Source: Alteromonas sp. ALT199 (GTDB lineage Bacteria > Pseudomonadota > Gammaproteobacteria > Enterobacterales > Alteromonadaceae). Taken from it: a stretch of DNA of 64,000 nt. Shown one piece after another: positions 1 to 64,000 of this stretch. The position numbers and the translations under genes were made by a program. The notes beneath the pieces are model-generated. The model was not told the origin of the DNA. It was given only the letters and a program-made list of their open reading frames with translations, and ran no database searches. The stretch spans positions 1 through 64,000 of the forward strand of contig NZ_JAHHDX010000124.1 of the NCBI RefSeq assembly GCF_018619335.1, read 5' to 3'. Each line of letters starts with the position of its first letter. Position 1 is the first letter of the stretch.

Positions 1-113
1 ATCCTAAATAATAAAAAATCTTAGACTCACCAAAATAGTCTTATAAACTTAACCCCTGGCGATAATAATAAGTTTTTTTCATTACATTTACCTAATAAAT
101 AGAAAAGTGTTTT

Positions 114-782
114 TTATATATGGTTTCTCGAAAGATACTTAGTCCAATATTTTCCACTATTACCAATATGTTCGGTCATAATATCCAATACAGCCGTGAC
201 ATCTCTATTTTTTAAGCCACTAATAATACGTTTATGTTCTTCGATACTCTGTTTGATACGCGTTGTATTGAGCCTTACATTGGACTGCATGGCTAATAAG
301 ATCAGTCTATTTCTACGCCAAAGGTCGACTGCTTTTATATTGTAGTGATTTTTTACCGTCAACCAATGAAACTGCGTATCCAACGCCCGATATTCTTGAT
401 CTGTCGCTGTTTCCATTTCTTTTAGCAAAGATTCCATTTCATTCCTATCTTCTTCGCTGTGTTCTTCAACAAACCAAGACATTAAATACGGCTCTAATAG
501 TTGTAATATCTCAAATACATCGCGTAGCGTGTTGTATTCAAACCTTGCTACCCTTGCCCCACTGTTAGGTTCGACGGTAACAAACCCCTCACCTTGTAAT
601 TGCTTTAATGCTTCTCTGACCGGATTAATGCTGGTTTGGTACTTTTCAGCCAGCTTTGTTGACACTAAACGATCGCCGCTTTGAAAAACCGCATTTGCGA
701 TATCATTCAATATATACGAATAAATCGTACTCTTCTCACCGATTAAAGGCGAAACTAATGGTGACTCTTTTCGTTCAAGCAT
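114..782 (-). CDS. GntR-family transcriptional regulator, FCD subfamily
   Basis: Predicted DNA-binding repressor or activator of the adjacent sugar-acid genes. The N-terminal ~75 residues carry a GntR winged helix (LAEKYQTSINPVREALKQL recognition region, then a wing ending in GARVARF). The C-terminal half is an all-helical FCD-type ligand domain rich in Glu and His. Its 222 aa is normal for FadR/FCD regulators, which typically sense sugar acids or other carboxylates. It is the last gene of a three-gene minus-strand run, 25 bases after the MFS gene, so it probably controls its own operon and perhaps the divergent sulfatase. The effector cannot be read from sequence. Confidence 0.88.
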   Translation of the reverse strand: MLERKESPLVSPLIGEKSTIYSYILNDIANAVFQSGDRLVSTKLAEKYQTSINPVREALKQLQGEGFVTVEPNSGARVARFEYNTLRDVFEILQLLEPYLMSWFVEEHSEEDRNEMESLLKEMETATDQEYRALDTQFHWLTVKNHYNIKAVDLWRRNRLILLAMQSNVRLNTTRIKQSIEEHKRIISGLKNRDVTAVLDIMTEHIGNSGKYWTKYLSRNHI

Positions 783-807
783 CTTTGGGTAACCACTTCC
801 ACTAACG

Positions 808-2130
808 TTATTTTTCAGTTTGAATTTGTTCTACTTTACCAACCAAGAACAAATATGAACAGCAACCGATAAGGGCCAAAGAAGCAATAAATATCAAGGC
901 TGGTTTAAAGTCACCGTCTTTCACCAGCCAGCCAATAACAATGGGGACGATGACAGCTGACAAGCCACCAACAAAGTTGAAGCACCCTCCTACCAAACCA
1001 ACTAACTTTTTAGGCGATATAAGTGACACAAATACCCAAGCAATAGACGATAAACCGTTACCAAAGAATGCGAGTGACAGAAACGTGATTATCCAAAATG
1101 TGTCATCTGTATAATTTGCGCCTACTATGCTTACAGTTAACATTAGCCCCACGATAATAGGCGCTTTACGAGAAACCTCTTTTGATACTCCTTTGCGAAC
1201 TAAAAAGTCTGAGGAGAAGCCTGACATCAAGACCCCAAAAAATGCGGCAAGAAATGGAACTGAAGCCAAAAATCCAGACTTGATAAAATCAAGGCCTCGA
1301 TACTCGACCAAGTAAGTAGGAAACCAAGTTAAGAAAAACATTAGTGTTCCCCCTAAGCAGAACTGCCCTATGTATATTCCCCATAGCTTTTTATGGCCAA
1401 AGGCTAGCTTGAAATTAGCTGCATCAAAAGCCAACCTTTTGTTTTTCTGCTCTGAAACTGCAGATTCCTCTTCAACTGTTAACAAGTCTAATTCTTGTTG
1501 GTTAATACTCGGGTGGTCCTTTGGGTCACGATAAAATATAAACCAGATGACTGCCCATACGATGCCAATGATGCCCGAGATAATAAATAGTCCGCGCCAG
1601 CCAAAATAATTTTGTATCACAGCCAACAACGGCATTAAAAATGCTAAACCGATAAATTGCCCTGAGGTATATACTGCTATTGCCGATGCTCGCTCGCTCT
1701 CAGGAAACCACGACGTAATGATTTTGTTATTACATGGATAAGAAGGCGCTTCAAATACACCTATGGCCATTCTGCAGCCAATGAGCGCGGTAAAAGAGGA
1801 TATAGCGCCTTGAATTAGCGTTGCCAAGGACCAGGCAACTAAAATAAACGGATATAAGATACGTGTTTTAACCACATCAACTGCAATTCCACCGGGTATC
1901 TGCAATATCGAGTAAGTCCAACCAAACGCTGAAAATATCAACCCCATTTGTACTGACGTCAGTGAAAGTTCGTCAGATAACGCCGATGCCGCAACCGATA
2001 TATTAGTCCGATCCATATAATTAATGACCACGGTGATGAACACGAGCAACAGTACGTTATAACGCTTTTTTGTCATTTTTTGCTCTACCGTGTTTCTATC
2101 ATGAAGCGCCATATTCACGTCGTTTGCCAT
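808..2130 (-). CDS. MFS transporter, anion:cation symporter (ACS) type, probable sugar-acid uptake
   Basis: Inner-membrane permease with about 12 hydrophobic segments. The motif NYMDRTNISVAASAL in the first helix is typical of the ACS family (hexuronate, glucarate and galactonate transporters). I place the start at 2130 because AGGA lies 8 bases upstream. A longer frame opens at 2181 but would overlap the end of the dehydratase gene. The product is 440 aa, usual for the family. Position between a dehydratase and a GntR regulator suggests it imports the acid sugar that the dehydratase uses. The substrate itself is inferred, not shown. Confidence 0.88.
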   Translation of the reverse strand: MANDVNMALHDRNTVEQKMTKKRYNVLLLVFITVVINYMDRTNISVAASALSDELSLTSVQMGLIFSAFGWTYSILQIPGGIAVDVVKTRILYPFILVAWSLATLIQGAISSFTALIGCRMAIGVFEAPSYPCNNKIITSWFPESERASAIAVYTSGQFIGLAFLMPLLAVIQNYFGWRGLFIISGIIGIVWAVIWFIFYRDPKDHPSINQQELDLLTVEEESAVSEQKNKRLAFDAANFKLAFGHKKLWGIYIGQFCLGGTLMFFLTWFPTYLVEYRGLDFIKSGFLASVPFLAAFFGVLMSGFSSDFLVRKGVSKEVSRKAPIIVGLMLTVSIVGANYTDDTFWIITFLSLAFFGNGLSSIAWVFVSLISPKKLVGLVGGCFNFVGGLSAVIVPIVIGWLVKDGDFKPALIFIASLALIGCCSYLFLVGKVEQIQTEK

Positions 2131-2158
2131 AAGATTTATCCTAAGTTTTTTAAAGTCT

Positions 2159-3313
2159 CTACCAATTGGTGTATGAGCCATCTTTCTTGTATAAGCGTGG
2201 GGGCTCCCAATATTTGAACGGTAAATGACGAATTAAATCCTCATTTACGTCTACCCCTAAACCAGGCGTATCCTTCACTTTTAACGTACAGTTGTGCACT
2301 TTAGGGCGACCTATAAAATACTTATCATAGTCTTCCATGGAACCGTCATAAGGGGGATGCTCTAACCAAGCCAGATTACTAATCGCTGCACAAAAGTGTA
2401 CTGAAGCCGCCGTACACAAAGGACTAAGAGGGTTATGAGGCATCATATCGATATAATTTAACTCGCACATGGCGGCAATTTTCATCGACTCAGTTAGTCC
2501 GCCAGCATTGCAAATATCTACCCTTCCAAAGCTAGTCAAGGCGTTTTGAACAAAAGGGGCAAAATCCCATTTACTAGTAAACTCTTCGCCTATTGCAAAT
2601 GGAGTATCGATCATTTGCCTAAGTGACTGGTACGCTGCAGGCGATTGATCTCGAATAGGTTCTTCAATAAAATCCAAGGTACCACTAGGCATTCTATTTA
2701 TGAAAGACACGGTTTCAGGCACCGACAATCGATGATGATAATCAATCCCTAAAGTCACTTCAGAACCCAACTCATGACGTGCAATTGTCATCCACTTAGC
2801 CACTAGCGAAATAGATTCTCTGGGTTCAAATGCGGTTGCAGAGTCAGGGCTACCATGCGCTCCGGTGGTCGCTCTTAGCGCTTTCCAACCTTGAGATTTA
2901 AGCTCGACTAAATCGTCAATAAGCGCTTGCCCCATCGGTTTTATACTCGTTGCAAACAAAGGAATTTCGTCTCTTTGCTTACCACCTAGTAACTGATAAA
3001 CCGGTATATCTAAAGACTTCGCAACAAGATCATGAAGAGCAATATCTATAGCGGCTATTGCAGCTGCAAGTACGCGCCCACCTTCAAAGTATTGGCTCCT
3101 ATACATCTCTTGCCATAGTGCTCCAATCTGGCAAGGATTTTTGCCAATCAAGAACTGCTTAAAATGCTCAACAGTACCAATAACCGCTTTTTCACGTCCT
3201 GATAAACCTGATTCACCCCAACCGTAAAAACCACTATCAGTTTCCACTTTGACTAAGCAAATATTTCGGAAGCCGGCCCAAAATCCATACGCTTTAACAT
3301 CTGTAATTTTCAT
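2159..3313 (-). CDS. Enolase-superfamily sugar-acid dehydratase (D-galactonate dehydratase-like)
   Basis: Cytoplasmic Mg-dependent acid-sugar dehydratase that would make a 2-keto-3-deoxy acid. The N-terminal capping domain (MKITDVKAYG...) is followed by a TIM barrel with the metal and base residues typical of the DgoD branch: LGIDYHH, FIEEP, IGEE and the late MPHNPLSPL histidine. The 384-aa length matches DgoD (about 382 aa). The start at 3313 is chosen because MKITDV matches family N-termini; an upstream in-frame start would only add seven residues. It is first in an operon with the MFS and GntR genes. Related mannonate, gluconate or anhydrosugar acid dehydratases cannot be excluded. Confidence 0.85.
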   Translation of the reverse strand: MKITDVKAYGFWAGFRNICLVKVETDSGFYGWGESGLSGREKAVIGTVEHFKQFLIGKNPCQIGALWQEMYRSQYFEGGRVLAAAIAAIDIALHDLVAKSLDIPVYQLLGGKQRDEIPLFATSIKPMGQALIDDLVELKSQGWKALRATTGAHGSPDSATAFEPRESISLVAKWMTIARHELGSEVTLGIDYHHRLSVPETVSFINRMPSGTLDFIEEPIRDQSPAAYQSLRQMIDTPFAIGEEFTSKWDFAPFVQNALTSFGRVDICNAGGLTESMKIAAMCELNYIDMMPHNPLSPLCTAASVHFCAAISNLAWLEHPPYDGSMEDYDKYFIGRPKVHNCTLKVKDTPGLGVDVNEDLIRHLPFKYWEPPRLYKKDGSYTNW

Positions 3314-3499
3314 TATAGAAACCCAAAAAACCATTTTCGTTAACGCTTTTTACATATCATATACACGTTAATGTGGAATTTCATCAAAATTATGTGTAAT
3401 TTATAAAAACAACGTATTTTTAACTTCATGTGATGTTTTCAATCTATGAGTTAAAAATACGCAATACACAGTTAGCCGATGGTAAAGAAGGTTGAAAAT
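3314..3499. promoter_or_regulatory. Divergent promoter region between dehydratase operon and sulfatase
   Basis: A very A+T-rich divergent intergenic stretch. It contains the palindrome CGTTAACG (about 3338-3345) and a similar CGTTAATG about 23 bases further on, which could be the two half-sites or operators of the local GntR regulator. No clear sigma-70 hexamers stand out. The operator assignment is inference from position only. Confidence 0.35.
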
Positions 3500-5293
3500 A
3501 TGAAACGAAAATGGATAGGGTCCTCCACACTGCGTCTACTCATTGCAACACTAGCTCTTACGGTTTCCAGTAGTTATGCAGACGAACGCCCAAACATTGT
3601 CATTATGATGACGGATGACCAAGGCTACGGAGACATTGGTAGCCACAATAATCCTCATTTAAAAACACCAAACATAGAGAATATTGCCGCTCAAGGGTTA
3701 GAGATGACACATTTAATCACTTACCCAAATTGCTCAGCAACCCGAGCAGGCTTAATGACGGGACGTTATCCCTACCGCACTGGTGTAACAGCGGTCACTC
3801 AGGTTGATCACTTTATGCGCGGGGACGAAACCACTATTGCCGAAGTGCTAAGTGGGGCTGGTTACAGAACGGGCATCTTTGGAAAATGGCATTTAGGAGA
3901 TAATCATCCCATGCGGCCCACAGACCAAGGGTTCCAGGAAGCGTTAGTTCATAAAGGTGGAGGAATAGGTCAAGCTGCAGGTCCAGCAGGCAACAGTTAT
4001 TTCGCCCCCGTACTTGAACGCAATAACGTGTCGAAAAAATATCAAGGTTACAGTGACGATATATTTACTGATGCCGCACTTGATTTTATGGCACAAAAAA
4101 GTGAAAAACCCTTTTTTACTTATTTAGCCACGAACCTTCCACACCTGCCTTTACAGGTACCTGAAAAACTTGCTGCGCCCTATAGAAAAATGGGTCTTCA
4201 CGAAGACAATGCCCTGGTATATGGCATGATTAGCAGTATTGATTATAACGTTGGCCGTGTTCTTGAAAAAATAAAAGCACTCGGCATTGAAAAGAATACC
4301 ATTGTTATATTCATGTCCGATAACGGTCCCCGCCACCGTCGAACCAAAAATGATGGTATTCCTGGGCGCTGGGTGGCAAACCTCAGAGGCACCAAAACTA
4401 GCGTGTATGATGCTGGAATTCGAGTACCATTTTTTGTTAAGTGGCCCGGAAAAATAGCCCCTCAGATAAAAACTTCTGAAATGGGCACCGTGATGGACTT
4501 GTTTCCTACACTACTTGAAGCAGCAAATATACCCGTGCAGGAAGATATTCACATTGATGGTAAAAGTCTTTTACCTCTTTGGACAAAAAATGACAACAAA
4601 GGGCTTAGCGATCGAGACTTTTTTATTCAGCTACATTATGGGCCCACTCCCTTTAAATATATGCACTTCACGCTAAGAACACCAAAATATAAATTGGTTA
4701 GTCCTCACCCTTTCCCTCACGGTATTGTTCATCAACCCACTGACTTTATACTTCAAAACGTTCTGGAAAACCTTGAACTCTATGATCTGCAAACTGACCC
4801 AAGTGAACGAATTAACATTGCTGATCAGTACCCCGAGATAGTCGATGACATGCTATTAAGGTATGAAAACTGGTTTGATGAAGTTACCGAAGAACGGGAG
4901 GCAGCAGGTATAGAGTACATTTCTTTGGGAAATCCAGCACAACCCTCAGTTCACCTGTCTAGATTTGATTGGGGCGGACCGCGCGTTATCTCACGATTTG
5001 ACTATGGCGGCCCGAAAGTAATTGAAGACAATCAATTAGGTTACTGGCGCGTACACTCATCCAAGGGGCGTTATAAAGTAACTTATGAATTGCCCGACGT
5101 ATCTGACAATGCCGTGGCCTATTTGAAGTATGGCGCAGTTTATTTATCTAAAAACCTCACTGAAGGTCAAAAGACAGTGACCTTCAATAATGTGGAATTA
5201 CCCGCTGGAGATGGTAATTTTCATGCGTACATAAAAGACCAAAGGTTACCCGTAGGCCCACATTTTGTGAACGTAGAAAGGCTAGATTTTTAG
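3500..5293 (+). CDS. Secreted sulfatase (arylsulfatase family, formylglycine-dependent)
   Basis: Periplasmic or secreted hydrolase that removes sulfate esters, here probably from a sulfated algal glycan. A signal peptide (MKRKWIGS... ending near SSSYA) precedes the metal-binding MTDDQGYGD motif. The active-site signature is CSATRAGLMTGR, whose Cys (codon at 3731) would become formylglycine; the CxAxR variant is accepted by maturation enzymes. A second metal motif, FMSDNGP, follows. The start at 3500 has GAAGG 8 bases upstream. The last ~110 residues after the usual sulfatase fold form an extra domain opened by a tandem SRFDWGGPRVI / SRFDYGGPKVI repeat. Divergent pairing with the sugar-acid operon suggests one shared pathway. 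Confidence 0.9.
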   Translation: MKRKWIGSSTLRLLIATLALTVSSSYADERPNIVIMMTDDQGYGDIGSHNNPHLKTPNIENIAAQGLEMTHLITYPNCSATRAGLMTGRYPYRTGVTAVTQVDHFMRGDETTIAEVLSGAGYRTGIFGKWHLGDNHPMRPTDQGFQEALVHKGGGIGQAAGPAGNSYFAPVLERNNVSKKYQGYSDDIFTDAALDFMAQKSEKPFFTYLATNLPHLPLQVPEKLAAPYRKMGLHEDNALVYGMISSIDYNVGRVLEKIKALGIEKNTIVIFMSDNGPRHRRTKNDGIPGRWVANLRGTKTSVYDAGIRVPFFVKWPGKIAPQIKTSEMGTVMDLFPTLLEAANIPVQEDIHIDGKSLLPLWTKNDNKGLSDRDFFIQLHYGPTPFKYMHFTLRTPKYKLVSPHPFPHGIVHQPTDFILQNVLENLELYDLQTDPSERINIADQYPEIVDDMLLRYENWFDEVTEEREAAGIEYISLGNPAQPSVHLSRFDWGGPRVISRFDYGGPKVIEDNQLGYWRVHSSKGRYKVTYELPDVSDNAVAYLKYGAVYLSKNLTEGQKTVTFNNVELPAGDGNFHAYIKDQRLPVGPHFVNVERLDF

Positions 5294-5686
5294 TGTAGAG
5301 TTTGAAACTAAGTGGGTCAGCTAAAGAAAGAACTGCTTCGAATTGAGAATTCTTAGACTGAAAAGCTCAATTTCCGAAAGCCGTTCTATTAGCAGTGAAC
5401 TGCACTCGCAGTGAACTTTACTCGCAGTGAATTTGTGCTTTGGCACAACAGTCGCTGTCGTAATCATAGCAAAAAGGCTTGCTTATGTCTGAGTTTATAC
5501 ATAACTAGGGACTTCACGCTTCGAATCTTTAAACAGTGCCATCATTAACTTAATTGAATGATGATGAACACTACAGAGTAGAAGTACTTAAAAAAGAAAG
5601 CAGGAAATTGAGCATTAGAAGGTATTGAAGAGACTTACATTAACAGCATTATTGATTATTACTAAAGCCCATATCTTTAAGCACAA
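5294..5686. other. Gene-free region with short repeats and a sigma-54-like promoter
   Basis: No convincing gene is present. The sequence holds three close copies of GCAGTGAA (about 5394-5430) and a stem-loop TTGTGC-TTTG-GCACAA near 5433-5448. A GG-N10-GC element resembling a sigma-54 promoter sits at 5440-5456 on the plus strand. Around 5570-5655 two overlapping frames look like a decayed short coding remnant, but nothing identifiable. A bidirectional terminator closes the region. Confidence 0.4.
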
Positions 5687-5714
5687 AAAACCGGCGTAAA
5701 GCCGGTTCTTTGTA
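5687..5714. terminator. Bidirectional Rho-independent terminator of tRNA-Ser
   Basis: Stem AACCGGC / GCCGGTT with a GTAAA loop. It is flanked by A6 on one side and a T-rich run on the other, so it can end the minus-strand tRNA-Ser transcript and any plus-strand transcript from the preceding gap. Confidence 0.8.
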
Positions 5715-5716
5715 TT

Positions 5717-5807
5717 TGGCGGAGAGAGAGGGATTCGAACCCTCGATACGCTATAAACGTATACACACTTTCCAGGCGTGCGCCTTCAGCCACTCAGCCA
5801 TCTCTCC
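5717..5807 (-). tRNA. tRNA-Ser(GGA)
   Basis: Class II tRNA of 91 nt including the encoded CCA. The acceptor is GGAGAGA/TCTCTCC, the anticodon loop reads CTGGAAA with anticodon GGA, a long variable arm (TGTATACG...CGTATCGA region) is present, and the T arm reads GGTTCGAATCC. It decodes UCC/UCU. No integrase or attachment-site duplication is seen next to it. Confidence 0.97.
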
Positions 5808-5930
5808 AAATTTTGTATCAAGAAGATTTTCAACTACGAAAATCCCTGAGCGCGCGTATAGTAGGTAAAGCCGCGCGCTTAATCAAGAACTTGCTGGAAA
5901 TTATTCAACAAGTGCTTATAAAACGTGCGC

Positions 5931-6986
5931 TTATAGTCCGCCCTTCGCTTTTAACTCGGCTGAAAAGTTTAGCATGCGATCAAGGGGGATAAGTGCGCCT
6001 TTACGCAGTTCATCATCAACAAAGATTTCATGGCCATCACTTTCGCCCGTTAAAGACGCCTTAATCGCTTCTAAGCCGTTCATTGCCATCCAAGGGCAGT
6101 GAGCACAGCTTTTACACGTAGCGCCGTTACCGCCCGTTGGAGCCTCTATAAATGTCTTCTCTGGAGTAAGTTGTTGCATCTTGTAAAAGATGCCTTTGTC
6201 AGTGGCGACAATGAAGGTATCGTTGTCCATGGTTTGCGATGCTTTTATTAGCTGGCTGGTTGAGCCAACGGCATCGGCCATCTCTACAACACTGGCTGGT
6301 GATTCAGGGTGAACCAGTACTGCTGCGTTTGGATATAGCGCCTTCATTTCTGCAAGCTTCTGCGCAGAGAACTCATCGTGAACAATACACTCGCCCTGCC
6401 ACATTAACATGTCAGCACCGGTTTGCTTTGCGATGTAAGAGCCTAGGTGTCTGTCTGGACCCCAAATGATCTTCTTGCCCTGGCTGTCTAAGTGCTCAAC
6501 GATTTCCAGCGCTATGCTTGACGTTACTACCCAATCTGCGCGCGCTTTTACCGCCGCCGAAGTATTCGCGTAAACCACAACGGTGTGATCAGGATGTTGG
6601 TCACAAAACTCGCTGAACTCTTTTACCGGGCAACCGATATCAAGGGAACAGGTCGCTTCAAGGGTAGGCATTAGCACGGTTTTTTCTGGGCTAAGAATTT
6701 TCGCCGTTTCGCCCATAAAGCGAACGCCAGCAACAATTAACGTTTGCTCTTCTACATCTCTACCAAATCGCGCCATTTCTAACGAGTCAGCTACACAGCC
6801 GCCGGTTTCCTCAGCAAGTGCCTGAATTTCATGGTCGGTGTAATAGTGTGCGACAAGCACAGCGTTACGAGCCTTAAGCAAGGCTTTTATCTCTGCCTTT
6901 AACTCAGCTTTACGTGCTTCTGATAATGGCTGTGGTTTTGCTGGGAACGGGTACTCTACCTGATCCACTCGAAATGCTACTGACAT
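5931..6986 (-). CDS. nadA: Quinolinate synthase A
   Basis: [4Fe-4S] enzyme of de novo NAD synthesis that condenses iminoaspartate with dihydroxyacetone phosphate to quinolinate. Visible family motifs are [18 protein letters not shown], the cluster-ligand regions [10 protein letters not shown] and [16 protein letters not shown], and the repeated [10 protein letters not shown] / VHPES elements of its three-fold pseudo-symmetric fold. The start at 6986 (MSVAFRVD, 351 aa) agrees better with known N-termini than the in-frame ATG eight codons upstream. It follows the tRNA-Lys cluster and the tol-pal genes, as in Escherichia coli. Confidence 0.97.
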
Positions 6987-7227
6987 TAACCTACATCTCT
7001 GTTGCGACAAGGGTGCGGATTATACCCAACTGTCATAAAAATTACATACTAGCTATTCAACATAAGCGTAATTAAATAGTCGTATTTGTACTTACCTGTT
7101 CTACTACATGGGGTTAAGTAAACCAGATCAAAGTAAAAATGAGATGAGTAACAGTGCAAAGAGAAATAAAAACGAGATTTCAGAAAGTGTGATTTGAGTA
7201 GCGGTGTTTAACTTTAAGAAAACTTGA

Positions 7228-7303
7228 TGGTGGGTCGTGCTGGATTCGAACCAGCGACCAATTGATTAAAAGTCAACTGCTCTACCAACTGAGCTAACGA
7301 CCC
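7228..7303 (-). tRNA. tRNA-Lys(UUU), copy 1
   Basis: 76 nt with encoded CCA. Acceptor GGGTCGT/ACGACCC, D arm AGCTCAGTTGG, anticodon loop CTTTTAA with anticodon TTT and T arm GGTTCGAATCC. Identical to the two neighbouring copies; last in the transcript. Confidence 0.97.
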
Positions 7304-7340
7304 ATCAAGTAACACAAATATAAGGCAGCAATTCAAATGA

Positions 7341-7416
7341 TGGTGGGTCGTGCTGGATTCGAACCAGCGACCAATTGATTAAAAGTCAACTGCTCTACCA
7401 ACTGAGCTAACGACCC
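7341..7416 (-). tRNA. tRNA-Lys(UUU), copy 2
   Basis: 76 nt, identical in sequence to the flanking tRNA-Lys genes, separated from them by 37 and 24 bases of unrelated spacer. Anticodon TTT, encoded CCA. Confidence 0.97.
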
Positions 7417-7440
7417 ATCATTTGATGCTAGGAGAGAAAG

Positions 7441-7516
7441 TGGTGGGTCGTGCTGGATTCGAACCAGCGACCAATTGATTAAAAGTCAACTGCTCTACCA
7501 ACTGAGCTAACGACCC
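7441..7516 (-). tRNA. tRNA-Lys(UUU), copy 3
   Basis: 76 nt and promoter-proximal, identical to the other two copies. The three form one likely transcript driven from the promoter at 7557-7584. Confidence 0.97.
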
Positions 7517-7556
7517 TTTCTTTCCTGTGTTGCCTGTGTCTTGGCAACGGCGGCAT

Positions 7557-7584
7557 ATAATACTCAGATTTTTATTCGACGCAA
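7557..7584 (-). promoter_or_regulatory. Sigma-70 promoter of the tRNA-Lys cluster
   Basis: On the minus strand TTGCGT (7579-7584), 16-bp spacer, TATTAT (7557-7562), followed by a G+C-rich discriminator (GCCGCCG). That layout is typical of stringently controlled stable-RNA promoters. It lies about 40 bases upstream of the first tRNA. Confidence 0.75.
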
Positions 7585-7775
7585 CCCATAACGTCCTTTT
7601 ATTTTCATTTTTCTGTCAAATTACGACTAAACGGTCAAAATGAAAACAAATCGCTGGGTATTTATACCAGTACTAATTGAGTTTAGTCAGTTTTCTACGA
7701 AACTTAGTAAAATTTAGTGCAGACGTTTTATGCAGTTTAAGCGGAATTTTTTGAAATTTTTTTTCTTTAAATCAC

Positions 7776-7803
7776 AAAAAAGCCTCTTTAAAAGAGGCTT
7801 TGT
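7776..7803 (-). terminator. Rho-independent terminator of the tol-pal operon
   Basis: Stem AAGCCTCTTT / AAAGAGGCTT immediately after the cpoB stop codon. On the minus strand it is followed by a run of T. Confidence 0.88.
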
Positions 7804-7806
7804 TCA

Positions 7807-8607
7807 TTACAAGTTATTTAATCGAGATTCAGCAAGGCGTTTTGCCGAAGATTCTGGATATTCATTTACAACTTGTTGAAATAGCTGTCGTGCTGAAGAG
7901 CTGTCTCCCGTACGTTCGGCAATCACACCAAGTTTTAACAGGGCGTCTGGGCGCTTGGTAGAGTCGGTAAAGCGATTAGCTACGATATTGAATTGCTCAC
8001 TAGCCTCACTCCATTGCTGCTTATTAAACAACAACTGCCCTAGCCAGTAATGCGCGTTGGGTGCGTAACCGCTGTTAGGAAAGCGTGAAATGAACGATTG
8101 GAATGCGGGAATGGCTTTATCGTACTCACGAGACTTGAGGATGAGATTCACCGCATTTTCATACGCTTCATCTTCACCTGCCTGTGGCGTTAGCGCCTGT
8201 GCTGGCGTAGGTGAAGAAGGTGAACTTACCGAGCCTGCATCAACTCCTGCACTTGGCATGGCACTACTTTGTAGCGCCCCACTTTGCTTAAGTGCTTCCA
8301 CGCGCTTATCTATTTCAAGATAAAGCTCACGCTGACGCTCGAGTACTTTTTGAAGCTCGTTGGTATTCACTTCAACCGCACCGCGAAGCTGGTCGACTTC
8401 CATTTGCATGTTATCGAGCTGAGTTTGTAGCTTGTGCTGCATTTCAGTTCGACTTTTTACAATGCGCTCTAGTACAACGATACGCTGCTCTAATTCACTG
8501 CCACCATTAGCATCTACCACAGGCGCTTGCGCAAATGCGGTAGAAACAGCAAGGGCGGCACATAATGTGACGCCCATTTTCAATGTCTTATTCGCTAAAA
8601 TAGTCAT
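7807..8607 (-). CDS. cpoB: Cell division coordinator CpoB (YbgF), Tol-Pal associated TPR protein
   Basis: Periplasmic protein that links Tol-Pal action to peptidoglycan synthesis at the septum. It has a signal peptide (MTILANKTLKMGVTLCAALAVSTAFA), an N-terminal coiled coil of about residues 35-110 that trimerises in the family, a Pro/Ser/Ala linker, and C-terminal TPR repeats (YENAVNLILKSREYDKAI; NAHYWLGQLLFNKQQW; RPDALLKLGVIAERTG). The 266 aa is standard. Its ATG shares one base with the pal stop codon (TAATG), which indicates translational coupling. It is the last gene of the operon. Confidence 0.95.
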   Translation of the reverse strand: MTILANKTLKMGVTLCAALAVSTAFAQAPVVDANGGSELEQRIVVLERIVKSRTEMQHKLQTQLDNMQMEVDQLRGAVEVNTNELQKVLERQRELYLEIDKRVEALKQSGALQSSAMPSAGVDAGSVSSPSSPTPAQALTPQAGEDEAYENAVNLILKSREYDKAIPAFQSFISRFPNSGYAPNAHYWLGQLLFNKQQWSEASEQFNIVANRFTDSTKRPDALLKLGVIAERTGDSSSARQLFQQVVNEYPESSAKRLAESRLNNL

Positions 8608-9167
8608 TAGCGGTAAACAACCACTCCGCGACGGTTTTGAGCAAATGCATACTCAGTAGAACCCATCACTGCTGGTTTTTCTTCACCGTATGAAACTACC
8701 ATCACTTGGCTGCTGCTTACGCCAGCATTAAGCAGGTAAGTTTCAACAGACTGCGCACGACGCTCGCCAAGCGCAATGTTGTACTCTGGTGTACCACGGC
8801 TATCAGTATGACCTTCAATGGTCACTTTAGTGCTTGGATTTTTAACCAAGAACGCCGCGTGCTTATCTAGAATACGTTGGAACTCTGGCTTAATGCCTGA
8901 GCGGTCAAAATCAAAGTAAACGGTTTGCTCGTTTTTCAGGGCTTCCATTTCTTGCTGAACCATTTCTTCTTGACGCTTCATGCGCTGCGCCGCTTCTGCT
9001 TTAACGCGCTGCGCTTCTGCTTCACGTGCATCAGCTTCTGCAGCCGCTTGTTCTTGTGCAAGACGGTTACGTTCAGCTGCCAATTCTTCTTCGCTAGGGC
9101 CTGAAGAACATGCCATCATTGTCACTACTGGTAAGGCGATAATGAAGCTCTTCATCACTTTATTCAT
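8607..9167 (-). CDS. pal: Peptidoglycan-associated lipoprotein Pal
   Basis: Outer-membrane lipoprotein that binds peptidoglycan and TolB/TolA. A lipoprotein signal ends at MMAC. An Ala/Glu/Lys-rich coiled stretch follows, then an OmpA-like domain with the peptidoglycan-binding signature (VTIEGHTDSRGTPEYNIALG ... RRAQSVETYL). Two nearby ATGs exist; 9167 is preferred because AGGA sits 5 bases upstream, whereas it abuts the ATG at 9173. The product is 186 aa, with a somewhat longer linker than E. coli Pal. Confidence 0.96.
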   Translation of the reverse strand: MNKVMKSFIIALPVVTMMACSSGPSEEELAAERNRLAQEQAAAEADAREAEAQRVKAEAAQRMKRQEEMVQQEMEALKNEQTVYFDFDRSGIKPEFQRILDKHAAFLVKNPSTKVTIEGHTDSRGTPEYNIALGERRAQSVETYLLNAGVSSSQVMVVSYGEEKPAVMGSTEYAFAQNRRGVVVYR

Positions 9168-9213
9168 TTGCATCCTACTAATCCTTAAATTTTATTGTTT
9201 AGTCGTTAAATTG

Positions 9214-10569
9214 TTAGAACAAAAATGGTGACCAACTTGGCGATTTAACTTGCCCATTGGCTGCTGGTAACCTAGCTTTAAAGCGCCCGTCTAAAGAGAC
9301 CAGTGACAACACTTGGGTCCCCTCATGAAGGGTACTGTAAATAATCATGCTTCCATTCGGCGCTACACTTGGTGATTCATCTAAGTACGTCCGTGTCAGT
9401 ACTTGAGGTGATCCACCATCCAAAGACTGCTTAGCAATGTGATAGTTCCCATTAGTTTGGTTAACCATAATCATTTGCTTGCCATCAGGGGTTAGCGTAC
9501 CGCCAAGGTTTTGCTCACCTACGAAGGTAACGCGCCTTACTTTCCCAGAATTTAAATTTACGCTATATATCTGGGGTTTACCACCCCGTTCCGAGCTAAA
9601 TATTAAACCGCTGCCATCGGGTAGCCATGCAGGCTCTGTATCAATCGCTCTATTGCGTGTAACTCGGCGAAGATTTTTCGTCGCTAAGTCCATAACATAG
9701 AGTTCAGGGTTTCCATCTTTCGATAAAACCATAGCAAGTTGCTTGCCATCTGGTGAAAACACCGGGCTACTATTTATTCCAGGAAAATCAGTGATGCGCG
9801 TACGTTCACTGGTGTAGATATCTTGGATGAATATTTGCGGTCTACGGTTTTCAAAGCTCACATAGGCAAGCTTTTCACCGTCAGGTGACCATACTGGCGA
9901 CATAAGTGGCTCAGGTGACGACAACAAACGGGTTTCGTTCTCGCCGTCGTAGTCTGCAATCACTAATTGATAAGGCTTAGCCACGGTATCGCGGTCGCGA
10001 ACAATCACATAAGCAATTTTTGTTAAGAATGCACCGCGAACGCCAGTTAATTTCTCATACACTATGTCGCTAACTCGATGCGCATACTGACGAAAGTCTC
10101 GACCATTAATTACCGCCTGACGAGCAGCTAGAACGTGATTATTACTCGCGACTAAATTTCCGTTTTTGAGTACCTTTGCCTGGCCTTTATCAACTTGCCC
10201 TTTAAGCACATCAATAAGCTCATAAGATACAAGGAAACGGTCGCCGCCTTGAGGCTCGATGCTTCCCACTAATACGGTATCAACTCCAAGTGTTGCCCAC
10301 GCTGTGTAAGACACTTGCTCAGCGGTTTCTGGATACTGCGGCATTTTGTCTACAGAGACCGGGTTAAACTTACCGCTTCGCATTAAATCAGCCATCACTA
10401 CTTTGGAAATATCGCCTGGCATACTGCCCTGCCCTTTCCATTTAAATGGCACAACACCGATTGGGCGGGCGCTATCTACACCCTCGGTTATTACAATCTC
10501 TAAGGATGCAAATACTTTGACACTAAAGGCCATCGTAATAAGCGCTATCCATAAACCTAGTTTTTTCAT
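9214..10569 (-). CDS. tolB: Tol-Pal system protein TolB
   Basis: Periplasmic beta-propeller protein connecting Pal to TolA. A signal peptide ([21 protein letters not shown]) is followed by an N-terminal alpha/beta domain ([17 protein letters not shown]) and six WD40-like/PD40 blades, each recognisable by SPDGxxLAY-type motifs ([69 protein letters not shown]). Its 451 aa is normal. The start codon lies 4 bases from the tolA stop. Confidence 0.97.
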
Positions 10570-10573
10570 ACCA

Positions 10574-11455
10574 CTATAATTCCACTTTTAAAGTTATGTC
10601 TTTTAGCTGCTCGTAAACATCCGGTGCATCTGATACGGGTAGCTTTTCTGCACGGCGCACTGCACTTTCTGCAGCGCGGCACAGCGCGTCATTACCGCCT
10701 AGCACGCGAATACTGGTTACAAAACCTGTGGTAGCCAGCCGTATATTCAAGCGACAGGTTTTACCGTTATAGCTGTCGTCAGAATACAAGTTGCGCTTAA
10801 TGGTTTGCTGAATTAGCGCTGTATAGCGCTCAACTTCAGTTAGTACCTGCTTTCGTCTACGTTCTTGCTGAGCTGCTTGCTCTTGTGCTAACTGCTCTTG
10901 CATGATCCTTTCCATCTCTGCACGTTCAGCCGCTTCTTTTTTCTTACGCTCTGCATCAGCTTTCGCTTTTGCTTCACGTTCTTTGCGTTCTTTCTCTTTT
11001 TGCGCGGCTAGGCGTTCTAGGTCTTTTTGTCTTTTCGCCTCGGCAGCTTCAGCCTCACGCTTTTCTTTAGCACGCTTAGCTGCTAGCTGCTGTTGACGCT
11101 TTTTCTCAGCTGCCGCTTGTGCTTTTCTTTGTTTCTCCCGCTCTTGGGCTCGCGCTTGCGCTTCGGCTTGTGCCTGGGCCTTTTTCTGGTCAGCTATAGC
11201 TTGCGCATCAATAAAGGTTGCTTCAATTACTGGGGCATTAGAAGGTGCGCTAGGGAGCGGTTCAGGCGAGAAACTGACGCTAATAAGTAACAGTGCAGCA
11301 ATAATGGCGTGCAAACCTAACGACTTGTACAAACCAAGTTGTTCAGGCGTCATTTTACTTTTCTTGTTACCTTTTTGTTTCGTCTCCGCGCGCTCTCCTT
11401 CCTTCGAGGAAGCATTCTTTTGAACAGTGCTGTTGGACACTTCAGGTTTCGACAT
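10574..11455 (-). CDS. tolA: Tol-Pal system protein TolA
   Basis: Inner-membrane-anchored protein that spans the periplasm and transmits proton-motive energy from TolQR to Pal/TolB. One transmembrane helix ([18 protein letters not shown]) is followed by a long Ala/Lys/Glu/Arg-rich helical domain of about 130 residues and a small C-terminal domain with conserved Cys residues ([26 protein letters not shown]). The ATG at 11455 gives 293 aa. A TTG at 11470, overlapping the end of tolR, is the alternative start. The repetitive domain is shorter than in E. coli TolA. Confidence 0.94.
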
Positions 11456-11462
11456 ATCTATA

Positions 11463-11882
11463 CTACTCAACCGGATCCGTCATCAACCCTACTGAAGGCA
11501 CACCAGCTTGTTGTAACAACACCATTAACTGTATCACCTCGTTGTATGCTACTTGTCCATCGCCTTTTACAACAACAGGCGTATTAGGCTCTTTGGTTAA
11601 TTGTGCTTTCACTATGGCACCCAACTCATCTTCACTGATTGGCGATTCTTGGTCTTCGCCAACATTCAAAAAGTAGCGGCCTTTAACATCTACCGAAGCA
11701 ATAATAGGTGGGTTGTCTTCCTGCTCAATTGGGTTAGCACTGGCTTTGGGCAAATCTACTTTCACCCCTTGAGAAATAAGTGGCGCCGTTACCATAAAGA
11801 TAATAAGCAGCACTAACATCACGTCGATGTAAGGTACTACGTTTATCTCTGATACCGGTCTGCGGCGTTTTCTTACATACAT
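11463..11882 (-). CDS. tolR: Tol-Pal system protein TolR
   Basis: ExbD/TolR family subunit of the proton-driven TolQR motor. The short N-terminus (RKRRRPVSEINVVPYIDVMLVLLIIFMV) contains the single transmembrane helix and its conserved Asp (YIDVMLVL) used in proton translocation. The periplasmic domain follows, ending VPSVGLMTDP. 139 aa is normal. It lies between tolQ and tolA in the canonical order. Confidence 0.96.
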   Translation of the reverse strand: MYVRKRRRPVSEINVVPYIDVMLVLLIIFMVTAPLISQGVKVDLPKASANPIEQEDNPPIIASVDVKGRYFLNVGEDQESPISEDELGAIVKAQLTKEPNTPVVVKGDGQVAYNEVIQLMVLLQQAGVPSVGLMTDPVE

Positions 11883-11911
11883 AACAAGTCCTCCGTTTGG
11901 AACGTAAACGC

Positions 11912-12601
11912 TTAGGCTTGTTGTTGTGCTTGCGCAGCAACCGCTTGGCGATGAAGAATTGCCGAGAACTCTTCCATAAAGTTGCCATAGCTATTTTCTA
12001 GCTTCTCAACTTGGTGGCTGAAACGGTTGTATGCGATTACAGCAGGAATAGCTGCAAATAGACCAATGGCGGTTGCAATAAGCGCTTCTGCAATACCAGG
12101 TGCAACCATTGCAAGGGTTGCTTGCTGCACTTCACCTAACGCGATGAAGGCATTCATTATTCCCCAAACAGTTCCGAAAAGACCAATGTAAGGGCTAATA
12201 GAACCTGCAGTAGCTAAAAAAGGTAGACGACTTTCTAGCTCTTCAACTTGGCGAGACATAGAAACGCGCATAGCGCGGTATGTACCGTCGACAGTGCCAT
12301 TGGTTGCCGTATTTGATTTGCGCAGGCGAACAAACTCTTTAAAACCTGAACAAAAAATACTGCCCATACCGGTTAGGTTAGTTCTTGCTGAAAGCTCTTG
12401 ATAAAGTCGGTTTAAATCAGCCCCCGACCAAAACTTGTCTTCAAACTGACGCATTTCATTACGTGCAGCTGAAAGTGCTTTACTTCGTTGAAATATAAAT
12501 GTCCAAGACGCGACTGAAACGCTCAATAGTAAAAGCATAACAAGTTGAACAATAAAGCTTGCTTGTAAGAACAAGCCAATAAAAGTGAGATCAGATGACA
12601 C
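11912..12601 (-). CDS. tolQ: Tol-Pal system protein TolQ
   Basis: MotA/TolQ/ExbB family inner-membrane channel subunit with three transmembrane segments (near residues 15-37, about 138-160 and about 172-195). The conserved core reads [22 protein letters not shown] ... [19 protein letters not shown]. The start codon is GTG at 12601 and overlaps the end of ybgC by 11 bases, which suggests translational coupling. 229 aa is standard. Confidence 0.96.
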
Positions 12602-12989
12602 GCGAAATTTCCCCTAACAAAGTACGTGGTAATCTTTTTGGCTTCATTACAGCCAAATCGACGCAGGCAACCTTAATATTTCCAGATACTAAGGTAACGC
12701 CTTGTTCATTTTTAATATTTTGTTGAAACGTCATACTAGCGCCTTTCAATTCTACAACGCGAGTTTCAATACTCAACAGTTGATTAAACCGCGCGGGCGC
12801 ATAGTTATGCATTTCAACGTGTTTGACGACAAAAGCGATAGATTGTTCCATTAGCGCATCTTGTTCGTAACCTAGCCCGCGAAGCCACTCAGTACGGGCT
12901 CTCTCCATAAACTTAAGGTAATTCGCATAATACACAATACCGCCAGCGTCGGTATCTTCGTAATACACCCTTACCTGATGTAAATGCAT
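12591..12989 (-). CDS. ybgC: Acyl-CoA thioesterase YbgC
   Basis: Hot-dog-fold thioesterase of the 4-hydroxybenzoyl-CoA thioesterase family, cytoplasmic, linked to phospholipid metabolism at the Tol complex. The catalytic-region motif [19 protein letters not shown] is intact with its Asp, and RARTEWLR follows. 132 aa is normal. GAGGAA lies upstream of the ATG. It is the first gene of the tol-pal operon, the usual position in gammaproteobacteria. Confidence 0.95.
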
Positions 12990-13176
12990 AACTATTCCTC
13001 AACCTTCAAATAAATTCATCCAAAATGCAGTTAAAACAACTATTTTCAGCGATAAATTGCAGAAAGAAAAAGCCCCGAAAACCGCACCAAGGCTAACTAT
13101 TAATCAAAATTAAACCATAAATAAACACACAATTAACACATTAGATTTTCTAATCCAAATATACAATTTTACTCAA

Positions 13177-13204
13177 TTGTGCTTTTTTCTGCGCTCCCTA
13201 TAAT
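13177..13204 (+). promoter_or_regulatory. Strong sigma-70 promoter of a putative small RNA
   Basis: TTGTGC (13177-13182), 16-bp spacer, perfect TATAAT (13199-13204), with a GCGCTCCC upstream flank and GC-containing discriminator like those of stable-RNA promoters. It points away from ybgC into the gap before ruvB, where no gene lies on the plus strand. Confidence 0.78.
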
Positions 13205-13210
13205 GCACAG

Positions 13211-13343
13211 CATCAGTCGTACAGAGCGTGATGGTGCTTAGCACGGTCATGCAAGAGATTTTCTCCTGTTAGACATGAGTTCCCTGGATTTATTTCCTTC
13301 AACACTTGTTGTTTTAGCCCGCTCTATGAGCGGGCTTTTTTTT
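13211..13343 (+). ncRNA. Putative small regulatory RNA between ybgC and ruvB
   Basis: A transcript of about 133 nt is predicted from the promoter at 13177-13204 to a textbook terminator at 13316-13343 (AGCCCGCTC-TAT-GAGCGGGCT followed by T8). A 5' hairpin can form from GCATCA and TGGTGC. An ATG inside (13275) has no ribosome-binding site and its frame runs through the terminator and the tandem array, so a protein is unlikely. The A/U-rich segment ACTTGTTGTTTTA before the terminator would suit Hfq binding. It recalls part of E. coli GlmZ, but that is from memory. I cannot assign it to a known RNA family. Confidence 0.6.
13316..13343 (+). terminator. Rho-independent terminator of the putative small RNA
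   Basis: Perfect 9-bp stem AGCCCGCTC/GAGCGGGCT with a TAT loop and an eight-base T tract on the plus strand. Confidence 0.9.
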
Positions 13344-13405
13344 GCCTACGGTTTTTCACTTGTATCTAGCGAAATAATCAGTACCTATACTAGCCGTTCG
13401 CTCTA

Positions 13406-13507
13406 TACTCGCGTTCTGTACTCGCGTTCTGTACTCGCGCTCAGTACTCGCGCTCAGTACTCGCGCTCAGTACTCGCGCTCAGTACTCGCGCTCAGTACT
13501 CGCGCAC
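13406..13507. repeat. 13-bp tandem repeat array (7 full units plus a partial)
   Basis: Two copies of TACTCGCGTTCTG (13406-13431) are followed by five identical copies of TACTCGCGCTCAG (13432-13496) and a broken eighth unit. The unit length is not a multiple of three and the array lies between a small-RNA terminator and the ruvB terminator, so it is probably non-coding. Copy number is likely variable between strains. Confidence 0.95.
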
Positions 13508-13573
13508 TATGATGAGCCGACATTGTTCCGATACCAGCATAAATTTGCATCACTAGAACTATTTACAAAGCCT

Positions 13574-13603
13574 AAAAAAGCCCAGCTATCCAGCTAGGCC
13601 TTT
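13574..13603 (-). terminator. Rho-independent terminator after ruvB
   Basis: On the minus strand a stem AGGCCTAGCT/AGCTGGGCTT with one mismatch is followed by T6. It lies about 40 bases after the ruvB stop codon. Confidence 0.75.
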
Positions 13604-13639
13604 AATACAAATCAACACCCTGTTAAACAAAGCGTTGAA

Positions 13640-14644
13640 TTATTCTGACGGAGTAAAGCCAAAGTGCAGATAGGCGCGCTGCGACACGATGCGACCCCGT
13701 GGCGTGCGCTGTAAGAAGCCCTGTTGAATAAGAAAGGGTTCAATTACATCTTCTATGGTTTCTTTTTCTTCACCAATGGCTGCGGCCAAGTTGTCTAGGC
13801 CTACTGGCCCACCATCAAATTTTTCAATAATAGTGGTAAGCAATTTGCGGTCCATGTAATCAAAGCCTTCTTTGTCTACATCAAGCATATCTAGGGCTTT
13901 AGCAGCGACATCAGCGCCCACAGTACCGTCGGCTTTAATCTCGGCATAATCTCGAACACGGCGAAGTAAGCGATTAGCGATACGCGGTGTACCTCTAGAG
14001 CGACGTGCCACTTCTTGAGCGCCATCCTCATTCATTTCTAAATTAAGATAGCTTGCACTTCTTGAAACAATGCTAGTGAGGTCTTTAACGTTGTAAAACT
14101 CTAAGCGCTGTACAATGCCGAAACGGTCCCGTAATGGCGACGTTAGCGAGCCTGCGCGTGTGGTTGCCCCCACCAAGGTAAAAGGAGGAAGGTCGAGCTT
14201 AATAGAGCGTGCCGCTGGCCCTTCCCCTATCATAATATCTAGCTGATAGTCTTCCATAGCTGGATAGAGAATTTCTTCCACGACTGGGCTTAAGCGGTGT
14301 ATTTCATCAATGAACAACACATCGTTGCGCTCAAGGTTGGTAAGCAACGCGGCAAGATCACCGGCTTTTTCTAGCACAGGACCTGAGGTTGTTTTGATGT
14401 TTACGCCCATCTCGTTAGCCACAATATTCGCCAAGGTTGTTTTACCTAAGCCTGGCGGGCCAAAAATAAGTAGATGGTCGAGCGCATCGTCGCGATTACG
14501 TGCCGCCTGAATAAATATTTCCATTTGCTCACAAACGTGAGGTTGCCCCGTGTAGTCATCCAACATCTTAGGGCGAATGGCACGGTCAATCACCTCATCT
14601 TCGGTACTGGCGTCAGGCGTAATCAGTCTGTCTGCTTCAATCAT
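13640..14644 (-). CDS. ruvB: Holliday junction branch migration helicase RuvB
   Basis: AAA+ ATPase that drives branch migration with RuvA. Walker A is [12 protein letters not shown], Walker B FIDEIHRL, sensor 1 GATTRAG, arginine finger region LRDRFG, and the C-terminal winged helix reads [20 protein letters not shown]. 334 aa is standard. It is last in the aspS-nudB-ruvC-ruvA-ruvB run. I see no CTG-N10-CAG LexA box in the short ruvC-ruvA gap. Confidence 0.98.
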
Positions 14645-14713
14645 GATAGTTCTACTTTAGGGAATAACACGAAGACAGCATGACGTCGTTATCGCTGCCT
14701 TCACTACGCGCTA

Positions 14714-15334
14714 TTATATAGCGGCTTTTAAGGCATCGCGAATAACAGCTTCGCTTTCCATACCTTCAGTGTATACACTTTCAACCAGCTTACTGGCCTG
14801 TGCCGGTTTGTAGCCCAATGCGATAAGTGCGCTTTGCGCCTCTTCACGGGCGTCGTTTACTGCAACAATAGTGTTATTCGATAACAAGTCACTGCTAGGC
14901 GGCGGCATTACAATGCTTTGCGCTTTACCAAACTTAGCGAGTCTGTCTTTGAGTTCGACCACTAAACGTTCTGCGGTTTTCTTACCAATGCCCGGTAAGC
15001 TGACGAGTGCTGAAACGTCTTCATTTTGTACACTTGCCAAAAATTGCCCAGCCGACATACCAGATAAAATAGCTAAGCCCAGTTTAGGGCCTACACCATT
15101 AGCTTTTATTAACTCGCGAAATAAGCCTCGCTCCATTTTATCGGCAAACCCGAAAAGAAGTTGGGCATCTTCACGTACCACAAAGTGTGTATATACCACC
15201 ACTTCCTCACCAACTGCTGGCAGTTGATAAAAACTGGTCATGGGCATATGAATTTCGTAACCAACACCAGCTACGTCTACAAGAATTTCTGGAGGCTGCT
15301 TTTCAGCCAACGTACCGCGAATTCGTCCTATCAT
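14714..15334 (-). CDS. ruvA: Holliday junction branch migration protein RuvA
   Basis: Tetrameric junction-binding partner of RuvB. It has an N-terminal OB fold ([28 protein letters not shown]), tandem helix-hairpin-helix motifs ([37 protein letters not shown]), a flexible linker and a C-terminal RuvB-binding three-helix domain ([17 protein letters not shown]). 206 aa matches the family. Confidence 0.98.
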
Positions 15335-15370
15335 GAATAATCTCTGTAAAAGCGTTAGCTTCGAGCAGGA

Positions 15371-15889
15371 TTAGCGCAAGCGTCCACGTACGGTTTTGCG
15401 AGCTTGCCCTGCCATGTTTATCAGGCTCTGTTCGGTGTGTGCGTGACACAAGGCGACGGCTAAAGCGTCGGCAGCATCGGCTTGCGGTGTACCACTTAAA
15501 TTCAGCAGGTGCTTAACCATATGCTGAACTTGCGTTTTATCGGCGCCACCTTTGCCAACTACCGATTGCTTAATTTGCCTTGCACTGTATTCGGCTACTG
15601 GAAGCTGCGCTTGAGTGGCTGCAACAATAGCTGCACCTCTCGCTTGACCAAGCTTTAACGCCGAGTCAGGGTTTTTCGCCATGAATACTTGCTCAATAGC
15701 AAACTGCTCAGGCTTATATTGGCGAATAATATCGCCAACGCCGGTAAAAATGTTAGCAAGACGAGAAGGCAAATCGGTTGTGCCAACGCGAATACATCCG
15801 CTTGCCACATACACTAGTTTACCTTGCTTTCGCGCAATTATGCCGTAGCCTGTAATCCGAGAACCTGGATCTATACCCAGTATAACCAT
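15371..15889 (-). CDS. ruvC: Crossover junction endodeoxyribonuclease RuvC
   Basis: Holliday junction resolvase with an RNase H-like fold. Catalytic acidic residues lie in [14 protein letters not shown] (Asp), FAIEQVFM (Glu) and near the C-terminus in [16 protein letters not shown] (two Asp). 172 aa is normal. It starts at the last base of the nudB stop codon (TAATG). Unlike E. coli there is no yebC between nudB and ruvC. Confidence 0.98.
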
Positions 15890-16329
15890 TAAGGCACACT
15901 CGGTACAAACAAAGATACCGCTTCTCTATTTGAGGGAGACCATAAACGCCTTAACGCTTCATTTTTTGACACCCACTCAAACTGCAAATGCTCTGTCAAA
16001 ACAATAGGTAAATCGCTATTTATTTGAAGGGAAAATACGTGCTCTGTATTGTGCACAGTACCTGGGGGGTAACGGTGTAGCCAGCGGCTACGAATAATAT
16101 ATTTGTTTTGCTTACCGTGGTCGTTAACCACAAACCCGTGTTCTTTGGCATTAATACCAACTTCTTCACACACTTCACGATATGCAGTTTCTAAAGGTAA
16201 CTCGCCCTCTTCTAACGCGCCGGTTACCGACTGCCAAAAGGTGGGGTCGTCTTGTCGCTGTAAAAGCAGCACTCGGTAGTGTTGATCGTACAACACTACC
16301 AGTGCAGATTCAGGCTTCTTATACGCCAT
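15889..16329 (-). CDS. nudB: Dihydroneopterin triphosphate diphosphatase NudB
   Basis: Nudix hydrolase of folate synthesis that removes pyrophosphate from dihydroneopterin triphosphate. The complete Nudix box is [20 protein letters not shown] followed by VGI. N-terminal [14 protein letters not shown] and a late [16 protein letters not shown] match NudB. 146 aa is normal. It lies 3 bases after aspS, the same neighbour as in E. coli, and that context supports the specific name over a generic Nudix protein. Confidence 0.9.
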
Positions 16330-16332
16330 AAA

Positions 16333-18093
16333 TTATGATTGCTTTTTCACCGTTGCAATAGCAAGCTCTTCAAGCTGCTGTGGATTTGCTGGGCTAGGCG
16401 CCGATGTTAACGGGCATGCCGCTGTGGTGGTTTTAGGGAACGCCATTACGTCACGAATAGACGTTGCACCCGTCATTAGCATAACTAGGCGATCTAAACC
16501 AAAGGCAAGACCAGCATGCGGTGGCGCACCAAAGCGAAGTGCATCAAGTAAGAAGCCAAACTTGTTCTTCGCTTCTTCATCGTCAATACCAAGAATGTTG
16601 AATACTGTAGACTGCATATCTTCATTGTGAATACGTACAGAACCACCGCCTAACTCAACACCGTTTAGTACCATGTCGTACGCGTCTGAAAGAGCTTCAG
16701 CTGGGTTAGCTTTAAGTTCTTCTGGCGTTAGACCACGTGGTGCAGTGAACGGGTGGTGGATAGCGTGAAGCTGACCGTCGAACTCTTCAAACATTGGGAA
16801 GTCAACAACCCAAAGTGGCTTCCACTCGCCTTCAAGAAGCTCAAAGTCTTCACCAAGCTTAAGACGAAGTGCGCCCATCGCTTCGGTTACCACAGTGTAG
16901 CTGTCAGCACCGAACAATAGAATATCGCCACTTTGTGCGCCAGTGCGCTCAAGCATAGCGTTAGTGATATCTTCTGATAGAAATTTAAGAATTGGCGACT
17001 GTAGACCTTCAAGACCAGCACCAGCATCGTTCACCTTTATCCACGCTAAGCCTTTCGCACCATAAATACCTACAAATTTCGTGTATTCATCAATTTGCTT
17101 ACGCGAAAGTGACGCACCACCAGGTACACGGATAGCCGCAACGCGACCTTTCGGGTCGTTTGCTGGGCCGCTAAATACTTTAAAGTCAACGTTAGCAAGT
17201 AAGTCTGCTACGTCGGTTAACTCTAGCGGGTTGCGCAGGTCGGGCTTGTCACTACCAAAGCGCGTCATGGCTTCTTTGTAAGTCATACGCGGGAAGTCGC
17301 CAAGGTCAACATCTAGCATTTTGTTGAACAAGTCGCGGATCATACGTTCTGTAATAGACATTACGCCGTCAGCGTCTAAGAACGTGGTTTCGATATCGAT
17401 TTGGGTAAATTCTGGTTGGCGGTCAGCACGTAAGTCTTCGTCGCGGAAGCACTTAACGATTTGATAGTAACGGTCCATGCCCGACATCATCAGAAGCTGT
17501 TTGAAAAGCTGTGGCGACTGCGGAAGTGCAAAGAACTCGCCTTTGTGCGTGCGGCTTGGCACTAGGTAATCACGCGCACCTTCTGGCGTTGCTTTGGTAA
17601 GAATAGGCGTTTCAATATCTAGGAAACCTTCTTCTTCTAAGAAACGACGCACAGCACCAGTTACTTTTGCACGGAACTGTAAACGCTGGCTCATTACTGG
17701 ACGGCGAAGGTCTAAATAACGATAACGAAGGCGCTGTTCTTCTGAATTTTCTTGGTTCCAATCTAGAGGAAGTACGTCAGATTTATTGATAACTTCAAGG
17801 CCTGTGCCCAGAATTTCAATTTCCCCTGTGCGCATGTCTTTATTAACTTGTCCTTCAGGACGCGCACGAACTTTGCCCGTTAGCTTAACGCAGAATTCAC
17901 TGCGCAAGGTATTCGCTACCGATAGCACGTCTGGTAAATCTGGGTCGAACACCACTTGTACGATACCTTCGCGGTCGCGTAAGTCGATGAAAATTACACC
18001 GCCTAAATCGCGACGCTTGTTAACCCACCCGCAAAGGGTAACTTCTTGTCCAATGTATGATGAATCGATATTCCCACAGTAATCTGTGCGCAT
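16333..18093 (-). CDS. aspS: Aspartate-tRNA ligase
   Basis: Class IIb aminoacyl-tRNA synthetase that charges tRNA-Asp. It has an OB-fold anticodon domain ([26 protein letters not shown]), motif 2 [19 protein letters not shown], the bacterial GAD insertion domain, and motif 3 [13 protein letters not shown] place the start at 18093 (MRTDYCGN, 586 aa, close to E. coli's 590) because AAGGA lies 5 bases upstream. An in-frame ATG at 18228 would add 45 unconserved residues. Confidence 0.97.
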
Positions 18094-18284
18094 GGTCCTT
18101 GACCCCTGATGTTTTCTTCTTGCTTCGCATGCAAGGAATTGGCGTTCAAAACCGTTTACTTTTGAGCTTAAGACTTTGCCAAAATTCGCGTAAACTTGCT
18201 GGCCAATTAACCGGCCCGCCCACTGCATGCATAATGTAATGATTTAAAGGCCGCATAGTATAAACAAATGCTTGATAAAGCCCA

Positions 18285-19193
18285 ATGACAAATATGCACA
18301 AATCAGCCATATCACAAGGAAATCTCTACATTGGATTGCCAATGTGGCAACACAGCAATTGGCCAAGCACCTGGTTTGCTAATTATCCCAAGTCAGATAA
18401 TGGGCTGTTCTTATATGCAAAAGAGTGTAATACGGTTGAAGGGAACACCACATTCTACTCCCTTCCCCATGAAGACGCTGTAGCAAGATGGTGCGATTCG
18501 GTACCCGCCCACTTCAGATTTACTTTCAAGTTTCACCAGAACATTACTCATGTTCACCAATTACAGCATTGTGATGAAGAGGTTGCCAAACAGCTTTCTT
18601 TGTTAAGCCTACTAAAAGAAAAGCTAGGGGTGATGATACTGCAACTGCCCGCTTCTTTCGGGCCAGAAAAATTACCCGTGCTTGATACGTTTTTAGCAGC
18701 GTTACCCCAAGAGTTAAATATAGCGGTTGAAGTGCGCCATTTGGCGTTTTTCGCTAAAGGTGATGCAGAAAAAGCGCTCAACCAGCTTTTAATTCGCCAT
18801 GCTGCTAACAGAGTTATCATGGACACCCGAGCGCTATTTACTGGGTCTTTAGATGCAGGCGGAACAGATAAAAGTGCAATACTAGAAGAAGTAAGGCAGA
18901 AGAAACCGCGAGTTCCCGTTAACGTTATTGCTCCGGGGCAAACGCCTATTGTGCGCTTTGTAGGCAATGATGTGAATGACGACAACATGCGCTGTCTATT
19001 GCCTTGGGTGAGGAAAGTAAAACAATGGCAGGGAGAAGGAAAAGATGTGTACTTTTTTTGCCACCGCCCCGACAACAAAGACGCACCTTGGCTGGCACAG
19101 CAGTTTATTGATTTGTACAACGCTGAAGAAATAGCCCACCGGTTAGACAACCTTTCAATTAAAAATCAGCCAGCTCAAAACGCCTTGTTTTAG
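18285..19193 (+). CDS. DUF72 family protein (YecE-like)
   Basis: TIM-barrel-like DUF72 protein of unknown biochemical function. The family core is visible: IGLPMWQHSNWP near the N-terminus, YAKECNTVEGNTTFYSLP, FTFKFHQNITH, and a C-terminal VYFFCHRPDNKDAPWLAQQF. 302 aa is somewhat longer than E. coli YecE (272 aa). It is divergent from aspS and not obviously in an operon. DUF72 members have been suggested to act on nucleic acids, but nothing here tests that. Confidence 0.85.
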   Translation: MTNMHKSAISQGNLYIGLPMWQHSNWPSTWFANYPKSDNGLFLYAKECNTVEGNTTFYSLPHEDAVARWCDSVPAHFRFTFKFHQNITHVHQLQHCDEEVAKQLSLLSLLKEKLGVMILQLPASFGPEKLPVLDTFLAALPQELNIAVEVRHLAFFAKGDAEKALNQLLIRHAANRVIMDTRALFTGSLDAGGTDKSAILEEVRQKKPRVPVNVIAPGQTPIVRFVGNDVNDDNMRCLLPWVRKVKQWQGEGKDVYFFCHRPDNKDAPWLAQQFIDLYNAEEIAHRLDNLSIKNQPAQNALF

Positions 19194-19289
19194 ACAATAA
19201 CAGCTTAATAGATAGTATTTTTCTGATTTAAAGGTAAACTACGGCGGTTATTAGTTTTGTGTTAAACCACTTTTTATCGTGACCCCTCA

Positions 19290-19775
19290 ATGAATCATGA
19301 ATACGAAAAAGCACGTCTTGCTGCTTTGGAATCGTTAGATATATTAGACACCTCCCCCAGCGAACAGCTTGATGCGCTTACTAAAAAAGTCCAGGAAGAA
19401 TTTAGTGCTAAGACCTGCTTGGTAAGCCTGGTTGCTGAAGACCGTCAATGGTTTAAGTCACGTCAGTGCATGGATGCTACAGAAACACCGCGTAACATCT
19501 CGTTTTGCACCTATGCGATAGCCGAAGAAGAATATTTAATTGTGCCTGATGCAAAAGCTGACAAAGTATTCGCTAATAATCCGTTGGTAACCGGCAATCC
19601 ATTTATTCGTGCGTATGCGGGGGCAATTTTACGTAATAAAGACGGCTATGAGCTAGGTACCTTATGCCTTCTTTTTGATGAGCCAAGAGACTTCTTACAC
19701 GCTGAGATTGAGAACTTGAAATGCTATGCTCGCACAGCCGAGAGCATCATTTTTTCTGAATTTTCACAGGCATAA
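19290..19775 (+). CDS. Stand-alone GAF domain protein
   Basis: 161-aa soluble protein consisting almost entirely of one GAF domain (about residues 20-155). It begins EYEKARLAALESLDILDTSPSEQLDALT and carries DRQWFKSR and RAYAGAILRNKDGYELGTLCLLF, the pattern of GAF modules at the front of many diguanylate cyclases and histidine kinases. No output domain is attached, so its partner is unknown. It sits just before the convergent GlrR gene. Confidence 0.85.
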   Translation: MNHEYEKARLAALESLDILDTSPSEQLDALTKKVQEEFSAKTCLVSLVAEDRQWFKSRQCMDATETPRNISFCTYAIAEEEYLIVPDAKADKVFANNPLVTGNPFIRAYAGAILRNKDGYELGTLCLLFDEPRDFLHAEIENLKCYARTAESIIFSEFSQA

Positions 19776-19836
19776 CTGCTGGGCCAAAACTCAGAAAAAC
19801 AAAACGTATCTAACGCTTTTTGATATCCGCAAACAA

Positions 19837-19865
19837 AAACGCATCACTTGAAAGCGATGCGTTTG
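19837..19865. terminator. Bidirectional terminator between GAF gene and glrR
   Basis: Stem AAACGCATC/GATGCGTTT with a 9-base loop. On the minus strand it is followed by TTTTTG, placing it as the glrR terminator; it can also serve the plus-strand GAF gene. Confidence 0.75.
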
Positions 19866-19889
19866 ATAGCTAGCTCTGTTCACCTATTC

Positions 19890-21230
19890 TTATCTAAAGT
19901 CAGCGGCATCTAGCTCATGTTTTTTCATGAGTTTGTGCATGTCTGTGCGGTTTCTGCCAGCGAGCTCAGCAGCGCGCGTAACATTGCCATCGGTCATCTT
20001 AAGAAGCTTATGAAGGTATTGCTGTTCAAAGGCATCCCGTGCCTCGGTGAGCGTTGGCCAGCTCTGTTTAGTAGCAGAAAGCGCTTGTTCGACTAAATGT
20101 AGAGGGATGACAGGTGTTTGCGTTAAAGCTACGCATTGCTCAACCACGTTTACAAGTTGACGTACGTTACCCGGCCAAGATGAAGTCACTAACTGCTGCA
20201 TTGCATCGTCAGAGAACTGACTTACATTGACACCGTGGCGCTGTGCACTTTGTTGTAACAATGAACGTGCAAGTAAAGGAATATCTTCACTACGCGATTT
20301 CAGTGATGGTAGCTTTAAGTTGACTACATTCAACCGGTAATACAAGTCTTCGCGGAAGGTGCCTTCTTCCATTTCTTTATGCAGGTCTTTGTGCGTAGCA
20401 GAAATTATACGCACATCAATATCTACGTGTTTACTGCTGCCTACCGGACGAATCTGGCGTTCTTGTAATGCGCGAAGAAGCTTAACTTGAAGTGTCATTG
20501 GCATATCGCCAATTTCGTCTAAAAATAGCGTACCACCGTCGGCTTCCCTAAATAAGCCTGGGTGAGCTGCTACAGCGCCGGTAAACGCACCCTTAGCGTG
20601 ACCAAACAATTCAGATTCGAGTAAGTTTTCAGGTAGCGCACCACAGTTAATTGCTACAAATGGTTTATCGCTGCGGTTACTGGCTTTATGAATAGCATTC
20701 GCTAGCAGTTCTTTACCTGTACCGCTGGCGCCACTGATAAGAACAGATACTTCGCGCTGGGCAATACGAAACGCTTGATCAAGAACATTCAGCATTTCAG
20801 GTGAACGGGTAATAATTTCCTTAGCCCAATCCCCTGGCTGTGCTGCTTGTGATTGACTCAGCGCTTTTTGCAACAGCGCGCGCAATTCATCGTGGTCAAC
20901 GGGTTTCGGTAAGAAACCAAAGACACCGCGCTGAGTTGCGGCCACAGCATCGGCAATGGTGCCGTGAGCCGTCATTAAAATAACAGGAATGTCTTTTCTA
21001 ATTCCCATAATTTCTTCAAATAAGCTTAAACCGTCTAAGCCCGGCATGCGCAGATCACTTAGTACAACATCATAGTTATCGTTTTGAAGTTTTCTTAGCG
21101 CCGATTGACCGTCTTCCACTGCGGTCACATTGTACCCCTCGCCTTCAAGGCGAATGGTCAACAAGCGCAATAAGCTTTTATCATCATCAACCAACAATAA
21201 GTTAGGGTTACTACTCGCCTTCTCGCTCAC
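19890..21230 (-). CDS. glrR: Sigma-54-dependent response regulator GlrR (QseF)
   Basis: NtrC-type activator. The receiver domain (residues 10-125) has its phospho-acceptor Asp59 in VVLSDLRMPG. The AAA+ domain has Walker A SGASGTGKELLA, the sigma-54 contact motif GAFTGA and Walker B TLFLDEIGDM. A Fis-type helix-turn-helix lies at the C-terminus (NVTRAAELAGRNRTDMHKLM). 446 aa matches GlrR (444 aa). The start is GTG and overlaps the qseG stop (GTGA). Kinase-lipoprotein-regulator order identifies the GlrK-QseG-GlrR system, which in enterobacteria activates glmY. Confidence 0.92.
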   Translation of the reverse strand: MSEKASSNPNLLLVDDDKSLLRLLTIRLEGEGYNVTAVEDGQSALRKLQNDNYDVVLSDLRMPGLDGLSLFEEIMGIRKDIPVILMTAHGTIADAVAATQRGVFGFLPKPVDHDELRALLQKALSQSQAAQPGDWAKEIITRSPEMLNVLDQAFRIAQREVSVLISGASGTGKELLANAIHKASNRSDKPFVAINCGALPENLLESELFGHAKGAFTGAVAAHPGLFREADGGTLFLDEIGDMPMTLQVKLLRALQERQIRPVGSSKHVDIDVRIISATHKDLHKEMEEGTFREDLYYRLNVVNLKLPSLKSRSEDIPLLARSLLQQSAQRHGVNVSQFSDDAMQQLVTSSWPGNVRQLVNVVEQCVALTQTPVIPLHLVEQALSATKQSWPTLTEARDAFEQQYLHKLLKMTDGNVTRAAELAGRNRTDMHKLMKKHELDAADFR

Positions 21231-21817
21231 TGTTGTGTACTCCTATTTTTGTCCATCAGTGTTGCTTCTATTTGCAACAGTTCTTCTAATTTTTTGCGCA
21301 AGTTAACCGCCTCTTGTTCTAGCGCCTTAACCTTCTCTCCACGAGATGTATTTTCTTGATCCAACACCACCATTGCTGACTCAAGCTGCATTATCTGGTT
21401 GTTTTGCGAAGCAGCAATGACATTAACCACTTCTTGAGCAGTTGGCGTAAATGCTCCTGCAATATCATTTAAAGCAAGCTGCGCTCGCAACCTGTCTTGA
21501 TAAGGAGTGTCGGTCGGTAGTGTTAAAACATAGGTATGAAGTGTATCGAAAGCAGAATCACCCAACACTTTTATTGCCTGCTTGCGCTCTGACCAAGTTT
21601 GATTGGCTGCCGCAATCCAGGTATTAAGCCAATAGGCTGCATCACAATTGTGTTCAAAGCCCTGTGGAGGCTCATCAAACAAACATATTCCGCGCTCAAT
21701 CTTAGCTGCAGGTGCAGGTGTCATATTTTCTGGTTCACCTGTGTTGTCGTTGTTTCTGGTTAAACTCTGACATCCTGTCAGCACCAGTAAGGCGACAATT
21801 AAACCGCTTTTTTTCAT
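21227..21817 (-). CDS. qseG: QseG-like outer-membrane lipoprotein of the GlrK/GlrR system
   Basis: Lipoprotein with signal MKKSGLIVALLVLTGC, giving a lipidated Cys at residue 16. The mature part has a helical domain (CDAAYWLNTWIAAANQTWSERKQAIKVLG) and a C-terminal coiled coil ending near QIEATLMDKNRS. In enterobacteria QseG is an outer-membrane lipoprotein that stimulates the GlrK kinase. The start at 21817 is supported by AGGA 9 bases upstream. The assignment depends mainly on its place between kinase and regulator. Confidence 0.82.
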   Translation of the reverse strand: MKKSGLIVALLVLTGCQSLTRNNDNTGEPENMTPAPAAKIERGICLFDEPPQGFEHNCDAAYWLNTWIAAANQTWSERKQAIKVLGDSAFDTLHTYVLTLPTDTPYQDRLRAQLALNDIAGAFTPTAQEVVNVIAASQNNQIMQLESAMVVLDQENTSRGEKVKALEQEAVNLRKKLEELLQIEATLMDKNRSTQQ

Positions 21818-21818
21818 T

Positions 21819-23216
21819 TTATTTTTCCTGTTGCCCAATGGTCACTCTAAAGCAAACATCGGCATAGTCTACATCTACAACCTGCACATCACCATGCATC
21901 AGTCGAGCACAATCGGCAACAATTGATAAACCTAACCCCGTGCCAATGACGTTATCATTTCTTGGCTCGGCCCCTCGAATGAAAGGTTCAAATAAAGTAT
22001 GTACTGACTCTGGTGCAATGCGCTTGCCGCGGTTAGCAACATCCAGTATTAGGTTATCATTTTCTTTGTAAAGACTAATATTTATTGGCCTTCCAATCGC
22101 GCCGTGAGCGACAGCGTTGGATACCAAATTATCAAGTATTCTTCTGAACAACTCCTCATCTATGCGTACCCTGGGTGTCGATATTTTTACATCCACTTCT
22201 CGGCCTTGAATGGCAAGTGCATAATCTTCTAAACAAGCAGAAACTAGTTTGCTAACATCGCAATCAACCATTTTGGGCTGAGCCTGTTGCAACAATAGGT
22301 TGTAGTCGAGCAGCTTCTCAACCAAGGTATTGAGGCGCTGAGTGCTCCCGGTAAGTAGCGATAGTACTTCTCTTTGGCTTTTGTTTAATTCCCCGACCAC
22401 ATTTTCAGACAGTAGACTACACCCCTCTTTAATACTAGCAAGGGGCGTTTTCAGTTCATGCGCCGCGTGCCGCAATAAAGCAGTTCTGATATGCTCTAAC
22501 TGCTGTAAACGCTCATACAGCCAATGCAAGTCTTTCTCTACATCAATCAGCTCTCTAGGAGCCTGTTTAGACAATGGAGGAAGTTGACCATCGCTGTGGG
22601 CCATGATCCGAATGATTTTCTTAAGATTATTGACCGGATTTACAATTAACTGGCTACCCAGCAATATAAGTAATAAAGACACGCTTACTAACATGGCTGT
22701 AGACCATGCTTGTTTAGCCAGCATGGCATTTAGGTCATCTTGCTGAACTTTTACACGCTCAGTAATAACAGCCTCTACATCGTCGCGCAGTTGCTCAACA
22801 CTATCTGCCACTGAAGCTAGATACGCATTAAGCAATAATTGATCTTCAATGGAACGGTATTCAGCTAATTGATTTAATTGTTCAGACAAACGAGAACAGG
22901 TTGCTGGTACAGATAATGCCTGACACAAGTTATCAGCCGCCACCGCAAACTGATCTACTGCATTATCTGAAAGTTGAGCAACTCTATCGTTACGTAAAAC
23001 AGCAAATTGTCTAATGCTTCGCTCTACATCAACAACTGCATTATCTAACCGCTGCATGTCGCTCACCACGTCAACCACAAAACGTGTTTCGAGGGTGGTC
23101 ATTTGACCTACTTTGGCTAGGTCACTTTGACTTTGCCAAAGAAGGGCTATTAGAGGAATGAGAGCTAGTACAAAACTACCTAATGTTAACTGCCTTAATG
23201 AACCGAGCTGTACCAA
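21819..23216 (-). CDS. glrK: Sensor histidine kinase GlrK (QseE)
   Basis: Membrane kinase for GlrR. The first transmembrane helix is at residues 12-28, followed by a periplasmic helical sensor of about 140 residues and a second helix at 172-192. A HisKA domain has His253 in HAAHELKTPLASI, and the HATPase has an N box (LVSNAVAHG) and a G box (GTGLGLSIV). 465 aa is normal. The first usable codon is TTG with a weak ribosome-binding site, so the exact start is uncertain. Confidence 0.9.
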   Translation of the reverse strand: MVQLGSLRQLTLGSFVLALIPLIALLWQSQSDLAKVGQMTTLETRFVVDVVSDMQRLDNAVVDVERSIRQFAVLRNDRVAQLSDNAVDQFAVAADNLCQALSVPATCSRLSEQLNQLAEYRSIEDQLLLNAYLASVADSVEQLRDDVEAVITERVKVQQDDLNAMLAKQAWSTAMLVSVSLLLILLGSQLIVNPVNNLKKIIRIMAHSDGQLPPLSKQAPRELIDVEKDLHWLYERLQQLEHIRTALLRHAAHELKTPLASIKEGCSLLSENVVGELNKSQREVLSLLTGSTQRLNTLVEKLLDYNLLLQQAQPKMVDCDVSKLVSACLEDYALAIQGREVDVKISTPRVRIDEELFRRILDNLVSNAVAHGAIGRPINISLYKENDNLILDVANRGKRIAPESVHTLFEPFIRGAEPRNDNVIGTGLGLSIVADCARLMHGDVQVVDVDYADVCFRVTIGQQEK

Positions 23217-23278
23217 GCGTTCACCAAACGATACCTTGTTTATCAGAACCTTACCCTCATTAATGATTATGTTTTGAT

Positions 23279-23560
23279 CTACTCACTTGCCGAGAGCTTT
23301 TCATTGCCCGGTGTGAGCTTACTTTTTGTTAATTCGGCTTCAGATAATTTACCGTCTTCATTGTCATCAATCAGCCCAAAATTGCGCAGTAAGCCAGTAT
23401 GTCGCACCGCTTCTTTAAGCGAAATAAGGCCATCTTTATCCGTATCTAATTCTTGCATAAGCGAGCGCGCCGGTGAGGCGTGCGCATCTGCTAGTGAAAT
23501 GGCTTGTACTGTAGCTACAGCGCAAACTGTTAAGAAAACTTTCTCGAGACGTTTCATCAT
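23279..23560 (-). CDS. Secreted two-EF-hand protein
   Basis: 93-aa protein with a signal peptide (cleavage near ADAHA) and two EF-hand loops: DTDKDGLISLKE and DDNEDGKLSEAE. It probably binds calcium in the periplasm. A strong GGAGG precedes two adjacent ATGs. It is 62 bases upstream of glrK on the same strand and could be co-transcribed with it. I do not recognise a named orthologue. Confidence 0.82.
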   Translation of the reverse strand: MMKRLEKVFLTVCAVATVQAISLADAHASPARSLMQELDTDKDGLISLKEAVRHTGLLRNFGLIDDNEDGKLSEAELTKSKLTPGNEKLSASE

Positions 23561-23864
23561 GAATCCTCCGCTAAATGCTTTTTAAAATCCTTCTCTATTC
23601 GCCAGTATCTATACTCTCATGGTTGCCACCAATGAATAATTAAGGCGCATGGATATTACCATTAGTCTTCAATTAACCACTATCATAAATGCATTCAAAC
23701 TTACTATGCTATTTTCAGACCAACAGAAAAATATGATTTTACATCAAAAAGTTAAGCAAACACTCATTACCTATTGGCATGTAACAATAGGACGAGTGTT
23801 GCAATAAAGAAACAGTAAAAACTGAGGCACATCGGCAATATTCCGACGCAACAAACTGATGACT
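23561..23864. other. Intergenic region without a recognisable gene
   Basis: A+T-rich 304-base stretch between the EF-hand gene and the GGDEF/EAL gene. It must contain the promoter of the EF-hand/glrK unit on the minus strand, but I see no clear hexamers, terminator or RNA. Confidence 0.4.
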
Positions 23865-25934
23865 TTAAGCAAATTGTTCGCTGTGATACTGGAGTGGAGA
23901 ATTCATCAGTTTATTGATAGGTACAGGCTTGCTAAACATAAACCCCTGAACATTGTCGCAACCGTGCTTTTTGAGGTAACTCCACTGCTCAAGGTTTTCT
24001 ATGCCTTCAGCGCAAACCGAAAGTGACAAACGCTTTGCCAAATCTAAAATGGCTCCGGTTACCAGGCGACCGCGCTCAGACGATTGGATTTCCATAACAA
24101 ATTGCCTATCCACTTTAAGAGTATCTACATTGATTTGGGTAAGGTAGCTCAGCGACGAATACCCTGTGCCAAAGTCGTCTAGTGCAATGGCACACCCCAT
24201 ATTTCCAATGCGTCTGAAAAACTTATTGGAGAGTGAGAAGTTTTCAAGATAGGCGCTTTCAGTAACTTCAAATTCAATATTCTCAGGATTTACATCGTAA
24301 AGCATAAACGTATTGTAGATATAATCGAAAAGTTGATTATTTCTTAGGTCGTGACCAGACAAATTAATCGAAGCCCTGAATGGTCCACTAGCCCAATGCT
24401 TGAGGTCAGGCATATCCATGCAGACGCGATTAATTACCCATCGAGTGATGGCGGTTATTTTTCCGCCTTGTTCTGCAATAGGTATAAACTCATTAGGCAT
24501 CACTAAACCAAACTCAGGATGCTGCCAACGGATCAACGCTTCAGTGCCAATTACAGTGCCGTCATTGTTTACTTTTACTTGGTAGTAAACCACAAATTCA
24601 TCGTTCGCTACCGCTTGCTCAATACCATTTGCAATATGCAGTTTTCGCTTATGAGATTCCACCATATCTGGTGTAAATAAAGTGTAGCTCCCTCTTCCCC
24701 TAGCCTTTGAGCGATACATGGCTAGGTCGGCGTTACTCATGAGTTCACTTAAGTCATAACCTGCATCAGAAGCGGTAGCAACACCGACACTTAGCCCTAC
24801 GGTCAGTGAGAGCCCTCGAAGCTCGAAGGGTTCATTGGACGCGGTAATTAGTCGCGTTGCTAAACTTTTTGCATGATCTGTCGTTATATCTCTATCCGGA
24901 AGTATTAAGAACTCATCGCCACCTAAGCGAGCAAACAGGTCGCCGTCTCTAAGCAGACGCTGCACTCTATCTGCTACTTCAATTAAAATAAGATCGCCAA
25001 TTTCATGCCCTAAAGAATCGTTAACTCCCTTAAAACCATCAAGGTCGAAGAACAGTAGCGTTATATCTTCATCATTTCTTTTAGCTCTTGCTAATTCCAG
25101 CTTTAGGTTGTCGAGAACAAACTGCCTGTTAGGTAACCCTGTCAAACTATCAAAATTAGCGAGTCGAGACATGGTTTCCTGCTGATCTACCAAGGTTTGT
25201 TTTTGTTCAAAATTTACCAGCAGTTCGACTTCGATTGCATCCAACAAGCTATTTATATTGCATGCTATTTTACCTATTTCATTAGTTGAGCTTATCGAGC
25301 TTCTCAGCGCGTAATCATTAGTTTCATACACATTTTGTGTAAATCGACTTAATGAGGCTAACGATGAAACCAACCGGTACAATATAAACATACATACTCC
25401 AGTACACAGTACCCAAAGTGCGAGCAGGACAGGAGCTTGCTTTAGAAGTTGTCGAGTATTATTTATTGTCGGAACGTTGCTGATATCGATATAAATTACA
25501 ATATGGCCCATGGGGTAAAGACTGCTGCCAACAATTTGATGGGCAGCGATAATATTATCGTATTGCGTCACGCCAAAAGGGACATTCTCTGGCGATTTAG
25601 GTACTGATGCATCGCTAATTTCCAATACTCTTTCGGGCTGAATAGCAGTGATAACTTTATAATTGTTGTCATAGAGTACAGCAGACAGAAGATGTTTATG
25701 CTCCTTAATCGGTTGAAAAAGAGAAGAAAGTAGCGCGTCGTCGCCAGGGTTTCTTTCCATCATCAACGACAGTTGTAATGCGAGCACATTACTTAAGGTG
25801 GTGGTGTTGTCTTTCACTACTTTAACAGCGGATTCACTGCTTTCTAGTTTATTGACCATCGTAACTGAGATAATCAATAAAGACATGGATAAAGCTATGA
25901 CTAGCCCAATCGAAGTTTTTAACGTTCTAAACAC
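23865..25934 (-). CDS. Membrane GGDEF-EAL cyclic-di-GMP enzyme
   Basis: Inner-membrane signalling protein. The N-terminal helix (SIGLVIALSMSLLIISVTMV) and a second near residues 165-190 enclose a periplasmic sensor, followed by a HAMP-like linker, a GGDEF domain (ARLGGDEFLIL, motif intact) and an EAL domain (GTEALIRWQHP, DDFGTGYSSLSYL, motifs intact). Either diguanylate cyclase or phosphodiesterase activity is possible. 689 aa. It starts at GTG with AAGGA upstream. Its neighbours are other signalling genes, but it is separately transcribed. Confidence 0.9.
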   Translation of the reverse strand: MFRTLKTSIGLVIALSMSLLIISVTMVNKLESSESAVKVVKDNTTTLSNVLALQLSLMMERNPGDDALLSSLFQPIKEHKHLLSAVLYDNNYKVITAIQPERVLEISDASVPKSPENVPFGVTQYDNIIAAHQIVGSSLYPMGHIVIYIDISNVPTINNTRQLLKQAPVLLALWVLCTGVCMFILYRLVSSLASLSRFTQNVYETNDYALRSSISSTNEIGKIACNINSLLDAIEVELLVNFEQKQTLVDQQETMSRLANFDSLTGLPNRQFVLDNLKLELARAKRNDEDITLLFFDLDGFKGVNDSLGHEIGDLILIEVADRVQRLLRDGDLFARLGGDEFLILPDRDITTDHAKSLATRLITASNEPFELRGLSLTVGLSVGVATASDAGYDLSELMSNADLAMYRSKARGRGSYTLFTPDMVESHKRKLHIANGIEQAVANDEFVVYYQVKVNNDGTVIGTEALIRWQHPEFGLVMPNEFIPIAEQGGKITAITRWVINRVCMDMPDLKHWASGPFRASINLSGHDLRNNQLFDYIYNTFMLYDVNPENIEFEVTESAYLENFSLSNKFFRRIGNMGCAIALDDFGTGYSSLSYLTQINVDTLKVDRQFVMEIQSSERGRLVTGAILDLAKRLSLSVCAEGIENLEQWSYLKKHGCDNVQGFMFSKPVPINKLMNSPLQYHSEQFA

Positions 25935-26097
25935 TTGTGTCCTTACTTTACTTCCGTTTATTTAAGGCGAAATCTGCAAGTTTGATTATTTTCCATCACA
26001 CAACCACCTTTTATTATTATGGTGGTAATAGTAAGTCACGCGCTTAGAAATTAAAAATGGATTTTTTCAGGAGCCTTTTTCGCAGCCTCAAAGTGAG

Positions 26098-26541
26098 TTA
26101 CTTAGTGCTTTCAATGACCTCAAGCTTCGTTTTGATGTACTGGCTGTGCGGCACATACAACAAGTCTGCAATTTGCCTAATTGTACTTTCCTCCAGTGGT
26201 GCCAGCGACTCATCGGCGTATGCTATGGCCCACAGGCTTCTAATTACGCTCGTCTTTTGCTCTGCAGAATAATGCTTATTAAGAACCTGAGTGAAATGTA
26301 CAAGATCTACGGCATCATCAGCAGTCTCATGCCCTTGTTTCAATAAAAGCGCCATTGCTTCATCATTAACATTTACCAGACGCTTAAGCTGCTTTTCATA
26401 TTCTTCTTTTTCGGTATCAGTTACTTGATTGTCTGCATTAACAAGCTCACTTAGTAAAGCGGCAGTAGCGAGCTCAATCGTATAAGCAGGTTCAGCTTGT
26501 TTGTGAGACTCTTCAAAGAATTTAAGAAATGATTTCAGCAT
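26098..26541 (-). CDS. TerB-like (tellurite resistance B fold) protein
   Basis: 147-aa soluble helical protein. The TerB/DjlA-type pattern is seen in ELATAALLSELVNADNQVTDTEKEEYEKQL and again in RSLWAIAYADESLAPLEESTIRQIADLL, the two acidic repeats that bind metal in TerB relatives. A role in tellurite resistance should not be assumed, since most chromosomal members have unknown function. It is a single gene, with promoter probably in the 180-base gap upstream. Confidence 0.8.
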   Translation of the reverse strand: MLKSFLKFFEESHKQAEPAYTIELATAALLSELVNADNQVTDTEKEEYEKQLKRLVNVNDEAMALLLKQGHETADDAVDLVHFTQVLNKHYSAEQKTSVIRSLWAIAYADESLAPLEESTIRQIADLLYVPHSQYIKTKLEVIESTK

Positions 26542-26720
26542 AAGCCCTCAGGTTATTTGTATTAGCAACGTATTTTTCGTTCGAATTGAACGAGTATTCT
26601 GAAATTTTTTACTGAGGAAAAGAGAATTTCGATTAATTACTTGATTCTGCGGATGACATAACAAGGGTAACGTCGGCCCCAGTTCTTTGCCTAAATAGTC
26701 AATGACTACACGCTTAGTAA

Positions 26721-28394
26721 CTAGTTATTACTGTTAAGCAAACAGATAACTCTGCTTCCTTCATTTTCAAACCACACTCGCTCACACAGCGCGTTAATAA
26801 GAGGAAGACCTCGGCCAAAACATTCATTGTCGGAAGCTCGGATTCCTTCCAAATGGGATTTATTTTCCCACTGAAATCCTTTGCCGCTATCTTCGACTGA
26901 AATCAACACCTGTCCTTTTTCAGGCAAAGACTCTATTCTGATGATAATTCGGCCACTGCTTAATACTTTTAAAGACGCTTCGCGCTTTTCGTAATATTGA
27001 TTAAAACCCTCAATATTTTTAAGCTTCGAGTCCATCTTCAAAATACCGTGCTCAAGTGCATTATTGAAAAGCTCTGACAGGACTGTAAACATGACCGAAC
27101 GAATGCTTTGTATCCCTTCACATTTACCAGCAAGCTGAAGTACACGTTGCTGAATATCGGGTTGTTTTAAGTGTTCAGCATTGAGAACAACCTCGTGCAC
27201 TGATGGTAACCCGCACTCAATATGACTCGACGTAGAAATATTTAAGTGTTTAGAGGTAAATACGACCAGAGTTACATCATCTTGAAATTTAGAAGTTGCA
27301 CCGTATGCTTTTGCCCGCTTAAACAGCAAATCTGCATCAATGACTCCCTCCTCAATCATTTGCTCTTTAATAATTTCTACTAGACCCTCTTCAAGCAACA
27401 TATCACCATCGTCATTGGCAATTTCGATGAGCCCGTCGCTGCATATGATTAACTGTTCGTTATGCCCTAGGTTAATGGTGTCGAAATCGGTATTTAACTC
27501 ATGCTCATCTAAGATGCCCAAAGCCATGTGGCGAGAGGAGATTTTTCGAAAAGTCGCATCAGAAACAGAGGGCACAAATACTGCTGGCATTCCCCCTTGC
27601 CATAAATTTATGCGATTTCCTGCAGAATTAATCTCACCAATGACAGCAGCCATAAACATATCACTGGGTAAAAACTTGATGAGAATTCGGTTTAATTCAC
27701 TCACTATTTCAGAAATTGATACGCCTTGCTGAGTTAATTCTTGAAATGCTCGAGTTAAAGGTAGAGCACCGATTGCTGAAGCAAGACCATGACCAGTAAA
27801 ATCGCCTACGATGAAGTAAATTCCGCCACTAGGGCTTGCTTCACACAAAAACAAATCACCGTTGAAAGTTTCAGCTGGCTTTAAATAGCAGTCAAAATGA
27901 GCTAGAACTTCAGGGCGATTAACAATAGCATGACTGAATATATGCTCAACAATGGCGTGTTCGCGAGCCACCCTTTGGTTAAAAAACCTCAGCGTCTTGT
28001 TTTGTTCTTCCACATGCTCACTTAAACCGCGTATCTTTAAATGCGCATTAATTTTGGCGGTAAGAATGTGACGGTCGAAGGGTTTGGTGACAAAGTCATT
28101 ACCTCCTACCTCTAAGCAACGCACTAGACTGTCTTTATCTTCTAAGGCTGTAATGAAAAGAATGGGAAGGTACGGGCCTTTTGCAAGTTTACGGATTTTA
28201 GGGGCTACATCGAAACCTGAGAGACCAGGCATAACAACATCAAGCAACACCAAATCCGGTTGTTCGTCGGTAAATTTTTTTATCGCCTCTATGCCATCGA
28301 CTGCTTCTATGCATTGCTTAAAGCCTGCGTTATAAAGCATGTTGGTCAACAGCGTACGATTTATAGCCTCGTCATCAACAATGAGAATTTTCAA
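26721..28394 (-). CDS. Response regulator with PP2C phosphatase and HATPase kinase domains (HsbR-like)
   Basis: Three-domain regulator of a partner-switching pathway. The receiver (residues 1-120) has Asp52 in LVLLDVVMPG. The SpoIIE/PP2C serine phosphatase (about 165-385) has metal-binding FIVGDFTGHGLASAIG and LIICSDGLIEIAN. The C-terminal anti-sigma-type HATPase (about 410-555) has an N box in LFNNALEHGIL and SVEDSGKGF. This is the domain order of Pseudomonas HsbR, which both phosphorylates and dephosphorylates HsbA. A STAS protein lies directly upstream in the same operon. The start codon is TTG. Confidence 0.87.
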   Translation of the reverse strand: MKILIVDDEAINRTLLTNMLYNAGFKQCIEAVDGIEAIKKFTDEQPDLVLLDVVMPGLSGFDVAPKIRKLAKGPYLPILFITALEDKDSLVRCLEVGGNDFVTKPFDRHILTAKINAHLKIRGLSEHVEEQNKTLRFFNQRVAREHAIVEHIFSHAIVNRPEVLAHFDCYLKPAETFNGDLFLCEASPSGGIYFIVGDFTGHGLASAIGALPLTRAFQELTQQGVSISEIVSELNRILIKFLPSDMFMAAVIGEINSAGNRINLWQGGMPAVFVPSVSDATFRKISSRHMALGILDEHELNTDFDTINLGHNEQLIICSDGLIEIANDDGDMLLEEGLVEIIKEQMIEEGVIDADLLFKRAKAYGATSKFQDDVTLVVFTSKHLNISTSSHIECGLPSVHEVVLNAEHLKQPDIQQRVLQLAGKCEGIQSIRSVMFTVLSELFNNALEHGILKMDSKLKNIEGFNQYYEKREASLKVLSSGRIIIRIESLPEKGQVLISVEDSGKGFQWENKSHLEGIRASDNECFGRGLPLINALCERVWFENEGSRVICLLNSNN

Positions 28395-28412
28395 AGAGGG
28401 AATCTCAAAAGA

Positions 28413-28718
28413 CTACTTAATTTCAAATTTTTTGTCGAAACGAGATATTTGTAAAATCTTGGCGACTTGGGGCCTGGCGTTTTCGATACTGTAGGAAAGC
28501 TCTTTTTCGGCCAGTGTTTTTTGCATGTTTAGCAACATACCTAAAGCAGAGCTATCCATATACTCAGTGCGAGATAAATCAACGGTAATATGATCAACGT
28601 CTTTATTGAGCTCCCCATAGGCATTTCTAAAATCTTCAACTTTGCTGAAGTCAAATTTTGGCCCTACGTCAATAACCAAGACCTTCCCTTGATTCTGATA
28701 GCTTGATGTTATTTCCAT
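28413..28718 (-). CDS. STAS-domain anti-sigma factor antagonist (HsbA-like)
   Basis: 101-aa single STAS domain with the phosphorylatable serine region EYMDSSALGMLL (Ser56 or Ser57). In the HsbRA system the unphosphorylated and phosphorylated forms bind different partners (an anti-sigma factor or a diguanylate cyclase). AAGGAAAG precedes the ATG. It is the first gene of a two-gene operon, 18 bases before the HsbR-like gene. Its downstream target is not encoded next to it. Confidence 0.87.
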   Translation of the reverse strand: MEITSSYQNQGKVLVIDVGPKFDFSKVEDFRNAYGELNKDVDHITVDLSRTEYMDSSALGMLLNMQKTLAEKELSYSIENARPQVAKILQISRFDKKFEIK

Positions 28719-28888
28719 ATACTTTCCTTAAAATGTAAGCAGAAATGCTTCTATACATACTTTTAACTTTGCTATCCTTATATTAGTAGAACTATTAAAC
28801 ATAGCCATCAAAGACTACTTAAACTTTCGTATTATTAAAGTCTAATTAGCACAATAAAGATGGTTTTACGGAATATATTGAGGTATGT

Positions 28889-29221
28889 ATGCAAGACTGG
28901 CAAGACGCTCTTTTGGTCTATAGTACAGAGAGTGGCAAAATAAAGCCCGAGCAAAAAAACGAGCAACGTTCAGTTTCTTCAGATGGTACCGTCCGTATTC
29001 ATAGAGAAACAAAAGGTCGCAAAGGAAAAGGCGTGTCGTTAATTAAAGGGCTGGACCTTCCTAGTGATGAACTGAAGAAACTTGGCTCGGAATTAAAGAA
29101 GAAGTGCGGTTGCGGCGGTGCAGTTAAGGATGGGATCATTGAGGTTCAAACCGATGACAGAGAAAAGCTGCGCTCGCTACTTACCGACAAAGGGTACAAA
29201 GTTAAGCTTGCTGGTGGTTAG
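28889..29221 (+). CDS. yciH: SUI1/eIF1 family translation factor (YciH-like)
   Basis: 110-aa protein with a short variable N-terminus and a C-terminal SUI1 domain: VRIHRETKGRKGKGVSLIKGL, LKKLGSELKKKCGCGGAVKDGIIEVQ and GYKVKLAGG. E. coli YciH is thought to influence initiation fidelity. GAGG lies upstream of the ATG. It is divergent from the STAS gene. Confidence 0.9.
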   Translation: MQDWQDALLVYSTESGKIKPEQKNEQRSVSSDGTVRIHRETKGRKGKGVSLIKGLDLPSDELKKLGSELKKKCGCGGAVKDGIIEVQTDDREKLRSLLTDKGYKVKLAGG

Positions 29222-29282
29222 TAATTCAAAATTACGAGCTCGCTCTCACTTTTTCATAAACATATAACAAAAAGAGTCTGAA

Positions 29283-30083
29283 ATGGAAAAGCTGTCAATT
29301 TCTGATTTACACATTATTTTGGTTGAGCCTTCTGATACTCAGCGAAAAATTATTACTACATTGCTGTTAAAAGAAAACGTTAAGGAAATTGACCCAGTCA
29401 GCACCCTTTCCGAAGCCCGCTCTGCAGTTAAAGCTCATGGCGCCGATTTAATTGTAAGTGCAATGTACTATGAAGATGGAACTGCACTAGAACTTCTTAA
29501 ATTTATCAAAGAAGATAATGAATTCAAGAGCATTCCATTTATGCTCGTATCCAGCGAGAATCGGTTGAGTAAGTTGGAGGAATTTAAGCAAGCAGGTGTT
29601 GCCGCTATTCTTCCCAAGCCATTTGAGCCTCTTCATTTATCACGTGCGCTAAATGCGAGCCTTGACCTTATCAACCACGATGAGTTAGAGCTAGACCTAT
29701 TCGATGTACACGATGTTCGCGTACTACTCGTTGATGACAGTAAACTCGCTCGAAATCATATTAGACGTGTTCTCGAAGGAATGGGGCTACAGCGAATTCA
29801 AGAAGCCGAAAATGGGGCTGCGGCACTCACTTTTATTAAAGACCAAGCTTTCGACCTTGTTGTCACCGACTATAATATGCCTGAAATGGACGGTAGAGAG
29901 TTATCAGAGTTTATTCGTTTTAACCCAGAGACCACTCACATTCCTATCATAATGGTAACGTCTGAGTCGGCAGATAGCGCACACATGGCAAACATTCAGC
30001 AAACCGGCGTAAATGCTTTGTGTGACAAGCCATTTGAACCTAATGAAGTTCGTCAAATGCTCTCTGCACTTTTAGGTAACTAG
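29283..30083 (+). CDS. Double-receiver response regulator with a degenerate first domain
   Basis: 266-aa protein of two tandem receiver domains and no output domain. The second (about 145-265) is complete: LLVDDS acidic pocket, phospho-acceptor in VVTDYNMPEMDG, and Lys in DKPFEP. In the first (about 5-120) the acidic pocket reads VEPS and the acceptor Asp is Ala60 (LIVSAMYYEDG), although Lys in PKPFEP remains, so it is probably not phosphorylated. The output must be by protein interaction, possibly with the neighbouring HsbR/HsbA-like pair, but no partner is proven. Confidence 0.88.
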   Translation: MEKLSISDLHIILVEPSDTQRKIITTLLLKENVKEIDPVSTLSEARSAVKAHGADLIVSAMYYEDGTALELLKFIKEDNEFKSIPFMLVSSENRLSKLEEFKQAGVAAILPKPFEPLHLSRALNASLDLINHDELELDLFDVHDVRVLLVDDSKLARNHIRRVLEGMGLQRIQEAENGAAALTFIKDQAFDLVVTDYNMPEMDGRELSEFIRFNPETTHIPIIMVTSESADSAHMANIQQTGVNALCDKPFEPNEVRQMLSALLGN

Positions 30084-30208
30084 TTACTTGGTATGAAAGG
30101 GTTTGTATTATACTGTGAAAGAAAATGATTAAAGTGGTTTTCACCTTCACGGCAATACCACTTTTGCCACTTTATCAAGCCCTCAACATAAAAAACAAGC
30201 AAGCTAAT

Positions 30209-30226
30209 TGTAAAAATCAGTTGACA
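30209..30226 (+). promoter_or_regulatory. Candidate TyrR box upstream of pheL
   Basis: TGTAAA-AATCAG-TTGACA differs at one base from the TyrR consensus TGTAAA-N6-TTTACA. Its right half also forms a -35-like TTGACA, with TACATT 17 bases on at 30244-30249. Regulation is inferred from the match only. Confidence 0.45.
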
Positions 30227-30256
30227 GCAACATGTGTTCAACTTACATTCAAGATT

Positions 30257-30316
30257 ATGAAACAGATTAAAAAGCACGTAGCGTTTTTCTTTTTTGCGTT
30301 TACATCCTTTAATTAG
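30257..30316 (+). CDS. pheL: pheA leader peptide PheL
   Basis: Nineteen-residue peptide MKQIKKHVAFFFFAFTSFN with six Phe codons, four of them consecutive. It lies directly before a terminator and pheA and has the same design as enterobacterial PheL. Ribosome stalling at the Phe codons under phenylalanine limitation would permit antitermination. Its TAG stop overlaps the first base of the GGGAGG antiterminator strand. There is no strong ribosome-binding site. Confidence 0.9.
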   Translation: MKQIKKHVAFFFFAFTSFN

Positions 30317-30367
30317 GGAGGCGCAGCTACATGCATGAAAACCTCCCGCTTGGGAGGTTTTTTTTTA
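30314..30367 (+). promoter_or_regulatory. Transcription attenuator of pheA
   Basis: The terminator stem AACCTCCC-GCTT-GGGAGGTT followed by T8 (30340-30367) competes with an earlier GGGAGG (30316-30321), immediately at the pheL stop, that can pair with the CCTCCC strand. This gives the two mutually exclusive structures needed for phenylalanine-tRNA-dependent attenuation of pheA. Confidence 0.88.
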
Positions 30368-30402
30368 GCACTATTTTCTTATACGATACGCACAGGAATG
30401 AT

Positions 30403-31584
30403 ATGTCAGACAATGCACTAGATACTGTTAGAGAGCGCATCACCGCTTTAGACAGTGAATTACTCACTTTACTGTCAGAACGCAGAAAGTTAACCAACGA
30501 AGTCGCTGAGACCAAAATAAAACACCACATTCCTGTGAGAGATCAAAAACGTGAAGAACAGCTGTTAGTTCGCCTCATAAAAGAGGGGCAAAATATTGGT
30601 TTAGATCCTCATTACGTCACGCAAATTTTTCACGTAGTCATTGAAGATTCAGTCTTAAATCAACAGGCAATGCTTGCTGAACGTGCAAATCCAGGCAGTA
30701 CATTGCCGTTAAACCGAGTGGCGTTTCTAGGCGACAAAGGCTCTTACTCTTATCTTGCTACACAGAAGTATTTTTCACGTAGACCTGGCGAGTTGCTTGA
30801 GATGGGTTGTCAAAGCTTTGCTGAAATCATTCATAAAGTTGAAAGCACAGAAGCCGACTACGCGGTGTTGCCTATTGAGAATACGACCTCGGGCAGTATC
30901 AATGAAGTGTACGACCAACTTCAGCACACCCAGCTAAGCATTATTGGCGAACTTACTCACCCTATTCGTCATACATTATTGGTCGGCACTAATACCAGTA
31001 TCGATAAAATTAAGACTCTTTATGCACACCCTCAAGTATTCACCCAATGTAGCCATTTCTTAGCAGAGCTAGGTAACGTTGAGGTGAAAACCATGGACAG
31101 TACTAGTTCGGCCATGCTCACCGTTAGCGAGCTTAAGCGAGACGACGTAGCTGCTATTGGAAGCGAAGCCGGCGGCAACCTTTATGGTCTAATGGCAATC
31201 AAAAGTAATTTAGCAAACCAAAAAGAAAACCATAGCCGCTTTATCGTTGTGGCTCGCAATCCTGTGGTGGTTCCTTTACAAGTACCTGCTAAGACAACCC
31301 TTGTTATGTCTACCATTCAAAAGCCAGGTGCACTTGTTGAAGCACTACTCGTACTTCGAGAAAACAGTATTAATATGACTAAGCTTGAGTCTCGCCCTAT
31401 TCCAGGCAACCCATGGGAAGAGATGTTTTACATTGATGTAGAAGGCAATGTGGAAGACGGCCCTGTACAAAACGCCCTTGATGCATTGCGTGCTATTACG
31501 CGCTACCTCAAAGTTCTGGGATGCTACCCAAGTGAGGAAATAAGCCCTACTAAAGTGGCAGCAGCGAGCGCGCTGGCTGATTAA
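30403..31584 (+). CDS. pheA: Bifunctional chorismate mutase/prephenate dehydratase (P-protein)
   Basis: Converts chorismate to prephenate and then phenylpyruvate. It has an AroQ-type chorismate mutase domain at residues 1-90 (RITALDSELLTLLSERRKL), a prephenate dehydratase domain (VAFLGDKGSYSYLA ... YAVLPIENTTSGSINEVYD ... HPQVFTQC) and a C-terminal ACT domain with the Phe-binding ESRP motif (MTKLESRPIPGNPWEEMFYID). The start at 30403 has AGGA upstream; the frame's earlier ATG lies in the attenuator. 393 aa matches E. coli PheA (386 aa). Confidence 0.97.
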   Translation: MSDNALDTVRERITALDSELLTLLSERRKLTNEVAETKIKHHIPVRDQKREEQLLVRLIKEGQNIGLDPHYVTQIFHVVIEDSVLNQQAMLAERANPGSTLPLNRVAFLGDKGSYSYLATQKYFSRRPGELLEMGCQSFAEIIHKVESTEADYAVLPIENTTSGSINEVYDQLQHTQLSIIGELTHPIRHTLLVGTNTSIDKIKTLYAHPQVFTQCSHFLAELGNVEVKTMDSTSSAMLTVSELKRDDVAAIGSEAGGNLYGLMAIKSNLANQKENHSRFIVVARNPVVVPLQVPAKTTLVMSTIQKPGALVEALLVLRENSINMTKLESRPIPGNPWEEMFYIDVEGNVEDGPVQNALDALRAITRYLKVLGCYPSEEISPTKVAAASALAD

Positions 31585-31588
31585 CACG

Positions 31589-31625
31589 AAGAAGGCGAGC
31601 TTATCTGCTCGCCTTCTCTTTTATT
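31589..31625. terminator. Bidirectional terminator between pheA and tyrA
   Basis: Perfect 10-bp stem GAAGGCGAGC/GCTCGCCTTC with TTATCT loop, followed by TCTTTTATT. It lies between two convergent genes. Confidence 0.88.
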
Positions 31626-31638
31626 AAGCTTCTTTATT

Positions 31639-32820
31639 CTATTTATCTCTTAAGAGTTGACCATCATCTGCCTTTAGCAACATTTGCTTACTGTCCACTA
31701 GGCACTTCTTCGCATAATCGCCAAACCATGCGCCAACCCTCATAAACTGCTCGACAAACCCTTTTTTATCACCGCTTTCAAGTAGCGATAATGCAATACC
31801 AAAACGCTCATAAAAACGGCGTAACAGCGCAAAATTATCGGGGTTATTAAAGATAATGTCGGCGTAAAGCTGTGGTGACTGAGCAAACAATCGACCTACC
31901 ATAGCTAGCTCTAGACGATAGATGGGTGAGCTAAACATAGTGAGTGATTCAAGTTTAGGGTCTTCACCTTTCAAGTGCTGCCCATAAACAAACGTGTTGA
32001 AGTGGCGCATAACCTGTATGTAAGCCATGGCTTGGTCGTGCTCTTGTGCGCTGGAGTCATGAATAGTGGCACCCCAAATTCGCATTTGCTCAATGAGCCA
32101 GCTGTATTTTTCACTACTACGTCCGTCGCACACTACCACAACTTGTTTAATCATACCTGGCGCATCTGGGCCAAACATGGGGTGCAGCCCAACAACTGGA
32201 CCGCTATGTACCTCAAGCATTGACTCAAGTGGCTTAGCTTTAATACTGGTTATATCTGCGAGCACGCAATCTTTTGGCAGCATAGTTAATTTGCTAATCA
32301 CGACTTCTGTTAAGTTTATAGGTACAGCAACAACAACTAGTGAAGCACAGCTAAGCAGCGATGCTGCTCTACCACTTTCCCAGTCGTCTTTTTCAACCAC
32401 CGAAACTTTATAGTTACTTCTTTCAAATAAACTGACAAACACGCGACCAAGAGCCCCAGCTCCACCAATTACAACAACGTTATCAACGTCAGGTTTCACA
32501 CATCGGTACTTGTTGTTTTGTGTATGGTAAGACTCACGCATAACACGGCGTAATAGGTCTTCGGTGAGATCGGGAGAAACGCCCAGCGCTTCTGCCTGAT
32601 CACGGCGAGATGCAATTAGCGCTTTCTCGCGCTCAGGAACGTAAACAGGCATACCAGCTTCAGCCTTAATTTGACCGACCTGGGTGGTAATTTGATTGCG
32701 TTTAGCGAGTAATTCGACAAGCTGGGAATCCAGCTCGTCGATACCTTCACGCAGCGTATTAACTGTTTTAAGTGCTGCGATAAATCGGCCATTGTGTCTT
32801 ATCCTTGAATCAAATGGCAC
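31639..32820 (-). CDS. tyrA: Bifunctional chorismate mutase/prephenate dehydrogenase (T-protein)
   Basis: Makes 4-hydroxyphenylpyruvate for tyrosine. Chorismate mutase domain [20 protein letters not shown] ... MPVYVPERE, then the NAD-binding domain [14 protein letters not shown] and [11 protein letters not shown]. The open frame begins at a GTG (32820) lacking a ribosome-binding site. A well-placed ATG with AAGGATAAG upstream (32792) is out of frame by one base, and adding one A to the AAAA run near 32767 would join them (MADLSQHLK...). The 5' end is therefore either frameshifted or misread. The rest of the protein is intact and aligns well with E. coli TyrA. Confidence 0.93.
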
Positions 32821-32865
32821 GGGGCTTTGGCAATATTATCTTGCCACATTAGGCTTAACTTTTTA

Positions 32866-33954
32866 TTAGGCCACCGTGCGCTTATTTTGGCGTAAGGGTA
32901 ACACAGTTATTAACTTATCTCTGGTTTGAGATATTAAGTTTTCTGTTGTTTCCCAATCGATACATCCATCTGTAATTGAAACACCGTACTCCAACTCTTC
33001 AGGTTTTTTACCTTCCGCTTTCTGGTTACCAGGTTTTAAATGACTTTCCAACATAACGCCAATGATAGACTGATTGCCTTCTAGGATTTGATTTACCACG
33101 TTCTGTGCTACCAATGGCTGGCGACGGTAATCTTTCGAAGAATTTGCATGGCTGCAATCAACCACTAATCCTGCAGTTAATCCAGCATCCTGCAACTCGA
33201 CTTCGCATTCTGATACGCATACAGAGTCGTAATTTGGTTGTTTACCACCTCGAAGGATAATATGACCGTCGGGGTTACCACTGGTGCCGATAATGCTTAC
33301 CTGCCCTTGCTTATTAATTCCCATAAAGCGATGACCCGATGCGGCAGATTTAAGCGCATTAATAGCAATATCTAAGCTTCCATCTGTACCGTTCTTAAAG
33401 CCCACCGGCATAGACAGACCACTGGCCATTTCACGGTGAGTTTGCGATTCAGAGGTACGCGCACCGATAGCAGACCAGCTAAATAGCTCCGCAAGGTACT
33501 GTGGACTTATTGGGTCTAGTGCTTCTGTAGCAACAGGTAATTCTAATTCAGCGAGCCAAATTAACAGTTCTCTTGCTTTTCGAAGGCCAGTTTCAATATC
33601 AAATGTCCCGTCGATATGTGGGTCGTTAATTAACCCTTTCCACCCCGTTGTAGTGCGTGGTTTTTCGAAGTACACACGCATTACAATAAACAGCGTGTCT
33701 TTGCATGATTCATGAAGTTCTTTAAGCTTAAGCGCATACTCTTTCGCAGCTTCAATATCGTGTATAGAGCACGGTCCACACACTACAAGAAATCTGTGGT
33801 CGCGACGATGAATGATATCTGAAACAATTTTTCTAGACTCTGAAATAGCCGCTAACGCTTTATCTGACACAGGCAATTCAGTGCTTAGCGCTTCAGGGGT
33901 GATAAGTACATCTTCTGTACTTATGTGAACATTATTTACGGTGTCCTTGATCAT
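32866..33954 (-). CDS. aroF: 3-deoxy-7-phosphoheptulonate (DAHP) synthase, class I
   Basis: First enzyme of the shikimate pathway, condensing phosphoenolpyruvate with erythrose 4-phosphate. Family motifs: LVVCGPCSIHD, RVYFEKPRTTTGWKGLINDP, ATEALDPISPQYLAELFSWSAIGARTSESQTHR, GFKNGTDGSL and VVDCSHANS. 362 aa. It lies upstream of tyrA in the same orientation, as aroF does in E. coli, which with the TyrR-type box suggests the tyrosine-regulated isoform. Feedback specificity cannot be proven from sequence. Confidence 0.92.
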   Translation of the reverse strand: MIKDTVNNVHISTEDVLITPEALSTELPVSDKALAAISESRKIVSDIIHRRDHRFLVVCGPCSIHDIEAAKEYALKLKELHESCKDTLFIVMRVYFEKPRTTTGWKGLINDPHIDGTFDIETGLRKARELLIWLAELELPVATEALDPISPQYLAELFSWSAIGARTSESQTHREMASGLSMPVGFKNGTDGSLDIAINALKSAASGHRFMGINKQGQVSIIGTSGNPDGHIILRGGKQPNYDSVCVSECEVELQDAGLTAGLVVDCSHANSSKDYRRQPLVAQNVVNQILEGNQSIIGVMLESHLKPGNQKAEGKKPEELEYGVSITDGCIDWETTENLISQTRDKLITVLPLRQNKRTVA

Positions 33955-34382
33955 GGGAGCTCTCTTACTCTCTTAACTACAAATAAAAAACGGAAAATTA
34001 AACGCCAAAAGAGTGTGCAATCTGCATGTAAACTTTATTGTACAACCAGCTTTTCTATATTTCTTTAACGTCATTGACTTTTTAACAAGTAAAGCGTAAT
34101 TGCGCAAGCAATAACGAATAATACTTTAATCTCAGGTAAATTCGAAGCGAATGAGCATAACTAAATGGCAACTGCGCTCACTGATAGCACAATTTTCAAT
34201 CAGCAGTGAGGCTTACTCCTAAGCGCTTTGCTGGCAGTGTACGTCATATGCCTAGTCTAGCTGTGCGCTTTTCATAGTTTAATTAATATGACGAGATAAT
34301 TAGCCAATATAAATAAGCTAAATTGTTCATTAGTTCATAGGATTTTGTATCATTCCAACAACAGAATAATAACGAGAACACA
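33955..34382. other. Regulatory gap between aroF and the crotonase gene
   Basis: 428 bases without a gene. It holds the TyrR-type box at 34027-34044 and an imperfect hairpin near 34179-34209 (CACTGAT ... ATCAGCAGTG). Promoters for both divergent genes must lie here, but only weak hexamers are visible. Confidence 0.5.
34027..34044 (-). promoter_or_regulatory. TyrR box of the aroF-tyrA operon
   Basis: Read on the minus strand TGTACA-ATAAAG-TTTACA, one mismatch from TGTAAA-N6-TTTACA. It lies about 75-90 bases upstream of aroF, the gene most typically controlled by TyrR. Confidence 0.65.
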
Positions 34383-35099
34383 ATGCAAAATTTAGTCATT
34401 ACTTACACAGACGGCGTCGCCACACTTACTATGAAAAATGGTGAAAACCGTCATAACCCTCTTTTCGCAAAAGAGATGCTGTCAGCTTTGGAAACCATTA
34501 AAGCCAATGAAAACTGTAAAGCACTGGTGATCACCTCAAACGACGAGAAATGTTTTAGTCTAGGCATAGATACCGAATGGCTTATGCCAGCCATGAAAGC
34601 AGGTAGTACTGAAGAGATTAAGCAATTTATGCATGATATGGACGACGTGTTCAAAACCCTCCTCCTCTACCCGCTTCCTGTTATCGCTGCCATCAATGGC
34701 CACGCCTTTGGTAATGGAGCAATTTTGGCGTGTGCATGTGACTTTAGGTTTATGCGCTCAGATAAAGGTTTTTTCTGTTTCCCTGAAGTCGATCTGTCGA
34801 TCCCTTTTCTACCCGGTATGATTGAATTTGTTAAAAAAGCCATGCCTTACTATAGATTTAACGAAATGAAGCTATCTGGAAGACGAGTGTCAGGTAAAGA
34901 GTTGGAACAAGACCATGTGGTAGAAAAAGCCTATGACTCGCAAGAAACTTTAATGGAAGGCGCGCTTAACTATGCAAAAACTTTTGATAAAAAACGTGGT
35001 ATTTTTGGCGAACATAAAAAGCGGTTGCACAAGCATATCATCCGAACTATCGATAGTGAAAACAAGGCGTTGATAGATGCACTTTCACTAATGGCTTAA
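34383..35099 (+). CDS. Enoyl-CoA hydratase/isomerase (crotonase) family protein
   Basis: 238-aa crotonase-fold protein. Oxyanion-hole regions are visible as KCFSLGIDTEWL and INGHAFGNGAILACACDFRFM, and the FPEVDLSIPFLPG motif follows. The usual catalytic glutamates are not both obvious, so whether it is a hydratase, an isomerase or another acyl-CoA enzyme is open. It is a single gene on the plus strand with no pathway neighbours. Confidence 0.82.
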   Translation: MQNLVITYTDGVATLTMKNGENRHNPLFAKEMLSALETIKANENCKALVITSNDEKCFSLGIDTEWLMPAMKAGSTEEIKQFMHDMDDVFKTLLLYPLPVIAAINGHAFGNGAILACACDFRFMRSDKGFFCFPEVDLSIPFLPGMIEFVKKAMPYYRFNEMKLSGRRVSGKELEQDHVVEKAYDSQETLMEGALNYAKTFDKKRGIFGEHKKRLHKHIIRTIDSENKALIDALSLMA

Positions 35100-35111
35100 A
35101 AGCCTTTTTAA

Positions 35112-35145
35112 TAGGCTGTGTAACGCGGACAGCTTACACAGCCTT
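35112..35145. terminator. Hairpin after the crotonase gene
   Basis: Perfect 11-bp stem AGGCTGTGTAA/TTACACAGCCT with a 10-base loop between two convergent genes. There is no long T run on the plus strand, so termination is plausible rather than certain. Confidence 0.5.
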
Positions 35146-35169
35146 ACATAGAGCTAAATATTAACAGCT

Positions 35170-35820
35170 TTACTCATCGCTACCGGCGTTCTTCTGAAAC
35201 TTTGGCGTCCGTTTTCTAAACAGGTCCACATTCACTCCCCAATGGAGTGATGCAATCCGCAATAAAACTGTTACGCCAATGGACCCCAAAATACACCAAA
35301 TATAGGGGATATCGACTGCAAATAGCGCAGCATAAGTCAGCCCTCCCGCAAAACAAGCGCTCGCATAGATATCACCACGCATAACATAGGGCACCTCTCG
35401 GCAAACCACGTCTCTCATCAAACCTCCGAAGATGCCTGTCGTCATTCCCATGGTTAAAGCAACAATCATCCCCGTACCGCTAATTAAGGCTTTTTCGATG
35501 CCTATTACGTTAAATATGGCGAGTCCTATTGTATCAATTAGAATGAAGTAAAAGTTTGAAGGCGATGGGAAATAGCGTATTAATAATACGGTAACGAATA
35601 TCGCACTGTAAGTCGCTAAAAGGTATTCGGAGGTTTCGACCCAGAATATAGGCTTGCCTAAAAGTAAGTCTCGAAGCGTGCCACCACCTAGCGCAGTCAT
35701 TACACCTACAACGACAATTCCGAAACCATTAATATTCTTATCGTGCCCCAACAGTGCGCCTGATATAGCGAAAAAGGCAACGCCTACAACGCCTAGCACA
35801 ATAAAATATTCAGAAGTCAT
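35170..35820 (-). CDS. TRIC-type cation channel family protein (UPF0126, YadS/YicG)
   Basis: 216-aa inner-membrane protein with about seven hydrophobic helices in an internal two-fold repeat. The glycine-rich hinge motifs of the family occur twice: ALGGGTLRDLLLG and GIFGGLMRDVVCREVP. Prokaryotic members form trimeric cation channels. It may also relate to glycine or other small-solute transport, as suggested for some relatives. Monocistronic. Confidence 0.85.
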   Translation of the reverse strand: MTSEYFIVLGVVGVAFFAISGALLGHDKNINGFGIVVVGVMTALGGGTLRDLLLGKPIFWVETSEYLLATYSAIFVTVLLIRYFPSPSNFYFILIDTIGLAIFNVIGIEKALISGTGMIVALTMGMTTGIFGGLMRDVVCREVPYVMRGDIYASACFAGGLTYAALFAVDIPYIWCILGSIGVTVLLRIASLHWGVNVDLFRKRTPKFQKNAGSDE

Positions 35821-35887
35821 TATTCTCTCTATTAAGAAACCTTAATATAAGTAATAGATGAAGGAGAAAAAAGATCGGATTTCAGGC

Positions 35888-35922
35888 ACAAAAAAGCCCG
35901 CTTGAAAGCGGGCTTTTTCGAA
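35888..35922. terminator. Bidirectional terminator after rplS
   Basis: Stem AAAGCCCGCTT/AAGCGGGCTTT with A and T tracts on both sides, between the convergently ending L19 operon and the upstream end of the channel gene. Confidence 0.85.
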
Positions 35923-35950
35923 GTTAACAATAACGCAAGGATTAGTAATC

Positions 35951-36310
35951 TTAGTTAAGCTTCTCTTTGATACGTGCAGATTTACCTGAACGCTCACGTA
36001 GATAGTAAAGCTTAGCACGACGAACCGCACCGCGACGTTTAACTTCAATTGAAGAAACTGCCGGGCTGTGTGTTTGGAACACACGCTCAACGCCTTCGCC
36101 GCTAGAAATTTTACGCACGGTAAAAGACGAGTGCAGACCACGGTTACGCTTAGCGATAACAACACCTTCATATGCCTGAAGACGCTCTTTGTCACCTTCG
36201 GTAACGCGAACTTTAACAACTACTGTGTCACCTGGACCAAACGCAGGAACATCAGTCTTTAGCTGTGCTTCTTCGATTTTTTTGATGATATCTTGACTGA
36301 CTTTGCTCAT
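35951..36310 (-). CDS. rplS: Large-subunit ribosomal protein L19
   Basis: Protein at the 30S-50S interface. Typical sequence: [37 protein letters not shown] ... [15 protein letters not shown] ... [19 protein letters not shown]. Two adjacent ATGs; the second (36310, 119 aa) has better spacing to AGAGG. It is last in the rpsP-rimM-trmD-rplS operon. Confidence 0.98.
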
Positions 36311-36328
36311 CATATCCTCTCGTCCTAG

Positions 36329-37090
36329 TTAACTGTCATCTTGCTGCAGTTGCGCTTGGAATAATTCAAGCAAACGCTGCTGCTCCTCAGTCAGAGCTAG
36401 GTGGTTTAACAATTCAGGGCGACGCTGCCAGGTTCTACCTAATGATTGCATCAATCGCCACTGCCTAATTTTTTCATGGTCCCCACTTAACAACACGTCA
36501 GGTACCTTTTGACCATCGAGTATTTCGGGCCGCGTATAATGCGGACAATCCAAAAGACCGTCAGTGAAAGAATCTTCAACTGCTGAAGCTTTATGCCCCA
36601 ACACGCCGGGAACTAATCGAGCAACCGCGTCCATAAGGACCATTGCTGGCAGTTCACCGCCGCTTAGCACATAATCACCTATAGATACTTCTTCATCTAC
36701 ATGGCTTTCGATTACCCGCTCGTCGATGCCTTCATATCGGCCGCAAATTAAAATTGTGCGGTCAATGTTAGCAAGGCGCTGTACGCCTGCTTGGTCAAGG
36801 GGCTTCCCTTGTGGTGATAAGTAGATTACCTTACTTTTTTCACCGCCCACTTTCTTGGCGGCTTGTATCGCGTCAGTTAGCGGTTTTACCATCATAAGCA
36901 TACCGGGTCCGCCTCCGTAGGGGCGATCGTCTACTGTACGATGGCGGTCATATGTAAAGTCACGGGGGTTGAAGGTGTCAACCGATAAGGTTCCAGATTT
37001 AACCGCTCGTCCTATAACACCCTGTTGGGTAAATGGGGCAAACATATCTGGAAACAGGCTAACAACGCCGAACCACTTTTCCGGAGTCAC
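36329..37090 (-). CDS. trmD: tRNA (guanine-N1)-methyltransferase TrmD
   Basis: Methylates G37 of tRNAs with S-adenosylmethionine. It has a SPOUT knot with [26 protein letters not shown] and [15 protein letters not shown]. 253 aa is standard. The start codon is GTG, directly after the rimM stop, so coupled translation is likely. Confidence 0.98.
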
Positions 37091-37612
37091 TTAAAACCCC
37101 GGGTCCCAGTCAACTTTAATGACCTTCGCTTCTTTATCTACCTCTTGTACGACTTCGTCGAACACAAAAGGTACTAGTCTTTCTTTTTGACCAAAAGCAT
37201 CGCCTACATTCGCTTTAACGTGGATCACGTCGTTAGCACCTGTATTAAACACTTCTTTCACCACACCTAAGTCGTAACCTTGCGTTGTTACCACTTTCAT
37301 GCCGGTGAGCTCACGCCAATAAATTCCTTCGTTACCTAAATCAGGCAGCTGTGAAGCATTTATGTTGATATCCAAGTTTTTAATGCGCTCTGCATCGTCT
37401 CGACTATCAACGCCCACAATTTTTGCAACGAGGCTTTTACCGTGCGGTCGCCACTGGTCAATTTGGTATTCTTTTTCTTCGCCAAGGAACCATGGCGCGT
37501 ACTCAAAAATACCTTCTGGCGTTTCTGTATAGCTGTTGATTTTGACCCAACCTTTAACACCGTACGGTGCGCCAATTTTGCCAACAATCACTTTGTCAGA
37601 CGCTAGACTCAT
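37091..37612 (-). CDS. rimM: 16S rRNA processing protein RimM
   Basis: Assembly factor for the 30S head. N-terminal barrel VIVGKIGAPYGVKGWVKINSYT and C-terminal PRC barrel (YWRELTGMKVVTTQGYDLGVVKEVFNTGANDV). 173 aa. It lies between rpsP and trmD in the universal order. Confidence 0.97.
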   Translation of the reverse strand: MSLASDKVIVGKIGAPYGVKGWVKINSYTETPEGIFEYAPWFLGEEKEYQIDQWRPHGKSLVAKIVGVDSRDDAERIKNLDININASQLPDLGNEGIYWRELTGMKVVTTQGYDLGVVKEVFNTGANDVIHVKANVGDAFGQKERLVPFVFDEVVQEVDKEAKVIKVDWDPGF

Positions 37613-37635
37613 CTATACCACCAGTTAATAACAGC

Positions 37636-37887
37636 TTACGCTGCAGATTTTTTCGCTTCTTTTACCAAGCTAGATACGCGCTCTGATAAGCTCGCGCCTA
37701 CGCCAACCCAGTATTCAACACGCTCTAGATCTACGCGAAGACGTTCCGCTTGACCTTGTGCAGTTGGGTTGAAGAAACCGATGTTTTCAATGAAACGACC
37801 GTTTCTTGCACGACGGCTATCAGCCACCACTAGTTGATAAAATGGACGCTTTTTCGCGCCACCACGCTGTAAACGAATAGTAACCAT
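37636..37887 (-). CDS. rpsP: Small-subunit ribosomal protein S16
   Basis: 83-aa protein with the S16 signature [20 protein letters not shown] followed by [19 protein letters not shown]. First gene of the operon, with a clear promoter about 90 bases upstream. Confidence 0.98.
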
Positions 37888-38273
37888 AAATGCCTCAAAC
37901 TCGTTGTAGCGTTACCGTTAACTTAAGCCTTCATTTAACGACTAAAAATTAGCCGCCAATTGGAAGGCCGCCGAATTATACGGATATGGGCCGTGAATGC
38001 AAGTAAAAACCTGATTTATCCTTGGTTAAGTTAGGCGCCAGTACGCCAAACTGATACCGGAGTTGGGTAGGGTCTATAAATAACCTATTTATCGCAAATA
38101 CCTTTCAAACACAAAATCTTAGTATATTGTTAGTATTGCACTGTATTTTTGTGCGAAATGAAAAGCCATATGCAGTTTTAAGGATGGCAGATTGGGACAT
38201 GTTTTTCACTGGGGCTTTCGTTTAGCGATGGCATCTATGCAAGGAAGGCACAGTCTAAAAGTACTCGCTTCTT
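37888..38273. other. Upstream region of rpsP
   Basis: 386 bases with no gene. The proximal part carries the rpsP promoter at 37975-38002. The rest up to the DsbA-family gene holds no recognised feature and no obvious terminator for that gene. Confidence 0.45.
37975..38002 (-). promoter_or_regulatory. Sigma-70 promoter of the rpsP-rimM-trmD-rplS operon
   Basis: Minus-strand TTGCAT (37997-38002), 16-bp spacer, perfect TATAAT (37975-37980), followed by a G+C-rich discriminator as expected for a ribosomal operon. Confidence 0.8.
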
Positions 38274-39017
38274 TCAATAGCGGTATAGATGGCGCAAGGT
38301 TACACTTGCGTCGTTATAGTCGTAGGGAACGTTTTGCCACTGTGGCTTTTTAAGCTCTTGTGATTTTGTCTCTTCTGCCTCGGCAAATTTGTTTGATTTG
38401 AGTATTAAGTTTGATTTGAGTATTAAGCTAGGAAAGCCTTGGGCGCCGATACTACGAGCCATATGCATTTCTTCGTTAAGTTTCTCAACTGTACTTTCAC
38501 TATTAAGCGCTAATTTAAAGCGCTCGACATCAAGTCCTATTTCTTTAGCAAAGCCCGCCAATGTATCAAAGTCTGATGGGTTTCTTGCATTTAGGTAATA
38601 GCCTTCTTGAATTGCCTTGATCATTGCCTTCTCTAATATTTTTGCTTCATCACTATTTGTAGCCTGAGCTTTTGCCGCAATAACTGCTCGACACGAAGGA
38701 TAGGTCGAACGGTGGGGCTGACATTGGGTCCAAAAGTCGTAATTAAACTGGGTGCCTGGCACTCGTTCTTGAATAGTTTTCCAGTATCCAGCAATAGTAA
38801 GCTTCATTTGTTCAGGCATCGGTACATCACTATCTGGAGCAAGACCGCCAAGTAAATAGACAACCTCAATATCATTGGGCAAGTCACTTTGTATTTTTTC
38901 CCAGGTGGGAACAAACGCCCAGCACCAGCTGCACATTGGGTCGTGCACGTAGTAGAGAATAGATTTATTACTTTGCTGTGTTGATTGTTGACCGGGCTGT
39001 CGCACTGGCTTTTCCAA
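38274..39017 (-). CDS. DsbA-family thioredoxin-fold protein (cytoplasmic, CSWC active site)
   Basis: 247-aa protein with a DsbA/FrnE-type fold. The redox motif is DPMCSWCWAF and the cis-proline loop is QGFPSLIL, with a long helical insertion between. No signal peptide is visible, so it is probably cytoplasmic. It starts at TTG with AGGAG upstream. An in-frame perfect 18-bp tandem duplication (38392-38427) gives the repeated hexapeptide LILKSN just after the cis-Pro strand. It may act as an oxidoreductase or isomerase; the substrate is unknown. Confidence 0.85.
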   Translation of the reverse strand: MEKPVRQPGQQSTQQSNKSILYYVHDPMCSWCWAFVPTWEKIQSDLPNDIEVVYLLGGLAPDSDVPMPEQMKLTIAGYWKTIQERVPGTQFNYDFWTQCQPHRSTYPSCRAVIAAKAQATNSDEAKILEKAMIKAIQEGYYLNARNPSDFDTLAGFAKEIGLDVERFKLALNSESTVEKLNEEMHMARSIGAQGFPSLILKSNLILKSNKFAEAEETKSQELKKPQWQNVPYDYNDASVTLRHLYRY

Positions 39018-39075
39018 AACACTCTCCTACATTTAATTAACAAATAACTTTTTAATACTTCACAAGTGAAGATTT

Positions 39076-39104
39076 TTGGATTACCTTAAACCAAAGCTTT
39101 ATAG
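39076..39104 (+). promoter_or_regulatory. Promoter of the metY-type gene
   Basis: TTGGAT (39076-39081), 17-bp spacer, TTATAG (39099-39104). The MetJ boxes begin at the end of the -10 element, an arrangement that would block transcription start. Confidence 0.55.
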
Positions 39105-39126
39105 ACGTCTAACCATCTAAACATCT
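39103..39126 (+). promoter_or_regulatory. MetJ operator (three tandem met boxes)
   Basis: Three contiguous 8-base units: AGACGTCT (perfect consensus), AACCATCT and AAACATCT. MetJ dimers bind such tandem arrays cooperatively with S-adenosylmethionine. The site lies 40 bases upstream of the gene start. Confidence 0.85.
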
Positions 39127-39165
39127 ATACACAAAAAGCATAAATTAACTTTTAAGGTATGTTCA

Positions 39166-40443
39166 ATGAAACCAGAAACCATTGCATTACACGCTGGCTA
39201 TACTAGCGAAGAAACCACAAAAGCAGCAACTACTCCTATTTATCAAACCACATCGTTTACGTTCGATAATACACAACATGGTGCTGATTTGTTCGACCTT
39301 AAAGTGCCAGGTTATATCTACAGCCGGATAATGAATCCGACCAACGCAGTGTTAGAGCAGCGTTTAACTGAATTAGAAGGTGGTGTTGGGGCATTAGCGG
39401 TCGCCTCTGGCATGGCCGCTATTCGCTACGCCATAGAAGCTATCGCAGAAGTCGGTAGCAATATTGTAAGTGTTGGACAGTTATACGGCGGCACCTATAA
39501 CCTTTTTGCGCATACATTTCCTCGCCAAGGTATTCAAACTACCTTCGTACAAGCGAATGACTTCGATGGCCTTGCTGCCGCTATTGATAAAAATACTAAA
39601 GCCGTATTTTGCGAGTCTATTGGCAACCCTGCAGGAAACGTTGTTGATATTAAACGTTGGGCCGATATTGCACATGCCGCAGGCGTTCCGCTAATTGTTG
39701 ATAACACCGTTGCCACCCCTATTCTTTGCAAGGTGTTCGATCATGGTGCCGACATCGCCATTCATTCGTTAACCAAATATATTGGCGGTCACGGTACTAC
39801 CGTGGGCGGCATTATTGTTGATTCAGGTAACTTTGATTGGGCTGCCCAGCCAGAACGATTCAGTATGCTGACTACACCCGATCCTAGCTACCATGGCGTT
39901 ACTTACACAGAAGCACTTGGCCCAGCCGCGTATATTGGCCGCTGCCGCGTTGTGCCTCTGCGTAACACAGGGGCTGCACTTTCTGCACAAAGTGCGTTTA
40001 ATATTATGCAAGGTTTAGAAACCTTATCGTTACGGATGGAGCGCCACTGCGAAAACGCAGAAAAAGTGGCTGCGTTTCTTGAAAAGCACCCTTCAGTGAA
40101 TTGGGTTAACTATGCGGCTCTGCCTGATAGTGAGCACTTCGACGCCTGCCAACGCATTTGTGGCGGTAAAGCAGCCGGTATTATCAGTTTTGGTATTCAA
40201 GGTGGATTGCCAGCAGGCGCTAAGTTTATCGATGCCCTACAGCTAATTCTACGCTTGGTTAATATTGGTGATGCAAAGTCTTTAGCCTGTCACCCTGCCA
40301 GCACTACACACCGCCAATTAAATGCTGATGAGCTTGCATCCGCCGGTGTTAGTGAAGATATGGTTCGTATTTCAGTAGGTATTGAACATATTGACGATAT
40401 TATCGCTGACATCGAGCAAGCCCTTGTTGCTAGTCAAAGCTAA
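39166..40443 (+). CDS. metY: O-acetylhomoserine aminocarboxypropyltransferase / sulfhydrylase (MetY type)
   Basis: PLP enzyme of the Cys/Met metabolism family that makes homocysteine (or methionine) from O-acylhomoserine and sulfide or a thiol. The N-terminal YSRIMNPTNAVLEQRLTELEGG is followed by the PLP-lysine motif IHSLTKYIGGHGTTVGG; the C-terminal SLACHPASTTHRQL is typical of MetY. 425 aa agrees with MetY, which is longer than MetB/MetC. AAGG precedes the ATG. The MetJ operator supports a role in methionine synthesis. Confidence 0.9.
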   Translation: MKPETIALHAGYTSEETTKAATTPIYQTTSFTFDNTQHGADLFDLKVPGYIYSRIMNPTNAVLEQRLTELEGGVGALAVASGMAAIRYAIEAIAEVGSNIVSVGQLYGGTYNLFAHTFPRQGIQTTFVQANDFDGLAAAIDKNTKAVFCESIGNPAGNVVDIKRWADIAHAAGVPLIVDNTVATPILCKVFDHGADIAIHSLTKYIGGHGTTVGGIIVDSGNFDWAAQPERFSMLTTPDPSYHGVTYTEALGPAAYIGRCRVVPLRNTGAALSAQSAFNIMQGLETLSLRMERHCENAEKVAAFLEKHPSVNWVNYAALPDSEHFDACQRICGGKAAGIISFGIQGGLPAGAKFIDALQLILRLVNIGDAKSLACHPASTTHRQLNADELASAGVSEDMVRISVGIEHIDDIIADIEQALVASQS

Positions 40444-40883
40444 GCGCTTGAAGCTGCTAAGCTAAGCACTTAAGGTTGCGACGCTTGCACTTTAATGTGC
40501 TTTATTACATTTAGGTACGTCGGGGTTCCAGATAATAAATGGAGCCCCAGACCTTTGTTTTTACTTTGAGCCCAGCCGATTTCTATTCTTCATTTTTTCT
40601 TTTCTAAAATCTTTTCTTTTTTTGCTACACCTTTGCGACTTCCGGCTTCCCCTAAAAATCTTTATCCGACCTACGCTAGTAAGGACAAGTCACAGCGAAT
40701 CAGGTTCAACCCACCTGATATACTGCAACTGTAGTCGCATGAATAAATCAACTTTACCCAATTCAGCGTATAGTCTAAACCATTAAACGTTCTCAGCTTC
40801 TGTTCGAACGCATTGATAGCGCAAATTAGATACGGTTTTCCGTAGCGTCGCTTTATCCTGTTGAAAATTTAAAAGAGGTTATT
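40444..40883. other. Gene-free region with a terminator-like hairpin
   Basis: 440 bases without a gene. It contains a hairpin GGGGTTCCA/TGGAGCCCC at 40522-40548 followed by a T-rich tract (probable metY terminator), a pyrimidine-rich stretch of about 100 bases (40550-40655) and a small stem TCAGGT/ACCTGA near 40699-40719. The ABC exporter promoter must lie near its 3' end. Confidence 0.5.
40522..40565 (+). terminator. Probable terminator after metY
   Basis: 9-bp stem with one G-U pair (GGGGTTCCA/TGGAGCCCC), 9-base loop, then AGACC and a T-rich run. Confidence 0.55.
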
Positions 40884-42698
40884 TTGGCAACACCGTTAAA
40901 TGAAGTGTCAACAAAACAAGTACTGCAATGGATAGGTTCACACTTAAGCCGTTACAAAAAACGTGTCGCTGGGGCCATTACCGCCTTGTTTACTGCCGCT
41001 TTAGCATGGTTAATGTTAGGACAAGGCATTAAATACGCTATCGATAGCGGCTTTGTAGAAAGCGCTTCTGAAACCTTAAACCAGGCTACGCTTATTGTGT
41101 TGGTAATAACGCTGATTGCCTGCATTGCGACCTATGTCCGCTTTTACTTGATGACATGGTTAGGCGAGAGAGTCAGTGCCGATATTAGAAATCAGGTTTA
41201 CTCTCATTTGCTCTCACTTCCCCCTTCATTTTTCGCAGAGCTTAGAACCGGTGAGGTTATCTCACGCTTCACTAGCGACACTACGGTAATTCAAACCGTA
41301 GTGGGAATGAGTTTGTCGATGACGCTGCGTTCTATTGTCACCTTCCTAGGTGCATTGGCGCTAATGACATTTTCCAGCCCCTTGCTAACATTTTGTGTCA
41401 TTGTTGCCGTGCCGGCAGTACTAGTTCCTATTAAGGTGCTTGCACCGCAAGTACGTCGATACGCAAAAGAAAGCCAGGATAAAGTGGCGGATTTAGGCGC
41501 GCGCATTGATGAGAGCTTACATGAAATCATGACGGTACAGGCCTACACTGCTGAAAATGCCGAACGCATGCATTTTTCTCGAAAAGTTGAACTTGCCATG
41601 GACGTAGCTAAAAAACGTATTCATTACCGTTCATTGTTAATTGGCTGCATTATGTGTATCAGCATGACGGCTATTATTTTTATTGCATGGATAGGCGCAA
41701 GGCAAGTACTTGACGGCACCATGACGGTAGGTGAACTTTCAGCTTTTCTATTCTATGCCGTGATGGCAGGTGGCAGTGTGGCCACGATCAGCGAAGTCAT
41801 TGGTGAGGTACAGCGAGGTGTTGGTGCCAGTGAACGTTTATATGAGCTATTTACCACTGAACCTGCCATCAAATCAGTTTTGAAAGAAGCCGGAAAAATA
41901 TCTGAATGCCCCCCTTCGAAAGACGCCACATTGAAAAACGAAGGCTCTAAACCCGTAATTTCCAATGCCTCACCGAAAATAGAATTAGAGAACGTCAGCT
42001 TTGCTTACCCTGATAGCAAACCGCTGTTTAATAATTTAAACATTAACATTCAAGCCGGTGAACGCCTTGCATTAGTGGGAGCAAGTGGCGCGGGTAAAAC
42101 CACCCTCTTTCAACTATTAATGCGCTTTTACGATCCCAGTGCCGGACAAATTCTATTTAACGGTATGCCGATTAATCAATTGCCGGTTGATGTTTTAAGG
42201 CGACAAATTGCAATAGTAACTCAAGAGCCCGTGGTTTTTGCAGATACTGTGATGGAGAACATTCGCTACGGCAGTCCTAGTGCTAGTGATGACGCTGTGG
42301 TGAATGCGGCAAAACAAGCTTTTGCTCACGAGTTTATCGATAACATGGACGAGCGCTACGACACGCAGTTAGGCGAAAGAGGCGTTAAACTCTCGGGTGG
42401 GCAAAAACAGCGTATAGCTATAGCTCGCGCTATTTTAGCCGACCGTCCAATATTACTGCTTGATGAAGCAACAAGTGCACTGGATGCCATGAGCGAACGT
42501 ATGGTTCAGCAAGCCATAGACCGACTAATGGTAGGCAAAACCAGTATTGTCATTGCCCACCGACTTGCAACTGTTCAGCATGCAGACCGTATACTGGTAA
42601 TGGATAAAGGCCAGGTAGTGGGAAGTGGTGACCACACCTCTTTGATGAAAAGCGATACCTTGTACAGGGAATACGCTGAACTGCAATTGCTTAGCTGA
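40884..42698 (+). CDS. ABC exporter, fused transmembrane and ATPase domains (MsbA/multidrug-like)
   Basis: 604-aa half-transporter that would work as a homodimer. Six transmembrane helices occupy about residues 28-310. A hydrophilic insert of about 30 residues (about 340-370) precedes the nucleotide-binding domain with Walker A GASGAGKTT, signature LSGGQKQRIAIARA, Walker B ILLLDEATSALD and the switch His in VIAHRLATV. The start is TTG with AGAGG upstream. It is followed 143 bases later by RND pump genes, a possible efflux locus, but substrates (lipid, drug or peptide) are unknown. Confidence 0.88.
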   Translation: MATPLNEVSTKQVLQWIGSHLSRYKKRVAGAITALFTAALAWLMLGQGIKYAIDSGFVESASETLNQATLIVLVITLIACIATYVRFYLMTWLGERVSADIRNQVYSHLLSLPPSFFAELRTGEVISRFTSDTTVIQTVVGMSLSMTLRSIVTFLGALALMTFSSPLLTFCVIVAVPAVLVPIKVLAPQVRRYAKESQDKVADLGARIDESLHEIMTVQAYTAENAERMHFSRKVELAMDVAKKRIHYRSLLIGCIMCISMTAIIFIAWIGARQVLDGTMTVGELSAFLFYAVMAGGSVATISEVIGEVQRGVGASERLYELFTTEPAIKSVLKEAGKISECPPSKDATLKNEGSKPVISNASPKIELENVSFAYPDSKPLFNNLNINIQAGERLALVGASGAGKTTLFQLLMRFYDPSAGQILFNGMPINQLPVDVLRRQIAIVTQEPVVFADTVMENIRYGSPSASDDAVVNAAKQAFAHEFIDNMDERYDTQLGERGVKLSGGQKQRIAIARAILADRPILLLDEATSALDAMSERMVQQAIDRLMVGKTSIVIAHRLATVQHADRILVMDKGQVVGSGDHTSLMKSDTLYREYAELQLLS

Positions 42699-42841
42699 AC
42701 TGCCTGTGGTGCTATACGGTACAAATAATTAAGTTAACCAATCGGCCATTTAACAACCGTTTTGGTAAAACAAAAAATAAAGGGCTTGCCGGTTTCCATA
42801 TTGCTGGACAGTGCAAGCTTAACTAACGCTACGGGTTTAAA

Positions 42842-43900
42842 ATGAAAAATTCAGTCTATGGTGCATTGAAGACATGGATATGTCTTTGTGCTCTTTTTTT
42901 AGCGATGGTGCCAACTGCCAACGCACAGTTTATGGGTGACAGACAGGCAAAGCTTGTTGTTATTGAACCTATTAAATTTATAAATGAAATGCGAAAAGTG
43001 GAAGCCGTTGGCAGTGCCGAAGCGGTTCGCTCTATCGTTTTATACTCTGCTGTTTCTGACGAAGTGACGGAAGTCAATTTCGTACCAGGCCAAACCGTAG
43101 AAAAAGGTAAGGTTCTGGTTCGCCTTGATGACAGACGTCAGCAGACCGCTTTAAAACGCGCTAGGCTCACTTTAGAAGATGCACAGCGTACTGTAGAAAG
43201 ATTAGCGTCAAGCTATAAGCAGGGCGCAGTACCTATCAGCGAATTAGACCTAGCTCGCACTCAACGGGATCTCGCGGAAGTTGCCCTAGAAGAGGCCCAA
43301 GCAGATCTTGAAGACAGACACATTATTGCTCCTTTTAACGGTGTTGTGGGCATTACTGACATTGAAGTGGGTGATCGGATAAACGAACAAACGGTTATCA
43401 CGACGCTCGATAATAGAAGCAAGCTTTTTATCAATTTCAAAGCCCCTGAAGCCGCCCTTTCTGTTTTACTCAATGCGCCGAATGTCACTCTAGAACCTTG
43501 GAGCGACAAAGAGCAACTGGTGAAAGCCGAAATAGCGCAGGTCGATTCTCGTATTAATGAAGCTGATCGCACTCTTCGTGCGCGCGCATTATTAGACAAC
43601 TCTTCGGATAAATTCCGTCCGGGTATGAGTTTTAGAGTTAATTTGAGCATTGAAGGTGATCGCTACGCGGCCGTGCCTGAAGCCGCATTACTGTGGGGAG
43701 CAACCGGCGCTTATATTTGGCTTGCTGAAGACGGGAAAGCTAAACGTGTGGACGTAAGTGTCCACCAGCGTTTAAGAGGAACCATTTTAGTTTCTGGCGA
43801 TATCGAAGAAGGTGATGCGTTAATTTCAGAAGGTGTTCAGCGCTTACGTACAGGCCAAGAAATTACCACGGAATTGGCCGGAGGGCCGCAAGGTGAGTGA
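42842..43900 (+). CDS. RND efflux periplasmic adaptor (membrane fusion protein)
   Basis: 352-aa periplasmic adaptor with a signal peptide (cleavage near TANAQ). The lipoyl/hairpin region VNFVPGQTVEKGKVLVRLDDRRQQTALKRA is followed by a coiled-coil hairpin, HIIAPFNGVVGITDIEVGDRI, a beta-barrel and a membrane-proximal domain. Its stop overlaps the start of the permease gene by eight bases. No outer-membrane factor gene is adjacent, so it probably uses a shared TolC-type channel. Confidence 0.92.
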   Translation: MKNSVYGALKTWICLCALFLAMVPTANAQFMGDRQAKLVVIEPIKFINEMRKVEAVGSAEAVRSIVLYSAVSDEVTEVNFVPGQTVEKGKVLVRLDDRRQQTALKRARLTLEDAQRTVERLASSYKQGAVPISELDLARTQRDLAEVALEEAQADLEDRHIIAPFNGVVGITDIEVGDRINEQTVITTLDNRSKLFINFKAPEAALSVLLNAPNVTLEPWSDKEQLVKAEIAQVDSRINEADRTLRARALLDNSSDKFRPGMSFRVNLSIEGDRYAAVPEAALLWGATGAYIWLAEDGKAKRVDVSVHQRLRGTILVSGDIEEGDALISEGVQRLRTGQEITTELAGGPQGE

Positions 43901-46900
43901 TCCAAATCTATCGTCTTCAGTCAGCGACCTTCCCTCACTGTCGATACGACGCCCAGTTTTAATCGTCGTTTTAAACTTGCTTATTGCTATTGCAGGTCTT
44001 GCCGCGTTGAGCGGACTTGAGGTTCGAGAACTCCCTGACGTTGACACGCCTCGCGTAACTGTTACGGCACAGTTCCCCGGCGCATCGCCTGAAACAGTGG
44101 ATGCGGAAGTTACGGGGCGACTAGAAGGTGCAGTTGCCCGAGTTAGCGGTGTTAAAAATATATACGCGCAAAGCGAAGAAAACTCTGCACGTGTTCGCGT
44201 TGAGTTTCGCCCTGGCGTCAATTTAGAAGATGCCGCAAACGAAGTGCGTGAATCGGTAAGTCGTGTTCAGCGTCAACTTCCTGAGGACGTTGAGCAAGTG
44301 GCTATTATTCGTGCAGACAGTGACGCTCAAGCAGTTGTAAGCCTTGCTATCTCTAGCGACACACTGGACATGGAAACACTCACTGAGCGGGTTGATACAG
44401 ATGTAGCCCCATTGTTTCTCAGCATACCCGGTGTTGCTGACGTTACCCTAAACGGCGATAGAGAACGTGTATTGCGCGTATCAGTTGACCCGCTTCGCCT
44501 AACCAGCTTTAGTCTTTCAATGAGTGATATAGCCGAAGCATTATCGCTCGCGCCTTTTGATGTTCCCGCAGGCAGCATACAGTCGGCCGAACAGGCGCTT
44601 ATTGTACGCGCCGATGCAACGTCAGTGTCTGCAGAAGATGTGGGCAACATTGTTGTAAGTGGCGATATTCGCATTAATGACGTCGCCAGTGTTTATTTTG
44701 GCCCCGCCGATACCACCAGCGTGGTTCGCTTGGACGGCACGCCAGTCATCGGCGTTGGTGTCATTCGTCAAGCTAGTTCTAATACCATAGAAATTTCTGA
44801 TGAAGTGCTAGCAATGGTCAAAGACCTAGACAAACGCTTTACTGATATGCATATCACCGTAACCGCGGATGATGCAGAGTTTATTAGGGATTCTGTAAAA
44901 GAAGTCGTGATATCGCTTAGTCTTACTGTTGCTCTAGTTGTTGTGACGTTACTGGTATTTATTGGTTCGTGGCGCGCGACTATTGTTCCGGCGCTCTCTA
45001 TTCCTGTATCACTGGCAGGCGCACTGGCAATTATTTGGGGCATGGGGTTTTCAATTAATATCCTTACCCTACTCGCCCTTGTTCTTGCCACGGGTATGAT
45101 AGTAGACGATGCGATTGTTGTTTCTGAAAATATTCAGCGCCGCAGAAGCATGGGCTTAGGCGCGCGCGCTGCTGCCGTAGTCGGCACACGCGAAGTGTTT
45201 TTTGCCGTCGTTGCGACTACCGCTGTGCTTGCTTCTGTATTTATACCTATCGCTTTCCTTCCCTCTACCGCAGGGCGTTTGTTTAGAGAGTTTGGTGGCG
45301 TGTTAGCTGGTGCAGTTGTTATCTCCTCTTTTGTTGCACTTTCCTTGGTACCTGCGCTTACAGCACGTCTTAAGGTAAAAGAAACAAAGGAAAACGGTTT
45401 GTTTAGCAAGACCTTTGGACGTTTTGGCAACGCCTGCTTGCGCCTGTACCAGGCCTCACTATTAAAGGCTCTGAAATATGGCTGGGTAGTAGGTGTGTTA
45501 AGTCTAGCAGCAGGCGGTGGTGCATATATATTGTCACAAAATATCGATAATGAGCTTCTGCCAAGTGAGGATAGAGGTACAATTCGAATATTTGCTCGCG
45601 GCCCCGACGGCGCTGGGCTGAACTTTATGGATAGGCAAGCAGAAAAAATGGAAGAGCTGCTGCTTCCCTATGTTGAGAACGGCACCATAGATTCGATTTA
45701 CACCGTGGTTGGCTCTTGGGATCCTAACATTGTATTTATTACCGCACCGCTTAAGCATTGGGATGAAAGGGACAAATCACTGCAAGATGTCGTTAACGAA
45801 ATTCGCCCTAAACTACAGCAAATACCCGGTGCACCAGGGAACGCCTTTGGTGGCAATAGTCTTAATTTGCGCGGTCAAGGTGGCGGCTTAGAAATAGCAC
45901 TCACCGGTGATACCTATGAAAACATTTTTCTAGCAGCGCAAAATTTTTCACGCCAGCTTGAAGAAAGCTTACCTGAACTAGGTAGACCCAGAATTAGCTA
46001 CGACCCTACCCAACCACAAATGCGTGTAAATATAGACCGCCGTCGTGCAGAAGAATTAGGTGTACCGCTAACCGATATTGCTAGCACGCTGCGCGCAGCG
46101 GTTAATGGCGATGACATTGCCGATTTGAACGTTGGCGACCAGGCTATTCCTATTATGCTGCAAACTAATAATCGCAGCACCCTAGACCCGTCTGAGCTTA
46201 CTAGCCTTTATGTAAAAAGCGTTGACGGAAACCTAGTACCTCTTTCAAGTGTGGCATTTATTACTGAAGAAGGCGTTGCAGCTGAATTAGAGCGTCAAGC
46301 GCAGCGACGTGCAATAAAAGTGGAAATGGAACTGCCCGAAGACGTCGCGCTTAGCGAGGTGGTAGATCAAATACGTACGCTAGCGCTAGATACTTTACCC
46401 GATGGCATTGGATTGGTCTTTTTAGGTGAAGCACAAACCTTTGAAGAAACGTCTAAACAGGTTGCGCTTACCTATATTTTAGCGTTTGTCATCGTTTTGC
46501 TTGTACTAGCAGCACAGTTTGAAAGTGTAAATAGCGCCGTTGTTGTTATGCTTACCGTGCCTTTCGGTATTGCAGCTGCGGTCTACGCGCTGTTTTTAAC
46601 TGGCACTAGCATTAACATTTACTCGCAAATTGGGCTAGTTATGCTAATTGGCTTACTCGCTAAAAATGCCATTCTATTGATTGAGTTTGCCGACCAGCTT
46701 CGCGATAAAGGTTTTGATATCTATGAGGCTATTATTGAAGCAGGGAAAGTGCGTTTACGCCCAATCATGATGACCTTGGTATCTACTATTCTTGGTGGAC
46801 TACCGTTAATTCTATCAACGGGTGCAGGTGCTGAAGCGCGCAATGCTATTGGCTGGGTAGTGTTCGGCGGACTCGGTATCGCAGTAGTATTTACCCTATA

Positions 46901-47009
46901 CCTTACGCCTGTGCTTTATCTAGCCCTTGCCCGCTTTACCAAACCTCGTGCAGATGAAAGCGCTAAGCTTGAAAAAGAAATGGAAGAAGCTAACGCACAG
47001 CACTCTTAG
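43893..47009 (+). CDS. RND multidrug efflux permease (HAE1 family)
   Basis: Proton-driven inner-membrane pump with 12 transmembrane helices and two large periplasmic loops. Helix 1 is RRPVLIVVLNLLIAIAGLAAL. The proton-relay aspartates lie in ATGMIVDDAIVVSENIQRR and the second half carries LIGLLAKNAILLIEFADQL. I prefer GTG at 43893 (1038 aa), with GGAGG 8 bases upstream inside the adaptor gene, over an ATG at 43833 that would add 20 residues. Eight-base overlap indicates coupling with the adaptor. Confidence 0.95.
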   Translation: MSDPNLSSSVSDLPSLSIRRPVLIVVLNLLIAIAGLAALSGLEVRELPDVDTPRVTVTAQFPGASPETVDAEVTGRLEGAVARVSGVKNIYAQSEENSARVRVEFRPGVNLEDAANEVRESVSRVQRQLPEDVEQVAIIRADSDAQAVVSLAISSDTLDMETLTERVDTDVAPLFLSIPGVADVTLNGDRERVLRVSVDPLRLTSFSLSMSDIAEALSLAPFDVPAGSIQSAEQALIVRADATSVSAEDVGNIVVSGDIRINDVASVYFGPADTTSVVRLDGTPVIGVGVIRQASSNTIEISDEVLAMVKDLDKRFTDMHITVTADDAEFIRDSVKEVVISLSLTVALVVVTLLVFIGSWRATIVPALSIPVSLAGALAIIWGMGFSINILTLLALVLATGMIVDDAIVVSENIQRRRSMGLGARAAAVVGTREVFFAVVATTAVLASVFIPIAFLPSTAGRLFREFGGVLAGAVVISSFVALSLVPALTARLKVKETKENGLFSKTFGRFGNACLRLYQASLLKALKYGWVVGVLSLAAGGGAYILSQNIDNELLPSEDRGTIRIFARGPDGAGLNFMDRQAEKMEELLLPYVENGTIDSIYTVVGSWDPNIVFITAPLKHWDERDKSLQDVVNEIRPKLQQIPGAPGNAFGGNSLNLRGQGGGLEIALTGDTYENIFLAAQNFSRQLEESLPELGRPRISYDPTQPQMRVNIDRRRAEELGVPLTDIASTLRAAVNGDDIADLNVGDQAIPIMLQTNNRSTLDPSELTSLYVKSVDGNLVPLSSVAFITEEGVAAELERQAQRRAIKVEMELPEDVALSEVVDQIRTLALDTLPDGIGLVFLGEAQTFEETSKQVALTYILAFVIVLLVLAAQFESVNSAVVVMLTVPFGIAAAVYALFLTGTSINIYSQIGLVMLIGLLAKNAILLIEFADQLRDKGFDIYEAIIEAGKVRLRPIMMTLVSTILGGLPLILSTGAGAEARNAIGWVVFGGLGIAVVFTLYLTPVLYLALARFTKPRADESAKLEKEMEEANAQHS

Positions 47010-47170
47010 AACGGTTCCGCTTAGGTAGGCACTATGCCTATTTAAGCGGCCTTAAGACGGTGTTTGAGCTCTATTTACGAGCTCAAGCCGTGCTTTAACC
47101 GTGCTCAACCCCTTTTTAAACCGAGATTAGACAGTTACCGTGCACTCAGAATGCATTAAGAAATAAAAGA

Positions 47171-47238
47171 GACGCCTAAGCCGCGAGTGTAGTAACAAAC
47201 AAAAATTGTTATTACGCACTTGGTTTGGGCGTTTTTTG
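47171..47238 (+). terminator. Long hairpin terminator after the RND operon
   Basis: An extended imperfect inverted repeat runs ACGCC-TAAG-CC ... TAGTAACAA, loop ACAAAAA, TTGTTATTA ... GGTTTGGGCGT, ending in T6. It could also terminate the convergent hydrolase transcript. Confidence 0.75.
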
Positions 47239-47295
47239 TTGAAATACCGCAGAAGTACGAAAGACGATTAAACCGTGTTGTAAAAAATTAACTTC

Positions 47296-48567
47296 TTAAT
47301 AGGTTTTACAAAAAGCGTTAACCTTAGTCTTACCAGTAAAGGCTAGCAGCTGTTCAACCATCTTTTCGAAGTAAGGGTTATACGTGAGCCTCGCATACAC
47401 TCTTTCCTCCTTATCGCTGCTAAGCTTGTTGTTTTCTATCTCTGGTTCAAATCCCCAGGGCCCATACCATACCTCTTCCCCTGCTTTGCAGCGCGCTTCA
47501 GCATCACTCCCTTGTCCGTTGTCACAGATGCGAAAGGTACTTCCCGTTCCATACAAAGTGTTGTGTTCAGAAAAAAGAGTACTCATATGAGAAGCTGCAC
47601 TAATTCGCTGCTCGGGTAAGTTCATGGTTTGCACAATGCGTGCATTATCAGGCACCTCAGGTACATTTTCGCCTTGCCACAATAAACACTTACGCGGATG
47701 AGTGAAATTATCTCTAAATTGTTCAGCAATCTTTGTAGTATCAACAACGCTGTCTTTTTCGGCCACCACCATTAACACAGGAAGATTCAATGTTCGCTTC
47801 GCTACTTCTGATTGAGAAAACAAGTCTTGAAGCACATTTACGCTTTCTTGATAAGCAGCAAACCCAGGCATCGCGGTAGAGTTATAACGACTTGGATTAT
47901 CCTCTTCTTCCACGTTAGGCCAAGGGAACAATGAATCGATGTAAGGCGCTAAACGGGAAACAAAAAAACGCGACTTAAAGGCTGGAGAAAAATGCATGAG
48001 CCCTTTAATATCAAGCTCTTCGGCCATTGAAAAACTTGCAATAGTGGTTAAATTTGCCCCCGTTGAGAAGCCCCCAATGTAGAGGTTATCTACTTCTTCA
48101 GAAAACAGCTTTATGTGGTGATTGGTTTCAGCCTGCCACTGCTGATAGCTAACGTTTAGCATGTCCCCTGGCTTTGAGCCATGGCCCGGTAACAGAATAG
48201 TCCTTACATGAATGCTTTCACTGCACACAGCGTTTGCTACATCGCGAAAGAAATAAGGAGAATCACCGAGTCCGTGAACCAGCAATATACCCGTGTCGCG
48301 GTATTGTGTACCGCATTCAAAGGGCATATTCATGGTAATTTCTTGTTCTTTGTTATTGGAAACAAATGCTCTATGTTTTGAAAGGTAGCCTTCAACTTGT
48401 TTTAAATAATTGTCGAAAGGTTGTATCCCCACTGGAAACGCTTGGGTACTCGCGCTAAATTGGGCCCCGCTGACTTGAGGACTGGGGGGTGAATGGCAAC
48501 CGCTTATCATGAACAGCGCGAGGGAAGCAGCACCTAAAGATGCTGCTTTCATAAAGAAATTTGACAT
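47296..48567 (-). CDS. Alpha/beta-hydrolase lipoprotein (esterase/lipase-like)
   Basis: 423-aa lipoprotein with signal MSNFFMKAASLGAASLALFM ending ISGC. The hydrolase fold is shown by the oxyanion region LLVHGLGDSPYFFRD, nucleophile elbow YIGGFSTGANL (Ser), acid VVAEKDSVVD and a likely catalytic His in ISAASHMSTLF. It would face the periplasm or sit on the outer membrane. The substrate is unknown; it resembles serine carboxylesterases/monoacylglycerol lipases. Separate transcript, 25 bases from the next gene on the same strand, so an operon with the TerB-like gene is possible. Confidence 0.85.
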   Translation of the reverse strand: MSNFFMKAASLGAASLALFMISGCHSPPSPQVSGAQFSASTQAFPVGIQPFDNYLKQVEGYLSKHRAFVSNNKEQEITMNMPFECGTQYRDTGILLVHGLGDSPYFFRDVANAVCSESIHVRTILLPGHGSKPGDMLNVSYQQWQAETNHHIKLFSEEVDNLYIGGFSTGANLTTIASFSMAEELDIKGLMHFSPAFKSRFFVSRLAPYIDSLFPWPNVEEEDNPSRYNSTAMPGFAAYQESVNVLQDLFSQSEVAKRTLNLPVLMVVAEKDSVVDTTKIAEQFRDNFTHPRKCLLWQGENVPEVPDNARIVQTMNLPEQRISAASHMSTLFSEHNTLYGTGSTFRICDNGQGSDAEARCKAGEEVWYGPWGFEPEIENNKLSSDKEERVYARLTYNPYFEKMVEQLLAFTGKTKVNAFCKTY

Positions 48568-48591
48568 TGTTTGGATAGACGCTTAAAGCAA

Positions 48592-48984
48592 TTATTGTAA
48601 TGTATCTTTACCCGAAACTAATGCCTTAGCGAGTAATTTATGGGTAAGCAATGATAAAAGCTCGGTTTCTTCTTCACTTCGCTCACCATCCACACCGGTA
48701 ATCGCCATAGCGACTTCTAACGTTTTTTCTGCATTAAACGATAGGTCGTTTTTGAGACTTTTTAAGAAAGTGACAGTATCGCCAGTGTCGATGGCCTTTC
48801 GAGCTTGATAAATAGTGTCGTTTAGAAATGCTTCGCGACAGATTGGGCTTTGCCAATCTAGCGATTCAACCATAGCATTCAGGTAGTCCTGTTCAGTCAA
48901 TGTTACCATGCCATCGACCTGATAAAGTAAAACTGAGAGTTTGATAAGGGCTTGATTAAAACTTTGTTGTTCTGATAATTGCAT
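48592..48984 (-). CDS. TerB-like protein
   Basis: 130-aa soluble helical protein. Two acidic motifs resemble TerB repeats: LYQVDGMVTLTEQDYLNAM and ITGVDGERSEEETELLSLL. The start at 48984 (MQLSEQQS) is preferred over an ATG 23 codons upstream that begins in a Cys-rich unconserved stretch. It differs in sequence from the TerB-like protein at 26098-26541. Function unknown. It lies just upstream of the hydrolase lipoprotein gene. Confidence 0.68.
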   Translation of the reverse strand: MQLSEQQSFNQALIKLSVLLYQVDGMVTLTEQDYLNAMVESLDWQSPICREAFLNDTIYQARKAIDTGDTVTFLKSLKNDLSFNAEKTLEVAMAITGVDGERSEEETELLSLLTHKLLAKALVSGKDTLQ

Positions 48985-49053
48985 AATACTCTTCCTCTTC
49001 GTACTGTACGCGGCAGTACCACAACATGCTCTGCATCCTAGCAGTAGCGACAA

Positions 49054-49446
49054 TTTTCGACGTCTACACTGAGGTATATAACATCGAGAGCATCAAAGCC
49101 GGTGAGTAGCTACATTAGGACCTGTAAGCATTTGATAAAGTTCCAAAGGCAACAGGGCTAATATAGACCGCCGAATTGACGGTAACATTACGCGACGGTG
49201 AAGGTTTTAGTTCACAATGTTAAATTAGTGTAAACACCTATTGCATTATAGGCGATTTTTGGCAGGTTCCAAGTGTCACACACCGCAAAAGATGGCTTTA
49301 ATTAATGAATATTAAGTTAATTGAAAAAGAGAGTTTTCATTTGAACTTTGTTAGAAGCGCTTAGCTTAAACAAAAGCCTGACGTATTCTTTGGTTACACG
49401 CGACAGGCTTAAAAAAGCAGGGGATGATAAAGATTAAGACATCACG
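49054..49446. other. Gap after the condensin operon
   Basis: 393 bases without a gene. It contains the probable operon terminator at 49366-49410 and half of a 12-bp hairpin spanning the end of the last condensin gene. The promoter of the TerB-like gene must lie toward 49054 but is not obvious. Confidence 0.45.
49366..49410 (-). terminator. Probable terminator of the condensin-like operon
   Basis: On the minus strand AAGCCTGTCG ... CGTCAGGCTT (10-bp stem with one mismatch, 17-base loop) is followed by TTGTTTA. It lies about 40 bases after the last gene. Confidence 0.65.
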
Positions 49447-49470
49447 CTATCGCAAGCCTAGCGTGATGTC
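49438..49470 (-). other. 12-bp perfect hairpin across the mksF-like stop codon
   Basis: GACATCACGCTA and TAGCGTGATGTC flank a 9-base loop. On the minus strand one arm encodes the last codons (DITL) and the other begins at the TAG stop. No T tract follows directly, so it may protect the mRNA 3' end or add to termination. Confidence 0.7.
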
Positions 49471-50664
49471 GTTTATATAGAAATTCCCCGTATAAACTTT
49501 ATCGTTACTACCGTGGGGTTCTAGTGCAAAAAACTGCTTATCTTGATCATCTAAGGCTTGGTAGCCGCCAATCACCTGATAAATCCATACTTCAGGATCG
49601 AAGCTTAAAGCGTGCTCTTCAAAGTAATCCAACGCTGTTTTAGGCTGACCAGAATCGATTACATCACAGAAATACGCTTCTACCGCTTGCTGCAAAGGGT
49701 CTTTTTCTAGCGACAAAGTTGATTGCTCGGTTATATCAATGTCAATAGCTTTAGTATCTTCGTGTGTCGACTGACGCTTATGAACATGGGTCAACGATGC
49801 CACAATACTTTGATAATCGGTCTCGTGCTCAACGTTATTCACATCAGGCGCCGCGTTAGCAATTATCGCGTCTGATTGATTAAACAAAACTGGTACGTTA
49901 GTAAGGTTGGCATAGTTGCCCGGCGCAAAATCAGGCTGCTGCTCCATGTGTAACAAAAAACCTTTAAGTAACCGTGTACGCCCCTGAAACTCTCTAAACC
50001 GACCAAGTAAGTCTAGCAAACGGGCTTGTACTACAGATAACTCCTGTGCAGCCTTGGCAAAGCGCTGCTGCAGCGACACCACCAGCAAGTGACGAAGTTC
50101 ACGGTTAGACCCAGCAAGCTCACTTAATTCATCAAACCGAAAGCACTCAAGCTGGGCTAGCAAGTCTGTTACCTGCCCCTGGGCTAACTCGTTTTCGCGA
50201 ATTTTAGCTTCAACCGACGACACATAACCAAATTCATTGTTAATACGACCGAACATCACACGCACGCTATTACTCAATGATTCTGAAAGCTGATACACGT
50301 GCTCTGTTAAATCGCCCATGTGGGCTGCTGCTTCATTATATTTGTTGTAATGAAGCGCTTCTTTATAATGTTCGGTCAGCGTTTTAAGGCTAGCGAGCGA
50401 CGCACCAATATTGGCATTGATAGTCCGATTGCGTTCGTCTTGTAGGCTACCCTCTAATAAAGCTCTCACCGCACTTTTTAGGCGTAGTTCACTTTGCGCT
50501 TCTGGGCGCCACAAAACACCTAATTGAACGAGCTGTTCTAATACCTTAGGGCTGTGGTCGCGCTCTTTTACCGAACCATTAACATACGCCTGCATAATAA
50601 GGTCGCTGTGACGACCCAATGCATTTAGTAGTTTAGTCCCCGCCTGAATTAAAACCTGGCTCAT
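49447..50664 (-). CDS. Kleisin-like subunit of an SMC complex (MksF/JetA-like)
   Basis: 405-aa protein with a predicted N-terminal winged-helix region (about residues 10-80, LLNALGRHSDLIMQAYVNGS ... RLKSAVRALLEG), a long helical middle (AAAHMGDLTEHVYQLSESLSNS) and an acidic linker about residues 275-325 before a C-terminal globular part. This is the layout of MukF/MksF kleisins, which bridge the SMC heads. Its ATG overlaps the stop of the preceding gene (ATGA). Assignment rests on layout, length and operon partners rather than on an invariant motif. Confidence 0.7.
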   Translation of the reverse strand: MSQVLIQAGTKLLNALGRHSDLIMQAYVNGSVKERDHSPKVLEQLVQLGVLWRPEAQSELRLKSAVRALLEGSLQDERNRTINANIGASLASLKTLTEHYKEALHYNKYNEAAAHMGDLTEHVYQLSESLSNSVRVMFGRINNEFGYVSSVEAKIRENELAQGQVTDLLAQLECFRFDELSELAGSNRELRHLLVVSLQQRFAKAAQELSVVQARLLDLLGRFREFQGRTRLLKGFLLHMEQQPDFAPGNYANLTNVPVLFNQSDAIIANAAPDVNNVEHETDYQSIVASLTHVHKRQSTHEDTKAIDIDITEQSTLSLEKDPLQQAVEAYFCDVIDSGQPKTALDYFEEHALSFDPEVWIYQVIGGYQALDDQDKQFFALEPHGSNDKVYTGNFYINDITLGLR

Positions 50665-51296
50665 ATCAAACTACCTTGCGAAATAGCGGCCTCCGCCTGC
50701 TCAGATAAACTCAGCGCTTCAGTTTCGTCGATAAAACGTAGCATTTCATAAAGGTGCTCAATTTTGCCTGTGCCCAAATATATTTGTTTATCCGGGTTAG
50801 GTTTAATCAAATAACCCATTTCGGTTAAGCGTTTAAAGACCTGCTTTAGCTGGCCATCTAAATTCACACTGGTAGAACCGAACATACGATAGCGCGAAAT
50901 TTTCTCCAGTTGCTCAGCATAGGCGGGCGTGTCTTCAATGGTCGTTTGCAGTTCGTTTAAACGAATAGCGCTGCCCATGGTTATTGGCATGTCAGACTCA
51001 TTGGCCTGTTGAACTAGTAATAACCACTCGACCAAAGGTACCAAGTTAGAAGCCGTATCTTGAAACTGCTGGGTTAGCACTTTGCGTTCAGTCTCACCAA
51101 TAGTAAGGAAGCTGGCAAAGAACACGTCGCCTTCAGCGGTTGTCGATAATGTACGATTTAATAGCGATAAGTGAGGTTCTAATTGAGCAGCGTTGTCTCT
51201 TGATTTAAGAAAACGCCACGCCTCTTCATCGGTCACCTGACAAATAAACGCGCCTTGTAGAAGTGCACTTAGTACACGGCCTTGTTCTGTCATCAT
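50661..51296 (-). CDS. MksE/JetB-like accessory subunit of an SMC complex
   Basis: 211-aa protein with tandem winged-helix character. The C-terminal KISRYRMFGSTSVNLDGQLKQVFKRLTEMGYLIKP ... YLGTGKIEHLYEMLRFI region resembles the MukE/MksE second wing, where such subunits bind kleisin and DNA. Two adjacent ATGs (51296, 51293). It overlaps both flanking genes by four bases (ATGA), so the three proteins are probably made in fixed ratio. Confidence 0.72.
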   Translation of the reverse strand: MMTEQGRVLSALLQGAFICQVTDEEAWRFLKSRDNAAQLEPHLSLLNRTLSTTAEGDVFFASFLTIGETERKVLTQQFQDTASNLVPLVEWLLLVQQANESDMPITMGSAIRLNELQTTIEDTPAYAEQLEKISRYRMFGSTSVNLDGQLKQVFKRLTEMGYLIKPNPDKQIYLGTGKIEHLYEMLRFIDETEALSLSEQAEAAISQGSLI

Positions 51297-54200
51297 GCTG
51301 ATGTCTCCTTGCCTGCTACGTCACTGTTCTTTTCAGCTTCTTTTTTTAGTTTTATTCGTGCGCCTATTGAACTTGTTTTCGGTTGAACCACCTGCAGCTG
51401 ACGGGTCACCTTATCTATCAAGTAGCGGTTTTCAAATAGCGTCAGTACTTCTGATTCTGGGTTAGGGAATGCGCCAACTACACTAATGTTATTGTTCTGA
51501 CAGGCTTCGAAAATTTTCTTCACGTTGTTTTGGTGAAGTGTACCTAACTCATCAATAGGCCAATGCACTATGGCCTCAGCATCACCACGCAAGAGACGGG
51601 TAAAAGCAAGTAAGAACTTACACAAAATAAGGTAGGCCATACCGTGGCTTGATGACTCATTAAGCTGGCGATCGGTACGAATAACAAGGTCACTATTACC
51701 TTCTCGCAGGTGCAGCTCAATATCAAGTAGCTTGCTAATACCGCCGGTGAGCGCTGCGCGGCCAAGAATATCCAATACTCGGCGCATACTCTGCCCATAC
51801 TCTTCTTCCGGCAGCTCGTTTGCTCCCTCTTCCATCCAGTGCTCGTAAAGCTTTCTGAATTGCTCAAGCTCTGGCCAAAATTCAAGTTCACTAATACGCG
51901 AGCGAATTTTAACGGCAGAATCGGATACACCATCAAGAGAAAGATCGCCGTCAACCTCTTGGGTAATACGGCGGCTTTGTGACACGATGCGTTTGTCGAT
52001 ATCGGCAAGGACAAAATAGTATTGTGAAAGATCAGCGCCGAATATACGGCCTTGTTCACGTAAGCCCTGCAGTTTTTGCGGAACAATCACGTTCAGAAGC
52101 TGTGCAAGATGCGACACCATGCGGCGGTGATCAAAACTCTTCACTCCATGTGCATTTAGCGTAGCGCATTCTTCACGAGCTCGCTCCCAGGTGTCAGATA
52201 GCCCTGTGCCCGCTTGCGCGGCAATAAGCTGGTCGAACCTTTCTACATAAGCACGAATATCGCTCATTAAGTTCTCACGCTCTTGAAGTTGGCTTTGTAC
52301 TTCAGAAATACGCTGACTAATACTTATATCATCGTGCTTAATTTCAGCAGTTTCATCACCGGCTTGAAGAGTAAGCTTAGCAAGGGACTTGCTTAAGGTT
52401 TTGACCTGTTCTAAGTGCTCACTGGCGGTTTTTAAGGTAGATTCAAGCTGCGCGTGCTGCTCTTGAAGTTGCTCGCGGCTAGCTTTATAGGTTGCTTGTT
52501 TGCTTGCCAAGTTACGCTCAGATTCACCCAATAACTTGCGCGACTTTGACAACCCTTCCTGCCATATCACTTTTTGCTTGGTAAACACATTGGTGTACCA
52601 ACGTTCATAGTCAGCCACTTTGTGACGGTGTGTTTCAGTGCGCGTAATGTCGTCTTTAAGCTTATTAATTTGCTTTTTAAGCTGGCCTATTTCGTCAACA
52701 TCAACACCGCGATTGCTTAATTCGCTTTCCAGCCAATCCTGCATATCTTTGCGGTCTTGAGCTGCATTATCTTTCGCCTTACGCATATCACTATCAAGCT
52801 GAGATATACGTGCTTCACTATCAGCAATAAGTTGCTGCCAGTGGAATTTGTGCTCGGTTTCGGCTTCGCGTTGCTGATCTTTAATTTCGTCACGACTAAG
52901 CTCAAACTGCGCTTTCGCATGCTTTTGCGACTGTTGATTGGCTTCAAGCTTTGTTTTGGCTTTTTGCTTACGTGAAGAAAGCGCTTGTTGGTATTCGCTA
53001 AGCACCGTATCACGGTCTTGCTGTGCTCGTTTTCGACTGGCTTCCGCACTTTTAACGGCGTTATCTTTTTGGGTAACCACAAGCTCGGCGTTACGCACGT
53101 CTTCGTTTGCTTTCGCTAGGCGCTGTTCGCATTCGTTTTGCGCGGCAAGGGCTGCAGCCTGACGAATTTCAGCTTCCTGCAATTTCTGTTTAAGGGCTTG
53201 CTCGGTAAAGGCGTAGTCTGGAGTATCGAGCTCAGTAAGCGCTAACTTAACGCCCATAAAAGTATCGCTGGCGCTTTGTGAGTTTTCCGCCATAGCAGGC
53301 GCTAAATCCGTGCGTTCGAGCAGCTCCGGGCGAATAACTTTACCTAAGGATAATTCCCAGTCGTCCACATTGGCGCGCAAGAACTCAAGTAACGATCCTT
53401 CCCCTGGGTAAAGTAGCCCATTAATTTTGTTAACCGCTTTTTCTTCCTGGTGAAACGCGTTACGTGCTTTGTCTAACGCATTGGAACATCCTTTGCGAAA
53501 CTCTACTGATTTACTGTGTGCTTGTTGCGCTTGTCGCAATTCACCACGCGCAGCATCTTCATTTATAGACGCTTCTTTTATTGCTGCGTCTAAAATATCT
53601 AGCTGAGATTGCTCAAACTCGTTATAGCCTGCGTTGCTGAGTGACGCTTTAAGCTCAGCTTCAGCTACTTTTAGTTCATTTAAACTATTCTGATAATCAT
53701 TCTGAAGAGTGCTTAGCTGGCTATTATAGTCGCTCTGAATTCGACTTAACGCTTCACGCTCACTCTGCTGTTGCTCAGCTTTGTTTTCTGCAGCTTCTTG
53801 TCGAGCAGCTGACATCTCTTCTAAGGTAATTGAAAGCTTTTCACCTAGCTCAGCTAAGCGCTTGTTGTAGGCCGACTCAATGTCTTGGTGCTTTTCAGTA
53901 AGCAGTACGTAACGACTATCGGCCATGGCTTTTTCATTCTGCCATTGCGCTAGATTTGCAACGTCCTCTTTAAGCTGCTCAATATTTTCGTCTTGCCACT
54001 TATCGAATTCACGCTCTACCGTATCCAGTTCGCTAGTGAACTTCTCAACATCGGCGCGAGCAGATGAAATAACTTGGTTTAGATGGTCTCGGGTGTCGCC
54101 CCACTCACTGTCAGTTTGCTTGCGCTGAAAGCTATTTTCATCAAGTTCATTCTTTGTGGTCTCAACCCGAGCGGCTAAGTAGGTCTTATCAAGCTCAAAG

Positions 54201-55015
54201 CTATGCTTAAGGTTAGCAAGCACTTGCTCTGTACTTGTTAATGCCATATCGGCTTGTTCGAGCTTAGAAAACTCAGGACGAATTTTGTCGAATTGCTTGA
54301 TTAGGTGGCATTCTTTAATCCAGTCATCAACCCGATGGCGGCTAAGGCCTGAAGTAGGTGGGGTTACCCCATCTTCTTCTAAAATAGCGGCAATCATGGC
54401 TTTGATGGTTTCCATCTTACCTTCTTTAGAGTGCACCGCTTTAGCCAACTTTTCGATGTGGCGCATATGCTTTGAAGGCTCGCATAAACTAAAGATTTTG
54501 GCATAGCCTAAAAGTTCGCGCGCATTGTTACTCTGGTTGAGTACACCGTGATCGTTTTGAATGATTGCACGAAAATCTTTGGTATTTAATAGGCTGGTTA
54601 CTAATATGTTATTGCGTTTCATAGCACGTGCAAGCTCGGCGCTGCTCACACTGGCGTGCTTGCCGTTCTTTTGCTCTATTAGATAATCACTAATTTCAAA
54701 TGGCTTGCCGACTAAACGATAGTTAACGCCAGTTCCGTTAGAGCTCAACACTGCTTGGCACAGATCGCCTTCAGCACGCGTATATTCATAAATAATAAAG
54801 CTAGATAAGCGCGGTAAGTACCAGCGTTCAAAGCTGTCACGGGTTGCCGGTACCACGCGACTGGGGTATTCACCGTAAAACACGGGGATCAGTCGCTGAA
54901 GTGTGGTTTTACCCGATGCATTGGTACCACAAATATTGGTGTGTCCATCAAGCTTTAGCTCGACAACGCCTGGTAAATGCGTGTCGATAAGAATAATACG
55001 TTTTAAGCCTGCCAT
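51293..55015 (-). CDS. SMC-like ATPase of a three-subunit condensin (MksB/JetC-like, DUF3584-like)
   Basis: 1240-aa ATPase. Walker A is GTNASGKTTLQR at residues 30-41, then a head subdomain to about 235. Coiled coil runs about 240-535, a compact hinge-like segment lies near 535-605 (LLYPGEGSLLEFLRANVDDW), and return coiled coil continues to about 960. The C-terminal head has signature NESSSHGMAYLIL (about 1119) and Walker B IVHWPIDEL. This is the MukB/MksB/JetC/Rad50-like architecture. AGGA precedes the ATG. Being first, not last, in its operon is unlike classic mksFEB order. I see no nuclease domain. Confidence 0.85.
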   Translation of the reverse strand: MAGLKRIILIDTHLPGVVELKLDGHTNICGTNASGKTTLQRLIPVFYGEYPSRVVPATRDSFERWYLPRLSSFIIYEYTRAEGDLCQAVLSSNGTGVNYRLVGKPFEISDYLIEQKNGKHASVSSAELARAMKRNNILVTSLLNTKDFRAIIQNDHGVLNQSNNARELLGYAKIFSLCEPSKHMRHIEKLAKAVHSKEGKMETIKAMIAAILEEDGVTPPTSGLSRHRVDDWIKECHLIKQFDKIRPEFSKLEQADMALTSTEQVLANLKHSFELDKTYLAARVETTKNELDENSFQRKQTDSEWGDTRDHLNQVISSARADVEKFTSELDTVEREFDKWQDENIEQLKEDVANLAQWQNEKAMADSRYVLLTEKHQDIESAYNKRLAELGEKLSITLEEMSAARQEAAENKAEQQQSEREALSRIQSDYNSQLSTLQNDYQNSLNELKVAEAELKASLSNAGYNEFEQSQLDILDAAIKEASINEDAARGELRQAQQAHSKSVEFRKGCSNALDKARNAFHQEEKAVNKINGLLYPGEGSLLEFLRANVDDWELSLGKVIRPELLERTDLAPAMAENSQSASDTFMGVKLALTELDTPDYAFTEQALKQKLQEAEIRQAAALAAQNECEQRLAKANEDVRNAELVVTQKDNAVKSAEASRKRAQQDRDTVLSEYQQALSSRKQKAKTKLEANQQSQKHAKAQFELSRDEIKDQQREAETEHKFHWQQLIADSEARISQLDSDMRKAKDNAAQDRKDMQDWLESELSNRGVDVDEIGQLKKQINKLKDDITRTETHRHKVADYERWYTNVFTKQKVIWQEGLSKSRKLLGESERNLASKQATYKASREQLQEQHAQLESTLKTASEHLEQVKTLSKSLAKLTLQAGDETAEIKHDDISISQRISEVQSQLQERENLMSDIRAYVERFDQLIAAQAGTGLSDTWERAREECATLNAHGVKSFDHRRMVSHLAQLLNVIVPQKLQGLREQGRIFGADLSQYYFVLADIDKRIVSQSRRITQEVDGDLSLDGVSDSAVKIRSRISELEFWPELEQFRKLYEHWMEEGANELPEEEYGQSMRRVLDILGRAALTGGISKLLDIELHLREGNSDLVIRTDRQLNESSSHGMAYLILCKFLLAFTRLLRGDAEAIVHWPIDELGTLHQNNVKKIFEACQNNNISVVGAFPNPESEVLTLFENRYLIDKVTRQLQVVQPKTSSIGARIKLKKEAEKNSDVAGKETSA

Positions 55016-55365
55016 AGTGTTCCTGTATCAATAACTCTGCCGCGTGAACCCTCACACAGCACAAAACTGTACCTGCTTTCTTATACTAAAAGTTGCTTAT
55101 CTGATAGAAAGCGAGTACATGCGCACGATGTAGCCCGTCAGTGTATTATGAATTCATGATTTTGCACAGATGCATAGTGACTTGTTGGTTACAAAGCGTG
55201 CTATAGCAATAAGATCCTCTCTCGTTTCTATCGTGCAAGGTTTGTTTTTCTTCAACTAAAGAATCTAAACTTCAACATTACTTTCAAATAGATTAACTTT
55301 CACACTTGCTGGTTAACCAATTTTAAAACATCTTATTAACCAATAAAAAACAATTGGCATAAACC
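55016..55365. other. Divergent intergenic region
   Basis: 350 bases between the condensin operon and the lyase-like gene. A TAGTATAAG element on the minus strand near 55083 may be the condensin operon's -10. No hairpin, repeat or further gene is evident. Confidence 0.4.
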
Positions 55366-56385
55366 GTGTCTATAAACAATAAAAACGAAAATATCCTACA
55401 AGAAACCCTAAAAGTACTTTTTTACTTCTTTTTAATTGCATTGGTGATTTCAGCGCTATCAGCTTGTGGAAGTAGCTCTCAAAGTAATACACCTCATCAA
55501 TCTGTAGCTGTACCTGATTCTCAAGGTGATGGAGAAACGCCTATCGAGGAGCAAGCAGAATTTACCCTAGTCTCTGAAGTCATGCTCAGTGCTACAGGTA
55601 CTGCAAGCGCTAGCGAAACCTACGCTTTAATAGAAAGCGTGTTTGGTGACGGCAGTATAGAAGCGCCCGATTTATTTGCAGGCGACCACACTTCTACGCC
55701 CCATATTTTAGAGGAAACCGATAGCGTTATAGGCCCACATTTTGTGTTTTTAGCCCACCGCGATGACGACTTTAATAAAGGTGTTCAGTCTGATCGTCAG
55801 CGCAACGAAATAAAAACTTATGATAAAAGCGATGACGAAGTACTGGGGTTTGAAGGGGAAACCATGCAGTTTGAGTGGTATTTTTATGTTGCCAGCGAAA
55901 TGTCTTTAACCAGTAGGTTTAGCCACTTCTTCCAGCTTAAAGCGCGAAACGACAATGAAGACAATAATAACGGTAACGACGATCAGCCCGTCATTACCCT
56001 CTCTGCTGTCGAAAAAGACAGCTCAGGAAAGGAGCTACAAGTAAGGCACAGTGTAGGTTTCAACCCTGACGGCTCTCGTACCAGCGATGCCTATTTAGTT
56101 CGAGCAAACTGGAGTGATATTGCCGATGAATGGGTGAAGGTATTTGTGCAAGCAACGTTCGCCGAAGAAGGCGAATTTACCATGCAAATAACCCGCGTTC
56201 GTGACGATGCAACTATCGTAGATATTAACGAAGCAAATATTGATATGTGGCGTGGCGTATCTGATGAGGACTTTATCCGCCCAAAATGGGGGATTTACCG
56301 CTCTACCGCTGAAATAGATAAATTACGCCAGCAGGAAGAACGAGTGAAGTTTGCCGACTTCGTTATTAGAAAAGGGACGCTTTGA
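55366..56385 (+). CDS. Lipoprotein with a jelly-roll, polysaccharide-lyase-like domain
   Basis: 339-aa lipoprotein; the signal segment (VLFYFFLIALVISALSAC) gives a lipidated Cys near residue 34. After a Ser/Asp-rich linker, the domain (about 65-339) has GPHFVFLAHRDDDFNKG, SDRQRNEIK, MQFEWYFYV and FSHFFQLKA, which resemble heparin-lyase/PL-type concanavalin-like folds. An Asn/Asp-rich loop (NDNEDNNNGNDDQP) interrupts it. Substrate unknown; glucuronan or another uronic acid glycan is possible. The start is GTG with a weak ribosome-binding site. Confidence 0.55.
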   Translation: MSINNKNENILQETLKVLFYFFLIALVISALSACGSSSQSNTPHQSVAVPDSQGDGETPIEEQAEFTLVSEVMLSATGTASASETYALIESVFGDGSIEAPDLFAGDHTSTPHILEETDSVIGPHFVFLAHRDDDFNKGVQSDRQRNEIKTYDKSDDEVLGFEGETMQFEWYFYVASEMSLTSRFSHFFQLKARNDNEDNNNGNDDQPVITLSAVEKDSSGKELQVRHSVGFNPDGSRTSDAYLVRANWSDIADEWVKVFVQATFAEEGEFTMQITRVRDDATIVDINEANIDMWRGVSDEDFIRPKWGIYRSTAEIDKLRQQEERVKFADFVIRKGTL

Positions 56386-56473
56386 TTTGCAGTTGAGGCT
56401 ACTCAATCAACAACTTCAGTTGCAGGCGTATAGGATAGTAGTTAAAACGTAGTTAAGAGCGCTATTGAGAAAG

Positions 56474-56504
56474 GCGGCACGTAAACCTTGGATTTACGTG
56501 CCGC
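56474..56504 (+). terminator. Hairpin after the lyase-like gene
   Basis: Perfect 12-bp stem GCGGCACGTAAA/TTTACGTGCCGC with loop CCTTGGA. The weak T content downstream is compensated by a second hairpin at 56518-56545. Confidence 0.6.
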
Positions 56505-56517
56505 ACTGATTTAAGTC

Positions 56518-56545
56518 TGACAGTTTGTTTTCAAGCTGTCATTTT
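56518..56545. terminator. Terminator between lyase-like and beta-propeller genes
   Basis: Stem TGACAGTTTG/CAAGCTGTCA (one G-U pair), T4 loop and then a TTTT run on the plus strand; it lies between convergent genes. Confidence 0.65.
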
Positions 56546-56579
56546 AGAAGGCCTATTAAAGCGCCTATTGTATGCTGTT

Positions 56580-58637
56580 TTATTTAACAGCTAGTACATT
56601 CACCGACTCAGGCGCGGGATACATCATGCTAAATGTCGGCGCAATATCACCCGAGGCTGAATTTAAAATGTTATCGAAGCGAAGGATCATACCGTTTGAT
56701 TTTTCCGCTACGTAAACATGACCGTTGCTAAGCATAAGATCTACTGGATTACCCAGCATCGAACTTGGACCTGCAATATTAACCGAAACATCGGTTAAGC
56801 CATCTGCATTGCCCGCACCTGGAATAACATAGAGTTTGCCGTCTGTTGCATCTGCAGCACTACCAACGTCAGAAATAACAAGGCTATCGCTTTGGCTATC
56901 GTAGTCTATACCATGGATGTTCGTTGGCGCCTCAAACACTGCACCGTCACTCGCTGGTACGATTAACCTATCCTCACCTGTAATTACGGTCTCACCACTT
57001 TGCAGTCTGCGCATTACTTCTTCAAAAACTGCGACGGAACCGTTAGTTAATGCCAAATAGGCGCTGTCCGTTGAAGGGTCGTAATCCACATCCCAAGGAC
57101 GGGCACCGTCAGCAGCCTCTAGGGTCAATAAAGGCGCGGCATTACCCGATGCACATGGCGAAAATACTCTTACAGCAGGCGTGCTTTCATTAACATCAGC
57201 CACAAATACCACATCGGCTTCAGAAGCAATGTCTAACCCTTTCGGTGCAATCAGCCCGGTTTCGCTACCCACAATCATGTGATCAAAACTATCGCTGTAC
57301 GTCATCCCATCACGCATGGTTTTCAAGCGATTGATGACTAGTAAGCCACCTGTAGAGGTATCCACATCATCAAAGGTGATAACACCATCACCAGTTGCGG
57401 TAAACGCGGCGCTTTCAATGCTTATACCTGCGTCAAAAGAACTCAACTCGCTGGACAAAACAGCGCTGTATTGCGCCACCTGCCCCGTTGTTTCGTTGTC
57501 AGTTGAAGGGTTACTTGATACCGAAAGCCCCATAATAGGCATAGTTGTAATGCCGTCATCAGAAGCGTCTTTCATCTCGTCTAATTCTTTTAGCTCTGCT
57601 AAAGACTCCGGCTTCACCGATGGCGTTGATAACGTAGGTGCAATATCACCGCTCTCTGCGTTGAAAATATTTGAAAAAACCAGAATGGCGTCATTTGATT
57701 TTTCCGCAACGCGAAGGTCAGAACCTGTTAGGATAATATCTACCGGGTTGCCAAGCTGGGTCGATGCTCCGCCTATCACTCTGGTTGGTACAACCGCCCC
57801 ATCTGCTGAAGAAACATTTTCAATCACAAATAGTTGACCGTCGTCGGCCACAGAAGCATCGCCCACATCTGATAGCACCATACGGTTAGATTTAGGCTCG
57901 TACACAATGCCGTGCAAATTTATCGAAACTTGGTTTCCATCGGTATCCGAAGGAACAACTGAACGCATTACAGTAGGCGCAAAACTTGAACTTGCCACAT
58001 TATCGTACACCGCTAGCGTGCCGTCGGTAAGTGCAACGAATAACCTATCGCTTCGCTCGTCGTAGGCCAAATCCCATGGTTTTGCAGACACCATTATCTC
58101 AGCAATAGGCTCAACGTTCCCTGCCGCTTGACTACCAAACACACTTATTTTTTGACCGTTAAAATCTGCCACCATTACTAGGCCAGCATTTTCAGCAAAA
58201 GCTATACCTTTAGGATTGACTAGCCCTGTTGCTGCGCCCGTTATCTCGTGCCCTTTACTTATCATGTAGTCGGCTTGTGCATCAAAATTACACTGCGTTC
58301 TTAAAAGCGGTAAGTCACTGTCGCCGGCCTGAACTAGGGAACCTTTGTTGGTGAATACAATGCCTTCATTAGCACCTGTGGTTACCGTACTTAGCGCGCT
58401 AGCGTTTTGGTCGACGGCAGTTACCGTATTGCGATTATCACCGCCATTGTTGGCGACGAGGAAAGTGGCTGCAGCAAAGCCAGGGCTACCGTCTTGCCCA
58501 GGTGCGCCATCTACACCATCTGCGCCATTCAAACCGTCGGTCCCGTCGTCACCATCACAGGCGCTTAGAGCAAACACCATAGCCGTTGCTAATAGTGACA
58601 ATTTCATTTTTTGCTGCGAAGTTTTGTTGAATTCCAT
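56580..58637 (-). CDS. Lipoprotein with collagen-like stretch and duplicated beta-propeller
   Basis: 685-aa lipoprotein. The signal ends LSAC (lipidated Cys near residue 27) and is followed at once by Gly-X-Y-like repeats rich in Asp (DGTDGLNGADGVDGAPGQDG). The remainder contains two homologous halves of NHL/YVTN-type blades: PKGIAFAENAGLVMVADFNG ... KPWDLAYDERSDRLFVALTDG and PKGLDIASEADVVFVADVNE ... RPWDVDYDPSTDSAYLALTNG. The start at 58637 is favoured because GGAG lies 6 bases upstream. It is probably surface-exposed. Its function is not recognised. Confidence 0.72.
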   Translation of the reverse strand: MEFNKTSQQKMKLSLLATAMVFALSACDGDDGTDGLNGADGVDGAPGQDGSPGFAAATFLVANNGGDNRNTVTAVDQNASALSTVTTGANEGIVFTNKGSLVQAGDSDLPLLRTQCNFDAQADYMISKGHEITGAATGLVNPKGIAFAENAGLVMVADFNGQKISVFGSQAAGNVEPIAEIMVSAKPWDLAYDERSDRLFVALTDGTLAVYDNVASSSFAPTVMRSVVPSDTDGNQVSINLHGIVYEPKSNRMVLSDVGDASVADDGQLFVIENVSSADGAVVPTRVIGGASTQLGNPVDIILTGSDLRVAEKSNDAILVFSNIFNAESGDIAPTLSTPSVKPESLAELKELDEMKDASDDGITTMPIMGLSVSSNPSTDNETTGQVAQYSAVLSSELSSFDAGISIESAAFTATGDGVITFDDVDTSTGGLLVINRLKTMRDGMTYSDSFDHMIVGSETGLIAPKGLDIASEADVVFVADVNESTPAVRVFSPCASGNAAPLLTLEAADGARPWDVDYDPSTDSAYLALTNGSVAVFEEVMRRLQSGETVITGEDRLIVPASDGAVFEAPTNIHGIDYDSQSDSLVISDVGSAADATDGKLYVIPGAGNADGLTDVSVNIAGPSSMLGNPVDLMLSNGHVYVAEKSNGMILRFDNILNSASGDIAPTFSMMYPAPESVNVLAVK

Positions 58638-58763
58638 CTTCATCTCCGTACTTGTTGTTTATGAAGAGACGCTGTCAACCGCGAAACTGTGCGATAGGTA
58701 CTGCTCACGTCCTGTTCAACAAGCCAAACGAGCCACATTTGATATTGGATGCAACAAAAACAA

Positions 58764-58800
58764 AAAAACCTCAACGCATTGCTACTGTTGAGGTTTTTGG
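58764..58800 (-). terminator. Rho-independent terminator of ffh
   Basis: Stem AACCTCAAC/GTTGAGGTT with a 13-base loop, followed on the minus strand by T7. It lies 22 bases after the ffh stop. Confidence 0.85.
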
Positions 58801-58821
58801 TAGTTTTAGAACTATAGCGAA

Positions 58822-60261
58822 TTAGCGTGGTGGGAAGCCACCGCCGCCGCCGAAGCCGCCTCCGCCAAATCCACCTGGGCCGCCCGGACCGCCAGGGCCT
58901 CCAAAGCCGCCACCGCCCGGTGGCATCATACCTTTCATCTGGCGCATCATTTTCTTCATGCCGCCGCCAGACATCTTCTTCATCATTTTCTGCATTTGCG
59001 TAAATTGTTTAAGTAAACGGTTTACGTCTTGAATCTGGGTTCCCGAACCTGCTGCAATACGACGCTTTCGTGAACCTTTGATCACATCAGGACGCGCGCG
59101 TTCAGCCGGTGTCATTGAGTTAATGATGGCTTCCATCTGATTGAACTGCTTGTCGTTTGCCTGATCTTTAATCTTATCAGACATACCGCCCATGCCAGGA
59201 AGCTTATCAAGCATCCCCATCATGCCGCCCATATTCTTCATTTGCTCAAGCTGATCTTTGAAGTCTTGTAAATCGAAGCCCTTACCTTTCTGTACCTTCT
59301 TGGCCAGCTTTTCGGCTTTAGACTTATCGACTTTACGCTCAACCTCTTCGATAAGGCTAAGGACGTCGCCCATGCCTAATATACGAGAGGCAATACGCTC
59401 AGGGTGGAACGGCTCTAAAGCATCGACCTTTTCACCCATGCCGATAAACTTAATTGGCTTACCTGTAATGTGACGAACCGAAAGCGCAGCACCGCCTCTT
59501 GCGTCACCGTCTGCTTTGGTAAGAATTACACCAGTTAACGGAAGGGCATCGTTAAAGGCCTTTGCCGTATTTGCAGCATCTTGACCTGTCATGGCGTCGA
59601 CCACAAACAACGTCTCAATAGGCTTAACTGAAGCGTGAAGCTCTTTTATTTCGTCCATCATGTCGTTGTCGACGTGCAAACGACCTGCGGTATCTACAAG
59701 TAGGACATCAAAGAAATTCTTTTTCGCCTCAGCAATGGCATCGTTAACGATATCAATTGGCTTTTGTAAAATCGTTGACGGATGAAAAGTAACATTCACT
59801 TCGCCTGCGAGGGTTTCAAGCTGCTTGATAGCGGCAGGACGATAAACGTCGGCACTCACTACCATGACTTTCTTTTTCTCGCGCTCAGTTAAGTATTTAG
59901 CCAGTTTACCTACTGAGGTGGTTTTACCCGCACCTTGTAAGCCCGCCATAAGCACAACAGCGGGAGGTTGAGTCGCAAGGTTAAGCTTTTCATTCGCCTC
60001 CCCCATTACAGACTCTAATTCGGACTGAACGATTTTAATAAATACTTGGCCAGGCTTCAGGCTCTTAGTCACTTCTGTGCCAACAGCGCGTTCTTTTACC
60101 TGTCCCACAAACGCTTTCACCACAGGCAAAGCTACGTCGGCTTCAAGTAAAGCCATACGCACTTCCCGTAGCGTTTCTTTAATATTGTCTTCAGTAAGAC
60201 GCCCTTTGCCGCTGACATTTCGTAATGTTTGGCCTAAGCGTTCTGATAAATTTTCAAACAT
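58822..60261 (-). CDS. ffh: Signal recognition particle protein Ffh
   Basis: GTPase that delivers nascent membrane proteins with 4.5S RNA. N domain, then G domain with GLQGAGKTTSVGKLA, VSADVYRPAAIKQLE, DTAGR and TKADGDARGGAALS, then a methionine-rich M domain with the RNA-binding helix RKRRIAAGSGTQIQDVNRLLKQF. The family core ends near MKGMMPPG. Here about 30 more residues of almost only Gly, Phe and Pro follow, making 479 aa against 453 in E. coli. Confidence 0.97.
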   Translation of the reverse strand: MFENLSERLGQTLRNVSGKGRLTEDNIKETLREVRMALLEADVALPVVKAFVGQVKERAVGTEVTKSLKPGQVFIKIVQSELESVMGEANEKLNLATQPPAVVLMAGLQGAGKTTSVGKLAKYLTEREKKKVMVVSADVYRPAAIKQLETLAGEVNVTFHPSTILQKPIDIVNDAIAEAKKNFFDVLLVDTAGRLHVDNDMMDEIKELHASVKPIETLFVVDAMTGQDAANTAKAFNDALPLTGVILTKADGDARGGAALSVRHITGKPIKFIGMGEKVDALEPFHPERIASRILGMGDVLSLIEEVERKVDKSKAEKLAKKVQKGKGFDLQDFKDQLEQMKNMGGMMGMLDKLPGMGGMSDKIKDQANDKQFNQMEAIINSMTPAERARPDVIKGSRKRRIAAGSGTQIQDVNRLLKQFTQMQKMMKKMSGGGMKKMMRQMKGMMPPGGGGFGGPGGPGGPGGFGGGGFGGGGGFPPR

Positions 60262-60560
60262 AGTATGAAACTTCTTTTTATTTCAGACGTAATGCCTGCA
60301 TTGTAACGTAAAAGCGAACCGTAACGAACCCACAAATGCAGTTAAATTTGCAAACCTTTATGCTTCAGGGTTGTTCACCTTTGATGTATTAATTTCATAC
60401 GGGACATAGAGCAAATATCAACATGCACTGATCGTATAACCACACTAAAAGTGGGTGTGAAACAAACAAAATCAAGGAGATGGTTGAATTTACTTGCAAG
60501 TTGCAGTATCAATACCGACTCAGTCGGTGAACACATCACCTACCTTTGACAGGATGCATC
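60262..60560. other. Divergent promoter region of ffh and ypjD
   Basis: 299 bases without a gene. On the plus strand TTGAAT (60484-60489), 17-bp spacer and TATCAA (60507-60512) form a plausible ypjD promoter whose start overlaps a 15-bp palindrome at 60514-60528. No clear ffh promoter hexamers are seen. Confidence 0.5.
60514..60528. promoter_or_regulatory. Candidate repressor operator at the ypjD promoter
   Basis: Perfect palindrome ACCGACT-C-AGTCGGT directly downstream of a -10-like TATCAA. Its form and place resemble TetR-family operators. No such regulator gene lies in the window. Confidence 0.5.
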
Positions 60561-61352
60561 ATGAACACCCTTTTCGCCATATCTGCTGCTTTACTCTACG
60601 TGCTAGCCGCGGCAGTACTTATCGGCAAATTTGTACACCAAGATGGCCCTAACAAACGATTAGGACTATCTATCGCTAGTGTTGGTGCGATTGCACACAT
60701 CGCATTTCTTACCAGCGTTATTATTATAGCGCCAGGGCAAGACATGAGCGTAACCAACGTTCTCTCTCTAGTGTCGTGGATAATCACCGTTTCCATGCTC
60801 ATATTCGCACGCTCCATTCCAAACCTTATTTTACTACCTGTTGTGTTCGGTTTTGCGAGCCTTTCTGTACTGGCTTCAAAGTTCATTCCGGTGTCGTACA
60901 TCATGCATATAGAGCTTCAGCCTGGTTTGGTTATTCATATCAGCTTATCCTTGTTTGCCTACTGCATCTTAGTCATCGCATTTTTATATGCACTTCAAAT
61001 GTCGTACATCACCTACAGGCTTAAACAGAAAGGTGCGGCGCTGCTTCATTCGTCACTCCCTCCCTTAATGTTGGTAGAGAACATCTTGTTCAAGCTGTTG
61101 TTGGCAGGCACCTGCCTATTAACTGTATCGCTTATCAGCGGGTTTGTTTTCTTAGAGGATATGTTCAACAAAACCTACGCGCACAAAACGGTGCTTTCCG
61201 CTGCAGCGCTAGTGGTATTTCTCATTCTTCTGATTGGCCAGAAGCTAAGAGGTTGGCGAGGAAAACAAGTTATCATTTTGACGGTATTAGGTGTTACACT
61301 ACTTTCACTTGCTTATTTTGGTAGCAAATTAGTTCGCGAGTTTTTACTGTGA
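60561..61352 (+). CDS. ypjD: CcsA-related inner-membrane protein YpjD
   Basis: 263-aa protein with about eight transmembrane helices, of the cytochrome c assembly protein (CcsA/YpjD) family. Visible are MNTLFAISAALLYVLAAAVLIG at the N-terminus and conserved HI/HISLSLFAYC and GWRGKQVIILTVLG regions. The start at 60561 has AGGA 6 bases upstream. It lies beside ffh and corB as in E. coli, and that synteny drives the name. It probably does not itself assemble cytochrome c; its role is unresolved. Confidence 0.9.
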   Translation: MNTLFAISAALLYVLAAAVLIGKFVHQDGPNKRLGLSIASVGAIAHIAFLTSVIIIAPGQDMSVTNVLSLVSWIITVSMLIFARSIPNLILLPVVFGFASLSVLASKFIPVSYIMHIELQPGLVIHISLSLFAYCILVIAFLYALQMSYITYRLKQKGAALLHSSLPPLMLVENILFKLLLAGTCLLTVSLISGFVFLEDMFNKTYAHKTVLSAAALVVFLILLIGQKLRGWRGKQVIILTVLGVTLLSLAYFGSKLVREFLL

Positions 61353-61516
61353 TATAGAGTTAAATATAGGCCCTCATCGCCGCTGAGCATTATTTGGCGA
61401 CGCTCTTAACTTTATAGATTTTTCTAGGTAATTAGGGGGATGTAAGCAATTTCCCCTTGAAACTGAGTCTTCAAATCAATACATTTGAAGCCTAAGTTTA
61501 GACAGGAACCCCTTAA

Positions 61517-62812
61517 TTGGACGACATATCAACGAGTACGCTGTTTATCGCGCTCGGCGTACTCATATTACTATCTGCGTATTTCTCTAGTTCGGAAACA
61601 GGCATGATGTCGATAAACCGCTATCGACTCAAGCACTTGCAGGGAGAAGGCAATCGTTCAGCTATACGCGTTGCTAAACTTCTAGACCGGCCTGACCGCC
61701 TAATTGGCCTTATTCTTATCGGCAATAACCTAGTAAACATTGCTGCATCCTCGCTAGCAACCATACTTTGTATTCGCTTATTTGGTGACTATTGGGGGCT
61801 CTTCGCCGCCACCTTTGGCCTGACGCTGGTTTTACTTATTTTTGCAGAGGTAACACCTAAAACTTTGGCAGCACTTTATCCAGAAAAAGTGGCGTTCCCA
61901 AGTTCCATCATTCTGCTTCCGCTACTTACTTTACTGTATCCTTTTGTAGCGGCTATCAACGGAATTACTAACGGTATTCTAGCTTTACTAAGAATTAGCC
62001 CTGCAAATGGAAACGACGACGCCTTGAGTCGAGAAGAATTGAGGACAGTAGTTTTTGAAGCGGGCGCTATGATCCCTAAGCGACACCAAGATATGCTGGT
62101 TAGCATTTTGGACTTAGAAAGCGTAACCGCCGAAGATATTATGGTGCCGCGTGCCGAAATATTCGCCATCGATATAAACGACGATTGGAAGAAAATACAA
62201 AAAGCGCTGACCCACGCTCAGCACACCCGAGTTTTGTTATACCGTGACAGTATCGATGACGCTGTAGGTTTCGTACACGTGCGTGATGCCCTGCGCCTTC
62301 TATCAAAAGATCAGTTTACCAAGTCGAGTCTTCTTCGCGCCGTACGTGAAATTTACTACACGCCAGAGTCGACACCACTACATACATTGATGTACAAATT
62401 CCAAGCCGAAAAAGAGCGCATAGCCCTTGTGGTTGATGAGTATGGCGACATCATGGGGTTAGTTACCTTAGAAGATATTCTGGAAGAAATTATTGGCGAC
62501 TTTACAACGAGTATGGTTCCTGACCATAGTAAAGAGGCTAATGTTCAGCAGGATGGCTCGGTGTTGGTTGACGGAAGTGCCAACGTACGCGAACTAAACC
62601 GGGAAATGGATTGGAATTTACCTACGGAAGGCCCTAAGACGCTCAACGGTTTGCTGCTTGAGTATCTTGAAGATATTCCTGAAAACAAGGTCAGCGTGCG
62701 ATTAGCAGGTTATCCTTTAGAAATTGTAGATATTTCAGAAAGCATGATTAAAACCGTCAGAATAATGCCGGAATATTATGTGCCACCTAAAGATTCAAAT
62801 AACGATCACTAA
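61517..62812 (+). CDS. corB: CNNM/CBS-domain protein of the CorB (YfjD) family
   Basis: 431-aa inner-membrane protein linked to Mg2+/Co2+ efflux. N-terminal CNNM/DUF21 domain with four hydrophobic segments (SAYFSSSETGMMSINRYRLK), two CBS domains (MVPRAEIFAIDIND; EYGDIMGLVTLEDILEEIIG) and a C-terminal CorC-type domain (LVDGSANVRELNREM). The start is TTG (61517) with AGGA upstream. The position after ypjD matches E. coli. Confidence 0.92.
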   Translation: MDDISTSTLFIALGVLILLSAYFSSSETGMMSINRYRLKHLQGEGNRSAIRVAKLLDRPDRLIGLILIGNNLVNIAASSLATILCIRLFGDYWGLFAATFGLTLVLLIFAEVTPKTLAALYPEKVAFPSSIILLPLLTLLYPFVAAINGITNGILALLRISPANGNDDALSREELRTVVFEAGAMIPKRHQDMLVSILDLESVTAEDIMVPRAEIFAIDINDDWKKIQKALTHAQHTRVLLYRDSIDDAVGFVHVRDALRLLSKDQFTKSSLLRAVREIYYTPESTPLHTLMYKFQAEKERIALVVDEYGDIMGLVTLEDILEEIIGDFTTSMVPDHSKEANVQQDGSVLVDGSANVRELNREMDWNLPTEGPKTLNGLLLEYLEDIPENKVSVRLAGYPLEIVDISESMIKTVRIMPEYYVPPKDSNNDH

Positions 62813-62824
62813 CAGTATTGTTAG

Positions 62825-63019
62825 TTAGCTTTTTGCTTCGTCTGCTAGACGTTGAGCTCGATTTGCCATCGCTCTAGCTTTCGCAGCCGCGACCTTATCT
62901 GACAGTTCAGATAACTTGGCAATAATATCCCGCGTCTCCTCATCTTCACGTAAATCAGCATCCGCCATATGCGATTGCAATGAACGCTTAAGGAGCTCAG
63001 GAATAGATTTACTGTCCAT
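62825..63019 (-). CDS. Small unknown acidic helical protein
   Basis: 64-aa protein, MDSKSIPELLKRSLQSH then highly charged helices (DLREDEETRDIIAKLSEL; AAAKARAMANRAQRLADEA). The start at 63019 has an AGGG-rich upstream sequence; an upstream in-frame Met would add 13 residues. I see no motif, signal peptide or membrane segment. It lies convergent to corB. Codon pattern and ribosome-binding site suggest a real gene, but I do not recognise the family. Confidence 0.6.
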   Translation of the reverse strand: MDSKSIPELLKRSLQSHMADADLREDEETRDIIAKLSELSDKVAAAKARAMANRAQRLADEAKS

Positions 63020-63140
63020 TTCCCAACCCTTCAATAGAATAAACTTTGACACTCTCAAAGAGTCTATCGACCGAATAGAAATATACTTAACTATTAATCG
63101 CTCAATTATTCTAAATTAGTACAAGAAATGTGTTACGAGT

Positions 63141-63668
63141 TTAAAGCCCTTGATAATGCGTGACTAGGGTGCCTTTATGCTCTTTTAAAGAGTACTTTAT
63201 TACAGCGATTGATGCTGTAGAAAACAAGCTGGTAGTGTAAGACTGGCATAGCTCATCAACAAGATAGCTAACTAACGGCATATGGCTAACTACAAGAAGT
63301 TTTTTGATGGGTTTTTTAGAATTGACCGCGGCATGAAGAAGTCCGTCTATATAATCTCCCACCAATCGAGGGGAGCCTTCCGGAACAATGTCTTCATTGC
63401 TCTCAACTTTGTCCGCAACAATGTCTAACGACACCATATCATGTGTTTGTTTAGCTCTGCGATATGGACTTACGAGTGCTAAATCGACAACACCCTTGTC
63501 GCAATACTGCTCTTTTAACCAAAGCCCAGCCGTCTTAGACTGTTCTCGGCCTAATGACGTAAGCTGTCTACTTTTGTCATCGAGTCGAGGCGCTTCTGCT
63601 TCACCGTGACGCATAATGAAAAGATAAATGTCGTCGTTGCTACTTTGACCTGACATAACATTGCGCAT
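63141..63668 (-). CDS. sixA: Phosphohistidine phosphatase SixA
   Basis: Histidine-phosphatase-superfamily enzyme. The catalytic RHG motif is FIMRHGEAEAP, followed by DKSRQLTSLGREQSKTAGLWL and a second catalytic His in LLVVSHMPLVSYLVDEL. 175 aa is a little longer than E. coli SixA (161 aa) because of an N-terminal extension, whose exact start (63668 or 63656) is unclear. SixA dephosphorylates histidine phosphotransfer proteins such as ArcB or PtsO/Npr; the target here is unknown. Confidence 0.9.
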   Translation of the reverse strand: MRNVMSGQSSNDDIYLFIMRHGEAEAPRLDDKSRQLTSLGREQSKTAGLWLKEQYCDKGVVDLALVSPYRRAKQTHDMVSLDIVADKVESNEDIVPEGSPRLVGDYIDGLLHAAVNSKKPIKKLLVVSHMPLVSYLVDELCQSYTTSLFSTASIAVIKYSLKEHKGTLVTHYQGL

Positions 63669-63827
63669 AGTATTAATGAAAGTATGCTAACGATATCAGA
63701 GACCTGATTCTACGCCTAGCGCTAAACTACGAATAATCAGTATTTTCGTACATTATTTAACGTTTTGTGAAGATTATCTTAATAGATGCCCCAGCAGTAA
63801 GGTGCCCTTAACCAAATATGAGACAAT

Positions 63828-64000
63828 GTGAATAACTCAATAACCTTAGAAAATGCGCACCATGTTACTTTGCCAAACGGGTTGCGCGTCATGTTATGTC
63901 ATACGCCTGAAGCGAGTGAGTCTTTCGTTTCAATGGCTGTAAGGGCCGGACACTTTTACGACCCTGCCGATTGCCAAGGACTTGCTCACCTTCTAGAGCA
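63828..64000 (+). CDS. M16 (insulinase-family) zinc peptidase, N-terminal fragment cut by window end
   Basis: Frame from GTG at 63828 (an in-frame TGA lies at 63819) encodes HHVTLPNGLRVMLCHTPEAS followed by FVSMAVRAGHFYDPADCQGL and then AHLLEH at the edge, the HxxEH zinc motif of M16 peptidases. VRAGHFYDP is typical of the protease III/insulysin branch. The rest lies beyond the window. Confidence 0.85.
   Translation, partial: MNNSITLENAHHVTLPNGLRVMLCHTPEASESFVSMAVRAGHFYDPADCQGLAHLLE

What the first reader, a model, noticed from the sequence alone, without database searches (positions are those of the whole stretch)
49366..55015. Stand-alone SMC/condensin operon (MksBEF/Wadjet class) with SMC gene first and no nuclease gene
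Three genes overlap by 4-bp ATGA junctions: a 1240-aa SMC-like ATPase, a 211-aa winged-helix MksE-like protein and a 405-aa kleisin-like protein, followed by a terminator. Established knowledge: MukBEF/MksBEF complexes shape chromosomes, and Wadjet (JetABCD) adds a Toprim nuclease that cuts plasmids. Here the order is SMC-E-F, not the usual F-E-SMC, and neither side holds a JetD/MksG-like gene (lipoprotein gene upstream, TerB-like gene downstream). That suggests a nuclease-free or trans-acting variant: chromosome maintenance, plasmid control with a partner encoded elsewhere, or an undescribed class.
Basis: partly seen in the sequence, partly recalled or inferred. Interest (0 to 1): 0.75.

Follow-up and report, generated by a model that had tools for sequence, protein, structure and literature searches.

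The report
Condensin that lost its nuclease gene
In the sea bacterium Alteromonas a DNA-looping protein machine of the kind that usually destroys plasmids has lost its DNA-cutting partner yet is kept by every species examined, which suggests that a defence system was turned into a routine chromosome tool.

Summary
The operon is real, on the minus strand: SMC ATPase (1240 aa), MksE/JetB-like KITE protein (211 aa), MukF-like kleisin (405 aa). The genome has SMC-ScpAB, no MukB match, and no match to JetD_C or DUF7281. Relatives reveal the fourth gene: a Toprim protein, Pfam DUF7281, JetD/MksG-like, directly after the kleisin gene. Outside the family the SMC is rare (6 of 366 genomes at E 1e-30), with DUF7281 adjacent in 5 of 6. 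Inside the family 18 of 71 carriers have it beside the operon; in Alteromonas the SMC is in 59 of 59 genomes, the nuclease beside it in 3. Alteromonas ponticola keeps the two ends of a nuclease gene whose middle is deleted. Nuclease and kleisin co-diverge. The nuclease-free operon has dN/dS near 0.02. Best reading: an SMC-first Wadjet/MksBEFG-like system whose nuclease was lost repeatedly and whose motor was kept as a core condensin beside SMC-ScpAB. Loss of the nuclease is well supported; the chromosomal function is inferred. It is a natural case of the defence-to-housekeeping change that a 2023 review proposes for MukBEF.

The parts
51293..55015 (-). SMC-like ATPase, 1240 aa (MksB/JetC-like, DUF3584)
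   Evidence: Pfam PF12128 1057 bits over residues 8-1202; Walker A, signature and Walker B residues invariant or nearly so in 41 sequences
54902..54928 (-). Walker A (residues 30-38, GTNASGKTT)
   Evidence: read; G30, N32, G35, K36, T37 invariant; the motif name is recalled
51641..51655 (-). ABC signature region (residues 1121-1125, SSSHG)
   Evidence: S1122, S1123, G1125 invariant; the assignment as signature is recalled
51548..51565 (-). Walker B with catalytic Glu (residues 1151-1156, HWPIDE)
   Evidence: D1155, E1156 invariant; the motif name is recalled
50661..51296 (-). MksE/JetB-like KITE protein, 211 aa
   Evidence: Pfam MksE over its cut-off; MksE matched by 35 of the 40 members of the alignment, the window's own included, at E 0.01; model pLDDT 89.5; Foldseek best JetB 8as8_C E 3.8e-5, then MukE 7nyw_E 6.5e-4; VIA Z 9.4, rmsd 4.6 over 157 residues to 8dk1_E
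49447..50664 (-). MukF/JetA-like kleisin, 405 aa
   Evidence: model pLDDT 77, pTM 0.45; Foldseek best MukF 7nz2_C1 E 5.4e-4 and 9gm7_C 6.0e-4, then JetABC chains; VIA Z 12.8 to MukF 3rpu_B with rmsd 13.7 over 250 residues
49438..49470 (-). 12-bp hairpin with U-rich tail at the kleisin stop codon, likely terminator
   Evidence: fold z -4.36; sequence; not listed by the terminator scan
49054..49446 (.). intergenic stretch where relatives carry the nuclease gene (DUF7281); empty here
   Evidence: in L130 and L154 the gene lies between kleisin and TerB-like gene; no trace in the window
48592..49053 (-). TerB-like gene, conserved neighbour; membership in the system unproven
   Evidence: Pfam TerB 23.6 bits, cut-off 24.4; same place and strand in 39 of 103 loci, some of them redundant

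Best explanation
A nuclease-free SMC-KITE-kleisin complex descended from a four-gene, SMC-first, Wadjet/MksBEFG-like system. Shown: the SMC keeps its ATPase motifs; E and F have MukE/JetB-like and MukF-like predicted folds; many relatives have a Toprim protein (DUF7281) as fourth gene in the same place; sister species differ in having it, in one species by a visible internal deletion; the three motor genes stay intact, universal in the genus and under strong purifying selection. Inferred: that loss was repeated and the usual direction; that the kleisin links two SMC dimers and the ATPase extrudes DNA loops as in MukBEF and JetABC; and that without the cutting subunit the motor now organises or helps to segregate the chromosome beside SMC-ScpAB. 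Where it loads and what stops it is unknown.
For: Motor class. Whole genome: ScpA yes, MukB no, JetD_C no, DUF7281 no. Core gene: 59 of 59 Alteromonas genomes; in one, G166, it is split. Clade A orthologues track Ffh identity (Spearman 0.82, n = 42; on values; 44 members less the window's own genome and G125, whose Ffh match is fragmented). Fourth gene DUF7281 next to the kleisin gene; 11 columns invariant in 34 of 34 sequences (some redundant), with the E and DxD of the Toprim motif among them; it also matches JetD_C, over its cut-off in 3 of the 7 scanned, and weakly MksG 8b7f (E 0.022). Loss: A. ponticola L125 keeps both ends of the gene, about 630 alignment columns missing, between intact kleisin and TerB genes (tblastn E 1.5e-7 for the first end; the HMM sees both ends only at E 0.1 and 3.8). 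Absence with homologous flanks in L050 against L049 and in L136 and L134 against L137. Co-divergence of G and F: r 0.88, 0 of 2000 permutations (24 rows); within clade A r 0.70, 11 of 40320; within clade B r 0.95, 0 of 20000. Purifying selection: window against L064, L096 and L097, dN/dS SMC 0.019-0.020, E 0.006-0.008, F 0.019-0.025, Ffh 0.008-0.012.
Against: No functional data. One-way (Dollo) counting needs 12 losses in clade A and 17 in the tree of 79 rows, while the unordered minimum is 8 changes, so part of the pattern could be regain. With one representative per genus in clade A, G identities are nearly flat (0.27-0.38), so deep co-inheritance is not resolved. One remnant among 107 nuclease-free downstream stretches. 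Low dN/dS is not special here: the neighbouring AcrB-type gene has 0.017-0.018 against L096 and L097. Clade B (25 of 71 carriers) has 32-36% identity (40% for one fragment), although 8 of the 25 genomes have Ffh at 83-85%, as in clade A, so operons were exchanged or are old duplicates. Seven of 12 class-wide DUF7281 genomes have no SMC match at the threshold used, so DUF7281 is not tied to this SMC alone.
Confidence: 0.6

Rival explanations
1. It is still an anti-plasmid system: the complex recognises circular DNA and either recruits an unrelated nuclease encoded elsewhere or silences or dislodges plasmids without cutting.
For: Relatives with the fourth gene look like Wadjet; plasmid-borne relatives exist; the ATPase motifs are intact. 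Three carriers of the operon (G113, G124, G146) have a strong JetD_C protein elsewhere in the genome, in principle a partner in trans.
Against: No JetD_C or DUF7281 in the window's genome. In G113 and G146 the distant JetD lies directly behind a type I JetC, so it belongs to a separate Wadjet operon; for G124 the gene in front matched no PADLOC model and this is open. Defence genes are usually patchy (recalled); here presence is 59 of 59 and dN/dS about 0.02. Unrelated Toprim/OLD nucleases were not searched for, so a trans partner is not excluded.
Confidence: 0.24
2. The nuclease-free condensin is the older state in this family, and DUF7281 was added several times at the same place.
For: Most clade A tips lack the gene; parsimony without direction needs 8 changes, one-way loss needs 17; deep clade A G identities are flat.
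Against: The deletion remnant in A. ponticola; co-divergence of G with F within groups; the same position after the kleisin gene in the plasmid relatives, clade B, G112/G135 and clade A.
Confidence: 0.13
3. A decaying remnant of a defence system without present function.
For: One of 59 Alteromonas genomes (G166) has a split SMC gene.
Against: Open frames of 1230 aa or more in the other 58 of 59 (four rows list one stop inside the match, with open frames of 1234-1242 aa) and dN/dS near 0.02.
Confidence: 0.03

Closest known systems
MksBEFG / Wadjet (JetABCD) of Corynebacterium glutamicum, Pseudomonas and E. coli GF4-3
   Same: SMC + KITE + kleisin operon; in relatives a Toprim protein with JetD_C similarity as fourth gene; E folds like JetB.
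   Different: Gene order SMC-E-F(-G) instead of mksFEBG (order from PMC10123090, passages read); PADLOC JetA/JetB models give no hit and JetC/JetD only marginal hits in the proteins scanned, while type I JetC and JetD of relatives score 359-545 bits; no SMC-complex relative in the PDB by sequence for E and F (E-value limit 1) or SMC (limit 1e-3); no nuclease in the window.
MksBEF of Pseudomonas aeruginosa
   Same: A MksBEF condensin living beside SMC with a role in chromosome segregation (PMC7485682: start of abstract in the listing, passages). That its operon has no nuclease is recalled; the main text does not mention MksG.
   Different: Direct sequence comparison with its MksB was not made; gene order F-E-B there is recalled.
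MukBEF of E. coli
   Same: Nuclease-free SMC-KITE-kleisin complex; kleisin model nearest to MukF.
   Different: The MukB Pfam model does not match this genome; E. coli has no ScpA match (control), whereas here both condensins coexist.

Membership tests
MksBEF condensin | SMC-like ATPase with complete ATPase motifs | tested here: met
   DUF3584 1057 bits; invariant residues
MksBEF condensin | MksE-type KITE protein | tested here: met
   Pfam MksE over cut-off; 35 of 40 alignment members match at E 0.01; fold
MksBEF condensin | MksF/MukF-type kleisin | tested here: met
   By fold only: Foldseek best two hits MukF (E 5.4e-4, 6.0e-4), VIA Z 12.8 with rmsd 13.7, a Z close to that of unrelated helical proteins in the same list (12.6); no Pfam model over cut-off
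MksBEF condensin | gene order F-E-B | tested here: not met
   SMC-E-F in 41 of 41 loci
Wadjet JetABCD types I-III | JetD/MksG Toprim nuclease in the operon | tested here: not met
   not found in window or genome; DUF7281 in relatives
Wadjet JetABCD types I-III | match to type-specific JetA/B/C models | tested here: not met
   best JetC 21.8 bits, no JetA or JetB hit; positive control: type I JetC/JetD fragments of family members score 359-545 bits
Wadjet JetABCD types I-III | restriction of circular plasmids | not testable with these tools
   needs experiment
MukBEF | MukB N-terminal Pfam model | tested here: not met
   no match in the genome
SMC-ScpAB | canonical SMC with ScpA | tested here: not met
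   NCBIfam SMC_prok_B 16.3 bits against cut-off 567; the genome has a separate ScpA

The most novel reading that the evidence does not exclude
SMC-first operons with a DUF7281 nuclease are a separate, uncatalogued branch of Wadjet-like systems, and in Alteromonas and its relatives their motor was disarmed repeatedly and fixed as a core chromosome condensin: a recent replay of the route proposed for MukBEF and MksBEF, with intact, half-deleted and nuclease-free stages in sister species.
Probability: 0.5. Interest if true: 0.85.

Novelty: new variant of a known kind. Interest (0 to 1): 0.66.

Why it matters
[quoted passage not shown] Here sister species with and without the nuclease gene at the same locus (A. 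aquimaris and A. ponticola; Bowmanella denitrificans and B. pacifica) make that change directly testable: what must alter in an SMC motor when it stops being a weapon. It also gives DUF7281, named in no paper of the library searched, a likely role as JetD-like subunit.

Tried and rejected
RecN/SbcC-type repair ATPase: rejected, DUF3584 over its full length against 17.4 bits for Rad50. SMC-ScpAB or MukB: rejected. Nuclease in trans: JetD_C and DUF7281 not found in the genome. Among the other carriers in the family sample, G113, G124 and G146 have a strong JetD_C protein elsewhere: in G113 and G146 it stands behind a type I JetC, a separate Wadjet; in G124 the gene in front matched no PADLOC model at E 0.001. 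G023 has a weak JetD_C-like protein on another contig (26.1 bits, cut-off 22; 21.5 bits to DUF7281, under that cut-off); similar proteins occur in genomes without this SMC, so it was not counted as partner. Remnant of the nuclease in the window's own gap: none by tblastn or HMM. PDB sequence searches with the E, F and SMC profiles gave no SMC-complex relative; the one SMC hit was a designed coiled coil. Viral contigs: 56 pattern matches, none confirmed. Promoter scan: 7 sites against 11.3 expected, uninformative. In one search the AcrB row of L064 is a misalignment (8% identity) and was not used. Papers: MksB + Shewanella 0, MksBEF + Alteromonas 0, DUF7281 0, Wadjet + Alteromonas 2, listing only, DUF3584 + condensin 1, listing only. 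Passages of PMC10512200 were also seen. MksF and JetA are not excluded by the structure lists.
Full report
What is there. The operon lies on the minus strand: SMC 51293-55015, E 50661-51296, F 49447-50664, with two 4-bp overlaps. The SMC matches Pfam DUF3584 along its length (1057 bits), E matches MksE (29.1 bits, cut-off 27), F has no Pfam family over its cut-off. A 12-bp hairpin with U-rich tail sits on the F stop codon. Predicted models: E (pLDDT 89.5) is nearest to JetB 8as8_C (Foldseek E 3.8e-5) and MukE (VIA Z 9.4, rmsd 4.6 over 157 residues). F (pLDDT 77) is nearest to MukF (7nz2_C1, E 5.4e-4; VIA Z 12.8, rmsd 13.7); in that second list unrelated helical proteins score almost as high (12.6), so the Foldseek order and the operon context carry the call.

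Whose genome. The SMC is 97% identical to those of Alteromonas portus and A. abrolhosensis. The genome (4.63 Mb, 178 contigs, 100% complete by the tool) has ScpA, no MukB match, no JetD_C match and no DUF7281 match.

A core gene. All 59 Alteromonas genomes searched hold the SMC gene; in one (G166) it is split, and one (G198) has a second, 25% identical copy. In the family 71 of 147 genomes hold it (E 1e-10): clade A, 44 genomes at 44% identity or more; clade B, 25 at 32-36% (40% for one fragment); two (G112, G135) at 23%. In clade A identity follows that of Ffh (Spearman 0.82, n = 42; left out: the window's own genome and G125, whose Ffh match is fragmented). Clade B does not: 8 of its 25 genomes have Ffh at 83-85%, so it reflects exchange or an old duplicate. 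Window against three close relatives (L064, L096, L097): dN/dS 0.019-0.020 for SMC, 0.006-0.008 for E, 0.019-0.025 for F, 0.008-0.012 for Ffh, 0.048-0.071 for the downstream hydrolase; the AcrB-type neighbour is as constrained (0.017-0.018; its L064 row is a misalignment). A fourth relative, L123, agrees, with dS of 0.8 to 2.6 where it could be computed.

The missing fourth gene. In many relatives an ORF of about 274-305 aa follows F directly. It is Pfam DUF7281 (7 of 7 scanned), with JetD_C over its cut-off in 3 of the 7, MksG 8b7f as weak PDB match (E 0.022) and PADLOC JetD up to 27.5 bits. K, E-N, Y-R-G, D.D..G and two Q are invariant in 34 of 34 copies (some redundant); the E and DxD are those expected of a Toprim nuclease (recalled; acidic Toprim residues of JetD are described in PMC10586767). 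In the family DUF7281 lies beside the operon in 18 of 71 carriers: 3 of 44 in clade A, 13 of 25 in clade B, 2 of 2 in the rest (my count from the coordinates; nine further genomes have matches elsewhere, seven of them under the cut-off, and only G023 of the nine carries the SMC). In Alteromonas it lies beside the core operon in 3 of 59; a fourth match, G198, belongs to the second copy. Outside the family the SMC is found in 6 of 366 genomes, 5 of 6 with DUF7281 adjacent (Fisher p 0.008 against 18 of 71). That search used a stricter limit (E 1e-30, two candidates scored per genome), so 6 is a lower bound; and 7 of the 12 class-wide genomes with DUF7281 have no SMC match at that limit. Two plasmid relatives at 23% identity that I opened (Marinobacter pMAQU02, Acinetobacter johnsonii) are four-gene operons in the same order; a third plasmid hit opened is only a fragment. 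In all, 41 plasmid records matched, 12 over at least 80% of the SMC; the others were not opened.

Control. Canonical type I Wadjet also exists in this family: the strong JetD_C proteins of G113 and G146 stand behind a JetC that PADLOC recognises at 368 and 359 bits from 280 and 243 residues alone, with JetD at 388 and 545 bits. So the models work, and the SMC-first operon (best JetC 21.8 bits) is a different branch. G124's JetD (444 bits) has no recognised gene in front.

Loss, not only absence. In A. aquimaris (L154) and Alteromonas sp. ASW11-130 (L130) the order is SMC-E-F-nuclease-TerB. In A. ponticola (L125) SMC, E and F are intact, but of the nuclease gene only the two ends remain, with about 630 alignment columns missing, and TerB follows. 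L050 against L049, and L136 and L134 (Bowmanella) against L137, share the DNA further downstream but lack the gene. Of 107 downstream stretches without the gene (some redundant), only L125 shows a remnant, so most losses are old or clean, or the gene was never there. The window has none.

Polarity. The SMC tree (79 rows, after near-duplicates among 103 loci were dropped) broadly follows taxonomy, with 18 of 76 inner branches open; presence of the nuclease changes at least 8 times. One-way loss needs 17 events, 12 in clade A. For vertical history: G and F identities correlate (r 0.88, 24 rows, 0 of 2000 permutations; clade A alone 0.70, 11 of 40320; clade B alone 0.95, 0 of 20000). Against a firm claim at depth: with one row per genus in clade A, G identities are almost flat, and the G tree is open at its base. 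G evolves far faster than F: 65% against 94% between L154 and L130.

How it most likely works. From MukBEF and JetABC (PMC10586767, section 7 and passages): SMC dimers with KITE and kleisin pair through the kleisin and extrude DNA loops; in Wadjet the finished loop of a small circle triggers JetD. Without JetD the same motor can only shape DNA. The main rival is plasmid control by a partner not yet known (0.24).

Relation to known systems. It works like MksBEF; the gene order differs from mksFEBG (PMC10123090, passages), and PADLOC's JetA and JetB models do not match while JetC does so only marginally. I call it a new variant of a known kind. MksBEF of P. aeruginosa shows that a MksBEF can serve chromosome segregation beside SMC (PMC7485682, start of abstract and passages). 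The new element is the traceable loss of the nuclease with fixation of the motor. I found no paper on it in the listings; subscription papers are mostly not held.

Noticed in passing
window 48592-49053 (-): A TerB-like gene follows the operon on the same strand in 39 of 103 loci, with and without the nuclease gene between; it may be a partner or only old synteny.
   Followed up: partly
genome G166, C1:1374318-1378036: The SMC gene is split in this one Alteromonas genome of 59; frameshift or assembly error not told apart.
   Followed up: no
genome G198, contig C112; locus L179: A second, 25% identical SMC with its own adjacent DUF7281 gene in an Alteromonas, beside the core nuclease-free copy: an accessory armed system and a disarmed core one in one cell.
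   Followed up: partly
genus g38 (G038, G078, G109, G135): Four of four genomes sampled from this genus lack a ScpA match, and none of them is among the three weak MukB matches; which condensin they use was not determined.
   Followed up: no
L045 downstream of F: A repeat of about 85-90 bp near the junction recurs, also inverted, about 3.5 kb away; L049 has one related copy at its nuclease/flank junction.
   Followed up: no
L035 (genome G124): A strong JetD1 protein (444 bits) whose upstream neighbour of 277 aa matches no PADLOC model at E 0.001; its own SMC partner was not identified.
   Followed up: partly
L176, L177 (plasmids): Conjugative or mobilizable plasmids of Marinobacter and Acinetobacter carry four-gene SMC-E-F-Toprim operons, possibly inter-plasmid competition.
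   Followed up: partly
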